NCBI GenBank assembly: GCA_036872755.1
Contig: JAVHNS010000003.1
Span: 3,286,001 to 3,350,000 of the forward strand
Origin: Orbilia blumenaviensis
Lineage: Eukaryota; Ascomycota; Orbiliomycetes; Orbiliales; Orbiliaceae
Length of the DNA: 64,000 nucleotides
Direction: 5' to 3'
Below, piece by piece: positions 1-64,000 of this stretch. How positions within the stretch are numbered: the stretch's first letter is position 1; each line of letters opens with the position of its first letter. Both the position numbers and the translations under genes were made by a program. The notes under the pieces were generated by a model, which worked only from the letters and a program-made list of their open reading frames with translations, was not told where the DNA came from and searched no databases.

Positions 1-3000
1 ACGAATCCTGCATTGCTGACAATCGAAATCGGGAATGTAGCTGTGGAGGTAAAGATATGCATACCAAACACCGTCATCTGCGTAACAATGCCCCCCCAAA
101 AAGGGAAAAGCTGGGTGTCACAACAGAGTAGCAATTCTTCGAATTATCAAATTGCCAAGTCGATCAAGCTAGCGAAGGCTTTTGGGAGAGAGGCTGGCCG
201 GGTGCCGAACGGGTGTCTTGCCCGTTTTGGAACCCGCGCGCAGGGGTAATCAGTGGTGCCTAGGCATTTTCTTCAAGGATCAATGGCCTTTGGATTAACA
301 ATGGGACATGCAAAAATGCGAATTCGAACTGTCAAGCGTGGGGTATCCTATTTTCGTTTTTTGGACCTCTAAGCTTTGTATTGTCCACCCACGTGGTGAC
401 TTGATAGGAATTACTCGGGCGGGTTCGATTACGGGGAAACAGTTTTTGAGGTTCTGCCTAGTAGCCAGTCGAAGACATGAGGATTCACTTTTTCTGCGTT
501 GCGCCGAGGATCTTGGACCGACCGACCGACCGACTGATGGTTGCTTGGATAGGGCTGAAACTGTCAACTGCAGCCCTACGCCAGCTATCCGTCATGATTC
601 AAGCTGACGCTGCATGTCTGGCATCGCGATCGGAGCATAACGTTTCGACCCACACTAGTGCTGACCTCATTCAACGAAGCAAAATTGCGAGATGGGTGGC
701 ATTACGTTTCTTGAATTGGGTATCGGTTGAACCGGTCTTGTTGCCCGTGACCGAATTAACATTTGCATATCTAGCCGTGGTCTTGAAGTGGTGATTAAAA
801 TGACCCACGTTGTTGTTGCAAGCTGATGCATCATGCGTCCTGCGGAAATGCGAACTACTAGTAGACACTAACCTCGTTACTTGAATTTATACAATATCTA
901 CCAAAGATTATGAATTCTCCCTAGTGTCAACCTACAATGTACGATATTCTCCAACTTACGCCCGGAAATCAAATAAATTTAAACTATTTACTGATATATT
1001 TATAAAACCCTCACAATATCAAAACTAATATACCAACCTCCAGGTTTTAATTTATCAGACGCAGACTTCCCAGATTCTGCCTATTCCATAATCGAATATA
1101 TATATCTGGTTATCGACAGGAATACAGCGAGACTGCATCATGGTCGGGCGGTATTAGATATCATTATCACATCTCTAATAAGTAATACTATTAGACCTCC
1201 ACCAAAATGAGCAATGATGATGATGATGGTTCAGAAATGGGAAAGCCACCATTTTCTTGATAACAGAACGCAGTAACGGTGTCATATGGTACCACGTGAC
1301 ACCTCGTGCAGAAACTGACTTTGGCTACCTCCAGCCAAAACCAGATGTGATTATGGAGGACCACTTGGCTGTAGCGTTGCGGCGCCGTATGGGTTCGCCG
1401 TCGAGTAGCTCCAAATTCAGCGTCTTGGCAACCTTGATAGGTATCAAGTTCACCATCGCACCGCCATCTAATAGCATTCTGTTCAGTCGGCAACGGCCGT
1501 ATTTTGAATAGTAAATATACGTGGTGTGTAACCCGAGGTCGAATTATCCATATTACCGGAAAGTAGAGCGCTTAAGCTTGGATTTGGTATCCAAAGCTCT
1601 TTGTGGGATTTCCATTGTCCAGCCCTATTCCTTTTATCATCTCTCTGCTTTAGCCCCCTCGTCTTTTAGACTCCTCCTCCTCGCATCTTCCCGGGCACCC
1701 CCTCCTGCAATGCCCCATTCCCCTTTGTTCCATGTTGTCCTGGTTGAATTTTGAAATATAATAATTTACCTGCTGCGCTGGAAATCGGGGTAGGATTAAT
1801 CCGTGTAAGACTGGTATCGAAAATAGCGCCGTTTTTTTTTTTTGAATTACAGCCCTACTAGAGGATTGGATCGGTCGATTGTAGGTCGTCAGTCCATTTG
1901 AAACTCTTATCCTCCATCCCTCTATTTTACTCCCGTCTTTTCTAGAATTTTTGAAAAGGTTTAGGAGCATTGCATTGATTCGGACTCGAGTAGTTACTCA
2001 ACACCAGAAGGCCCACGTTTCCATGCATAAAAGAGTTAAATTAACATAATTATGCGCAAAACTTTCGACTTTGTGTTGTCTGATTACCCAACAAGACCGC
2101 GCAAAACCCAACATGCAGCCCCGTTGATTCTTCCGTCTGGTTCAACGTGACATTGATTCGAGCGGCCTAGTGATTACGTGAGGTAAGTGCTTTTGCCAGA
2201 GACACTACCGCAGGGACAATGGTGCGTTCTTTTGAAGGCCCTGATATGTCCTTAGGATGTCTTTACTACTGTAACGCCAAACTTAAGGCTGACTTGAGCG
2301 CCTGTGTTTGATCAACAGCGCAGAAACCGTGCCGTTTTCCCCTATAGTAGTTACGGCGTACTTTCAAAGAAAGCGGGCTTCCCGTGGCGAAAATTGGTCT
2401 CGCCATTGTTCGACTTCGGCTCGTGTAACAATCTGCCTTTTCGCCTTCGAGCCCGGCAGGAATAAAAATATGGGTAGCCTATTCCCACAACCTGTCCACA
2501 GCATCCCAAGACCGCCTCGGCATGCCGAAATGGTATCAAGGTTCCAACAAACACAACAACTAACGTTTTCAGCTCGATATCGCTCTAATAAAGAAATAGA
2601 AGGAGACTAATCAGCAAAAAATGAAGAAAGGTTACCCCTTGCTAACAAATTACTCATAGTTAGCTGTAGCGCTGGGTTGTGTGTACCATCGAAAACAATC
2701 AGATCTATAGAACTGGGAAGATCTATGCGACCGAAAACCAGATTTTTTTTTGTTTTGGCCTTCGATCTTCCGTTGCAGTATCGTCAAGCGTAGGGTTCCT
2801 GCATTTAGACACCTACCAAGCCACGCACGAATTAAACCATGGCGCACGATCAATTAGAGGATTGGGCAGGTGGTCGTCGCATATGGAGAGCTTGAAAAAA
2901 ATTGCGGCTTCAAAACAAAAATCTCTACAGCTTTATAATTTATCGCAGCCGTAGAACTTTTGCGCATTTCCGATTTCGTGCCCTTTTGATAACATATAAC

Positions 3001-3545
3001 TTCTAAGCGAAATCGCCTTCTAAAACCACACTATCGTCGAATGTTATCGGTCCCATATCATTCCATATCACAACATAATTTCGATTAAAAGCTTACAGGC
3101 CTAATCAACCAATAAACAGATCTTCTTCAACATTCTAAAACTTTGTTAAATCCCGGCCCTTAGTTGTATCTGTGTCGCCCAGTGATCCAACAACAGAGAC
3201 ACCCCCGGCCTCCTTCCTTGCTAGTGAACATCTTCCTGGGGTAATGGATTCCACACCTGCCCCAAAACTCAGCTCCAACCCATGGTTTGCCGACGCGAAT
3301 GTGAGCTATGGAAACCTTTCCAGCTGAGTGAGTCTATTATCACGGTATTCTATTAGCATGAGCTCGCTCAAGTACTTAAGTAACAAAGGTATAAATGGAC
3401 GATCATTTCCAATGTGGATATCAATAGCTTCGTTCCATCCTTCAAGCTTTCCTGGTAATTGCACAGCTCTTGAAAAATTAGCACCATCACAAGCAGATAC
3501 ATTCTTTTCAAGATACCTATATATCTTATAAGCCAACTAGACAAA
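1..3545. other. gene-poor stretch, no supported gene
   Basis: Only short overlapping open frames occur on both strands. None has a recognisable domain, signal peptide or convincing exon chain. GC looks ordinary. A C/T-rich stretch lies at about 1620-1740. A T-run lies at 1831-1841. I see no repeat or RNA gene that I can support. Confidence 0.6.
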
Positions 3546-4128
3546 ATGCAAATTACATACTTTGCCGTCTCCTTCTTCGCAGCGCTGGCTGCCGCAGGAG
3601 CCATCCCTCCTGTGCAACCCACCCCTCGCCCAACCACCCGTGGCACTCCTACCACTCGTGCTACCACCAAGTGGACCCCCACCACCAGGTGGACCACCAG
3701 GGCCGTAAGTCTTCCTTCTACCTCCAATATAACTATAATACCCAATCATCCAACTAACAAAAACCTCCCGGAACCAGCCCACCCCAAAAACCACAATAAC
3801 CCGCATCACAACCCGCGCCACAAAGCCGTGCACGGTAACCCTCTGCTACGACAACGTAAACGAATGCGGCATGCTCTACGGCGGCTGTTTCCCCGCCTGT
3901 CCCGACTCTCCCACTCCAACATTCTCTCCACCACCGTGTCCAAAGTCCACCAGCACTAAGTGCGATATCCACCTATGTGTTGATGGGGTTAATGAGTGCG
4001 GCATGATGTATGGTGGGTGCTTTCCCGCGTGTCCTGGAATCCCGACCCCGACGTTCACACCACCGCCGTGTCCGACTGCGGGGTTGAATAACCCACCTAT
4101 TGTTACTAGACTTCCTCCTCGTGCTTAG
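3546..4128 (+). CDS. small secreted Thr/Pro-rich protein with two cysteine repeats
   Basis: Two exons, 3546-3704 and 3778-4128, flank a 73-nt intron with donor GTAAGT, branch CTAAC and acceptor CAG. They give a 169-residue protein. Residues 1 to about 19 form a classic signal peptide. A Thr/Pro/Arg-rich stretch to about residue 75 is probably O-glycosylated and reads like a linker. It is followed by two near-identical modules of the form C-x3-LC-x-D-x-VNECGM-x-YGGCFPACP, each ending in a PTPTF-x-PPPCP tail, so the unit is tandemly duplicated. The even, conserved cysteines suggest disulfide bonds in an extracellular protein. Proteins with an NECG-x-x-YGGC core are known in fungal secretomes, but I know of no assigned function. 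It could be a wall-associated or effector-like protein; that is inference only. The frame continues cleanly only if the intron is removed. Confidence 0.8.
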
Positions 4129-4759
4129 AGGGTTTCGGTAGGTTTTTCCTTAATTGAAGGGTTTGTAATGTATATATAAAAAACGATAGTATGAGAGATG
4201 CAGCGTGCGATGAGTTCTGTATATTAGAGTGTACATATAGATAAATGGAAAAAAAGCAGTAATTAAATTCCTGTTAGAAACACCATGTTTCTTATAATTG
4301 TATCCAAACAGCTGGGGCATCTTGTCGGTAGGGATCTGTCTTGTCCGTCTACTAATCACGAATGCTACACCCACCTGTTGTACAACCCTATCTGTATCTA
4401 GTGGTGCCCCTTGTATTTAAGCTTCCCGTGCAAATTATAGTTAAACGAGATTCTGATCGCTACTACACATTGATTAGAGATGCAGTGTAACTTTATAATT
4501 ATAGGCTTCCAAGTGATATATATACAGCAATTACCCGGCCACAATCGCGCCACAGTGAATTAAGTGTTGTGTGCTGTTCTCTGAATATCCTCACACCTGG
4601 GTTTTAGGAACGGCAGATATGTAGGCTGAAATCTGGTTCTTAACGTAATCAACTGCTTACGCTTTAAAGCTGAGTAGATATAGTATGTTATATAACTCTC
4701 ATTACATTATAGTGATTAAATTGCCCGGCTATTTGCCAGGAACGTAGATATACAAGAAT
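4129..4759. other. intergenic between convergent genes
   Basis: This is the shared 3' flank of the secreted cysteine protein (+ strand) and the tannase-like gene (- strand). It is AT-leaning, with several TATATA runs (for example 4170-4178 and 4517-4526). No gene seen. Confidence 0.6.
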
Positions 4760-6507
4760 TTACTGGCACCCCCAGCTTTCCTTAGCATTAAAATCTCCTC
4801 CAAGGTATACGTTCTTCTTTGGCCACTTGCAATGGTCCTTCATACCCTTCACAGTACCAGTTTGCAAATCGATATTCCTCGCCCTGAGTCTCTCTGGTGC
4901 GACACCCTGTTCGACCCATTTAACCATGGTCATCAAAACGCTATCGTCGCTCGGGATACCCGGGATTCCTCTAACCCTTGCGAACTGCGAAGTAGCACCG
5001 ATATACCAGCTACCAGCTCCGCCCCAGCAATGGGATTGTCCGGAAATGGGGAAGTATCGATAAAACTGATCAAGCTGGGAGGAAGTTAGTCCCATGCTTC
5101 TGGAAACATATTCGTAGTATCTATACGAATTCTCAGAGCTGATAAGTCCGTCCTGAAGACCGTGGTAAGTCAGCAGCTTATGTCCCGTCCTCTTAAGTTT
5201 CTTCAAATCCTTCCAGGTAGAGACTCCGAAGGGATCGAGGGCGTTTAAGGCCATCACTTCTTGGAGCGAGAAGTTGGCGTCGAAATCCCAGTTTGGATCG
5301 TTCTTAACGGCGTATTTGAACCATTGGTCCGTGAAGTAAGGTGGTTGACCGTCGTAAACATCGCTGATAACTTCCGCGCCCGGGTCAAATCGTGGGTAAA
5401 GTAGGTTTCCGTCGGTACCGTAGTATGGCTCAAAGAATTTTCGAACCGCACCAACCTGTTTACTGGTCAAACAGCCGTGAGAAGCCCAGGTTTGACCGGT
5501 GGCGCACATCAACGCCTCGAATCGAGGGTTGCAGCTTCGGGGTTCCTCGATGACACCGTCGGCTGCACCATCAAGACTATCGCATTGCGAAAGAATCATG
5601 TTACGCATAGCGGCCCACTGATCCCCGTTTAGATGTGTGGCATCACCGGGCTTTCCCATAACCTTATAATAGTGCCCGACAATCGAGAAGAGGTTGTTGA
5701 TATCGTTTGCTGGTGCGCCGGCAATAATTCCGTCGAATTCCTCGGGGAAATCTTGAGCGGCTTTGAGACCTTGGCGACCGCCGCTGGAGCAGCCCATGTA
5801 GTATGAATTCTTGAGGGCGGTTTGGTAAAAGTGTCTGACGGCTTTCTTGCCGACTTTGGTAGCGGTTTTGATACTGTGGGGCTGGGTGTTAGTATAATCA
5901 TACATGTAGAGGAGGCGTTAATAGATATGGGGTAGCATACGCTCTATAAGCATAATCCTCAACAACTCCAGGATTATTCAGCATAGGCTCCGCAGTATCA
6001 CCAAGATGCCCATTGTTATGCGCGATGGTCGCAAATCCAAGCGAAGCAGTGTATGCCATGTCAGGATATGCAATACCTAGCAATTAACCTGTGGTCAGCT
6101 ACTAGAAAACTCAAAATGTGGTGGTGTGCATATCCAAGGAGTAGAAGCTTACATCCACCAAGTCCACCGTTACCAAGCACCAAATATCTCTTCTTTGACC
6201 AGTCTACAGGCATCCAAGCCTCCATCTCAAGACCAGAGGTGCTGCTCGTCGCCACTTTGAGCCTTAAGCGGCACATATCTACATATGTGATGGTGAATGG
6301 CTTGGACTGGCATGATGGGTGGTTATCCGGGTTTGTGACATTTGCGCCGGCTGGCAGATACTCCGATAGTAGGACTGTAGTCTTAGAGTCCGGGGAGAAG
6401 GTTTGAGCTAGACGGTTGCATCGCCTTTCAAATTTCCCTTGCTGGGGTACGGCGGCGGCAAGTGAGAAAAAGACGGACGCGGTCCAAGTAAGGATTGAAG
6501 ACTTCAT
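4760..6507 (-). CDS. tannase / feruloyl esterase family protein, secreted
   Basis: Three exons on the minus strand, 6153-6507, 5941-6076 and 4760-5873, are separated by introns of 76 and 67 nt (donors GTAAGC and GTATGC). They encode 534 residues, a usual length for the tannase/FAE-B family (PF07519). Residues 1 to about 19 are a signal peptide. Family landmarks are NGGLGGC at the first splice junction, then YPDMAYTASLGFATIAHNNG, then GCSSGGRQGLKAAQDFP. The nucleophile is Ser193, directly after Cys192. The catalytic His lies in SHCWGG. Together these give the CS...HC arrangement of this family, in which a disulfide joins the catalytic Ser and His neighbourhoods. The enzyme should hydrolyse phenolic esters (gallate or hydroxycinnamate) outside the cell; substrate preference cannot be read from sequence. 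A TATA-like box lies about 115 bp upstream of the start. Confidence 0.92.
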
Positions 6508-6618
6508 TTTTAAAGTAAATTATGTGCAGCCGGAGCGCTATAACTATAATTACAGAAAAAGAAGTTATAACTGGTGCGCTGAAGTGGTGAAGCACTCTTC
6601 AACCGGAAATTCCCAGGA

Positions 6619-6627
6619 CATTTATAG
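6619..6627 (-). promoter_or_regulatory. TATA-like box of the tannase/FAE gene
   Basis: On the minus strand the site reads TATAAATG, about 115 bp before the ATG at 6507. The position suits a fungal core promoter. It is assigned by motif and distance only. Confidence 0.45.
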
Positions 6628-7051
6628 GCTCGAGGAGGAGCCTGGCTACCATTTCAGAGATCGCGAAATGCACCGTTGCTTCTCGATTAATATGGTAATG
6701 ATTTGCATATCGCTTGAAGTCAGAACAGCAAGAGGTCGTGTGTGAGACATTCTCGACATCCGACGTTCGGCTTGGTTGCCGTTAGCGCTAGTAAGTATAT
6801 GGACGGTGGGTCCACGCTTCCGAATGGACCGACCAATGGTTATGGAATACCTTCCCGAATAATCACGCGTATATACCATTCAGGAAAGAAAGCTTAACGA
6901 TTGACTTCCAAGCTAGATTTTATAAGGAAAAAAAAAAGCACCTACGCCTACCGTAGCCCATTTTCTGTTTCAGAGGATAGTGGGGTGCAGGATTGCCCAT
7001 CTGATAATGGGACGGGTCGCAATGCTTCGAAGCGGCGGTGCCCGAAACCGT

Positions 7052-8365
7052 CTAAGTGCCTACCCCAAGTGGCAGCAGCACGTTCTGTGCTTTGTTTTCC
7101 TGGTAGTAGTCATAAACAACCGAGTACTCCGGAAGCTGCTCGCCTTTCTTTGGTCGCTTGTCTCTAGCCCAGACCCTCCATGGCGTTTTCCGAGGAATGA
7201 ATGGCTTATTCCAAGACCTTGGCTCTAGATGCGACGAATACCGAGCTATCGATCTGAACTTCACAGAGCTCGTGCTCTCAGCCATTTTTCTTGTCTCAAT
7301 GCTCAGTATATCGTACGGTTCGTATAGAGCTAGTGTGATCTCGACTTCTGTGTCCTGCATGCCGCCATAAGCGTTGGAGCCCTCTTTGCCTTCGGCGCCG
7401 TTCTTCGGGGCTATGGAACTCTTATCTTCCTTCCCCTCAATTTGCATGATGACACTGTAATGATCTGGAAAATAAGAATCGTTGTGGTCAGCGACCTCCC
7501 TCCTCTTCCTAACTTCATTGAGATCCACATCACCAAATAATGACCGATGCATGACATTGTAGACTAAATCTTTAACCGAAAGCATTCTACGCCGGCTCGT
7601 CCTAGAGCTCTGACAAAACGGTATCGTTGTAGTTCCGTTATCGTAGAGCTTTGTCTCGATTAAGCTTTCGAATTCAATTCCACAGTACAGCGTTACCACG
7701 GCTGACAGGTTCTCGGGCCGAATGAGTCTATTAGACGTATTCAACCGGATCCCAGACGGCGGTTCAACAAGTACGGCGGTTTCGAACTCCTTAAGCTTCG
7801 GTTTGATAAGTGCTACAAGCTCGTCCATCAACGCATCACGGGAGTCGACCCCAGTAATTTCCTGCGCCTTGGAAAACGGCAACCTCATGAACCGTCTCCA
7901 GAAGAGCTGTAAGAAATGGATCGCAACGGGGTGGACTTCGAAAAGATCGGTATACGTGTGCACGGTGCACATCGGTGAAGAAGAGCTACGGCATTTGCAC
8001 GCTGCGTTTGTGTATTCCGATCGAATGCTTGGCGGCGGTAACGAGATCCCATCCAAAGCCTTTAGTCTCTTCGGTGTTGGAAGCTGTAATTGATCCGGAC
8101 TATTATTTTCTGGCTTTTCGGGTGTAGGAGTGCTCGGAACGTTCTTAGGACGGCTGGGGACCCAGCATCTCCAGCGAAGGATAGGATCGGTTTCGATTTC
8201 GTCTTTCCACGTTTTACAGACCAAACGTGCGCCAGTGATGAGCTGTACCGGCGGGACGTGAGAGAGAATATGTGTAAGGATTTCGGGTATTCGGAAGATG
8301 TCACTAGAGGGAGGCAAACAAGTCTGAAACTCGGGTTCGGATACAGCCTCCTTAGGCTCTGCCAT
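7052..8365 (-). CDS. F-box protein
   Basis: An intronless frame of 437 residues starting at a true ATG. Residues about 25-65 form an F-box: IPEILTHILSHVPP followed by an LVCKTWKDEI helix ending in W-rich residues, the usual SKP1-binding fold of SCF ubiquitin ligases. The rest has no kelch, WD40 or LRR pattern that I recognise. A patch at about 110-130 is Cys-rich (CKCRSSSSPMC). The C-terminal third contains aromatic and basic clusters. It shares overall layout with the F-box protein at 23089 (F-box, then a region starting about 70 residues later with hydrophobic beta-like stretches), but I cannot prove homology by eye. The substrate is unknown. Confidence 0.8.
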   Translation of the reverse strand: MAEPKEAVSEPEFQTCLPPSSDIFRIPEILTHILSHVPPVQLITGARLVCKTWKDEIETDPILRWRCWVPSRPKNVPSTPTPEKPENNSPDQLQLPTPKRLKALDGISLPPPSIRSEYTNAACKCRSSSSPMCTVHTYTDLFEVHPVAIHFLQLFWRRFMRLPFSKAQEITGVDSRDALMDELVALIKPKLKEFETAVLVEPPSGIRLNTSNRLIRPENLSAVVTLYCGIEFESLIETKLYDNGTTTIPFCQSSRTSRRRMLSVKDLVYNVMHRSLFGDVDLNEVRKRREVADHNDSYFPDHYSVIMQIEGKEDKSSIAPKNGAEGKEGSNAYGGMQDTEVEITLALYEPYDILSIETRKMAESTSSVKFRSIARYSSHLEPRSWNKPFIPRKTPWRVWARDKRPKKGEQLPEYSVVYDYYQENKAQNVLLPLGVGT

Positions 8366-9024
8366 GATATGGATGGGATAGACGACGGCTACCGGGATCT
8401 AGAACGTGGGGATCTGGTTGTTGGAAGTTGTTGTACTTCCTTCGAGGATTGAAGTGGCGTGGGGTCTCACAAGCGTCGGGAGCTGGAGCTTCAAGCCTCA
8501 TGCTGGCCAGCTGTTATGCATGAGGACAAAAAGGGAAATCCAACAAATACAACGCACCGGGTGCGACATCCCATAAGAATCGCAGTTGGGCTGAACCGGA
8601 CAGCTCCCTCGTGAATGTATCAAGCTGGTATAGTAATATAAGGTAGGTTAATAATGTGGAGTTCGGTCTCAACAGGAGTCTACTCAGAGGGACAGCGTAG
8701 TAAGTGCTTCAATTTTGTCGATACTGGTTTGACGAATAACATTGGAGGGGTAAACAACGCCCAAAATACAACAGTATGGTTTAAATTCTGGGGCGGGCGA
8801 CGCTCTGTGAGAATAGAAGATTAACCGACAGTTGTTTGATTATTAAAGGGCTCAACTATGGGCTCCATTACCATAAAATAGAACGGGAAGGACACGTGGT
8901 GTATAAATCTTGAAAAAAGAATCATCAACGATGCTCAAATCCGAGGGAAATTAGAGAAACGAGCATCATAATGGAAGTAAATAAAGATTAACTAGAATAT
9001 ACGTATATACACACGGGCGTGCGC
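8366..9024. other. intergenic
   Basis: Upstream flank of the 7052 F-box gene and downstream flank of the acidic secreted protein. No open frame or repeat that I can support. Confidence 0.6.
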
Positions 9025-9981
9025 TCATACACTAGATGGTGTACGGTAGTCATCATCTGAGTCGGAACCTAGGAATTTTCGATACCATAATAGCTCGGCA
9101 TCACTGTTGCTGTCATCTGAGCTTTGATCCGGATCCATCTGTTCTTCTTTGAACTCCTCTTCGTAAAGGTTCCGTACTACTCTCCTAGGAACTGAATCTC
9201 CCTGCTTTTCCTCCTCGTAGTTGTCATAGCGTTGTACAGGGTTCACGTCCGCCCAGGCCTTAGCACCAATGCCTCTCTCGCCGCCCCCAGCTACTCGATC
9301 ATTGTTTCTACTGGGCGCATCAAAGCCCGGATCGGATACGGCTGTGTGAAACTCATTCTCTTTAATATCGCTCTCTGGGAAATAACCCGTTTCAGGTGGA
9401 GTTACAAAGAGGCGGCCATCCTCTTCCAATAGCTCTTCTTCCTCAGTCTGCTTTACCTCTTCCGCTGCCGTTTCCAAAATTTCTTTAGTCTTACCAGGGC
9501 CATATTTCCAGTCTTCATCCAAAAATCCCAGGCTCGCCGGTATATCTAGGAAGCATAAGGGCACCCCCAAATGTCAACAAAACTATGCGTTTGAAATATT
9601 TTCCGACAAGCCGAAAACAGCATGGATGATAAACACGTGGTAGATATATATCTCACCTAATGGGAAATCCTCCGTAAGATTTCTTACGAAATCAAAATAC
9701 ATGACAGCTTTAGCGACTAGGCCATAAGGGGGTATGGAACCGCTTCCCATTTCTCTCTCAAGTGCTTTAGTTTCGGCGATTAGTTTTTGAATATCTTTAC
9801 CTGTAAGATCTGGTCTGATTTTTTGGGTCTGTATATCTGTGTGTAGCACGTTGAGATCATCGAGGAGGTCTGAGAAACTGTCGAACCGGAGAAAGGGAAG
9901 ATTAACAGGAATTGCAAAACCAATGATGGCAAAGTATAACGCCAAACCTAGCGGTAAATACGTCCTGGTATATATAGTCAT
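9025..9981 (-). CDS. predicted secreted acidic protein, unknown function
   Basis: Two exons, 9657-9981 and 9025-9545, flank a 111-nt intron (donor GTGAGA, acceptor TAG). They encode 281 residues. I chose the ATG at 9981 rather than the longer upstream frame because it places a hydrophobic signal sequence (about residues 8-25, ending near AIPVN) at the N-terminus. A helical region follows at about 30-110. The C-terminal half is very rich in Glu and Asp, with EEE and SDDDY-type clusters, and ends in a short acidic tail. No domain recognised. It lies just downstream of, and on the same strand as, the large secreted acidic protein at 10429; the two may be functionally linked. That link is inference from adjacency and composition. 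Confidence 0.65.
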
Positions 9982-10428
9982 GACTTGTATGTACTTGAAG
10001 GGCGAGGATTGATCGGTCAATGAATATGACGTGGTGTATCGGTTAGTGAAGTTGAAACATGCTCCAAGCTCACGGGTACTGCGTACCAGGAGATGATTCC
10101 ACAACCTTTAGCTTTAACAACGGTTACGTAAATTTGTCTTTTAATTGCCTCGAACACACTCCAATATGAAGCTACGTGGAATTATACTACGAGTGGAAAC
10201 CACCTCATAGCGAGTTTGATCAAAAATTAACGATTCGCTGCACGGCAAGTCATCTATTAGCCGAATATATTCTCGGAAACTCAAATAATAAGTATACAAA
10301 ATTTAAAAATAAGAACTGAGTGAGATCGTGACCCGTCACCCATAATGATAGTTTATTAGCTTCAAAGTTTCGGTTCGAGCAGATGGCTCTCCTGCAGGTA
10401 TACATATATCAGCCGTATTATGGCACCC
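9982..10428. other. intergenic
   Basis: Short spacer between two same-strand genes. It should hold the promoter of the acidic secreted protein and the 3' end of the 1388-residue gene. No distinctive element seen. Confidence 0.5.
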
Positions 10429-13400
10429 CTAGCCCGGAACACCCCAGCCGTCGTTATCAAGATCTTCGATTTTGGAACGCCCTTTCTGCTTCTTTGATTG
10501 CAATGTCTTAGGTTCTGGCGCTGTCCTTATCACAATCAGCAACCTAAGCTGACCACGTGTTCCGATGACTACAATATCCTGTACAGACTGCGAAACCAGC
10601 AACCTCGGATACAGTTCCATTGCCAAGTATGTAGCCCTGGTCTCGGGCAATCCATAGAACCTTGTCTCGAGCGCGAGGTCAAACCTCTGGTTCTCAAAGG
10701 CTCCACTAAGCTCATCACGCCAAAAAAATCCATATCTTGGTTTCGCTAACAAGAAGACGTGGTTTGGAGCGGGGTTGTTACCGTGTAAATCGGTCCATAT
10801 GTCGAATATCTCCTGTTCTGATTTTGGTTGAAGTTTAAAGTAGTAGACATGACGTAGTCCTTCTTCTCTTTTTATCTTTGTAGGGATGGACCAAATCTTG
10901 CCAATTATCTGCGCAAGGCGCTTGATGAATTCTCCTAGACTCAGTCCAGCTCGAGGAGAGGTTCTAAAAATTACAGCTCTTACCGACGTCCCCGATACAA
11001 GGACCTCATACACAATGTTTTCCGTCCATTTTTTGACATTAAAACCAAGGTAAACCCCCCTGTTTTTGTAAACCGGGCCCCAATCTCTAAAATCGTACGG
11101 CGCCAAGGTGGCGTTTGTGCCATCACCCGTACTGTTAACTCTCGTCATCCGGGGGATGTTTGATCGGCGCAATTGCCGCGCCGCGCTCACAATGTCACTG
11201 GGTAAGGCCAAACCTTCGCCAATGGGCGAGGTATCATACTCGGCGGCCCCAATGAGGGCTTCCCCCCTCCATGGCTCTAGCATTTTGATAATCCCTAGCA
11301 TCCGAAGAGACACAATGGTCTTAAACCCCTCCACAAACTGGTCTCTTAGTTCTGGATCCGTGATCGTCTGTGGAATGTCAAGATTGTGTCGTGGGGAATT
11401 TTGAAACTCTTTAATCATTCGGCCTACGCGATGATCCGCAAGAAACAGCAGTTCAGGTCTCTGTTCACCTTCTTCCTCAGTCCACCGGATACATATATGA
11501 CGGATGCCAACCCTAAAGCTTGCCGGAAAGGTATATTTAAGGAACAGTCCCGTAGCAGCCTGCCCCTCTGCTGTAGCTAGTAGAAGAAACCACGCGAGCT
11601 TATACCCGGCATTCGTAAATCTTTGGTCCCCTACCTTCGGGGCGTTACGGGTGGTTACCTTCTGGCTCTCGCCTACCTTCTGGGTTTCAATAATTTTTCT
11701 AAACTTCCGCCGACAAGTTTTAGAGACAAAAATTTCATGGGGACGGACTGTACTAAAACAAGCCTGCTCGTTAAACCTAAGACCGCCCCACCGGTAAATC
11801 CTACGCAAGAGTGATGCAGTTTGAGGAAACAGTTCGAGGAAGGAAACATAGCGGATATGTCTCGTCCTCCCGAGGTCTTTCCGTCGGAAGAGGCTGAGAT
11901 CGCTTTCCACGAAACGGCCATATTTTTTGACCCAGGATGCGAATAAGATATCTTCAAGTGGGGGCTCAGCCTCTCGTTTACCCTGGGGCACATTGATAAC
12001 GACGATATGCTTAAGCTCAAGGTTGACTGCCACTGTGTAGCCCTTGCTCGTATCGATTAACCCTGTTGGCTTCGCCGGTCCGATTCTGAAACCGGGATAT
12101 TTTACTCCAGTAATCAAACCATGAATGTCACCTTTCTGGGCCGGATTCCCCCGTATCTGGCGTTCCCACATGAATCCTGGAAAAATTTTGTAGTCGATAT
12201 ATTCTCCAAACTTTGTTAGGTGATTCTGCGCGGGGCTCGTGTATATGAGTGGCTTTTCTGAACCTGCTATCGTGTTTTCAATTTTAAAGTTCCCCAATAA
12301 TTCCTTCACGGAGGGGTACTTTGGTGTTTGCATAAAGGTCCTACGTGGTAGAGTCTGAAGACGCTTGCGGTAATCGTTGTCTTCCAGAGCCAGTTTCACA
12401 TATTGATTGAGTCCAGTCTTGAAGATATCTAACAGCTTTTCGCGCTCCAGACTCCGCGAATACTGATAAGATTTGTCGTCTTTTAACGTCAGGTAGACGA
12501 AAGATCCTTCCCGTGTAATGTAATTTCCAAACTCGATTTTGTGCATATAAAGGTTTCCCAGGCTCTCGCCGTACTTTTGTATGAATATTTTAATTGCCTT
12601 TCCTTCGAATGATTGGAGGAAAGTAGGCATCACTTTCGAAAAGCCGGCATCGGAAGAAGCAAATGAATAAATGTTACCGAATGGTTGCGACTTAATGCGG
12701 TTGAAGGCAGCTAGTAGCGAGTTTTCGCTTTTTCTCAGCATATCTAGTGTAATAGCTCGCAGGGGTATGCTAGAACCACCCTGGCGCAGCCACGCGGCGT
12801 AGATTATTTCACTAAGTGCAAGAGTAGCCCGGTCGATACCGGCGGGTGTGTCGTACTCTGGGTTTCCGAACCCTAGAAACACCAATTCATGTTCCCGCCG
12901 AGAGCATGAAATCCGATAAATAGTCGTGGATTCGGCTGCGGCACCGTATTGAAACTCCTCTGTATAGTAAGATGAGCCAGTCTTCACCTGGCTAGTAGTT
13001 CTCACTATATCGTACAGGAAAGGATGGCTATTAAGGGTGGAGCCGGCGCTAGTTTCTAAGACGATAACATTCGGATCATAGACAGGGTCTACATCAATAT
13101 CTTCGTCTGCTCCAAATCCTCCATATCCGGGATCTGATTCCTCATATCCATCGGACTCCTCGTATTCGGACTCCAGGACAACTTCGGGCTCCGACTCTTC
13201 ATGCGGATCTAATTCTTTATATCCGGATTCCGATCCCTCATATTCATGTTCATTTGATCCCCCATACCCATCCAATGCCTCGCTTACATCAAATTCTTGA
13301 TCCATACCCCCCTCCGGACCAATAACTGCTTGCCAATTTTTGCTATTTTCTGGAGGGCGAAACTCGAGGAACACATCAACTCTAGAGGGTTCTTCGATTT

Positions 13401-14595
13401 TATCAAATCGAAGATTAATTACCGATAATATTTTTCCATGAAACAAGTTTGGATACGTATTAACCATTGTGAGGACAGCATTAATCTCTGCCGTCCCTCG
13501 AAGAGCCAACCAAGCCTCCCGACTAGCGTCATCGTAAAAAGGAACTGTGGCCGCTTCCAGTATAAGTTCCCTGCTAACCCTGCCTCTTTCGCCATTCGCG
13601 AACCATTTCTCCCTCGCGGCAACCAGTTGGTATAGGGTCTCCGCTCTTGTTACATTTGCGACCGATACATACTTTAGTGTAATAAGTGGCCCATAGGCTT
13701 CCTCCCTCTCTAAAACTTGAAGCCAGCAATCTGCCAACATCTCCCAGCTGGGGCCGGTATTGATCGCCGCTTCATAATCCTTAAGTATTATATGACCATC
13801 AAACGGTGAGATTATCGCCGTCAAATCGCCCTCATCGCCTTCTTTAGAGCCTTCGACAGTCCAGTAAGTTCGTTTATTTATAACCTGAAGGCGATCGATC
13901 AATCTCCAGAATTCTTTGAGGTCTACTACATTGAAAAAACTGTTTTTTTCTTTATTAACTGTTCTTTCGATTTTATAGCGGAAACGACCAAGAATATCAA
14001 TTTCGGGGTCTTTGCGGGGTCGAGGTAACAGTGAATTCCCGATATCATCTTCTTTTTCCTGGTTTATTTGGCCATCGCCGACTGCTCTTTGATACCAGGG
14101 GTCATACGGAGTTTCGCCGAGAGAATGGTCTTGTTCTGCAGACCAGACGGGATCATCGTGATCAAAATCATCCATAGCTATATCCCCATCGGCATCGCCT
14201 TGATCATAACTAGGGACTGACTCATCGTCACCGAAAAAATAGTCGTCATCGTATTCTTCGTTATGATCCTCATTGTAGTCACATACACCAGTCATATCCT
14301 CATCCTCGTCGTAATCAATCTCGTAATCAATCTCGTTTCTTTTTGCGTGCACATTTGCACCTATATACTCGGGTATTGCCCTCCCACGGTATGGGGACAG
14401 ATTACCACTGTCACTTTCATGAATAGCATTATTAGAACAATTTGGGCACCTAGATTCAATGTATGGTGGACCTAACCGCGACGAAACAGGTCGAAGTTCG
14501 GTGTCAGAGAGTACTCTGCAACTTGCAATCCATGGCTGCTTTTGCTCCACAGCTCCAAGAAGCAGAGATAGTAGTAGCCATCGGTAGTTAGCCAT
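10429..14595 (-). CDS. large predicted secreted protein with diverged internal repeats
   Basis: A single uninterrupted frame of 1388 residues from a true ATG. The first ~18 residues (MANYRWLLLSLLLGAVEQ) look like a signal peptide. Residues about 80-165 are Asp/Glu/Tyr-rich, and a second acidic Glu/Ser/Tyr-rich block lies at about 430-500. No known domain recognised. Four segments share a hydrophobic beta-strand pair followed by a helix ending in A-x-W or similar: EMLADCW (about residue 287), EIIYAAW (about 598), DILFASW (about 883) and an equivalent near 1222. They are spaced about 285-340 residues apart, which suggests an ancient fourfold repeat. A basic patch ending KSKKQKGRSK-like lies near the C-terminus. 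An intronless frame of this length under selection is surely a gene; its role is unknown. It neighbours another acidic secreted protein at 9025. Confidence 0.75.
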   Translation of the reverse strand: MANYRWLLLSLLLGAVEQKQPWIASCRVLSDTELRPVSSRLGPPYIESRCPNCSNNAIHESDSGNLSPYRGRAIPEYIGANVHAKRNEIDYEIDYDEDEDMTGVCDYNEDHNEEYDDDYFFGDDESVPSYDQGDADGDIAMDDFDHDDPVWSAEQDHSLGETPYDPWYQRAVGDGQINQEKEDDIGNSLLPRPRKDPEIDILGRFRYKIERTVNKEKNSFFNVVDLKEFWRLIDRLQVINKRTYWTVEGSKEGDEGDLTAIISPFDGHIILKDYEAAINTGPSWEMLADCWLQVLEREEAYGPLITLKYVSVANVTRAETLYQLVAAREKWFANGERGRVSRELILEAATVPFYDDASREAWLALRGTAEINAVLTMVNTYPNLFHGKILSVINLRFDKIEEPSRVDVFLEFRPPENSKNWQAVIGPEGGMDQEFDVSEALDGYGGSNEHEYEGSESGYKELDPHEESEPEVVLESEYEESDGYEESDPGYGGFGADEDIDVDPVYDPNVIVLETSAGSTLNSHPFLYDIVRTTSQVKTGSSYYTEEFQYGAAAESTTIYRISCSRREHELVFLGFGNPEYDTPAGIDRATLALSEIIYAAWLRQGGSSIPLRAITLDMLRKSENSLLAAFNRIKSQPFGNIYSFASSDAGFSKVMPTFLQSFEGKAIKIFIQKYGESLGNLYMHKIEFGNYITREGSFVYLTLKDDKSYQYSRSLEREKLLDIFKTGLNQYVKLALEDNDYRKRLQTLPRRTFMQTPKYPSVKELLGNFKIENTIAGSEKPLIYTSPAQNHLTKFGEYIDYKIFPGFMWERQIRGNPAQKGDIHGLITGVKYPGFRIGPAKPTGLIDTSKGYTVAVNLELKHIVVINVPQGKREAEPPLEDILFASWVKKYGRFVESDLSLFRRKDLGRTRHIRYVSFLELFPQTASLLRRIYRWGGLRFNEQACFSTVRPHEIFVSKTCRRKFRKIIETQKVGESQKVTTRNAPKVGDQRFTNAGYKLAWFLLLATAEGQAATGLFLKYTFPASFRVGIRHICIRWTEEEGEQRPELLFLADHRVGRMIKEFQNSPRHNLDIPQTITDPELRDQFVEGFKTIVSLRMLGIIKMLEPWRGEALIGAAEYDTSPIGEGLALPSDIVSAARQLRRSNIPRMTRVNSTGDGTNATLAPYDFRDWGPVYKNRGVYLGFNVKKWTENIVYEVLVSGTSVRAVIFRTSPRAGLSLGEFIKRLAQIIGKIWSIPTKIKREEGLRHVYYFKLQPKSEQEIFDIWTDLHGNNPAPNHVFLLAKPRYGFFWRDELSGAFENQRFDLALETRFYGLPETRATYLAMELYPRLLVSQSVQDIVVIGTRGQLRLLIVIRTAPEPKTLQSKKQKGRSKIEDLDNDGWGVPG

Positions 14596-15775
14596 CTTAT
14601 ATGGCGCGGCAGCCTCCTAGATCTGGATATTCCTTTATATCAGCATCGCTACTATCTGCACATCGTGTACACAGTCTCTTTCCGTACTTATTAGTGGTAA
14701 ACTAGAACAAATCTTTTCTGAAAAGATATTCTAGATTCATTGGACTTCTTGACTATGGGCGTATTATCGCTGAAAGATGATGTTTAAAGAACTCGATTGC
14801 GTCTTTTATTTAAACTTTGAATAATTGTATTTCAAGAATAGAGCTCTAACTGGATTAATTGTTAAAATTTACTTGATTTTAGAGCTTGTCTTTTTCGCTT
14901 GAGTGTATAATTGTTCGTCTTGATCGACATTGGTAATTACCGAAGTACGGAAAGGGGCTGACTACCGACGGGGAAAAGGGTGCATTTGAATTCCGGGCCG
15001 TCTATCTAACGGAAGCGGTCTTGAGCTGGGCTTCACAGTGGTCAAGGCATGTCGGGGGGACCCTAAGATGTCTCCGGGACATATCAAGATTCTCAAAATA
15101 CGCCCTGTTTACCCTCTGGTACTTAAATATCTAGGTATATATGGATATATACGGCCAATAAAACTAGCGAAAGCAGAAAAAAGGGCCTCCAAAGCAGATT
15201 GAGCAGCAAAACTTACCAATATACAAAGCTAAACCGTCTTTTCTGTATAGAGGTATATCTACGTATACCTATTTCAAAATTGAGGTTGGGGGAAAGTCTG
15301 CGTGCGCCGATTATTTTCTAAAACTTGAAGCTCTTGTGGCTTTTTAAAGCAGGTTTCTTAGTCTCATAGGATTGCAGGGGCTTCCAGAGAGTTACAAGCT
15401 TCTCGTGTTTTTATAGGTTGTATCGCGTGCTAATCCCTCTAACAAAAGCACCAATTCTCGAGCCCCAGGCTAACTAGTTGCCAGTTGGGTGTCAACTCTT
15501 ATTTGTTGTGCTAGCCTCATTGGGCTGAACGCGTTGGTTATATGCATCAACCGGTCCGGAGATACTTGATGCAGCCCTCCAGTTCCCCTTCGAACTAATT
15601 CTACGACACAGCCCCGGCAAGTTATCTACAGCACGCATAGTTTTGGTTAGGCCACGGACGTATTGGAACAGCAAACCAAGCATCTAGTTAGCGTCGAAGG
15701 CCCAAGCCGGTAGTAGCCACCCATCGCACAGGGTTGCTGGAGGCCAACACGTTACACCAAACACTAATACAGCCC
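14596..15775. other. intergenic between divergent genes
   Basis: Region upstream of both the 10429 gene (-) and the 15776 F-box gene (+), so it should hold two promoters. TATATA motifs occur at about 15135-15150. No gene supported; the short frame at 15492-15683 has no recognisable content. Confidence 0.55.
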
Positions 15776-17220
15776 ATGGCGGACAATGAAGGGATATCCC
15801 CGGACCCGGGACCTGAGTTTAAGCTGTCGAAACTTGAGAATCTGCCTTATGATGTGAAGTACCTTATATTGGAGAACCTCCCGGACCACGAAACCCTTCT
15901 CAGGTTCTCACAGTCGTCACGTGTGTTCTACAACATTTTCAGGGGGCATCGTCGCGCTCTGTTCCAACATTTGATGTTCAACGAAGCGTCTGAGTATAGG
16001 GAAGAGAGCTATTTACTTGCCTGCCTGGGAGACCAGTTGTCCAAAGGTATTATGTCGGTTGCGGAGCTCGATATTTTATATCAAACCTATAGCGACAGTT
16101 TGCCACATACAACATATCAAAGCCCCTGGTACTATACGGAAGTCTTGCGTGGCGGAGTCACCCTACGAACCAAAATTTGCGAAAATCACAGGGGGATTAT
16201 ACAACACTGCGAGAGGTTTATGCAGAGAGAAATGAAACCAAGGATGGAGGCACGCCCGCTGAACGAAGATAGGGTAGAACCCCCACCAACAAATTCTGAG
16301 AGGCGGAGGGTAATGCAGGCACTTTACAAAATATGGCTGTTACTCAAGCTACACCATGTCAGAGTGTCAGAGCCAGAGAAATTTGCTGTTTCGAGTGTGA
16401 ATATTGGGACACAAAGCTATCCGTTGCGGGCGGATATAGCACGTTATCTAAAACTATGGGACTACTGGGATTTGAAGGTGGTACAAGTATTATTGCCCAT
16501 ATTTTGGAACGATATGAAGGCAAAATATGACAAACGCGGAGAACATCTGATCCGGATGGCGTTATGCCGACACGAATTGGCCTGTCGAGACGATTGTAAG
16601 CCCCGCCCCGCGTCTCTAAATTGAACATACGATACAAGTTGGCCCATCCAAGCGGCTCTAACCCAAAATTGCTTCCTATAACTGATAATTTGGCTACAGA
16701 TACATATTTTGTGCTATTCTTGAATGCCACCCTTCACCTGTACTTCCCGCATACCGGATTAAAATGGATCAGCAGGTCGTCCAATGAAACAGAGATTAGA
16801 AAACACATTCAAAACGTAGCAGAGTTTCTCTCAGATGAGGACCAGAGATCGCATTTTGAAACATTGGGCGATTTCACAGGCATAGCATACATTTACTTCC
16901 AGCAGATCCATGGATCTACCTCAGGGGAGAATGGGTTTCCAGGCCCGGAAGTATTTGATAGTATCCCACTAAAGCGCCTTTGTCGACCTGGCCGCGCAAT
17001 GGATGAATACACAATGCAAGGTCCGGAAGGAAAGAGAAGATTTCTCAAATCCCTCAATCACGCGAGCCTAGCGCAGGCAGATCTTCAAAGCTGTATGTGG
17101 GATGATTGGAGGTTGGAATCTTGGGGTTATTTTATCCCCAACTTTTCCTCTTCGGGTGTCCAAGCCTCGAGTCGGCCGGTAGATATGATAGAAGACCAGC
17201 TTAGTTCTATTACAATGTAA
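15776..17220 (+). CDS. F-box protein
   Basis: Two exons, 15776-16595 and 16700-17220, flank a 104-nt intron with donor GTAAGC, CTAAC and CTGAT candidate branch sites and acceptor CAG. They give 446 residues. The first in-frame ATG is at 15776; the frame extends upstream only through a TTG. Residues about 18-60 form an F-box (LENLPYDVKYLILENLPDHE then FSQSSRVFYNIFRGHR). The remainder is helical, with HxxxC and W-rich segments but no recognised repeat. Removing the intron joins a frame that otherwise stops shortly after the donor, which supports the model. A role in SCF-type ubiquitin ligase substrate choice is inferred from the F-box alone. Confidence 0.78.
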
Positions 17221-19291
17221 AATATTAGATGAGAAAGCCCACACACGTTGAGTTGAGTGGATGTATCCAAAATCCGGGTTAGCATTACAAGCTTTCTAAA
17301 CTGTTCTAGGTCTATATATCCCCAAGCACTCGAGTATATAATAATATTTGATAAACCAGATGAAGTTTTAAGTCAATGTTGACGTTGAGAACTTGGCATA
17401 ACCGGTATTCTATCATTCCACTGCTAATCCTCAAAATTATATACTTTTCACCGAAATCTGACTTAACTTAGCTAAAGACCTTGACTTCGCCATAGCTAAC
17501 TACCGCCACAACTAGTTAGGGCCAATTTTGGCTCTCACGTCCATGCTATTAAGAAGCATATCTGCCCAGAATATTAATTAACGCCAGTAAGTGAATACTA
17601 CAGCGTGTGAAAACTGGTTTCCATTTAAACATTAATAGAGCTCCCAAGAAAAAAATTTGCGCGTACACATTTGCACTTGAGCTCGTTGAACACAGCCCAC
17701 CCCGTTTGACGTGTGATGTTATGTGCCTTGAAACATAGACTGAGTGTTTTAGATAGACGTTGCAATGGGTAGCTCTCAACTTAAACCTTCATTACATATA
17801 ACTACTCAACTATTTGCACGCGACTCTTTAAGCGATGCACTCCTCTCTAAGTAACACTTATTTTCGACATGAAAGCCGGAGATACTGTGCTTTGGATACG
17901 GCCTAGTGCTGTGGCCCCGTCCACCGGATCTCAAATATAACCGATTTACGGAAATTTACCTCCTAAAACCGAGAACACCGGCCCCGTAAACCAGCCTCCA
18001 CGAACTCGTTCCCGAAACACAACTAGAAACGAGAGAACGGGACGCTGAGTCTGTGTTCCAACTTCCATCACACCCAACGTTGTTGCCCCAAGTTTCATAT
18101 ACTCTACGATCATTTTTCACAACCGGCACACCAACCAAACAACAACCAAGCCCAAAGTTTATAATCTAGCTTATATGGCCGGTCTATATAAGCCGTCCTC
18201 CATAAAGACTGTTTATATGACTGGCCTCTGTTAATTTTGAGCATCTGCGAGCCTGTCAGCTGAGTAGACAAGTCGGCGTGTTTTCAATGCATATAACTGC
18301 CTTAACCATATGTATACCATCCAAGTAGGCACTCAGTCTATGTGGTCTGCTTTATTTACTGAGCAGGCTGGTGACAACTCTTGAAACAAAGAGTCTGTCG
18401 TGGTCACAACAACTTACGCTACCGAGTATTCAGTAATGAGTATTCGGTACATGAGATGGTGCTCGACAGCTAACTCACGAGAGATCACATGGCATTTCTT
18501 CCAGCAGACAAATAACTACCGTGCCACAAGTATGGTATTACAACTTGAATAGGATGTAAGGCAAAATCGTCAACAATAATATCAATACGATATTATAACT
18601 ATAATACGTCCAATATAATTGTCTTAAAACGTTTTAAGAAAGAAATCCAGATGCCATGGTACAGCGTTTGTGAAACTCGAAAATCGATGAAGAATGTTTG
18701 TTTCGTGCTCAGGTGTTTGTTTGGGGTAATGTTTCCAAGTTGGATGTCGTTATTTAGCCATGCTATTAACCCAGCTGTCATATTGCAGCAAAGAATCGAA
18801 TCTAACTATAGATACTCTGGATTCGAGACTGTCATGTATGTCGACGTCATGAGGGCTAGCCAATTTTCGTTTCGGGCAACCTAGTACACAGTAGTACTCT
18901 TTGTAGGGGGTCGGGGTACGGCCCGATTTTAAGTCCGTGACCCCTGCATGCAACGTTCTGGTGTGTTTACTTTTATGTAGTTGTATTATATCCAGGAAAT
19001 AGTGTACATACATAACGTGGGAGCTAAAGGCATCCAAATACGCTGTTTTTCAAGATCAATTTTGTATGTTGGTATCAAGTGGCTTGGGTATTGAGTATAT
19101 CACCACCAAAATAATCTTAGAGAATATAATCGTAATAACGTGGATGATTTAAGATAATTGATTCTATGTACAATATATCCTGTAATTGGATATCAGTTCA
19201 TACCGAGATAAAGTACTACTTAGCTGTAGTATAATACAAACCCTTCTGGTTTGATAATTTCGCATTTTAATACCAGAATGATCCGTCTCTA
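17221..19291. other. 2-kb gene-free stretch
   Basis: No supported coding sequence. Short frames on both strands show no domains. A TATATA-containing tract lies around 18170-18220. It may hold decayed sequence. Confidence 0.5.
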
Positions 19292-21322
19292 TCAAAATAT
19301 CGAGTTAGATTTACGTTGTCTAGTAGTATGTGAAGTTAGTATAAAAAAAGTTGAGAAAGAATTACCTATCTGACCATGGTCTATCTATCCTTTCAAACCA
19401 TAGAATATGACTATCGGGCACAGTTCTGAATGCGTCATTGATTACAACAGGGTTCGACCTCAATACATTTAACCCTATTTTATCTGTCTCATGAGAAAAA
19501 TTGTAGAAAAATGGATGTAGGATGAGCTTTTCAGCATCGGGGGGGCTCAGCCTGCCTATGGAGGCGACTTTGACACCGACTTCCTTCCCCTCCGCGGCTC
19601 GGAAATTTATCATTCTTTCCGGACGACTAGCTGTAGGGCTCGTTCGCATAACACTCTGTGCCGCTTCTCCCAAAATCCGGCACACTTTTACTGTCTCGGG
19701 GAGTATAATCTGTGACAAGTTGCTGGTTTTCAGTACGGGTGCTTACACAAATAGCTCGGGGCACGGCGCGGGTATAGTCTTAGTTGCCATGCGAAAAGGT
19801 AGTACGAACCGCATCTCCTTCCAGATAGTGCGTATCTATAGCGACCTCTTCTAAGTTTGGCCACCCATTTGGGAAAAATGTATCACAGTACGGAAAATGA
19901 TGGTTTGTCATATCCAGTAGCCGATACGGCCCGGAGGCAGACGACATATGTTGAATCCAGAGTCGTTTTAATGATCCCGAAAGCTCCCTCTTAATTATTC
20001 CCCATCCAATCCTACCTTCGTGACGATGGAGAGCAATTACCAGAGTCTCGAGCTTCAATTCTCCAAGGTGAGGTAGTAGGCCATCAAACATAAGGCTGCT
20101 GCCAGTCTCAAAAAGTTGCAATGATTTTAACTTTGGCATACGGTAGACGCTGAGTTCAGATAGTAGAAAGCGGTCGGCGCTTTCGCAGCTATCTAAACGA
20201 AGCATGCGAAGGTTCGAAAAGTTGATGAGATTAGGCGCGCATTCTTCCAAAAACTTGTGTAAGTATGGTATGCCCTCGATATGAAGGTCCTGGATTTTTT
20301 GAAGTGAGAGTTCAGTCCGGGGCAGCGCTATCGGCTTTTTAACATAGCCTCGATGTGTGATAAATCTCTCAAGCTCCGAACCTTCAGGAGTCTTGATGGC
20401 TAACGATTTTAAAGTATCGGCTGAATTCTCCAACATGCTCCATACGTCACCGATATGCCTTGGATACTGCAAATCCGATAGAATCAGAGACTGAAAACTT
20501 GGCATAGTGATTGATTTCAACGTTTCAGCTGTGTTCACTCCATGCTGGAAGAAAAGGGTTATTGGCATGCATAATTGGCGTAAATTCGTCTGTTTTCCTA
20601 GCAAAAGGGAAATTGGGATTTTATTAATACGCAATGGGATATGGCGTCCAACAATACTAGTCCAAATATTAGCTTCTAAGCTTCCGAAAGCTCTCTCGGC
20701 TTTCACTATCGGGTCTTGTTCTGACGTACGCAAAGGAAGTAAGCTGTCCGGGATTCAGCCGCTCTAGTAGGGTTTCTAAATCATCCCTCGAAGCTTTACG
20801 ACTTTCTGAGCCGTACTTCGCTAGGGACCTCGCAGGGATAAGTCCTATTCGGCGAGGCCCAGGAGGGAACCCGGTTATACGTAGTCTAGATATGTATGCC
20901 AAAGCCTGCTGGCTACATTGAGCAAGCTTTCTTACACCGCTGATATCACTACCGCCTTCATTGAGGGCCACGGTGATATCGGTATGAATGTACTCAAGCG
21001 CTATATGGTTAAAGAGTCTGCACGCCTGCCGAAAATTCTGTACATCTTGCGTTGGTAGTTCGGAATCTAAAATCTGCTCGAAACGTCAGATGCTTCTACA
21101 ACTTAAGAGAATTGCTGGCTAGGTTCATGTGGTTTTCTTGCTGAGTCACCCTTTCGAATATAAGCTGTAGAATTTCTGTTGGCAGCAAAGGAGGGCCTAG
21201 AGCGCTAGACTCGGAGATATCTGTGCCCCTTTTCTTCCCCCTTTCCCAATAACCTTTGATGATGACCCAACGACGCGCTGAAGGAACGAGAAGCGCTTTT
21301 TCTCGACAAGTTTCGCGGACAT
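19292..21322 (-). CDS. F-box protein, leucine-rich, multi-exon
   Basis: My model has six exons on the minus strand: 21267-21322, 21150-21204, 20730-21073, 19810-20656, 19366-19709 and 19292-19319. It encodes 557 residues. Best-supported introns are 20657-20729 (donor GTACGT, branch GCTAAT, acceptor TAG), 21074-21149 (branch CTGAC) and 19320-19365 (branch ACTAAC). The first intron (donor GTCATC) and the 100-nt intron 19710-19809 (donor GTTCGT) are weaker, so the start codon and the join to the last two exons are uncertain. The F-box spans the second intron: LPTEILQLIFERI, then ELPTQDVQNFRQACRLFN. The middle part has regular Leu-spaced strands (LKSLQLFE and LGELKLETLVI types), as in fungal F-box/LRR-like proteins. 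The substrate is unknown. If the weak introns are wrong, the coding part ends at 19780. Confidence 0.6.
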
Positions 21323-22001
21323 GATGAACGTTCGGAATATGATCTTGGATTAACGGTATGGAATGACAATGTCTTAATCTTGGAAGGGGCCCAATCAAGA
21401 TATTATATATTAAGACCAGCCAAGTCGAAGTTCAGCTGCGTTAAGGCTACTCGCTTAAACTTGCCCGACCTCGCCACCAAACGTGCTTGCTATTTCGTTC
21501 GAGGCGCAAGCGAAGCGGCTTGGCCTACATTTGCAGGTCCACCAACTCATTGTTGAATGGTAGACTCCCAAAGCCGAGGATTTTTCAATGCATATCCGGA
21601 CACACGTCCATCGATTGATTAACCGAGCGAATATTAATGCCCGCCTCCAGCTACACTTGGGACCGCCAGACTTTCGGCGTGTTTTCTGTTGTGAAAATAA
21701 TTTGGTTGTCTAGTTGGTGGGGAAGGTGAATTCAAGAACATGAAAATACAGGAAGTGAAGAGAAAATGTAGAAATTTTGACAAAACTTCGGTGCGAGACA
21801 AGACAAAACTGTATCCAAGTACTGTGGTGAGGCAGAATTCCTTATGCAGGCAGTATTTGGTGTGCAGGAGGAGCATATCTTGTATTGCATTTTGTGACAC
21901 AACACATTTTAGGCGTACTGAGTTCTACTGGGACGGCTCCGCCGTACTTAAACCCGACCGAGCACAACCAGGCTGTACTGAGCCAGTTTGCGAATCATTT
22001 A

Positions 22002-22083
22002 ATAGCTAATTAGCCTGCGAAACAAGCTAATAGCCCGCCTGTGAACCAGCTAATATAGCTAATAGCCTGCCTGCGAACCAGCC
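22002..22083. repeat. short tandem repeat, about 3 copies of a 21-32 nt unit
   Basis: Three imperfect units share the core TAATAGCC followed by GCCTG and GAACCAGC (first unit truncated and diverged). Seen directly in the sequence. Confidence 0.65.
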
Positions 22084-22679
22084 AGAGTTTTGATGTTTTC
22101 TTGCCCTTTTTATTGCTGGCCAAGAATGCCAAGAAATAACACATTTTTTTTGGTGTAGACCGAGGGTTACTTAGAACCCGACTTAACAGTTTCTGCAGTC
22201 GGGCATAAATGTTTCCATCTTTACTCTCTTTTCCCAAAGGCAGAGACGATATCATTCTCCGAATAATTTAGTCTTATCTCTTTCTTGAATTCACAAATTA
22301 TAAATACAGTCTTTATTCTTGCTCTTTCGCCAAAAGCACACTCTTTTACTGATATATCGACTCAGTCCATTTACTTATAAAACTTGGGCGCTCTGTAGGA
22401 TTGCTATCCTCTATGCTCCGTACCATGCATTTTATTCTTGTATTGTTGATTGGCTAGTTCTTTAGCTGGCAGCATTGTGGAGACCGTTCCAGCCCCACTA
22501 TACCCCCGACACTTTAAATTTCCGATGTCAATCGAAGGGTAATTGTATCATGGATTTATTGGCTGTATTGCGGTGGCTTTACGAGTATACTGGCAACGAA
22601 GTCATGGCACCCCACACGAACTGCAACTGTCTAACATTAATGCCATGAGCCTAAGTTGAAAATTTTCTAGAGGTCCTAG

Positions 22680-22741
22680 GTACGTCGAGGGGTAGTCTCG
22701 GTCCCAGACGCTGTTGACCACGTCGAGGGGTACCTCGGTTC
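22680..22741. repeat. direct repeat pair
   Basis: The 12-mer CGTCGAGGGGTA occurs twice about 38 nt apart, each followed shortly by CTCGGT. Function unknown. Confidence 0.6.
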
Positions 22742-23088
22742 TGATGAGTGTCTAAAAGGATTATATGGTCTACAAGTCTAAAACTTCCGCTTTATACTGC
22801 CGGATTGGCCTTGTTATGGTAGATCGGTTATTGATATATTTATTGTGTGGAATATCCTATTACCACCGCATGCCGTATCCCTTGCTTTGCCTTTCAAGGC
22901 TGACGGCTGTACTATCAGGCCAGGAGTTCTTTGTCTTAAATTGGCTTCCCATGTGGCCGATTCGTTGGGTCGCCATCAAAAACAACCGTTGAAATAGAAA
23001 TCTAGACGCGCTGATCTTGGCCGGCAGCGCATATTACAAGTTAAAAGGATGGTATTGCGTCCTGAATATCGGTATATTATTGCTAATA

Positions 23089-23931
23089 CTACGCGATGAC
23101 CGTTGAAGATATGACGAACAAATCACCCTCCTTGTCAATACGCAGTGATCCAGCCCCAGCCAAATCGCCCCTCTCCCTAACTATATTCTTCAAATCATCT
23201 TCTGAGCCATTGAGCATAATATAGGACCAATGCTTAAACGCATTGGAAGTCCTCCGATACACAACATGATAGTTTGCTTTTGGAGGGTTGCCGCGGCTCC
23301 CGGAGTAATTGTTCTTGAAGAAGGCACACCAAGAGAGCTCGAACATTAAATGCACCGAAGGGTTCGAGTATTTTTTCCGGAAATGAGGTCCTATAAAGAC
23401 GTCGGAGAGATCATTGGCTACGTCGTACTGGGAAATATCGGGGATTGATTCGAAACTAAGTTCGATATAGACTCTACCGCTGTGTGTTGGAGGCGGCGGC
23501 ATAAATAGTTCAATATCCCTAAACGCGTGTGAAAATACGAGACAAAGTTTCTTCGCTTTTGGTATGGCAGCCGCTAGGCTTCCGTCGCTTTCTCTCCACA
23601 GAGCGATCTCCCGGAGTTTATCATAGAAACATTTGATGAATTGACCAATTGCTGGGGTCAATATTGGGTGTTCGCTAGGATTGAAAGTAGCTGAATATTG
23701 ATGCACTGGCAGGCCTCGAATACCTGTTGCTTGATAATATTGAAGGAGCGAAGAAGTATGAATAAGCTCTCGCCATAGTTTACAGACAGCCTTGCAGGAA
23801 CTTGAGAAGTCGAGAAGCGGGACGTTGATCAGTATTTGCTCAAGGATCTCGGTGATTAGGAGAGGGGTGGGTGTCTTTGGAGCCTCTTCGATGACAATAT
23901 TTGATAAACTAGTAATAAATGGCTCAGACAT
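23089..23931 (-). CDS. F-box protein
   Basis: An intronless frame of 280 residues from the ATG at 23931; the frame runs further upstream but only from a TTG, so I prefer the ATG. The F-box is at about residues 24-65: PLLITEILEQILINVPLLD, then CKAVCKLWRELIHTSSLL. The remainder carries beta-like stretches, a PPPP run at about 155 and no repeat domain. The order F-box, then W/Y-rich segment, resembles the protein at 7052, which may be a distant paralogue. An ATGCA-type pentamer microsatellite lies just upstream (23986-24001). Confidence 0.75.
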   Translation of the reverse strand: MSEPFITSLSNIVIEEAPKTPTPLLITEILEQILINVPLLDFSSSCKAVCKLWRELIHTSSLLQYYQATGIRGLPVHQYSATFNPSEHPILTPAIGQFIKCFYDKLREIALWRESDGSLAAAIPKAKKLCLVFSHAFRDIELFMPPPPTHSGRVYIELSFESIPDISQYDVANDLSDVFIGPHFRKKYSNPSVHLMFELSWCAFFKNNYSGSRGNPPKANYHVVYRRTSNAFKHWSYIMLNGSEDDLKNIVRERGDLAGAGSLRIDKEGDLFVISSTVIA

Positions 23932-24855
23932 ATTATATTTACTGAGTTGCTGGCAGTGGGCGTCGAGCGTGAGGTATATGATGGTCAATGCAATGCAATG
24001 GTGCAGGCTGAATGTGTCACCTCAAGGCTGGTGCACTAGCTGCAAGTTGTGGATCCTGTGTGGTATTTTGCTTCAGACAACGCAGAAGCCCTCGTCAAAA
24101 CTGGCCGCGAGCCTGTTGAAACTATGGGGCAGCAAACCCCGTTTCACTCAGATTTGGGGCCTAAAGAGGCTTTCGTCCCTCTTAAGAAGATATGCTCATG
24201 GATCATTTTCTCCATCGTTGTCGTAGTAGGGCGAGAGAGTCAAGATATCCTAAGAACACAGAAATCTGAGTACCTTATGCAATCTAATAAATTTATCTAG
24301 TGCTAATATATATATCAAGTATAACCTATTTGGCTGAATATGCCTTTATCACACACACAGACTGTATTGGTTTATTGATATAGAAGGGTTAACAAGAAGA
24401 TGGGGAGTTAATTATATTGGTGGTGGGTTTTCGAGGGCAGGGAGGCGGGGTAATGGAGGCGCGAGGCGGTTGTAGGGTTGATTGAGGGAACAGAAAATCC
24501 TAGGAAGGTTTATTGACTATTTTCTAACGCGATCAGGCGAATGTCTTGGAGTTCACGTCGTGGCAACACTGCCTTTCTAATATTGCGCCAGCTAAAGCCC
24601 CTAATGTTGGCGGGAGCATATATATACCTACTATGCATACGCGACACCCCTGGAGTTATTTGTGATAACAATAGATATTTATTATATACTAAGAAAATAT
24701 ATACAAGAGTAAAACTCGAAAGGCATGACGAAGTGTATTATGTCGCGCTGAGGTATTCGAGAGGGGTATCCCTGTCAAAGTTTGGTCATAACCGGGCGAG
24801 CATGTAAAGATAGTAATTCTGAATGCAAGCTTATAAGTACTTAGTAGTTATCCAT
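23932..24855. other. intergenic
   Basis: Upstream flank of the 23089 F-box gene and 3' flank of the glucoamylase gene. It includes the short microsatellite at 23986-24001. No gene supported. Confidence 0.55.
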
Positions 24856-26995
24856 CTAAACCATATTTCTAGCATGGATAGCTTCCAAGACAGACTCGTA
24901 GCTCCAGGTAAGATCCCGAGCACCCTGGTTGAATCCAGTGTATCGGTTAAACTGTTCGCTCATACCACCATCAGTGAAGGAATGACGCTTGATAACAGCC
25001 ATGAACGCATCTCCAAGATTCTTGAAGCCGCTGACGATGTCATTGAACTCCTTGCTTCCGGCGTTGTAGCTTCCAGGGTTGGCGGATGCGTATGCGCGCT
25101 TGAAGAGGTTGAGGGAGGTTGGGGTGATGTTAACGGACTTGGCGGCCTTGAAGTCGGAAGCGGCGGTGTAGAGAACGTGGGCAACTGTAGCCGTGCAGAT
25201 GAACCACGGGTTACCCTCGCCAGAGGTGACGTGGCCATCATAAGTCTGAGTATTGTGTTAGTATATTTTCTCACTAAAATAGTGTGGAGTTGGTAGTAGA
25301 GCTTACATCCTCGGGATAACGTCCAATACCAAATCCAGGACCGTGAACATTTCTGTTGATCATATAGAGGCCTTGGAAGGCGGAAATGAGAGCATCTGTG
25401 GTAGCCAAGACTTCCTCGCCGCTTGGCTTGAAAATGTATGGGGCCTTCAAGGCACCGAGAAGAACACCACAGTCCAATCCAGAGCGTCCATGGATGTTGT
25501 GGGTCTCAACAATGTATCCCTTGTCGGCTCTCCAGAAGCCCTTGATGGTGCTAACCATGCTCTCAGCAGTCTTAGTATAGGTTTCAGCGGCGGCGTTGTC
25601 ACCCATGAGCTTGGCGAAAGCGGCTCCCTCAATCATAGAGCGGTAGGAAACAATGATGGTGAAGTAGTGCTGGCCTTGAATCTCTTCCCAGAGATCAAAT
25701 GAGGAATGGGACCAGTATGCAACGACATATTCAAGATCTGCCTTAATGATAGCGTGAAGCTTGTTGCGGACGAAGCCATCATCAACCTTGATGTATGCGG
25801 TAGCGAACTTCATGAGAGTATTAGCTCTATAGAAGCATTAGTATTTGTTATATCCAAGATGTTAAGGAGGGACATGTAGATGTACCTTAGTGGTGGGCCG
25901 TCGCGCTGAGGGCGTCCCCATGAATCAGTGTATGCGGTGCCATCAACGTTGAATTTAGGCTCTCCGAGACCGCCAGTGGTGAACCCACCGCTTGGATTGT
26001 CGAGCTTTTGCAATTTCTATATCCGTTCAATGTTAGTTAGATATTAATCCAATTCCCGGTTCTCTCTCCGTTCAACTTACGCTTTGGACCTCAATCCAGT
26101 CCATAATATAGCTGAGATCAGAGCCATCTCTAAGGTAGTTTCCAACAATGTGTTCCATAACAGCAGATGCATCACGAATCCATTGGTAGAAGTAATTGGG
26201 GTCATGGGTGGATGGGGAAGCAACAACAACTCCCTTAGGGATGTTGGTATTCTCGCTAGATCCAATATTGCGCTTCAAGGCAGCCTCAGAAAATGGGTAT
26301 TGCCTAGCAAGCCATTCCTCGAGGCCAGTAGCCTTTGATTGTGGTTTGGCGGCAATCCTGACCCTAGCACGACCTGGTCCGGTAACGATTGGTGGCACTA
26401 TAGCTTATTAGCACACTTTAAACGAGATGCAGATAGAGATTCCACATACAAACAGCGGTGCGAGTAGTAACAATTGGATCGACAATTGGGGTGCGAGTAG
26501 TGACTGGTGGCCCCGGAATAGGAGTTCGGGTGGTAACCGGTGGATTTCCAGAGTTTATGATGTAGTATTGGCCATTTGGTGGGTCATAGAAGTATCGGCC
26601 ATTGGTAGTGTATCGGATATAGAATCTAGTAGCCTGTGGCGCGCGTCCAGTGAAAACCCAGTCTTCCCAGCCATTTCTGTCTGGGCCAGCAATGCGGCTA
26701 GCAGCAATGGGCTGGCTTTGCCATCTGTCGCCGGAAGCGTAGAAAACTTCAAGGTGCTTGTACCATCCGAGATCCAAGACCTATTGGGTTTTATTAGTAT
26801 TGTTGTTCCGTTGAATCACAATATTGGAGGGTTTTAACCTACCCTCAAGTTGCCAGAAAGGATCTGGTCTCGTCCATATTGCCATCGGTTCAGGAAAACC
26901 TCTCCGGCTCGCTTTTCAACGACGCCAGCCTGAGCATATGTAACGAAGAGGCACAAAGCCCCGATAACGGTCGATAATCTGAAGTTAAACCTCAT
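24856..26995 (-). CDS. GH15 glucoamylase with N-terminal CBM21
   Basis: Six exons: 26843-26995, 26450-26780, 26398-upstream junction to 26081 (exon 26081-26397), 25886-26016, 25307-25826 and 24856-25245. Introns are 52-64 nt with GTAAGT/GTAGGT-type donors. The protein is 613 residues. Residues 1-23 are a signal peptide, with a KR processing site at 28-29. Residues about 35-125 match a CBM21 starch-binding domain ([15 protein letters not shown], then W-x-F-x-x-RAP-x-x-TRFYIRY). A short Thr/Pro linker with three VTTRT units follows. The GH15 catalytic domain fills the rest: [10 protein letters not shown], then DLWEE with catalytic acid Glu358, and SEQFNRYTG with catalytic base Glu581 just before [10 protein letters not shown]. 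It releases glucose from non-reducing ends of starch outside the cell. Most ascomycete glucoamylases carry a C-terminal CBM20 instead, so this layout is notable. Confidence 0.93.
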
Positions 26996-27097
26996 GATGG
27001 CAATAATCCAAGGCTATCGAGCAATTGAGCAACAATCTCTCTCACCGAGTTAAGAACCAGAGCTGGAGGAGAGTTTGAAACTGTACGAACATCGGAG

Positions 27098-27105
27098 CTT
27101 ATATA
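27098..27105 (-). promoter_or_regulatory. TATA box of the glucoamylase gene
   Basis: On the minus strand it reads TATATAAG, 103 bp upstream of the ATG at 26995, a typical core-promoter distance. Confidence 0.6.
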
Positions 27106-28712
27106 CCACTACAGAGCTTACCCCAGGCTGAACATTAGTCTATCTCCCAAAAGCCGAGTTGCCCATTACTCGTGGGCATGTGCTTTGAAACAAATTGCGC
27201 TCAAGAAAATGCCAAATCTGGGCAGTAAAACGAGCTTAGCCTGAGCCAGTTACATACGTAGCGCACAACGCCCGTGGATTGGTGCGGGGGAGAAAGTTGG
27301 GTCGTCAAACCCATACCCTGTAGCTTGGAAGCTTAAACAAAAAGGACTTGGGGCTGGGTATGTATTGGCAACTTGATATATTTTCCCCGAGCGAGAGTGA
27401 AATATGGGGTGGAGGTGGGACTAGGCTGTGGGTTTCGCAGATTCAGCGGCATGTGAGCGTCATCCCAAACCCATGTATTAGGCAAGATGAACGTCGGTTA
27501 GAAAGGGGAGCGGGATAGCCCCTGTTGCTCCATTTCCCCGACTGGATGTGGCATGATAGCTTAGAGTCTATCTATCAGCATAATCAATGCAATTTCCTAT
27601 GTTTATGTCGAATGTTTGAAGTCTTGTGGGGAATCTCCAGATAATATGCCAGGAATTCTCCAAGCGTCCAAGCGACGGGAAGAGAAGGCACATAAAATTG
27701 GTTCATGCCGATTGCCTTTCGGGCCCTAGTTTCTTTGGGTTGGTATTCTCCGATTGTGGGGTCTCGACTTAAAAGATCCCTGTAATACACTAGCAGCGTT
27801 TAGGCAAGGTACTTTGCAGTTGGGTTAACATGTGGGTCAAAGACAGCGAGATACTAATTGCGTATTGCACCCCAGAAATATTCGAAATCATGATCGTACA
27901 TTTATCATTGGCCAGCTTGATCATACCCCTCGCATGCTTAGAACAAGTAGTGATATGACGTCGCACATCCCGATTATTGCGACTCCGTAGCTTGCAGTAA
28001 CCTGACGTCAGTGCGGATGGAAAGCACCGACTTCGAGGTTTAGAGACTAACCATAGTAAGTGAAATGCAAAGTCCATACGCGCGGTCGGAAGAATATTAT
28101 ATGATTTCCCTTGTATTGTCTAGATTACTCGCGAAATTTAATACCCAATCATTCCACTGGATCAAGATGCCAAGCTGAGGTTTTCGATGGTCTTGTGATA
28201 GCTATAGAAAATTTCGCATAACCTTCTTCACGTGAGCTGGCTATAGCAATAGAATCTTCGAACTTCTCGTATTGGAGTCTCATTGTTTCAAGAAGACTAG
28301 GCCTCTTAACTTCCGAGATGCCGTGCTCACTACTGACGCAAAATCTTGCGGAGAACGACTGAAACAAAACATTATTGTTCCTGGCGAGGAGCCCATGGGG
28401 TGTGTTATTCCTGCCATGTTTTTCGGCAGCCTTCCATTCGAAAAGTTTTCTTAGAGTGCGGGATCCCCACATGCCGAATGTGGAATCTTAACCTCAGAAA
28501 TCCCTGTCTGCCTGCCTCTTTTAAAGACGCCAACGCAGAAGCAATATGCCACAGACTAACATGATGCCACGGTCATTGGCGAGCCGTAGATGCTACTGCT
28601 GCCTTCAGTGAATTCTGAAGTTCCTCTTGAAGTGAAAGATAGACTATTTCGTCGCTTTCGAGGCACTATCGCAGGCTTAAAGTTGGTGGCCTTCGTTCGC
28701 CTGAGCACGGTT

Positions 28713-28738
28713 ATGCAATGCAATGCAATGCAATGCAA
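28713..28738. repeat. ATGCA pentamer microsatellite, five units
   Basis: Period-5 repeat read directly. A shorter tract of the same motif occurs at 23986-24001. Confidence 0.9.
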
Positions 28739-29320
28739 ATCCATCATTCTAACATCCCGTCCGTCTATCAGATGCCATCCAACAGGCTTGTGATCAAAAT
28801 ATAAAAAAATTTTCTTTAATGATTCTCCTCCACGACAAAACACAATCATCTAAGCCCAGTGAGAATGTCAATTATGCCCGAAAAATTTCCTCCACCCTTG
28901 TTGTAATTGTGGTCATGATCGATTTCTTCATTCCGGAGTCATTCCTTGGAACCTAAGAACCTTCCGTACGCGTGTTAGGGCCGAACATGTCGGGGTCTCG
29001 CCGGTCGTAGTGAGGATGCTACCTTGGGTCCGTTGTCTTGCGAAGCCAGACCTGATTGGACTCGATATCGAATGCGGTTTGGTGTGGTTTGGTGTTTCGA
29101 CCTAGTTGCCTCTTTGGGTGAAAGAGTGTAAAATGCAACAACCACAACACCAATGAGACCACGCAGCACCAACTTTTGACCAGACATGGTCTGTTGTGGT
29201 CTTGTTGTCTGTTGGTGTTTGGCCAACGAGACCAGCCAAACAGTTAACATACAATGGGTAATGTGTTGCAGATCTCTCGGCCGAGAGAACAACTCATCGG
29301 CCTGGCCTCATAACATGGAC

Positions 29321-29365
29321 CTAGGGTGGTCTCGTTGGGTCTAGGGTGGTCTCGTTGGTCTAGGG
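29321..29365. repeat. 20-bp tandem repeat, about 2.2 copies
   Basis: The unit CTAGGGTGGTCTCGTTGGGT is repeated. An inverted copy of its GGTCTCGTTGG core occurs near 29224-29235, so the element is present in both orientations within about 120 bp. Confidence 0.75.
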
Positions 29366-29800
29366 CAAAATAATGCAAAGTGAAAAACTCGTGCACATAA
29401 CTAGTGGTATTGAACCGGGCCTGAGAGACTGTTCCAGGAGACCGAAGATCAGCCAATGGAGTCTTGATGATATCGAAAAGGGAGTAAAAGACCTGGGAGA
29501 CCTATTCCTCGCAGAATCGCTTACAACTGGTTTCGTTGGCTTATAACCAGAAGAAAAGTATGTTAATGTCCTTCGCGGCTCTATACATACAATCTCAGCC
29601 CCATTATAACTACACAAAACAGACAACTTAAGTCAGGATGACGAAGCTTGGGGGAACCTCATGCCCAATCTCAAGCAATCCTGCACTGGACACCCTTGCA
29701 GATTACGGTAGTAATTTGCGGATATCTGTACAACAAAGGGATATGCCACGACATCATGGGGAAGAGATTAGCCAGACTAGCCCCCTCCGAGCAACCCAAG

Positions 29801-30589
29801 TCAACGGTTAGATGAACCCCGACCTCTCTTGCATTCCCCAGCGTTGCACCCTTCGCAAAGTTCAATTTCGTGAGGGGGCGTACCCTTCACGTGCGGTTCG
29901 ATGGGGGGTACGGGTTCTCCTTTCCATATTTTGAGTCTCCTGGCGACTCTTTCAACATACACGTCTTCTTCCAATTTCATGATTCCTAATTTCTCGCACT
30001 TCTTGCAGCTTTGCTTGAATACTACCGCACAATATTCTAGTTGGCCGTGATCCAGTATTTTTCCTTTGATACGGGTCCAAATAATACCGGTAGTCCAGAC
30101 TTTATGACATTGAGGACACCTGAACGACCCGACGAGATTTGTTCCGTATGTGAGTGTAAGCTCTCCAATATTATCAGAGAATGAGACCCCCTCAACTTGC
30201 TCGCTGACACTCTCATGATAGCCCGGGAAGAGTAGACGCGTTCCAAGATCTATAGTTGTTGCGCCCGATGCATGGCTGGAGCCACCGGAGCCATTTGATT
30301 GACCTGTTCGGCGGGAACGACGCGGGTCGGAGCCGGCATCGCCTGACTGTTGTTGTTGTCCGGAATTAGTACTACTTGAGGCGACAGTGATCTGGTGCAG
30401 TATTGGATTTAAATTTTCAGCCACAGCGGCAACGTCAATGGTGTTGGCTGTATCCTCTTGCTTCCTCCGGACTCTCTCGTCGTTAATAAGTCTTCTTTGA
30501 GCTCTTGTGTAATTTTCCATCTTCAGGGCATTCAGTACTGAGCGCTCCATTTTGGCGAGCTGTTTGCGAAAGTTTTTGTTCTTCGACAT
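29801..30589 (-). CDS. 3CxxC-type zinc-binding protein
   Basis: An intronless frame of 262 residues from a true ATG. Residues 1 to about 45 are basic and helical (KNFRKQLAKMER...). Residues about 70-110 are a Ser/Gly/Gln-rich low-complexity linker. From about 135 the protein matches the zf-3CxxC family (PF13695): G-x-F-x-CPQC-x3-W, then Y-x-VVFKQSCKKC, then the EEDVYVERVARRL helix, and a late CEGCNAGECKRGR. The three CxxC pairs plus the extra Cys should bind zinc. In fungi such domains occur in proteins of mostly unknown role; animal relatives include receptor-transporting proteins. The activity here is unknown. Confidence 0.85.
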   Translation of the reverse strand: MSKNKNFRKQLAKMERSVLNALKMENYTRAQRRLINDERVRRKQEDTANTIDVAAVAENLNPILHQITVASSSTNSGQQQQSGDAGSDPRRSRRTGQSNGSGGSSHASGATTIDLGTRLLFPGYHESVSEQVEGVSFSDNIGELTLTYGTNLVGSFRCPQCHKVWTTGIIWTRIKGKILDHGQLEYCAVVFKQSCKKCEKLGIMKLEEDVYVERVARRLKIWKGEPVPPIEPHVKGTPPHEIELCEGCNAGECKRGRGSSNR

Positions 30590-31726
30590 GATGACAAGTG
30601 TTCGTGCAGTCGATTGATAGCTATAGCGTATCGTAAAAGGGTTTTCGGCGAATGGCCTTAATGCAGTTCGTCTAGCGTTGCAGTACCGCGAAGCTAAGGT
30701 ATTTCCTATAATTTATCAGTAAATGTTAGTTAATCGTGATGCTCCATGATATTGGTTTCGTGATATCATGATCTCGGTTGTTTTAAGTAGCTGCCGGTCT
30801 GGATTTTAGATATGTATACCTAACCCCCGGAACTTGGCTAAGATTGTTCCTGGCTAGCCTATAGCTACGCGTCGCCACGCAGCTTCAACGTACCACAGTT
30901 TACCAACGATGATAAAACCCAAAGATCGATTTTCATTGGTCCCAAATTCCTCAAAATTGGTAAGAAAGTGTAGAAAGGTTTTACTAGCAAAAGAAGAGGG
31001 GGATTCTGGGATTCTAGCCTGGCGTAAGAATTTCGGGGCTTTATATTTATAAATTGTGGACATTGATCAAGTTCGATCGGAGATCGAGCCTGAGCTACTT
31101 CAATGTTTCAAAGTTCGCGTCATTTGCCGCGTACAAGCCTGTGGATGGACGTAATATTTGTGGCACGTGATCCAAATGTTGCCTGAACTTTGAAGGATCT
31201 ATTAGTATACCAGGCAAACCTGAGCTTAGAAACATTCACAGCAGTCCGAGATATGGTTTCTAGGGCCTCTAAGACCAGCCTTATAACCTGACTTCTCCCA
31301 GACGCCTAGACTAATATTACTCCGTTAATATATATATAGTAGCACTTGTGGCAGACTGGCATCTGGGACCAAGATTAATGGCAGACTTAAATTCGGCGGG
31401 CAGCGTTCACAATTATCTGTATCTAGCCACATAATATCAAATGGTCGGCTAATTTCAACCCTTCCGCCTACGGCCTACATCATAGGTACCCTATCTGTAT
31501 ATTGCTTCGCATTCCCGCAATTGCCGCTTCCACCTCGCGCAACAGCTACTTTTGAAACCCGAGATACTTTAATTCTTACAGCGGATTAATCGATGATCTT
31601 TTCTAGACCAGCCCCTAGATACAGATACCCGCACTACAGCCAGCGACAGAACTCCCATTAAGCGCTTTAAACCCTAACGAACCTCTATATCATTTGGCCT
31701 AACGTTCCAGAATACCTTCCGCAAGC
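30590..31726. other. intergenic
   Basis: No supported gene. The frame at 30854-31063 (-) has no recognisable domain. TATATATA lies at 31329-31338. Confidence 0.5.
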
Positions 31727-32767
31727 TTAATCCCCCAAGTAATCCCCCAGATATCCAAGCGAAATACCATTTCGCGCCCATTTCCACAAAAACTGCTCGA
31801 AAATGCGGATAGCAGCCAAGAACGCCACCAGATTCCAGATCAATATCCAAAAGAATACGGGTATCTGGATGGGATGAAACATGGATATCCTTCTGCCTTT
31901 CCGTGGGTTTCCCGGGGTGGGATCCTTAACCGTCATCGACATACGATCGTAAAGTAGCAAGATCCCCCCAAGAATTGATAGTGTAATGGCTGAATAGAAT
32001 GTTCCGAAGATCGATCTCTTGCAGTTCCCTAGGAAGGCTAATTGAAGAGGAGAGAAACCTTCTTTGATGGCCCACACCACGGTTCTGTGGCCCGGCTGGC
32101 CTTCGAGAGAAAGAACGCAAAACGAAATTTCGAACCACAGCCATACATCGAGAGCAGCTGCTAGCCCGGAAGAGAAACATACCAGCAGCACCATAACGTC
32201 GAACCCGCGGTACCGAGAATTATGATAACAACCCCTCTGAGGCCGAGTGCGTTTGGGTGGAAGCTTGTATTGTATCAAATAACTACCGTAAACCCCTAGG
32301 ACCCTATGGATATGCCGAACTAGACGGTATTTATCCCAGGCCCAGTCTGCCTCAAGAGTTGAAAAGCCGGGTACATCATCGGTATCAGAGACTGGAGCCC
32401 CGACGCCAATGTTCTCTAAGTCTACCCTTGCCTGGTTTTCCTCATCACTACTCCTTAGGCGGAAGAGTGCTTCTTCGAGTATGATTCTGCCCTCGGTCCT
32501 GATTGGGATCTCAGGAAGTTCAGGCCACTGTAGGGATGGCAGAGAAGCTGAGAATTGTCCAGGAGTTTTCGGTGAGGGCCCAGTAAGTTTGACCTCTGTG
32601 GGGGTTATGCTATTGGGGCCAGTTTCATCAAAGCTATTACTGGGCTCTGGTCGCACTTCCCGTTTTGTATCTGACTTTGAACCCCGTGCATTCTCTAGGG
32701 ACAGCTCTGGACCAAGTTCTGGGGTCACCCTCGAATCACTCGATGTTTGTGATTGTTCGTGCGACAT
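31727..32767 (-). CDS. multi-pass membrane protein, unknown family
   Basis: An intronless frame of 346 residues from a true ATG. Residues 1 to about 140 are hydrophilic, Ser/Glu/Pro-rich and likely cytosolic. Three hydrophobic spans follow at about 190-215 (VMVLLVCFSSGLAAALDVWLW region), 250-272 and 300-325. The protein ends in a repeated YLGDYLGD tail. No domain recognised. Its layout (long polar N-terminus, then 3-4 spans) matches the other four membrane-protein genes between 33 and 43 kb. Sequence similarity to them is not obvious by eye, so common origin is only a possibility. Confidence 0.65.
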   Translation of the reverse strand: MSHEQSQTSSDSRVTPELGPELSLENARGSKSDTKREVRPEPSNSFDETGPNSITPTEVKLTGPSPKTPGQFSASLPSLQWPELPEIPIRTEGRIILEEALFRLRSSDEENQARVDLENIGVGAPVSDTDDVPGFSTLEADWAWDKYRLVRHIHRVLGVYGSYLIQYKLPPKRTRPQRGCYHNSRYRGFDVMVLLVCFSSGLAAALDVWLWFEISFCVLSLEGQPGHRTVVWAIKEGFSPLQLAFLGNCKRSIFGTFYSAITLSILGGILLLYDRMSMTVKDPTPGNPRKGRRISMFHPIQIPVFFWILIWNLVAFLAAIRIFEQFLWKWARNGISLGYLGDYLGD

Positions 32768-33240
32768 CCTATCCTATCTGGAGCCGGATGGTCCGCTCAT
32801 CTAGATATATCGGGCCCTATATATAACAGGGAATGGAGTCAAAGGAGCCGGGACACCTATTTACTTGCCTCTCGGTCGCTGTGGGATCTTCGGTGTCCGC
32901 GGCAAGTACACGTTCGGGCGAGTAGGGCGTCTCGGTGCCGCGGCGCTTCTATAAAAATTTATTAGGACTGACGATGACGCTCAGATAACCGTATGGTTGA
33001 GGGGTTTGCTCTCTAAGTCGGTTTTTCCATCTTAACATATACGGTCAACAGTGTCTGAGACTGAGACTACCGTAGTATCATATATTTATGATTGAATTTT
33101 CATCTGAAAACATGATTAGTAATATATTGTATTATTCAGAATCATAATACTACCGCAATTAATGTACAGGCACGTAGAGTCCTACCAAGGTATGTTCCAT
33201 TCCGCCCGGTACACCTGCTAAATGAAGTTGGGTCTCGTAT
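32768..33240. other. intergenic
   Basis: Spacer between two same-strand membrane-protein genes. No distinct element seen. Confidence 0.5.
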
Positions 33241-33881
33241 CTAATTGTTCTTATTATCAACCATCCAAACCCCCCAAAATGCCACAGCCATAACGAGCCC
33301 AACTGCGATATCTAACAGAAAAGAACCACCTCTTCTCGGAAACCTCCACGTGCCGAGTACTCCTAGCCCATGCACTCTATCCACGAGCTCATATACCATG
33401 TTCATCCAGCTGGTAACCAGTATCCCAGGGACCATGACGTAGCTCGTTATCAAAAGCGCATATGAAATGTCTTTTCTTGACTTTGCGAGGCCTTTGTCTT
33501 TTGTTGTGAGGTATTGGGCGTAGAATACGAGGGCAAGAAAGAATGTGATGACGTGTATGACTTTGAGGGTGTACTTTATGATTGTGATAACGGTGCAGAA
33601 CGAGGCTAGGAGTGGTCGAAGTCTTCTATGGTCTGTGGCTCAGCTCGGGAACTTGTTAGTAACACATCTAGTAGAGAATCGGGAAGGTTACGGGTGCTCG
33701 CGTCTGTACCATTATGACAGTCATCTCTCGATGGACAGGTATACTTCCTGCCTTTCAGAATCTTCTTCGAAAGTAGAAATCGCTGAAGCCATTCGTCTGG
33801 TCGGTTTAAGGGATTCCGTGGTGCTCGACTTTCGATGGTTGTATCTCGATCCATATCGTTATTGTTTGGGTCTTTAGACAT
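33241..33881 (-). CDS. small multi-pass membrane protein
   Basis: Two exons, 33692-33881 and 33241-33632, flank a 59-nt intron (donor GTAACC, branch CTAAC, acceptor CAG). They give 193 residues. Without splicing the first frame stops just past the junction and the second lacks a start, which supports the intron. The N-terminal ~75 residues are polar. Hydrophobic spans follow at about 80-110, 120-140 and 170-190. The C-terminus is VDNKNN. No recognised family. It is a member of the 31-43 kb membrane-protein group by size and layout only. Confidence 0.6.
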
Positions 33882-34772
33882 GGCCGAATTCTGGATCTTG
33901 ATTGTTGGTATCGATGTAGATAGTTGGAAGTGAAGTGGAATGAACTGGGTTGAGACACAAGGATATTCAGAAACATCCTTCAACAAGAAACCACAAAGGT
34001 ATACGGTGAGTGAATGGTAGTTATATACAGTCGCGACGCAGAACCCCCCCCCCGGGGTTATTTTTATATTACTATTCGTGATACTTCTTCGCACGTTCGC
34101 GTTCGCGCTGCGCGCTTCGGGGCCTGCTCTCTTTCTCTTTCGCTCGCGCCGGCACTTAGCCATGCGGCTGTCCCGTATTCGCCCATTGTGGAGTGATTAC
34201 CTAAAAACAAATATCTGGCAGCCCCAATCATCGCCACCCGCACCGGATGACAGCCACATCTCTTTCGAGTATTCGCCCAATTCGTCTAAGTTTAGAAAAA
34301 TTCGAAATGGAAGTTCCGTCTCAGCTGCTAGCTATTTGTGGTACGATTCTGCTGCCAGGCCGTGGCTGATTGGTTGGAGCCCGTGATCCCTGCTTGTGCA
34401 ACGGTCCCGCCAAGCTGTTGTATTTTCCTTTCAACACACCTGTCCCTCCACGAACCTTGGTCAGTTACTACATACTATGCCTATGTCATAAGAGTATTTT
34501 AATGTGACACACCGATATGTGCCCACATTGTCAGAATTAAGTGTATTAGATATTATAAAATATTGACGTCGGCTTGTAGAGTCCGATAAGACACCGTGCG
34601 TATTTCATCCCTACATGATCGAACATTGTCGTGAAGTTTCATTTAAAAATTAAACAGGTCGTTCCCTACCGACTTGAGAAAAAAAAGTATAGAAAAGAAC
34701 AAAAGGGAAAAAATGTTTATACATATATGTGGGAAAAATTTAAAACTGAATCCCTTAAAAACCACCAGCAAT
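33882..34772. other. intergenic, with a C run
   Basis: Contains a run of nine C at about 34046-34054 and GC-rich sequence to 34160. No gene supported; the frame at 34078-34386 shows no domain. Confidence 0.5.
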
Positions 34773-35571
34773 TCAACGCTGTTCCGGCATCTTCCAGTTC
34801 GGCCTCCCCATGAACGAAACTGTAAGTACCAATCCAAGTATCTCATCAACAGCACCAACCCAATGCGCCGCCTGCACATACCTCTCCCACCAACTTCCCA
34901 ACAAAAGCTTCCCCTTATCCCCCAAATCCCCGTTTAGAATCCGATCTAGGCCCTTATTATACCTCTCCTTCGTTTTCATCCGTCGTAACATCCCAACTTT
35001 TACAAGCGAAATACAAAGCGTTATCACTATTGCCGCAATCGCCATCCTTAAACAAGAATTATGATCTCCCAACACACGAGCAACGGGTGCCTTCCGGAGC
35101 GTCTGGGTGATTATATTACGGTGGCTTTGACCGGGATTGTACGGTGGGGGTCGTTCTCTAACTATCGGTTCCTGGCGCGCGGGGCTGTTGAATGGGGCCG
35201 GGGTGTAAGGCACGGGTGTAAACACTCCGACTAAAATACAAATAAGCCACCACACCTTACAAACAAGATGGAGACATGTGACGGCGGTGAAGACTCGGAT
35301 ATCGGCGGTGGTTAACATGAAATGCCACCGGTGGAATTTCATTTGATCACCGTCTTCAACATCAAACAGTTCGGCTGGCCTGCGGCTTCGTCCGTCGGGA
35401 GGAGAGTCATCTTCGCTGGCGTGTTAGCGTTGTAGCGTTGACGGTAGTAGAGATGGATAACATACCAGGCGCGTATGCAGGTGGCGGTGACATGACACCA
35501 ATTGAGCTTCGGGGGCTACTAATCACGGGTGCTGGACCCGTTGGCAGGTCATCATGCTCGTGACTCGCCAT
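34773..35571 (-). CDS. multi-pass membrane protein with PPAY motif
   Basis: Two exons, 35466-35571 and 34773-35374, flank a 91-nt intron (donor GTATGT, branch CTAAC, acceptor CAG). They encode 235 residues. The first exon gives a short polar N-terminus with an SPPPAY motif (PPAY at residues 30-33), a potential ligand for WW domains of Rsp5/Nedd4-type ubiquitin ligases. Membrane spans lie at about 62-85, 140-162 and 208-226. A cytosolic stretch before the last span contains KLLLGSWWERY. The same order of features and the same LL-x-G-x-WWE-x-Y core occur in the protein at 42327, so the two are diverged paralogues. Function unknown. Confidence 0.65.
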
Positions 35572-36161
35572 TATTTTTCTTTGGATATTCTAGTATAGAT
35601 AGGGTAGTGGTGGTGGGCCGTGGGAGTGTCGGGGCTCTCCCGGTAACGGAGGTGAAATTAGGTATAAAAGGTATGGATTGTGATGCAGGAAGAAAAACGA
35701 TAACAAAAATGACGGACGGTGAAGCTCAAAAGTACGCCATCTACAGCTGGGGCACATCTTGCAAACCGTAGACCAGGAGTGACTAATTTTCAAACGCAAT
35801 TAGCGGTCGGATTTTCGGACTGCATAAAATCTGAGTACATTTTCCCCCAAGTTTGCAACGCGAGAGGGATTTTTGGTGATAGTTTTGGCAAAGATCAGAT
35901 GGGGAATGGGTTTTGGCCTGGGGCTCTTAGCTACTGAAGCACGTGGCTTTTGCCTGCGACTATGTGTAGGTCGGCCCTTGGAATAAGAGAGACACGGGGA
36001 AGTCAGGTCAGCAGAGATTTTATTACGAACTTCTATGAAAACCTATTCATCAATGAGACCAATGAAAACCATAGATAGGAAGTCCATTCTCGCAACACCC
36101 AGAACCCGAATCTACAACGAAAACAATCCGATAGAGACCGGAACACAATATGACTTCGACT

Positions 36162-36241
36162 TTGCCTGAATAGGAGTCGAACCTATGACACCATCCCCAT
36201 ACCACACCGCAAGATACACGCTACCGTTGCGTTGTTAGGCT
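36162..36241 (-). pseudogene. degenerate tRNA-like sequence
   Basis: The minus strand folds roughly as a tRNA. It has a perfect 5-bp T arm (ATAGG/CCTAT) with a TTCGACT loop and a 4-bp D stem (ACGC/GCGT) with an AACGGTA loop. A weak anticodon stem (TATCT/GGATG) encloses an oversized 15-nt loop, and 5 of 7 acceptor pairs form. Position 8 is C rather than T, and no U33 can be placed, so it is probably a decayed tRNA gene or tRNA-derived fragment rather than a working one. Confidence 0.45.
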
Positions 36242-37997
36242 AACATTGGCGCCTATTCCTTGCTTTTCTTCCCTTTAGATCCCAGAGCCTCCGCGTCCCT
36301 GAGACCTCCGCAGAAACTGGAATCCCTAACACCTTGCCCGATAAGGGCGGGGTCGTATCGTGTTTCAATGATATCGCGTCGCATTTCCTCGGGACCGCCT
36401 CACATCTCGGTGAGATGTGCTTCGAAGACCGCAGCCGTCGTCCAAAACGTAGAATTCTATGTGAGAACTCTGTTAGAAAAGCGTGCAGTGGCTTTCGCAT
36501 CGTCAGAACTTACGTTGGACATCGTGCAGGCAAAGAATGACAAGAAATTTCGTTCAGGGTTTTTTTAGACGAAAACTTTGAAATTTTTGATATTGGAATG
36601 TCAAATGTGTCGGTCCGGGCTCACAGTCTATACCTCGACTTGTCGGGTCTGGCATTGTATTGATAGATCGATAGGTCCCGGCAGTAATACGTTAGATGGT
36701 GGACCAGCCACCGCCGCAGCGTTACGATTTCTTCTTGACATTGTGAAATGAAATGCAAACAACGAACTCAAAACAAAACACTTCTCAAAAATAAAAATTT
36801 TCGAGCAACAGTTCCGGGCTCGTAACCTGATAGAACCCCTGGTGATGATGTAGAATGATTGATTTCCTGAGTACATTCTCCCGAAGGCAAACATCTATCT
36901 ACCTGTTATGCTGTCTCTAATACTTCCATAATCAACACACAGATCTACATATGATCTGTCGAATACACCCCTTTGCTAAAGGACCCCCAATACGACTGCA
37001 AGTGAAGTACAAGCTTATTTTTACCTATTTCTTAAACTTTAATAGTGAGCGTTCCTAGCGGTCCAATAGTATTCCCACATCACGTGAATGCACAATGTAT
37101 GCAAAAACAGCTTGTATTACGTTAGAAACCCGACTGTAAAAGGGTCTCGTAGCCAGACTTGGTCAATGTAGTGAATTTTGTTTAAGATGCTTCACCACCA
37201 AGCATAGCCCATTACACTAGGACCGAAATCATACCAACACTATAAGCTATCTAGGTTCTCCGGGCGTATGGTCTTCTTTATAGTTTATATCCCAACGGCT
37301 TATGATCAGCACAGCAATATTTAACTATGAATATTAGGAAGAGACGTGAAGACTGGGTGTGGTCCGAACCGCGGAACAGAAATCCGAATCTACGGAAGTA
37401 CCTTCCATATCTTGCGGTCCCCACAAAGATTTTGACAGGTCACATCCCTGCATTTTAAGCTTTCGCCACGGTAGAAACTGCATTCTGCCTTTTTCACGAA
37501 CCCTATTGCAATATGCACACCTAACCCACCCCGCACCACACCGGAAAAAATAAATCTATAAGTAAGCATCAAATGTGAGATATATTAACGCTACACAGAG
37601 ATAATATCAAGGATTCCCCGTTATAAGACTAAGGATACTATTAAAAATAATCCCGGTCACCAAGCCCGATTTTATCCAGCCACGCGGAAAATTCGGCGAC
37701 ATCTGCCGATTACCACAAATTCAACGCGGTCGCTTGTCATGGATGGTCCCTTCAGATCCATTCATGGGATTCCCATGAGGGTTAATATGTATTTATCAGT
37801 TGGCTAAACGGGTTTAATATTGAGCCTGGTAGATTTGCTGGCAATGATTTATGGTAGACGGTGAAAATCCTGGATAAATTGAGTAAATACGGTATAGAGT
37901 TCGGATGAAAGGGATAGCTTGATTAACAAATCTGGAGACGTCGACGTTGGATGATGTATTCCGGATCTCTTTTGATTGACCAGGGTATAGTTTTCAA

Positions 37998-38003
37998 TAT
38001 AAG
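37998..38003 (+). promoter_or_regulatory. TATA-like box of the CBM1 esterase gene
   Basis: TATAAG lies about 95 bp upstream of the ATG at 38094. Assigned by motif and distance only. Confidence 0.4.
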
Positions 38004-38093
38004 AACTGGAGGTTTGCGTCAGTGTATTCGGGATGAGATGTCCATTGGAGCCGGATTTCAAGTGTCTTAGCCCACTCGCAGCCAATTATCACC

Positions 38094-39555
38094 ATGAAGC
38101 TTTCGTTCCTTACCGCTGCTCTAGCCTGCGCGGCTGAAGTCTTTGGACTTACTAGCTCTTTGCAGCGTGTTACTGAAGTATAGCATTCCCGTATCGACCT
38201 TTCTATGCCTACATCATAGCTAATCCGACTACTAGAATTGGGGAAATAACCCAACGAACATCGAATTCTGGATCTACGTCCCCACAACCCTGAAGACCCG
38301 ACCAGCGGTGGTGGTAGCAGCTCACTATTGTGGTGGTTCCGCATCCGCTTTTTTCAGCGGTACCCAATGGGCGAACCTTGCCGATCAATATGGCTATATC
38401 GTTATCTACCCAAGCGTTACGAGGAGTAGCAAGTGCTGGGATGTAGCGTCCACCGCTAGTTTGACCCATAACGGTGGCAGCGATAGTTTAGCTATTGTCA
38501 CAATGGTCAAGTGGGCTCTGAACAAATACACCGGTGATGCTGGAAGGGTCTATCACACCGGCCTGAGCTCAGGTGCTATGTTGACTCAGGTATATTTTTT
38601 TATTTCTTGGCTTAAATCGGTTACCCCGAAAGGGCGCTAATACAATTTGGTTGTATAGTTGATGATGGGGGCTTACCCTGATGTATTCGCCGGTGGCTGT
38701 TCCTTTGCTGGTGTTCCCTACGGCTGCTTCGCTGGCTCCGGCGAATGGAACAGCCAATGTGCCAACGGCCAGCTCGTCAAGACTGCTCAGCAATGGGGTG
38801 ACCAAGCCCGCTCCGGATACCCAGGATACACCGGCCCACGCCCCAAACTCGCGATCTACCACGGAACCACAGATAACACCCTTTACTATAATAACTTCTT
38901 GGAATCGAATAAACAGTGGTCCAATGTTTATGGCATAAGCTTTACGAGGAACGAAACCAACAACCCACTCAGCGGATGGACCAAAATGGTCTTTGGAGAT
39001 GGGACGCAATACGTTGCATATTCGGTGGGTTCCCCTGCAATTCGTATGATATATATCGGCATCTATCTAATTCAGTGATAGGCTGCCGGAGTTGGTCACA
39101 ACATCCCGCTCAGAGAGGCAGATTGCATGTCCTTTTGGGGATTAAACACTAGCGGCCCGACTAGCTCCACAACCACAAGAGTATCTACTACTACTTCCAC
39201 CACGACACCGGTAGTTACTACCACAAGGACAACTACTCCAGTTACTACACCTTCTACCACCCCTAGAACCACCACTACAACAGCGGGTACTGGCCCAACG
39301 GTACCTAAGTGGGGACAATGTGGCGGTGTTGGATGGACTGTGAGTTCAACCCCCTTTTCAACGTCTTGAAGACATCTTGTAGAAACATTGCTCTAATATA
39401 TATTGGTATAGGGTGCTACCACTTGTGTCTCTGGCTCAACCTGCCAGGTACTCAACCCATACTACTCTCAGGTCAGTAACTCCCACCTCGGCGGATAAAA
39501 GTACTTTGTTTCGGGTGAACTAACATTCGCGTTTGATGTTTTGTAGTGCTTGTGA
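38094..39555 (+). CDS. secreted CE1-type esterase (PHB depolymerase family) with CBM1
   Basis: Six exons: 38094-38177, 38236-38589, 38659-39024, 39082-39339, 39412-39471 and a 9-nt last exon, 39547-39555. All introns are in phase 0 (57-75 nt). The protein has 376 residues. A signal peptide covers about residues 1-19. The alpha/beta-hydrolase domain carries the GLSSG nucleophile elbow (Ser139), GTTD (Asp218) and GVGH (His274), as in the esterase_phb family that includes fungal acetylxylan and feruloyl esterases. A Thr/Ser/Pro-rich linker of VTTT-type units follows. A family 1 cellulose-binding module covers about 343-376 (WGQCGGVGWTG...YYSQCL). It should remove acetyl or feruloyl groups from xylan while anchored to cellulose; acyl specificity is not readable. 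The last exon encodes only Cys, Leu and stop, and that Cys completes the CBM1 disulfide set. Confidence 0.92.
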
Positions 39556-40868
39556 GCGGACCCGTAGGTGACCCGTCCGAAGGCGGAAACGACTTCGGGT
39601 GACATAGTCTGACATCGGGTAGTATTTTAATTTTATGTGTATATCCCGCGAGTATACCATGTATATATCTTGATTAATTATGTAAATTCTGTTAGCGTCT
39701 CAAAGATACTGTGCGTACGTGGCTTCTGATCGACCAGGGTGATGCTAGTCTCGGCCCCGGGTGGTGCTACATGTTGGGGGTAAAATCCCAGCCAAAAGCT
39801 ATTCGGTCACCTGACACTTTTCGGGATCAAAACTGTCGGCCCGAGATTTGCCGTGCCGGCGGCTGATAACCCAAGATCGGCGGGTCGATCACCGACCCCT
39901 GTAGCATATGAAGACGTAAAGCTGGTTACAGGTTTGTCTCAGTCCCGCTGTTACGTGTCTGCTTTGGCTGGCGGGGTTCGCGGGAGGGCCCAGACCAGGT
40001 CGCCAGCTCGAGTGAGTTAATTACTGGAATCTGGCAGCGTAGCGGGCAAGCTAACCTACATTGTCCTCCACGAGTAGCCAGTTCTAGGGGATATGTGCAT
40101 TTGGTGACCCTCTGCAGTCTCTGTTATCAGACGGGCCCTTGATATACCAAGGTCACATGACACCTTTGGACGTCAAAACAGGGGTTTGTTCAATTTTGCG
40201 GCACCGTTAGTCCCTCTTCCCAAAACTAGTAATAGAGTTTCTATCCTGTGGCTACTACAGTACCGCCCTGAGTTTAAAGGTAGGTACCTAGGTAGTATTG
40301 GGAGGTCTGGCACATGATCTGTCTCGGTACCTAACTGCAGAATGTATTTTTAGCTCCTTCACAACGATGCACGCAAATTTGTAGTCTTATATTTAAAGTG
40401 CGGTTAGTTGAGTCTGAGGCTGCCAGAGATTATATTAAGTGGATCCTTTTGTTTGAAATTTGAGGTATAAAATCCATACCTACCGGTATACCATGACTTC
40501 GATAAACCGTCAATATGCAATGTTAAAAAGTCTTTCTTACCATATCTCAACCTTGGAAACTATGAGTAAGAACGGCACTGAATTGCCTGTCATGTGCGCA
40601 TGCGTCCACATATGCGTATATGCGAGGCTCTAGTATCATTGAATGCTAGCTGTAATGAAGTCCTCGTTATCACTATATATAGAATGATCCCTCACGCCTC
40701 GCGCAAACGAGATCCAGGAAAGTAAGCTTAACCTCCAGAGCGATCGTTTATCAATTTAGTATTTGCAACTTTAGCCGTATCAAATTCTCGCTGTAGTCAT
40801 GCTCAGGCAACCTTCAATAAACTTTCGATGAAGAAAAAATTGATTCTCTAACTATCGCAAAAGCTAAC
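39556..40868. other. intergenic
   Basis: 3' flank of the esterase gene and upstream flank of the 40869 gene. No supported coding sequence or repeat. Confidence 0.55.
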
Positions 40869-41768
40869 ATGTTTTGTCCGAAACATCTACATATGTTAAG
40901 AGAGGACAATGTCATGTCACCGCGTCCAGCAGAGAGTAGCTATACAGAAGTTATGGATCTCGAAGCATGTGCCTCCGGGGCAGGGGCTATCTTACAGGAC
41001 GAGAAAAACGAAAGCTACGTTTCGGACGTATTTGTGACCCAAGCGACGCTACCCCCTTTCGATCCAGCCACTCAAAATACCTCTTGCCCGAACTCCCTGG
41101 ATTGTTTTAACGGTATACCTGCCCCTCAATTGCTACCTTTGTATGCGTATAAATTTGATTCATTCATCACGAAAGTACGGGATGGCTGAGAAATAGTTCT
41201 TCTATCAGGCCACACCTATCTAATCACAACCGATAACCTCTCCGGCGTCCGGTTTCCTGACGATGAGGACTATGAAGAGGAGTCCCGACGTTATATCACT
41301 TGCCAGAAAACCTACAAAATCGAGTGGCTATGTTACACCATATTTTGTCTATATCCTCTCTACGTTATTTGCTACCTCACGAATGGGGACTCGCCGTGCC
41401 GCCCCTCGCTTCATAATGGCACAGAAAAACCGAGACCGATAGACAAACTGCCTCCACCAATACTTGAGCTAACAGGGGGAGATTTACTTTGGTCGTTCAA
41501 CGTACTTCTCTGTATTGCGATGTCTATAGTGGCCCTCTGGACGGCGGATGCTAGATTAGAGTCGTCGGTGGAGATGAGGAGGAGAAGGGAAATACATGGA
41601 TTACCCGCCTGGCCACCTGAAGTTCCACGTAGTCTGAGACTGTGGATTGCCAGCTGGAGAGTGAACTTGGCGTGCTTCTTAATAACTTTGGGGCTTACTA
41701 TTTTTTGGTGTTTGGGTTTGTGGGAGAAAGTGGAGAGGGAGAGGGCGTGTAGGATTTTGTTGAATTAG
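40869..41768 (+). CDS. multi-pass membrane protein, one intron inferred
   Basis: The reading frame runs from 40869 to 41768 but contains an in-frame TGA at 41187-41189. A GTATAC donor at 41113 and a TCAG acceptor at 41208 define a 96-nt intron that removes the stop and keeps frame. Exons 40869-41112 and 41209-41768 then give 267 residues. The N-terminal ~115 residues are polar and acidic. Hydrophobic spans lie at about 118-136 (CYTIFCLYPLYVICYL region), 170-190 and 235-255. No known domain. It belongs by layout to the 31-43 kb membrane-protein group. If the intron is not used, this is a pseudogene with a premature stop. The start codon is uncertain because other in-frame ATGs follow closely. 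Confidence 0.55.
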
Positions 41769-42326
41769 TGGCGGGTACACGCAACCTCTGGGATGTAGAG
41801 TTTAGAGATGTATCTCTACAGATCTGGTCTCGTAAACCATCCCCCACGAAGTAGCTCGTACTTCGTGTGAATCTACTCCTATATATACCCCCCCTCGACG
41901 TCTCACCGACCTACCGACCTATATTTCAGCGGATGGTTATTTCTTCCTGTGATCCGCCAGACTATTCACGCGCATCTATATCGTTATCACGGTAATATAT
42001 GACCTACCGGTTTTGTATGAGACATTCGTCATATATATATTCTGCAACTTTGCCGAGGTTCTGACATTAACGTTCAACTGGCATTAAAGCATATTAAAAT
42101 AAAATTCTCAATGGCGCTCATTTGAGAGGAGTAAGCCATCTTCGGGTGACCTTATTACGATATTATTACACCCTTGATTAGTATGCCACTCGCTAAACCT
42201 GTTCACGGCCCCCGGGGAAACATACTCAAACCTCGCCACGCAAGGTAATTACATGGCATCTTGTAGTTCCTAGCCGTGGAGGTACTCACTACATTCTCAT
42301 GAGGAAACCTTTGATATTTAGTACAT
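41769..42326. other. intergenic
   Basis: Spacer between two same-strand membrane-protein genes. TATATATA lies at about 42033-42041. Nothing else seen. Confidence 0.5.
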
Positions 42327-43182
42327 ATGGTCCCCGAAAGGAAGTCAGTTGAACAAAATATGGATCTCGAAAAATACACGAAACATTCACATAAAGAAGA
42401 AATGGATGTTACAGCGATGTCTGATAAAGAATTAGGTATTTAGTTTCTCACACCAATAACTACAAGACGCATTTTCTGACAAATTACTAGATACGGGCGA
42501 CCCATATATCACTACCCCATCAGAATCCCGCAGTCCCCGGGCTTCACTTAACTACCAACCAGTTTCCTCACCGCCAGCCTACCCAACTAACTCACTGGAC
42601 GCGAACCCAGTTTTGGATAACGATATTGCGCGCTATACGACAACTCAGACCAAGAGACTCTCCATTTTAAGTGCAGTTCACTCCTTCCTCTTGGCGTGGT
42701 GGATAATCGCCATTATCCTCGGGATATACTATACTCCTGTGCAGGAAGACTACGATCCAAATGAACACGGGAGCTCAGCTGCCTTTCAAACACAACTCAA
42801 GCATTTCCGAATCGCTTTGATCGGCGGGGTTCCTGCGGTTTTAATATCGCTTGGTAAACTCGTCCTATTCAAAAGGATATTTAAATCTCAGAGGGTATCA
42901 GAAGAATCACGGCGACTGGCAGCCGATATCGATGGTAACTACTCCCCGGGTAGCGGCGGGTATGGAAATAGCAGACTCTTGATAGGAAAATGGTGGGAAG
43001 GTTATTTCGAGCAGGAGAGGGCGATGCAATTAGTGATGCATCTCTTTGGAATGATTCTTACCATTTGGCTGGCGGTCGGAAAGTTTAGAGGGTATATCAG
43101 ACCGAGGGGCCCTTTTGATGATGCTATTTGCGCATTCTCGGATCCGAGGGCCTATGGTGGGACTCCGGAGCCGACGCATTGA
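42327..43182 (+). CDS. multi-pass membrane protein with PPAY motif
   Basis: Two exons, 42327-42435 and 42491-43182, flank a 55-nt intron (donor GTATTT, branch CTGAC, acceptor TAG). They give 266 residues. The main frame has no ATG upstream of its core, so the short first exon supplies the start. The polar N-terminus contains SSPPAYP (PPAY at residues 64-67). Hydrophobic spans lie at about 93-118 (LLAWWIIAIILGIYY), 150-172 and 225-242. Before the last span comes RLLIGKWWEGYF, matching KLLLGSWWERY of the protein at 34773. Equal intron position relative to the PPAY/TM1 region and the shared motifs mark the two as paralogues on opposite strands. Function unknown. Confidence 0.68.
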
Positions 43183-43542
43183 GATTAATATACCTGCCGC
43201 AACGCAACTCCGGCGCCTGATTTTCATGGAGCTAAAATTTGGATTTGGTCCCGCTTTAATATTAGGATTGTAGTGTTTCTATTTACGAATCTATTGAAAT
43301 TGCAAAGTTACGATATACTGGCTCGCCTTATCCGCACAAGCAAAGACCAGGGGTTGAGATATATTCAATACTGAGACCTCATACAAGGAGATTCGAGCTG
43401 CGGCTCTAATATATGCCGGAACCATCATTCACATATACATGCCATGAATTTCATCTTTGAAGGGAATGTCTGTATCCTCAGACTCGCTTTCAGTAGCCTG
43501 CAGCTTTACCCCTTTCAGGAATCCTGGTGTTAAAAACTCGAT
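43183..43542. other. intergenic between convergent genes
   Basis: 3' flanks of the 42327 (+) and 43543 (-) genes. No distinct element seen. Confidence 0.5.
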
Positions 43543-46500
43543 CTAGCGTCGATAGCTCTGAGTTAGTCTTGAAGCTGGCACGCGGGGTTTAGAGAGGATA
43601 CCAACCTCAAGCCCTTTCCCATCCACCCATTCCACAATCCCCGGAAGCCCAGTGGCACATGCAACAGAAATTAACATCGGCATTTCCATTGCGGGTACCT
43701 TGACATAGTACAGTCCCGGAATCCCGACCTCCATAACCATCTTCTCAACATCTTCTGTGTTGGTTTCTGCAAAGGTATGGTCGGTGTTGAATCCATACGG
43801 GATAATCTGTTCAACGGTGATGTATGCTTTCCGTGATACCACATATCTGCATGACTTGTCAAATCCAATCTTTACCTTTGGGATAATCGGTACTCTTTTT
43901 ATTGCCTGGTCCGCAATTGGAACTGCCCCGTTCGGCTCAACTCTACCCCCTAACTCGTCGCTTTTCTGGGCTGTTGGGTGTTCTTTGTTTGCTGCATCGT
44001 CGGTATCGGGGCTGGCGGCCTTTTTTTTATTACCAATGTACCACGACTCATCATCCTCCTCCTCAAAATCCACAGGCTTTACAGGGGCCTTCTTCCTTCC
44101 TCTTTTCTTCTTTTTCTTCCTGGAGTTGCCCGATTTCCCTTTCTTCGAGGCGGCCTGCTGCGGAGTACGCGGTTGTGAACGCTTGGTTGCCGCATCTTCA
44201 GAATCGTCCGAGTCACTCATCTCGACGTCTCCATCATTTGAGGCGGCATCATTAGCAGATAGTTTATTTGGCGTTGTATCTAGTGGGTTTATTTCATCAG
44301 CTAAAGGATCATCAGGTTGCGTCGCCCCATTCATCGGAATGGGCACTGTGGCTTGCTCGGGATCAGGCTCAGGTATCTTAAGGGGTGCTTCGGTGGGAGT
44401 TTCTGGTGGAGCTTCTGCTTTCATGGCGTCCTCAGAAGCTTCGACCGGGGGACCTGTAGTAGTTTCTGCCTGAGCATCGCTAGTAGTTTCTACAGGGGCA
44501 TCACTGGCAGCCTCTGGAGGAGCATTAGCGGCAGTCTCTGGAGGAGCGTTAACGGTAGTCTCTGGAGGAGCATCAGTAGCAGTTTCTACAGGTGCATCAG
44601 TAGTAGGCTCAACAGGAGGCTCAGCTGTTGTGGTCGCTGGTATGGGAATATCACTAGGATCCCTCGGGGGACTATTTATCGGAGTCCCGGTAGGGTGATA
44701 ACTAGGCGCTTCTGAAGGGTTCTTTGATGGTTCATCCGTACCAACCTCTATTTGAGTTTCCGCAGGGATGTCTGTAGCAGGCTCTGGGTCCGTTGGGACG
44801 CCTGTGGGGTTATCTGCCAAGTCTTCCGTCGTTACCGCCACAGGAATCTCGACGGGAACCTCTGCAGGAGATTTTGGAGGCCCTCTTATCGGAAAATCCA
44901 CAGCACGCTGCGGTACTGGGAACCTGACAATGATCTCCATTGGTGTATCCTCCTGTGGCTGCTGGGGAATACTCTCTGCGAAGTCTTGGGGGGTATCCAC
45001 AGGAATTCTCTCGGATTTGTACGGCAGCAAGATCCGAACATGAGACAAGTACGACGGCAGGTCCTCCATTAAATCTTCAAAGGAGTCTACAAAGCCGTGA
45101 GGCATTGTCTGCGCAAAGTCTTCGGGCGTTCTGGGTGGGGAGGGCATTGTAGTCGCTTCTGGCTCCGGATCGTTAACTGACTGCTCTTGGTGGTCGCTGT
45201 TACTTGGTAATTCGTCTTGTGGCGTCTGAATCTCTATTGGTTGAACATGATCTCGCGATGTGTCTTCCTCCGATTTTTTGTCTTTTGGCTGCGTGTTGAT
45301 ATCCTCTCCCTTTGGCGTAAGGTCTTCCGAAGGTCCGACCTTAGGACCATCCTCTTTCGATGTTATCTCTTCCGAGGTCTTATTTTCTTCCTTCGCCTCA
45401 TCGGGGTCCACATTTTGCGGGGCGTTTATATTTGGCGTATCACCCGCAGATCCCGCAGACATTGATGCTGTCGGTGTTGCAGCACCAGAAAATGGACTCT
45501 TTGAACGAGTTGCTGGCGGCTCACTGGGACGTCTAGCTGGCATATGTAGACCCCCCCGCAATACAGATCGCCGGAATCTAGAAGGCCTCCGAAACGGTGT
45601 TCTGGGAAACTCGCCAAGGGCCCACTTGTTCGTCCAGGTCAAGTCATAATCTGGCTCTTCGCCTCGCGCCTTCATTTCTTGGTCAATATCATATTGGTCG
45701 GCCCAACTTACCCCCGTCTCTGAGACTCTGGATTGCCACACGTAGAAGTCGGTCTTTTTTTCGTCTGTAGGGTCACACTCCCCTCCAGGGCCAGATTCCT
45801 CCTCAGAACTAGGTTGCTTTTCAAGAGCAGGCTTAAGCTTCTGCACGAGAGTAGGCTTCTTCGTGACAGGAGGAATGTCATCTTCAGTCTTTGGCGGGCT
45901 CGGCACCCTCGGAGCCGGAGGCGGGGTTTTCTTGGCCTTTAGTCGAGACTGTAGCGGTACACACCAAGCACCTAGCCCAGGCTTCGGAGTGTTTCCAGTG
46001 CTCGATCCTTCGGCCTCGTCTGAATCATCCGCCCCATCTAGACCCATCCGTGGACGCACATTCACCTTGGGATGGTGTTTCCCGACAGAATGCTCACTTG
46101 ACAGAGTGCAAGAGCTATCAGAATCTTCTGTCGTCGTTGGTTTCTTGTATGTTTCGTAAATATCTAGCCCGAAACCCTGCTTTGTTCGTAAGAAAATCGA
46201 ATCTTCATCCAGACAACCCCCAAGGAGAACCGGTTTTTTGACGTTATCAGGTTCTCCTTCGGCAACATCCTCCATATTTGAGTCCTCCGGTTGCACCGTA
46301 TCGGTGTCATCAGGAGTATCTTTAGTGTCGGCATCCGGGTTCAACTTGGTTTCGGGGTTCAACTTCTTTCTTTTCCTGCGCTTCTGTTTACTTATCTTCG
46401 CAGTCCTATCCTCGATTAATATCGGGAAGTTCCTCGAGAAGCATACAATATCTTTGTCAAAGTCATCGTACAAAATCCCTTCTTGGACAGTAATCGCCTT

Positions 46501-48936
46501 ATCGCTGTGGGCTCGATACCCGTTCGTCAAAGTAATTTTGTAAGAGACTGCCTTCAACCCGTTTTCTTGCATCCCCAACCCGGTTAAAAAAGACAATGCC
46601 GTCCATCCTTTCTGACCCAGAGCCCACCCGTTTTTCAGGCACTTCAACGTCGGCGCCCCAGTATATATATGAAGCCGATTCTCAGCCCGAGGTTGTCCTT
46701 TCCAACCATGAATATCTGTAACTATTCCATGCGCCAGTTTCAGATTTCTGTAAAAGTGACCTCCGCAGCCTTGGCTCTTCCAAGGATGGTACAGGATAAC
46801 CTCAAAAATGGGGTCAGACCTAAACCCAGCCTTTTGATCCGCCAGCTCCCGTATCCGCGAGGACATATTGTGGAATCGAGAATTGGGGACAAACAAAGTG
46901 ATGCAGACGAGACGACGTTCGAGAGCGATCTCTTCTTGTTGGCCTTGACAGTTGGATATAGTCTTTGGCGTTATCCCGTGCAGATGCTGATGAATCCAGA
47001 ATTCGTCGCTTCGGCTGATCTCGCCCCCCAACGACCGGCGAACATCACGCTCTATTCTAACCCAGTCCAAACTACTATCAGCTGTGGAGTGGCTTTTGAG
47101 TGTTTGTATCAAAAGTGCAAAAGTGGCAGCGGTGTGTCTCCAATGATATGTGTGCATCTCTTCAAACATCGCATACCCTATGTTCGAAAGAACGCCCACA
47201 ATCTCATCATGATTGAAATCGAGCTTGGCAAACAGAACTCTCATGTCAATGTCAACGTTTGAAAGTTTGAAACCATATCGCCCGCATTGGAAAATTTCGA
47301 GACTGGACGCACCAAGCCCATTCAGGAGTCGTTTGTTGCGTTCATCATTTTCAGGAACAGGACGTAGACCAAATAGTGTCCAAACAGTGTCAAGAGCGAC
47401 GCCGACTAAACGGGACATGGGGAAATATCTGCCTCCGTCCCTGCGAATAGTTCTGTCGGTGATAACAATTCCTCCAGGGCTTTCAAGAATAAGACCTGCT
47501 CCAAGGAAAAGATTCCACAGCCCGGTAGACCTAACCCCAACCCTCGCATCTACGACGTGGAACGTTAGATTTGATGGGTAAGTTGGCTCAGAGTCATCGC
47601 CTTTCTGGCCGTAAACTTCTTGCATGAGAGGTGGAGTAGCAGCTGCAGAATTTGGAGGCCGGAGCAGGCGGATTTCGTGCAGATACTCCATTGGGCCTGA
47701 TAGTATAAACGTAATTTGTGCTATCCGGTGCTCAAACGCAGTACGTAGTGAGAAAGCCCAATCTGCAAACTCATCCATGCACCCGGTCTTTAATCTTTGT
47801 AGTAGCTTTTGGTGATACCTCGGATCGTAGTTATCTCCGAGAACTGGTCCACCTGCCTTGCTAGAGTATTCATCATGTATTTCATGGAATTTCCTAAAGC
47901 CATTCAGTGGCTCAAGCACTAGATCAAGATGCGGATTAGCTGGTGAGAATACTGACTGTTGTTTCTGCACCTGGAACCTACCAAAGTCCCAACCTTTCCC
48001 TTCCCCGATATGTGAGAGCGCGAAAAGTAAATTCATCACAACGGGCACGGTGTCCTTTTCAAGCGAAGTCTTTCCCGTATTCCAATACTCTTCATGGATT
48101 TGATGGACTGCCCGGTTTAACTTTTCTTGTACGTTGTTTTTACACCATGTTGAGTCTTTAAAAATATCAACTCCCTTTTTCCCCACCACGGGTTTAGTTT
48201 TGAGATGATCTGACAACGAATCCTTTAGTTTCTGATTGTAACCCTCATCCGCGATCAACCCTTCATATCGGGTATAAATGCGGTTGAGCTCTTTACGAGT
48301 TGCCGCAGAGCCTATGTGAACGAGCTTGGAGAGATCATATGCTTCCCATTCTTTGAGGCTGGATGTCGCTTTCGAGAGGACGTTTAGATGGAACATCAGA
48401 TACTTTGCAGTGGGTCCGGGTATCAGGGAGTTAAAATAAATCTCCCAACAAGTGTACTTTGACAGTTCTTTGACGTCTTGTTGTAGACGCATTACATTAA
48501 TTATGACGATATTTCGGGCTAGAGTACCGACGACATTATATTAATATACAGAAGAGGACAGGCAGGATGCGGGGCATGGAAACTACTCACCAAGTATATA
48601 TGGGTCATTGGCGCATATTGTAAAATGAAGAGTTCGGCGATGCTCTGGCTTCGATAATTCTATATTGCTCTCGATGTCCTACAACTTAGTCATTGATGGG
48701 CCTCGAGACGCTCAATGCGTTGGATCGTATAAGTATCTGATCTGAATCAAGTACTTACTCTCCTGAAGCTCGACTACCGTTGAATGAATCGTATGCAAGA
48801 CATCCTGGACACCTCCATGTAGTACCAGGGCGTTGAGGTATCGCTCAGGGCGAATGGGCTCGTAAAGATTTAGGGGAAACATGCTGTAATATGGTTTCCA
48901 GGCATTTGCCGCTTCGAAACAGGCTGGGGCAGCCAT
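43543..48936 (-). CDS. DUF4470-domain protein with long disordered region
   Basis: Three exons, 48759-48936, 48591-48659 and 43543-48518, with introns of 99 and 72 nt (donors GTAAGT and GTGAGT), encode 1740 residues. Splicing rebuilds an N-terminal DUF4470 (PF14737) at about residues 15-110: a short GG-x-x-DVLHTI segment, then LHFTICANDPYILARNIVI, the family's ...D-x-x-x-LARN-x signature. A large folded region follows to about 740. Residues about 840-1520 are low-complexity and probably disordered, with an acidic/Lys-rich start and a Pro/Thr/Glu/Ala-rich array of degenerate TDAPVETT-like units. Next come a Lys-rich stretch near 1550 (KKKKKRGRKK, a possible nuclear signal) and a conserved-looking C-terminal ~110 residues. 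DUF4470 often heads MYND-finger proteins, but I see no MYND finger. Role unknown. The uninterrupted 4.9-kb last exon rules out decay. Confidence 0.8.
44400..44760 (-). repeat. coding array of degenerate Pro/Thr/Glu units
   Basis: Within the DUF4470 gene, successive roughly 30-36 nt units encode variations of APPETxxD/N and APVETxxD. The nucleotide pattern on the + strand repeats GGAGCATCA/GTAGTTTCT-like blocks. Such arrays readily gain or lose units. Confidence 0.65.
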
Positions 48937-51720
48937 TTTTTAGGATCATGGAATTCTGCAATCGGGTTTGCATGGATTGCCCGCAACTGTATCTGGCGGC
49001 GTTAAGGAGGAGAAATATCTACAGCAGAAAACGAGCCAGATAAAATGTTGTACTCCTTTCAGTTTGTCTAGACTATCGGCGCTATTCGTACTTGGTATCC
49101 AGAACACAGATACCTACAGCTATTTCAATGTAACCAGTCTCACGAAGGGAGTTGTGGCTGTAATAATGGTGAAATAATTGACTGGAGACACAGCTACGAC
49201 CGAAAGCCCCCTAAGTCTCTACAATTTTCAAAATATTTAGTTCACCATAAACAGCAAGTTAAACGTAGGTAACTCCGCCGGAGATGTTTCAGGGATTAAA
49301 TCAATAGTATAGCTGAGGTCAGCATTAAACTAGTGTTTTCTTATCTCCGACATAAATATCCCTCACAATCTGCCTATATGTTGGGTTTTGTCATCAAGAT
49401 ACGATATTACACTAGATCTTCACCAAAATAATTCTAGCTTAGGTTTAGTCCAATTAGGCCAACGTTCAGATAGCCTATTGCCTTGAAACACTAAGTATTA
49501 GGCCAGAAACTCGGTGAGGCGTTAGTTGGCGTTGCGAGGCATTGCGTATTGCATTGGGATTGGGATGACGCTATCATCAAAAACATCTTACCTAGCAGTC
49601 CAGATGGATTACCTAGGTAGTCGATACTAACTTCAGCGCCAAAATTTCGCCTGCTAACGTTTTCAACCGCGCTGCGAGACTCCCTAGCAACCTGAGATGC
49701 CTGAATTGGTTATGGGGCAAGGCTTAATTGCCCTGCTAGTTGCTTGCCCAAATTAGTACCCAAATTGATAACTACCCGTCACTACCCCAGCTGAACGCCC
49801 AACTCTGACCTGTAAACCGCCCAATATTGCCGTACCAACCAGCATACTCGCCTACTTACCCGTCTACCTGCCTATTAATATTATCATACTCATCACGAAA
49901 AACGAGTTGTGTCATCCTGGGCGTCCAACAGCGGGATGTTCAGGGTGTTTTTGGAACATTCTACGCTATCGGGACGATAGTTCGTTGTTTGGACGGCCGG
50001 GATGATACGGTATGCGATTTTTTGGGCTAATTCAAAAAAGCGGGATTTTAATTTATATTAAAATGAATTATTGTCAAAATTGATGGGGTCAAGTAAAGTG
50101 TCCCGTTGCTACAGTATGTGGTGAGGAGCAACACCTTTGTCAGTAAGTGTGGGATAGAGTTATTGACGACAAGAGAAGAATAAGTAGTATGAGGAGGAGG
50201 CCAAATGGGGATGATTACGACTTATGATATGGAGTCAAAAGGGCAAAATGATCTCAAAAGAAAGAGAGAGGAGAGGAGAGGGAGAGGAGAGAAGAAGAAG
50301 GAAGATAAGGAGGAAGTGCAGGAAGTGCATTCGTACCTGAGTCATCCGTCTCTGCATGACGGATGCCCGGCTTTATTGAATATGTCAGACAGCAAACTTC
50401 ATTCATTTTTCAGTTCCCTCTCTTTCCCCCCCTTGTTTTTGACAATATACGCGATTCAACGAGACGGTATCCAAAGATACCCGAAGATACGCAACAAAGC
50501 TACTTGTTTTCTTTCGTACAAACCAGAGCGACTGCCAGCATCACGAAGTTTCTAAGTAGCAAATATCACCAAGGTATACTTACAAAATGGCGATATTTAT
50601 GAGACTGTGTAATAAGTTGCTAGTATTTCTCAGAAAGATAAGAACTAGCGATCAAATTCGTCGAGGCGATGATCGAGGAGGACCAACAACGAATCGAAAT
50701 CCTTCACAAAGCTCCGGCAACAACCAAAACAACGACGTCTCATAGGATTTAGATACACTTGAGCGTGCTGAATTTTTTGCACATCGACGGCAGACTTGTT
50801 ATCAAGCTAGATAACCCAATCTGTTAGTTAAACGCTGTGAGCTATATAAAATCCACATACTTTGGCTATGCTGGCTGTAAGAAAGGGTATTCTTGAGCTC
50901 TTATACCAAATTCTGGAACCTAATTCTTGGAGATGTTATTACAGAGGGCGGTCTGAGGTGTAGAGCAACTCAAACGACAGTTACGGAGCACGAGTACCGG
51001 TGAAAGATGTGGCAGCCTTCACCCAACTATACGGAGTTTTGCAGACCTTTCAATCACTTCCCATGGATATGAATCAACCGCACAGTTTCCAGTAATATCT
51101 ATATCAACCATATCTGTCTAACAAAAGACTCGCATGAAGTGGCGTATCGACTCTAAACTACTTAGTTGGTGATTCGTGTGGAGAAGATTTCCACGAATGA
51201 TGTGGCCAAAGCGGAACAGACTAGGTTTATCTACATCCGGAGACTAGTAATGGGGCATCTGGTTCCGGCCGCTGGGCAGCATCAAAATTTATTATAGCAA
51301 AGTGAGCCTGCATACAAGAGTGCCGCGCTTTTCATCAAATTCAAAGCCTTTAACAATCAGCCATCAAACTATTGGCCTCATTAACAACGATCGATAGCGT
51401 TGCCCAGGCCCAGTATCAGAAACGTGTATACCGGGGTCACCCAGAATCACAGATCCCTTTACGAAATCCGAAAAATGGGAGGCAATGTAATCCCATCGCG
51501 CACGGTGTGAGCGCAGACACCGGCTTTGCTTAGCGCTGCCGGTCGAAGGCTGCATAACTTTGGTCAGTTCATCTACACAACCTTAACGCCATAAAAAACA
51601 TCATCAACATAATCAAAAGCCCATTAATCAATTTCTTTCTGAGTTCCTTCAGTTCCAGCCTGTTAATCTCTCTTTTCATATCTAACATAACATCCACAAC
51701 TTTTATCAGCCAACCAATAA
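48937..51720. other. 2.8-kb gene-free flank of the AT-rich block
   Basis: No supported gene. It holds a polypurine tract (50256-50316). From about 51590 the composition shifts gradually: C is kept while G becomes rare, ending in the AT-rich block. The frame at 51364-51555 (-) has no recognisable domain. Confidence 0.55.
50256..50316 (+). repeat. GA-rich polypurine tract
   Basis: About 60 nt of almost only A and G (AGAGAGGAG and GAAGAAG-like units). The surrounding frame is low-complexity and not credible as a protein gene. Confidence 0.8.
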
Positions 51721-53178
51721 ATATTAAAAAAACAATATATTTTATAATAAATTTTTATATATTTTTTTTTTTCTAATCTTAATTTCAAATAAATTATATA
51801 TAATTTAAATTTTAGATATTTATTATTTTCAAAATTTTTTTAATTTTTTATATATAATTTATTATTATCATTAAAATTTTTAAATTATATGTGTTTACTA
51901 CTATTATTATAATTTTCAAATTATATATATTAATAATAGTTAATTTTATAAAATTTATAAAATAATTAACAAAATATAATCTAATACACATTAAAAAATA
52001 TTTAATAATAAAAAAAATAATATTCTATTTTAATTTAATATTAATATTATTTTTTATAAATATAAAACATTATTATTATTATTATAATTAAATTTTAATA
52101 TTATTATTTTTATAAATTTTTAATTTTTTTATTTTTAAAATTAAATTTTTTTATTTTTAATTTTTTTTATTTTATTTTCCTTTAAACTTAAATAAAAAAA
52201 ATTGTAAATAATTTAATTTTTATAAATTTTATTATTATTTTATATATTTGAATTTTTTTAATATTATTATTAATATTAAATAAAAATTAATTTTATTAAA
52301 ATTGTTTAATATGTTTTAAAAAAAATTTATTTTAATATTGAAATTTAAATTAAATAAAACTATATTGGATATTTAAATTAATTTTTTTTGTATAACAAAA
52401 GTTATATTTTTATTATAATTAAATATAAATTTAATTATTTTAAAAAAAAAGGTAGTTTTATTGGATAACTTATAATTATAAAAATTATAAATTATTAATT
52501 TAAAAAATAATATAATTAAATTAATTTTAAATTTAAATTTATTTATTAAAAAAATTTTATTAATTATTTTAAATTTTATTATTATTTATAAAGATAAAGG
52601 ATTTATATTCCAAAATAATTTTTCCTTAATTTAATTAAATTAATTAAATATTTTAAAAAAATCAAAAATTATTAAATTTTTATATAATTAAATTAAATTA
52701 TTTTTAAAATTTTTATTTATTTAATTTATTTTATTTATTTTATATAAAATAAAAAATAAAATATTTAAAAAATTTATAAAAAAATATAATTAAAATAATT
52801 TTTTTTTAATAAATTAATATTCAAAATTTAAATTATTTATTAAAAAAATATTCTTAAAAAAGTTTTATTATAATATAAATTTTAATAAATATTAATTATT
52901 AAATTTTTTAATATTTTTTAATAAAAAAAATTATAATTAAATAAAATTAAATAAAATTATTTTATTAATATTATTTTTATTTAAAAAATATTTTATTAAA
53001 AAATTATTAAAATTAAATAATTTTTTTAATTTTAATATTAATATTATTTATTTTTTTTTTAAAAAGAGATTTAATTTTTAAAAATATAATAATTTAAATT
53101 TAAATAATATAAATTTAATTAAAATTAATTTATTTAAAAATTTAAATATTTTTAATTTGGGGTTATAGGTAGGTGATA

Positions 53179-53270
53179 AGAATAATAAAAAAAAAGAAAA
53201 AAATGAGAATAATAAAAAAAAAAAGAAAATAAGAATAATAAAAAAAAAAAAAAAGATAAAAATAATAATA
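53179..53270 (+). repeat. tandem repeat inside the AT block, three ~27-bp units
   Basis: Three units start AGAATAATA and continue as A-runs broken by a single G. They stand out because G occurs only at fixed unit positions. Confidence 0.65.
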
Positions 53271-56200
53271 AAATTGTTAATAAAAAATTTTTCTTAACAA
53301 AAGTTTTAATTTTAAAAAATAAAAATAACTTTAAATTAATGGTTATATATTTTTTTAATATAAAAAAAAAATTTTAAAATATTTTTTTATTAATTAAAAA
53401 TATTTAAAAAATTATAAATATTAATTTTAAAATTATTTATTATATTTATAAAATAATTAATATAATTTAAGATATTATTAATAAATATAAAAAAAAAATT
53501 ATTAAATTTTAAAATTAAAATAATATATTAAATATATTTTGTTTATATTTATTTATTAATTATTTTTTTTAAATTAAAATTTATAATTAAAAAAAAAAAA
53601 ATTTATTAAATTTAAAATAAAATATTTTTAATTTTTTTAAAATAATTAATTTTTTTATATTATATTAAATTTAGAAAATTAAAATTATTTAATAAAATTT
53701 AATTTATTATTTAATTATTTAATTTAAATTAAATATAAAAAAAATAAAAATAATAGATAAGTTTAAAAATTTTATAAAAAATAAAAAATTTATAATTAAT
53801 ATAAAATTAAATTTTTTTTTTAAATAAATTAATTTTTAAAAAAAATTTTTAAAATTAAAAAATAAATTTTATATATTAAATGATTTTATTTAAATTAAAA
53901 ATTATAATTTAATATTATATAATATAAATAAAAAATTTATTTAAATTTTAAAATATAAAAAAATTTTATTTATTAAATTTTTTTTAATGTTTTAAAATCA
54001 ATTTCAATATTTTTTATTATAAAAAATAAAAATTAATAATTTTCAAAAATTATTATCTAATAAAAAAATAAATTATCTAAAAATATTAATTTAAATTTAA
54101 CAATTAAATTAAATAAAAAAATTTTAAAAAAAATAAAATTAAAAGAAATTATTAATATTATATTTAAAAAAAATAAAAAAATTAAAAAAATATTAAAATT
54201 ATAAAAATTTATAAATAAAAATTTTAATAAAAATTTTAAAAAAAAAAAATTTTAATTTTAAAAATATTATAAAAAAATTTAGTATTATAAATAAAATTAA
54301 AAAAAATAAAATTTAAAATTAATTATTAATTTTATATATTAATATTTTTATATTAAATATAAATATATTTTAATTAATTAAAAATATAATTTTAAAATTT
54401 AAAAATATTTTTAATTAATAAAATTTAATTATAATTATTAATTTTTATATTATATTTAAAAAATTATTTTTTATTTTTATTAAAAAATTTTATTTAATTT
54501 ATTTATTAAAATTAAATTAAAATATTTATTAATTATTTTTTTTTAATTAAATTTACTTTTTTATTTTTTATTTTTTATAATTTTTTTCTAATAATTATTT
54601 TATTTTTTTTAAATAATATATTTTGTAAAAAAATATTATTATATATTAAAAATTTAATTTATTGTTTATTAAGATTTTTTATTTTATAATATAATAATAA
54701 TATTTATTATAATTAAATATGGGTTATAATAAAAAAAATAATTTTATATTTTTTATATTTTTTTTTAAAAAATAGTAAAATTTTATATTAATTTAATTAT
54801 AATTTTTTTTTTTTAATATTTTAAAAAAAAATTATAAAATTTTTGATAAAAAGTTTTAATATTTTTTTTAATAAAGATTTTAATTTATATTTTAAATATT
54901 TATTACTTAATTTATTAAGAAAATTTTTATATAAAATAATAAATTCTTTAATATTAGATTTTATTTAATTTTTAACAAATTATAATTTTGTTTTATATAT
55001 AAATATTACAGATAAATTAATTTTATATATTTAATTATAAAAAAGTTATATTAATATAATAAATTATTATTTTAATATTTTTAATTTTAAAGTTTTATTT
55101 TATATAATTTTTGATTTTATTGTTGGAATAGATTATATATTTATTTATTTTTATATATAAGTTTTAAATATTTAATATATTAAAAATGATATTAATATTA
55201 AAAAAAATAAAAAAAATAAATTTTATAAAAATATATTTTTTTTATTTTTATTTAATATTTTTAATAATATAAATAGTAATTTGTTTAAAATTTTAAAAAA
55301 AATTAAATAAAATAAAATTAATAAATTATTTTTATATAAATATAAAAATAATAATTTTATTTTAAAATTTATAATAAAAATAAAAAATATTAAAAATAAA
55401 AAATTTTTTTAATATAATTTATTAAAAAAAATAAAATATCAACATTTATTAAATAAAATTATATTTTTTAAAAAAAAAAAACAAAAAATAATTTATAAAA
55501 TTAATAAAAAGATTATTTTTTTTAGTTTATTTAAAATATTTTAAAAATATTTTAAATTAATTTCTAAAAATAAAACAATTTTAGCAAAATTTAAAAATAT
55601 TTTAAAAAAAATATTATATAATATTTTATAAATTTATTAAATAAACTTATTAAAACTAAACAAAATATTAAAAAAATATAAATTAAAAAAAAAATTTATT
55701 TTTTAAATTTAAAAAAATAAGAAAGATGGAATATTTTTTTTATTTTAAAAAAATTAAAATTAATATTTTTAAAAATAAAAAATTTAATAAAAATAAAAAA
55801 TAAAATTATAAAATTTTAAATTTTTAAATTAATTTTTAAAAAAATTTTAATATTATTTAATAATATTTTAATATTAAATAAAATATTAAATATGTGGATA
55901 AGGGTTATTTTAATTTTATTTTTAAAATTAAATAAATTTAATTTAAAATAATTAAAAGATTTAAAAAAAATAATATTATAATTTATTTTAAAAAAATTAT
56001 TTTTAATTTTATTATTTAATTATATTTTATTTTAAATAAAAATCTTTTTATTAATTATTTAATTAAACTTTTAATTTTTATTTAAAATAATTAAAAATTT
56101 ATTTATTATAAAAATATTAATAAAAAAATATAAAATAATTAAAAAAATTTTATTTATAATATTAATAAATTTATAAAAAATTTTTAATAATATTAATAAA

Positions 56201-56700
56201 AATATTCTTTAAAAAAAGTTAAAAAAATTAAAAATTAAAACTTAAATATTAAAAATTTTAAAATAATTATATTATAACACAACAATTACAATCAAAATTT
56301 AAAATATATTTTCTAATTTTATTAATATTTCATCTAATATTATTTAAAAAAAAATTTTTTTTATTATTATTATTTATTATATATATTTATAATATGATAA
56401 TTAAAGATATAAATAATCCTAAATTTTTTAAAAATTTTTTTTTTTAATTAGTATTAGTAAATAATATTATTATATTTTTAATTATAAAAAATGGAATTAT
56501 ATATAAATTAAAAAATATAATACTCCAAATTATTAAATTATATTTAAAAATTAATTTTAATAAAATATATATTATTTTTTTAGGAGATATTTTGAGAATA
56601 AATAATTTTTTAATTATAATTAATATAAATATTTTTATTGTTTTTAAATTTTTAATTAAATATATTAAATTTATTTTATTAAATAAGAATTGGGATTTAA

Positions 56701-56935
56701 ATATTTATGCCCGACTGCATTTATGCAGGAGGGTTAAAGTTGAACCAGCGCGAGGGCGCGATCCTACCCAGATCCGCAAAAAAATGTGTTGTTTTTGGCC
56801 GACAGAGAAAAAAATTTTTAATTTTTGCCATACAAATTTGTATGGGATTTTGCAAATCTTAGCGGTCTTGGCACTAATTTTCAAGTCTTGGCTAAGAAAT
56901 TTTAAAAATCACCCCTGACAAAAGTCTTCACCATT
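56701..56935. mobile_element. GC-containing island, possible mobile-element fragment
   Basis: An abrupt return to ordinary base composition inside the AT block. It contains a perfect 18-bp palindrome at 56828-56845 (centre AAATTT), inverted copies of TCTTAGC/GCTAAGA, and CCCGACTGCA near 56709. The reverse complement TGCAGTCGGG recurs at about 57319-57330 in the next island, so the two islands may be the ends of one inverted-repeat element (about 56.70-57.36 kb). No coding potential. Confidence 0.5.
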
Positions 56936-57083
56936 TTTGTATTTTTGAATCTATAACTCTAATACTTTAATATAATCTTCTTTAACCCTTTATCTAACTT
57001 CCTATAAGCAAATAGGTCTTTAGTTACTATTTTTATATTTTTTTTATTTTTTTAAATTAAGTCATTTTTAGCGAAATCAGGTT

Positions 57084-57276
57084 ATGTGATAATTTTTGAT
57101 GTTAAAACTATTTTTTATTTAATTTTTATTTGATTTTATTTAAATTTAATTTAATTTTTACATGCAAAATGGTTATGTGACACATAGAAAATAATATCAC
57201 AAAACTTTTAAATTTAAATTAAATTAAATTAAATAAAAAATTAAAAAAAATATTTTAACATCAAAAATTATCACAT
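57084..57276. repeat. long inverted repeat, MITE-like hairpin
   Basis: The arms 57084-57107 and 57253-57276 are exact 24-nt reverse complements (arm starts ATGTGATAATTTTTGATG). Similarity continues inwards for about 40 more nt. A further GTTATGTGACACAT motif lies between them. Such a hairpin is typical of a small non-autonomous element. Confidence 0.7.
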
Positions 57277-57974
57277 GACACATACAAAAATTATATATTA
57301 TTCATTTAAAATCAAAATGCTGCAGTCGGGTTTGAGTGCTGCGCAGCAGCCTCCTAGTTTAAATTTTAAAATAGTTTTTATTAAAAAAATTATCTTTATA
57401 TTATATATATTAAAAAAATATATTTTTTTATTTTTAATTAAAATATTTTTAAATATATATTTTATATTAATAAATTATTATTTTTTTTTTATAACTAAAA
57501 TCTTTTTTAATTATAATAATATAAAAAAAAAAAAAAAATAAATATAATATAATTTAATTTTATTTAAAAAATTTTTAAAATTTAAATATCTTTTATTATT
57601 TTAATTATAAAAATAAAAATTAATTAATTAAAAATTTTATAAAAAATATTAATATTAATTATAAAATTTTTTTTTTACTTTACTAAAATTTTGAATATAA
57701 AATTTATAAAAGTTATTTTTATAAATTTAATAAAATTAACTTTTTTATATAAAAAAAAATAAGTATTTAAATTTTAAAAAAAAATTATAAAATTAAATAA
57801 ATTTTTAAACTTTAAAAATAATAAAGTAGAATTTTTACCTATTTTAATAAATAAAATTTTAAAAAAATAATTATTAAAAAATATTAATAAAAATATTAAT
57901 TAAATATTTAAATTAAAATATTTACCAAAATATTTTAAATATAATTTTTAATTACATCAGCAAAAAAAAGTGTT

Positions 57975-58012
57975 GGCTTCCCAGGCTTCTGAAGCCAATA
58001 AGCCGGGAAGCC
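57975..58012. repeat. nested short hairpin at AT-block subdomain border
   Basis: Outer arms GGCTTCCC (57975-57982) and GGGAAGCC (58005-58012) enclose inner arms GGCTTC/GAAGCC (57984-57996). It is a 50-nt GC-rich island separating the most AT-poor-in-GC part (before) from the slightly less extreme part (after). Confidence 0.7.
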
Positions 58013-60147
58013 TCTTAACTTAGAATATTACTTAGAAATCAAAATTTTCATTTGCTTCTTAGAAGTTATAAGATGATTATTGTTTATTAAACAACATTTT
58101 TTAAATTTTCGCAAACATCAGAAAGCTTAAGTTATTTTAGTTGTTATATAAATATTAAAATTTAAAACATCAACAAAATTTATGTTTTTAAAAATTTAAT
58201 ACAAAACAATTTTTTTTACAATAATTTATAAATAATTACCATTAATAATTAAATATAACATAAATAAATTTGTTTTTACAATTTAAAATTATTATTATTA
58301 TTACTATTAATATAATTCTAATATAAATACATTTCACAATAAATAAAAATAAAACAATGGTTATTTATTAAATATTAATAAAAAAATTATTAAAATTTAT
58401 TTTTTTTTCCATTGTTAATAATATCAAATCCAAATTTTAAACTCCCCTTTTTAACCAAGTTATTTTTTCTAAAATAACCTATATTAAACACTAAATAACT
58501 TACAAAATTCTTTCTTATATAAATTAATAAGCTTATAAAAGTTTAAAATATTTTTCATAAATTACTAATATTTATTAGTTTACAGAATATGTTAATTATA
58601 AGATAATAAACATTATATTTTTGTTAGTTATTATCACTGCAGTTATATTTGTATTCTGAATCCTAATTTTTTATTATTTTAATATAATAAATATTATTAT
58701 TATAATCTAAACTATCAATTTTATATTTATTATATTTATTAATTTTAAATTAAAAATTCTTTGATTTATGAAAATTTTCTAATATTATTTGATTAATATT
58801 GTAAAAATAATAGAATATATAAATAATATATTTATACTTTATTATTATCAATTACTAGATATTTTCCATTTAAAACTATAAAAAAATAAATTTATCTTTA
58901 TTGTAAGATCTTTATAAATAAAATATCAATTTTTAATTAATAAATTTTGTATCCAAATTTTACAATATTCAATAATATTTTTCAAACAATAAATATTTTT
59001 TATAATTTTTTTAATAATATTAATAAAATAACTTTAATTAAAATTAAATAATTTTATAAAATATTTTATATATTAATAATTTAATTATTTATTAAAATTT
59101 ATTAAAAAACTTTAAATATATTTTTAAATATTTTTATTAAAAAAAAATAATATATTTTAAAACCACCAAAAAAAATATTAATTTTAACATCTTTCATAAA
59201 TACTAATTTTATTTAAAAAAAAATATAATTTTTTATAAATATATTAAAAAGTTTTAGTATTATTATTATAATATATTATCTTTTTATTATCTACTAAATA
59301 TATTCTTAATATATTGTTAGTTAATTCTATTATTATGTATATCATTAAAAAAAATATTTTTAAATTTTTAGATTTTTGGCGTATTATAAGATATAATATT
59401 ATCAATCTTCAATTATTATCCATTACTTTAAATTAACAAGTAATTATAAAAATTATTAAATATTTTTAATTAGATACACAACATCTAATAATAGACAATA
59501 TTATAATTATAAATAATATTTTAATTGTAGATTTATTATTATTTTTTATTGTTTCCTTTGGGATAGAGGTTGTTATAATAAATGATTTAATTGGATTTGT
59601 TTATATATTAGATAGTGGTAATTTGTTAAAATCCACTGAAAAGATATTATAAAATTGTAGTAAAATAGATTTTAAACCTAAATTCATTTTTTTATATATT
59701 TATTTATTTAATTTTATAAAAATATTAGTAGATTGTATAACAAACAATAAAAAATCAATAAAAAATAGTATTGGTAAAAAAATTATAAAATAATTAATTT
59801 CTTCAACTAATTCTCCTATTTTTTTTGTTAAATTTAATATTTCATAATTTAATTTTATAAATAAATTTTCTAATATTATTATATTAAGTAATATGAAATT
59901 TAATGAATTATTATTATTTACTATCACTTTTTGTGATAATATATTTACAATAAAATTTAATAAACTATTATTATTTATTATTATTTTTTATAATAATATA
60001 ACTAAAATTTTTACATCTTATTAGTTATTAATATATTTATAATATAAATGTTATTAGATGATAAGGATTTTATTATAGATGGAAGGAGTTTCTTTGTTTG
60101 TATTATTATTTTTTTTGTTACTTTATTTTTTGTATTCACAATAGTGG

Positions 60148-60180
60148 ATTTAATAAATTTAATAAATTTAATAAATTTCT
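60148..60180 (+). repeat. short AT tandem repeat
   Basis: About three copies of a 10-nt TTTAATAAAT-type unit. Confidence 0.6.
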
Positions 60181-60254
60181 TTACTTTGGTTATGATGATG
60201 ATAATAAAAATATATTAAATAAACAACATTTATTAGTGAATAATATAAATTAAT

Positions 60255-60300
60255 AAAAAAAAAAAAAAAAAAAAAAAAAATAAAAAAAAAAAAAGGGGGG
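60255..60300 (+). repeat. poly(A) run ending in G6
   Basis: A run of 26 A, one T and 13 A, followed directly by six G. It could be a retroelement tail junction, a replication-slippage tract, or an assembly artefact. Confidence 0.7.
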
Positions 60301-63300
60301 AAATCATTTTAAGATATAAATCTTAAAAAAGAAATAAAACTACACTTTAATATTTTGAATTTATTTCAACCAAAATAAGATTGGATAATAAACAATCAAT
60401 AACTATCATTTATTATAATCCACAATCTCATCATAAATAATATTATAAATCTTCAAATTTATATAACTATTAATTTAAAAATTTATTGATATAAAATCTG
60501 AAATTAATTACACTATGTAAATAATATTAATAATTAAAATAACTTTATAATAATTATAATTTAACAATTAATAAACAACCAATACCAAACCATAAATATT
60601 ATATATTTAACCATTATAATTAATTTAAAATTCCATAATTATTATAATTTTGAATGTTTTTGTTATATAAAGATTTTAAATCTTTAATAACAATTTGATA
60701 AAAAATGGCCAATATTTTTGAAAAACTTTATATATTTTTTTTTTATTATAAAAAACAAAGTTTTGATGAGGCAGATTCTCTTTTTAAAAAAAAGAATTAA
60801 TTGAATATATTAAATATTTAATATTTGTTAAAAAATTATTAAAATCTAGAACCTTAATTTTTAACTAATTATATAATTAATAATTTAAAAATTAAAATTT
60901 TTTATATACAGTTTTTGAAAATAATAATTATCATTCAACATCCAATATAAGATTTTAAAATATTGTTTAATATTATTAATCACATATATATTTAAATATC
61001 AATCAACTAAAATAAAAAAAAAAATAAATATCAAAAATTTTTTAAATGGATTATTTATTATCTCCAATAATAAATCAAAAACCTCTAAAAACATAACACT
61101 CAACATCTAATAAGATTTTTTAAATAACATCCAAATTAATAATTAAAAAATTTAAAAATTACTTATTTAATTTAATATTTTAAATATTAATTTATCGATT
61201 TTTTTTCCAAAATAAAAACAGTTAAATTTTATTATCTTCAACATCAAAATTTAAATTTTTAATATCATTATTTAAATTTTCAACTTCAAATTCCAAACTT
61301 TAATCATCATCTACAATCTACCCCTCACCATCCAATAAAATATCCTCCATTTCATTTATAATTACTTATAAAAATAATAATTGAATTAAGATTTTATAAA
61401 TACTAAAAACAAATTTATATAAAAAGTTTAAAAAAACTTTCAATAAATGTTAAATATTTGAAATAGATTATTAAATAATTATTAAAAAATTAAGATTTTG
61501 TAACCAAAAAAACATTTTTTTTTAATATGTAATAAAAATTTAAAAATAAAAATTTATTTAATTAGAAACTTTATATTTTTTTTTTATTTAATATTGATAT
61601 ATTAATTCTGAAACATCCATTAATTAATTTATTAACATTTTTTATAAATATATAAAATTTTTGTAATAACTTGATTAATATATTTTGACTATATTAAAAA
61701 AATTAAATTAATTTAATCTTTTATTAAATTAAGTGTTAATTTTTGTATATTTATAAATAATGTAATTGTGAATAAATATTTTTGAATTATAGTTATAAAT
61801 ATATAATTAATGCTCAATATTCTTCAGTTTTTTTTTATATTTTTTTTTTAATTTTTTTTTTAATTTGGAATTATAATAAGTGTAAAATATATTATTGTAT
61901 AAATAAAATTGTTTTTAAAAGTATTTAAAATATTTTATTATTATTTTAATATGGTTATGATATTACATAAATAAATAAAATTTAAAGTAATTTTGAATAT
62001 ATTGGAAAAAATTATTAAATATCAGACACTAATTGGTTATTAGATATTGGAAAATAATTATAAACATATATAAAAGAATTTACCCAACCATTTTTAATTT
62101 TTTTCTTTGTTATTACATAATTTAATTAAAGGGTTTTTGAAATCCAAGGAAATTAAAATACAGTAAGAATTTGATTTAGATTTTATTAAATTTGTTAATA
62201 CATTTATAAATTTTCATAAATATTATTGATTATATTAAAATATTTTTGAAAATTCCAAAATAAATCCCATACAATAAATCAAACTTAGGTATTTATAATA
62301 ATTAAACAAAGAGTAGTTAACAAAAAACTATATTCATACTACAAAAATATTGTATATTTATTTTGTTAATGTATTTTTTTTTATCTATTTTATTAATTAT
62401 AACTCAAAATTTGTTTTTAATGTTTTCATATTGCTTATAATCGTGTTTGGAATTTTGAAAATTGTATATCCCCAGACTCTAAATGTTTATTTCACAGATT
62501 AGATAAGAATTTGTTTTAATATTAAACAATTTAACATATTCCATATAATCTACAATTTAATTAATTAATTTAAAATAATAATTTTATATTTTTTTATTTC
62601 CAAAAGAAAATTTAAAAACACATTCTAAAGAATTTTAAATATTATTTAACAAACACTAAAAATTATTTAATAACTTCAAGAATTTAAAAATAAAATTTTA
62701 AATAACTTAACTAATTAATAATTTTTAATTTTTAAATAAAAAAATTTTTTTAAAAAAAATCAATAATAACACAAGAAGAATTTATAAATAATACAACAAC
62801 CATAAATAAATAATTAATAACAAATTAACAATAATTATATATATTAATTAAATTTTTTTATTTTTAAAAAAATTTATTAAATATATAATATCAAATATAA
62901 AAATATATAAAACAAATATTATATTAATTAAAAAAATTTTTTATTAAATAATTAACAATAAATTATAAATATATTTATAATATATTTAACTTATATATTT
63001 TATTATCAATTTCCTGATTTAATTTCATTATATATACATTTATTTTTATTATTATATTTTTTATAAAATATAATTATTAAATGCTTAATATATATTAATT
63101 AATAAAAAAGATAATGAATATAATTAATTAAATTTTTTTAAAGATATGGAATTATTAGTAATTTAGAAATTTTAAAATTGTAAATAGATTTTTAGAAATT
63201 TAATTATAAATTATTGTTTATAATATCTAATAATTTCTAAAAAATATAATCTAACAAAAAAAAACTAATATTAGATATTAAAAAGTTATTATTAAAATAT

Positions 63301-64000
63301 TTATTAATTTTAGATTTTATAAATTTATTTTAAATAAACCAACTTACTAGATTATATTTTTATTTATTTTTAAATAAATAATAAAATATATTAAAAAGAT
63401 TTGCATATATAAAATCATTTTACAATAAATATTCAACATCTATATAATATTTTTATTTAATAAATTTTTTAATTAATATATTAAATTCCTAAATATTTAT
63501 TAATATTTCATAATCTTCATTAAATATTAATTAACAATTAATATTATTACCAAATTATATTTACTCATTAATATATTTTTTTACCATATATCAATTATAA
63601 AATTTTTTATAATTATATTTATTTCCATACAAAAAACATTAGAAAATTTTAATAAATATTTAATATCCCATAACCATCCAATAAATTTTGACTACTTATT
63701 AAAACTATAAAAATAATATTAACAATATAAAATTATTTTTACAAATAATAAAAAATTAATATATTACTATAATAACCATATTTATTTTCTACTAATAATA
63801 AATCTAAATCAATCATAATATTTTAATATAAAAATTTTTTTTAATAAAACACATAAAGTAATTTTAATAAAATACATAAAGTAAAGTAAATTAAAATTAA
63901 AAAAAAAAAAAATAATATATATACAAAAATTCTATTAATTAGTAATTTACTTAAAACATACCATCACCATCCAATAATAATTTTTAATAAATATAAAAAA

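What the first reader, a model, noticed from the sequence alone, without database searches (positions are those of the whole stretch)
51721..64000. 12-kb block with G+C far below usual RIP-altered DNA
Visible lines carry only a few G or C in 60 bases, with a sharp border against ordinary genic DNA. RIP in well-studied fungi usually leaves more GC than this, so either mutation ran nearly to exhaustion, or this is a special domain (centromere, subtelomere), or it is a foreign/misassembled piece. The extreme composition makes it the most unusual structure in the window.
Basis: partly seen in the sequence, partly recalled or inferred. Interest (0 to 1): 0.75.

Follow-up and report, generated by a model that had tools for sequence, protein, structure and literature searches.

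The report
Gene-region copy stripped of G+C
A stretch of a fungal chromosome that is almost pure A and T turns out to be a copied piece of another chromosome in which about nine in ten G:C pairs were turned into A:T, with no other base change in the part compared, and which transposons later invaded.

Summary
In detail: window 51,726-56,685 is 1.7-4.8% G+C, the rest of the block about 12%. The island continues past the window to C3:3,363,495.

The ~3% part is best explained as a duplicate of a C6 segment (about C6:650,313-656,489) mutated almost only by C>T on both strands. In the one 251-bp piece of C6 I could read (41.8% GC), all 92 differences are C>T or G>A, purine/pyrimidine identity is 251/251, and 92 of 105 G:C pairs are gone. 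That piece hits the genome only once.

The copy abuts 49-72-bp pieces of C2, C7 and C6 that stayed unmutated. A MITE-like element, a ~12% GC element and an intact chromodomain Gypsy element lie inside it. Low-GC relics of that Gypsy family lost 1,912 of 2,115 C's in every context, yet ten near-identical Gypsy copies are unmutated.

Best reading: repeat-induced point mutation (RIP) run to exhaustion, with weak context preference, and no RIP since the Gypsy burst. Centromere, subtelomere and foreign origin are unsupported; reads were not available.

The parts
51390..51449 (-). Templated fragment 1: copy of a piece of C2 (about C2:2,267,399-2,267,458), 60 bp, unmutated
   Evidence: 60/60 identical to L003 1507-1566 on the minus strand; 97% over 66 bp in the genome search
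51450..51521 (-). Templated fragment 2: copy of C7:1,104,775-1,104,845, unmutated
   Evidence: 71 matches and one 1-base indel over 72 columns against L002, minus strand; directly abuts fragment 1
51518..51566 (+). Templated fragment 3: copy of C6:1,348,987-1,349,035, unmutated; shares CACC with fragment 2
   Evidence: 49/49 identical to L004
51577..51725 (+). Left edge of the C6 duplicate (C6:650,313-650,461), partly mutated: G almost gone, C kept
   Evidence: 81% identity to C6; 40 C and 8 G. 51,567-51,576 is unassigned
51726..56685 (+). Exhausted core of the C6 duplicate (about C6:650,462-655,395), 1.7-4.8% GC per ~1 kb
   Evidence: C6:650,313-651,047 = window 51,577-52,311, equal lengths, 71%; C6:651,060-651,310 = 52,324-52,574, purine/pyrimidine identity 251/251; colinear matches at 54,195-55,461 and 56,077-56,682, offset 598,711 in both, individually no stronger than composition matches; composition
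56686..57370 (+). MITE-like short element inserted at the end of this stretch of core; many copies elsewhere
   Evidence: C9:35,531-36,197 copy at 90%; 65 transitions and 0 transversions over 661 columns, purine/pyrimidine identity 99.7%. Ends are approximate
57371..57955 (+). Further ~3% GC core, probably C6 from about 655.4 to 656.0 kb
   Evidence: Composition; position between aligned C6 anchors. No C6 match to this stretch was among those listed, so the origin is inferred
57956..64000 (.). Mutated transposable element of ~12% GC with G+C-rich ends (GCTTCCCAG motif), continuing outside the window to about C3:3,363,000
   Evidence: Seven other places cover at least 5,600 of 5,991 bases of 58,010-64,000 at 78-86% identity; ends read

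Best explanation
A break on C3 was repaired by copying in short pieces of C2, C7 and C6 followed by a ~6.2-kb segment of C6 (inferred from the abutting pieces). The 6.2-kb piece made a duplicate long enough to be recognised by RIP; the 49-72-bp pieces did not. Cytosines on both strands of the duplicate were then turned into thymine until about nine in ten were gone, with weak context preference and less at both ends (shown for the sampled part and the ends). The intact C6 locus was probably retained by segregation from an unmutated partner nucleus (inferred). I think RID-started RIP followed by DIM-2/heterochromatin-directed mutation carried the process past the point where the copies are still alike (inferred from Neurospora work). 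Inside it lie a MITE-like element, a ~12% GC element that was itself mutated, and a chromodomain Gypsy element that is unmutated (shown); that they inserted later follows from the nesting. Ten near-identical Gypsy copies show that RIP has not acted since that burst (shown), through loss of sex or of RIP (inferred).
For: C6:651,060-651,310 against window 52,324-52,574: 50 C>T, 42 G>A, 0 reverse transitions, 0 transversions, 0 gaps, 13 of 105 G/C kept; score 251 against 46-49 for reversed, reverse-complemented and complemented controls. By context: CpA 36/37, CpC 21/25, CpG 12/16, CpT 23/27 lost. The 251-bp piece finds only itself in the genome at E<=10. Both ends of the C6 segment match the two ends of the island, 81% and 80%. 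The gypsy family gives an independent case: 13 relic alignments under 8% GC, 1,912 of 2,115 C's read T (CpA .919, CpC .902, CpG .935, CpT .871); in the printed rows 30 reverse-type transitions and 137 transversions. MITE copy pair: 65 transitions, 0 transversions. Eight pairs of relics under 8% GC: 454 transitions, 86 transversions; only 29 of 514 residual G/C sites shared. A RID/Masc1-like gene with PCQ and EQT triads lies at C10:1,392,978-1,393,922 (triads as described in PMC6709928, passages).
Against: Only 251 bp of the C6 donor were read (4% of the segment); the rest rests on colinear search matches of 66-81%, of which the 66-67% ones are no stronger than composition matches. No C6 match to 57,371-57,955 was listed. 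Canonical RIP indices are not raised and the context preference is much weaker than usual. The donor is intact although RIP normally mutates both copies. 25-bp net length difference between donor and copy between the anchors. All 32 strict pairs together include 447 transversions beside 1,534 transitions, so not every difference among these elements is RIP-like. Sexual-cycle dependence, RID function and chromatin were not testable.
Confidence: 0.86

Rival explanations
1. The core is an ordinary AT-rich or satellite-like sequence that drifted to low GC, with no recent GC-rich ancestor.
For: Many other AT blocks align to it at 65-68% in both orientations; numerous short A/T tandem-like runs.
Against: Those alignments equal the reversed-sequence control (up to 830 bits). 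The C6 donor match has 251/251 purine/pyrimidine identity. Period-3 signal in the purine/pyrimidine pattern (mean 3.32 against 1.03; 0 of 300 shuffles as high), although one of the four high windows overlaps a tandem repeat.
Confidence: 0.03
2. The island is a centromere or another dedicated chromatin domain.
For: Long ORF-free AT-rich DNA with a chromodomain retrotransposon inside; in Trichoderma the longest AT-rich block of each chromosome is the putative centromere (PMC8672877, PMC5496416, passages).
Against: At ~26 kb including ~9.2 kb of intact Gypsy it is not the widest AT-rich zone of C3: matches cluster over about C3:2,521,192-2,670,164. Similar low-GC blocks recur at several places per contig. 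Its core is a copied arm segment.
Confidence: 0.04
3. The C>T process was not RIP in the strict sense but a different cytosine-targeting process, such as heterochromatin-directed (DIM-2-like) mutation in vegetative growth or a deaminase, acting on this duplicate and on transposon relics.
For: Weak context preference, intact donor, and conversion far beyond the similarity limits usually quoted for RIP (recalled). Neurospora RID and DIM-2 have separable roles, RID for new repeats and both for older ones (PMC11969663, abstract start and passages). Three DNA-methylase loci exist.
Against: The altered stretch coincides with the duplicated segment, short pieces beside it are untouched, and the ends are less mutated, as for a repeat-length-dependent process. 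A RID-like gene is present.
Confidence: 0.12
4. Assembly artefact: unlinked AT-rich DNA was joined here.
For: No reads could be mapped; AT-rich DNA is assembly-prone.
Against: C3 is one 3.69-Mb contig without N in the 264 kb examined; the Gypsy has 5-bp flanks ATAAT on both sides within the AT-rich element; two ends of one donor segment bracket the island.
Confidence: 0.03

Closest known systems
Repeat-induced point mutation (RIP) of Neurospora, Zymoseptoria and Paecilomyces
   Same: C>T on both strands, over the extent of a duplication, transposon relics made AT-rich, RID-like gene present.
   Different: About 88-90% of all C's converted and ~3% GC left, against about 20% GC in AT-rich regions of P. 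variotii and 141 and 156 of 780 bases changed in one cross, CpA-biased (PMC6300479, passages), and 20.8-22.8% average in large RIP regions of three assemblies (PMC7882544, one passage). Context is weak here; in Z. tritici 240 of 242 new mutations were CpA (PMC10294615, passages).
RIP-hidden duplicated genes found by deRIP (PMC3017866, abstract start and passages)
   Same: A duplicated region made unrecognisable to BLAST by RIP; short repeats (<1 kb there) not affected.
   Different: Here the unmutated donor is still in the genome and gives a base-by-base comparison; conversion is near complete.
RIP-derived AT-rich blocks of Trichoderma (PMC5496416, PMC8672877, passages)
   Same: Interspersed AT-rich blocks in chromosome arms beside a larger AT-rich zone.
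   Different: Layered island with a traced donor and much lower GC than the criterion used there.
Templated insertions at repaired breaks (polymerase-theta type; search listing only)
   Same: Chain of short copies of distant loci, directly abutting, one with shared CACC.
   Different: Here chained to a several-kb segment that then became a RIP target; the enzyme was not tested.

Membership tests
RIP | Differences are C>T / G>A only | tested here: met
   92 of 92 in the C6 donor sample; 65 of 65 in the MITE pair; 1,912 C>T-type against 30 reverse transitions and 137 transversions in 13 Gypsy relic alignments
RIP | Restricted to duplicated sequence | tested here: met
   Alteration starts at 51,577 where the C6 match starts and GC recovers by C3:3,363,495 where it ends; 49-72-bp pieces beside it unmutated. 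The middle was sampled only at 251 bp
RIP | CpA preference and raised TpA/ApT index | tested here: not met
   Gypsy relics under 8% GC: CpA .919, CpC .902, CpG .935, CpT .871; window sample CpA 36/37 against 56/68 for the others, so a mild preference at most; TpA/ApT about 1.0. Near-exhaustion hides preference, so this weighs little
RIP | RID/Masc1-type gene | tested here: met
   PF00145 match with PCQ and EQT triads at C10 (PMC6709928 passages). Only part of the gene was read
RIP | Acts in the sexual cycle | not testable with these tools
   No crosses or population data
RIP | Both copies of a duplicate are mutated | tested here: not met
   C6 sample is 41.8% GC with an open reading frame of 83 codons in one frame (sequence, read by eye). 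Segregation could explain it
Centromere | CENP-A occupancy; one per chromosome | not testable with these tools
   No ChIP. Several low-GC blocks per contig speak against this one

The most novel reading that the evidence does not exclude
This fungus has a RIP-type process that is nearly context-free and does not stop when the copies cease to resemble each other: it takes a newly copied single-copy locus from ~42% to ~3% GC before ordinary substitutions accumulate. A homology-triggered start would be followed by mutation of what is by then single-copy heterochromatin, leaving the original locus intact. Much of the ultra-AT DNA of such genomes would then be readable as purine/pyrimidine copies of known loci.
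Probability: 0.4. Interest if true: 0.75.

Novelty: new variant of a known kind. Interest (0 to 1): 0.6.

Why it matters
It shows how far C>T mutation of duplicates can go and gives a way to trace 'featureless' AT DNA back to its source: after exhaustion A stands for purine and T for pyrimidine, so the ancestor is found at 96-100% identity where ordinary alignment gives 50-63%. It puts a RIP target, its intact source, an apparent length threshold and a later RIP-free transposon burst in one locus, which makes the questions of what stops RIP and whether RID and DIM-2 act in sequence directly testable.

Tried and rejected
BLAST-level relatedness of AT blocks: rejected, since matches of 65-70% over kilobases also appear against reversed sequence. 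Canonical RIP indices: uninformative. Purine/pyrimidine search of the core against everything in hand before the C6 lead: no match above the reversed control (89.7 against 87.7 bits). Organism identification: an uninformative solved-structure search and a protein search that returned only the query itself; the species stays unknown. Capture-recapture of ancestral GC from pairs of relics gives 14-50% over eight pairs, pairs not independent; a first value of 47% from one pair in my notes becomes 37.6% with the corrected estimator. The MITE-like element and the ~12% element were not classified. Papers: searches listed no title that I recognised as describing ~3% GC nuclear DNA in fungi; that is a statement about those listings only.
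Full report
What was found. The window is G000:C3:3,286,001-3,350,000 of a 42.46-Mb, 23-contig genome. GC drops at 51.7 kb from genic values to 2.5-3.6% per kb until 56 kb and then to 9.7-13.8%. The change points are 51,715 and 56,686. Reading on, the island goes on past the window end, is split by a 44.2% GC LTR element (about C3:3,351,420-3,360,609 by the ends seen; 9,182 bp of it used in the computations), and resumes to about C3:3,363,430.

Layers. (a) Core of 1.7-4.8% GC, 51,726-56,685, and of about 3% at 57,371-57,955 and just right of C3:3,363,000. (b) A MITE-like element at about 56,686-57,370; the search scored 40 of 239 candidates and listed 140 matches on many contigs. (c) A ~12% GC element from about 57,955 to about C3:3,363,000; apart from itself, seven places cover at least 5,600 of the 5,991 bases searched at 78-86% identity (40 of 722 candidates scored). 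Its G+C-rich ends are little altered. (d) The LTR element: Ty3/Gypsy with reverse transcriptase, RNase H, integrase zinc-binding and chromodomain matches and a gag ORF, LTRs identical over 550 aligned bases, flanked by ATAAT on both sides.

Why simple alignment fails. The core aligns to many AT blocks at 65-68% over kilobases on both strands. The same is seen against reversed, non-complemented sequence, with up to 830 bits. Such matches are composition only.

The source of the core. A search with 51,560-52,760 gave one exceptional match: C6:650,313-651,047 against window 51,577-52,311, 735 bases on both sides, 71% (40 of 685 candidates scored). I read C6:651,060-651,310. It has 41.8% GC. Against window 52,324-52,574 it shows 77 A-A, 69 T-T, 50 C>T, 42 G>A, 10 G-G and 3 C-C: no transversion, no reverse transition, no gap. 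In purine/pyrimidine letters the identity is 251/251; three scrambled controls score 46-49 against 251. The piece has no other match in the genome at E<=10. Further matches lie on the same diagonal: C6:652,906-654,171 with 54,195-55,461 and C6:654,788-655,392 with 56,077-56,682, both at offset 598,711 against 598,736 for the first part, a net 25 bases that may be one unit of the ~27-bp tandem array at 53,176-53,273 (inference). C6:656,170-656,489 matches C3:3,363,176-3,363,495, 320 bases on both sides, 80%. So the segment runs from C6:650,313 to 656,489 and its two ends bracket the island. The 66-67% matches carry weight only through colinearity. No C6 match was listed for 57,371-57,955; its membership is inferred from spacing (585 plus about 175 bases against 777 on C6).

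Extent and context of the change. In the sample 92 of 105 G:C pairs changed: CpA 36/37, CpT 23/27, CpC 21/25, CpG 12/16; C 50/53, G 42/52. At the left end, 51,577-51,725, 40 C but only 8 G remain, as if one strand alone had been hit; from 51,727 on both are nearly gone. At the right end GC recovers over about 100 bp.

The Gypsy family as an independent case. Reduced to purine/pyrimidine letters, the intact Gypsy matches AT-rich relics beside MITE copies on other contigs (real scores up to 1,154 bits, reversed control 73.8). One search kept 19 alignments of at least 150 bits. Thirteen relics under 8% GC have 92.9-98.4% purine/pyrimidine identity but 46.5-61.2% ordinary identity, and 1,912 of 2,115 C's (both strands; small overlaps not removed) read T: CpA .919, CpC .902, CpG .935, CpT .871. 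Summing the printed rows, there are 30 reverse-type transitions and 137 transversions. Six alignments at 8-15% GC (two are one LTR counted twice) give .72-.81. The selection by purine/pyrimidine similarity favours relics with few transversions, and the intact copy is not their direct ancestor.

Pairs of relics. Among 32 strict pairs there are 1,534 transitions and 447 transversions in all; in the eight pairs with both members under 8% GC, 454 and 86, and only 29 of 514 residual G/C sites are shared. That fits independent near-complete loss from a GC-richer ancestor; the capture-recapture estimates of that ancestor spread from 14% to 50%. The window's MITE and its C9 relative differ by 65 transitions and no transversion.

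Coding memory. The purine/pyrimidine pattern of 51,721-56,685 has a period-3 signal (mean 3.32 against 1.03 in 300 order-3 shuffles, none as high; 4 of 15 windows high, one touching the tandem array), as expected if coding DNA lies underneath.

How it got there. Just outside the duplicate lie 60 bases identical to a C2 locus, then 71 of 72 columns identical to a C7 locus, then 49 identical to another C6 locus, each directly abutting, the last two sharing CACC, followed by 10 unassigned bases and the 6.2-kb segment. The searches of the flank found no further copy of these pieces; a 59-base 83% match of 51,619-51,677 to C8 stays unexplained. Such chains are typical of templated repair of breaks (established knowledge). 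That the chain and the segment arrived in one event is inference. The short pieces are intact; only the long one is mutated, as a length-dependent process would do.

Mechanism. RIP-type C>T mutation is the best-supported step. The genome has three DNA-methylase loci; one has the PCQ and EQT triads of RID/Masc1 (PMC6709928 passages). The order RID first, then DIM-2 in established heterochromatin, is taken from Neurospora (PMC11969663, abstract start and passages) and would explain both the conversion beyond recognisable similarity and the intact donor; it was not tested here.

RIP is not acting now. Ten full-length Gypsy copies, the island's included, match at 100% over 8,574 bp, nine with the self score and one 8 bits lower (16 of 202 candidates scored). 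A fungus with working RIP and frequent sex should have mutated these. More diverged copies (63-77%) exist on C9, C12 and C23.

Comparison. Published AT-rich RIP regions seen in passages have about 20% GC, and RIP there is CpA-biased. Duplicates hidden by RIP are known (deRIP, PMC3017866). The present case differs in degree, in context and in having the donor still in the genome. I therefore call it a new variant of a known kind.

Limits.

Noticed in passing
C3:3,351,420-3,360,609 and nine other places: Chromodomain Ty3/Gypsy element with ten essentially identical full-length copies, unmutated, in a genome whose older relics of the family are almost stripped of G+C.
   Followed up: partly
window 51,390-51,566: Chain of three 49-72-bp copies of C2, C7 and C6 loci at the edge of the island.
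   Followed up: yes
C3:about 2,521,192-2,670,164: Wide cluster of AT-rich matches: candidate centromere of C3.
   Followed up: no
C10:1,392,978-1,393,922 (L049): RID/Masc1-like methylase exon with SCPCQ and SEQT; the residue before PCQ is C, where I recall P in relatives.
   Followed up: partly
window 50,047-50,101: About 35-60 bases in the genic flank with 82-94% matches inside AT-rich stretches of C3 and C2 (L005-L008).
   Followed up: no
window 51,619-51,677: 59-base, 83% match to C8:1,060,067-1,060,125 at the left edge of the duplicate.
   Followed up: no
window 57,955-58,010 and L010:2,940-3,000: Ends of the ~12% GC element keep normal G+C and carry GCTTCCCAG repeats; the element type was not identified.
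   Followed up: no
L035:3,160-3,647: Tandem array with a 54-bp shift at 98.9% identity beside a C5 MITE copy.
   Followed up: no
window 7,052-8,365; L011, L013, L018: F-box and NACHT/NPHP3-type genes in the arm around the island.
   Followed up: no
window 43,543-48,492: 1,649-aa open frame with no Pfam match.
   Followed up: no
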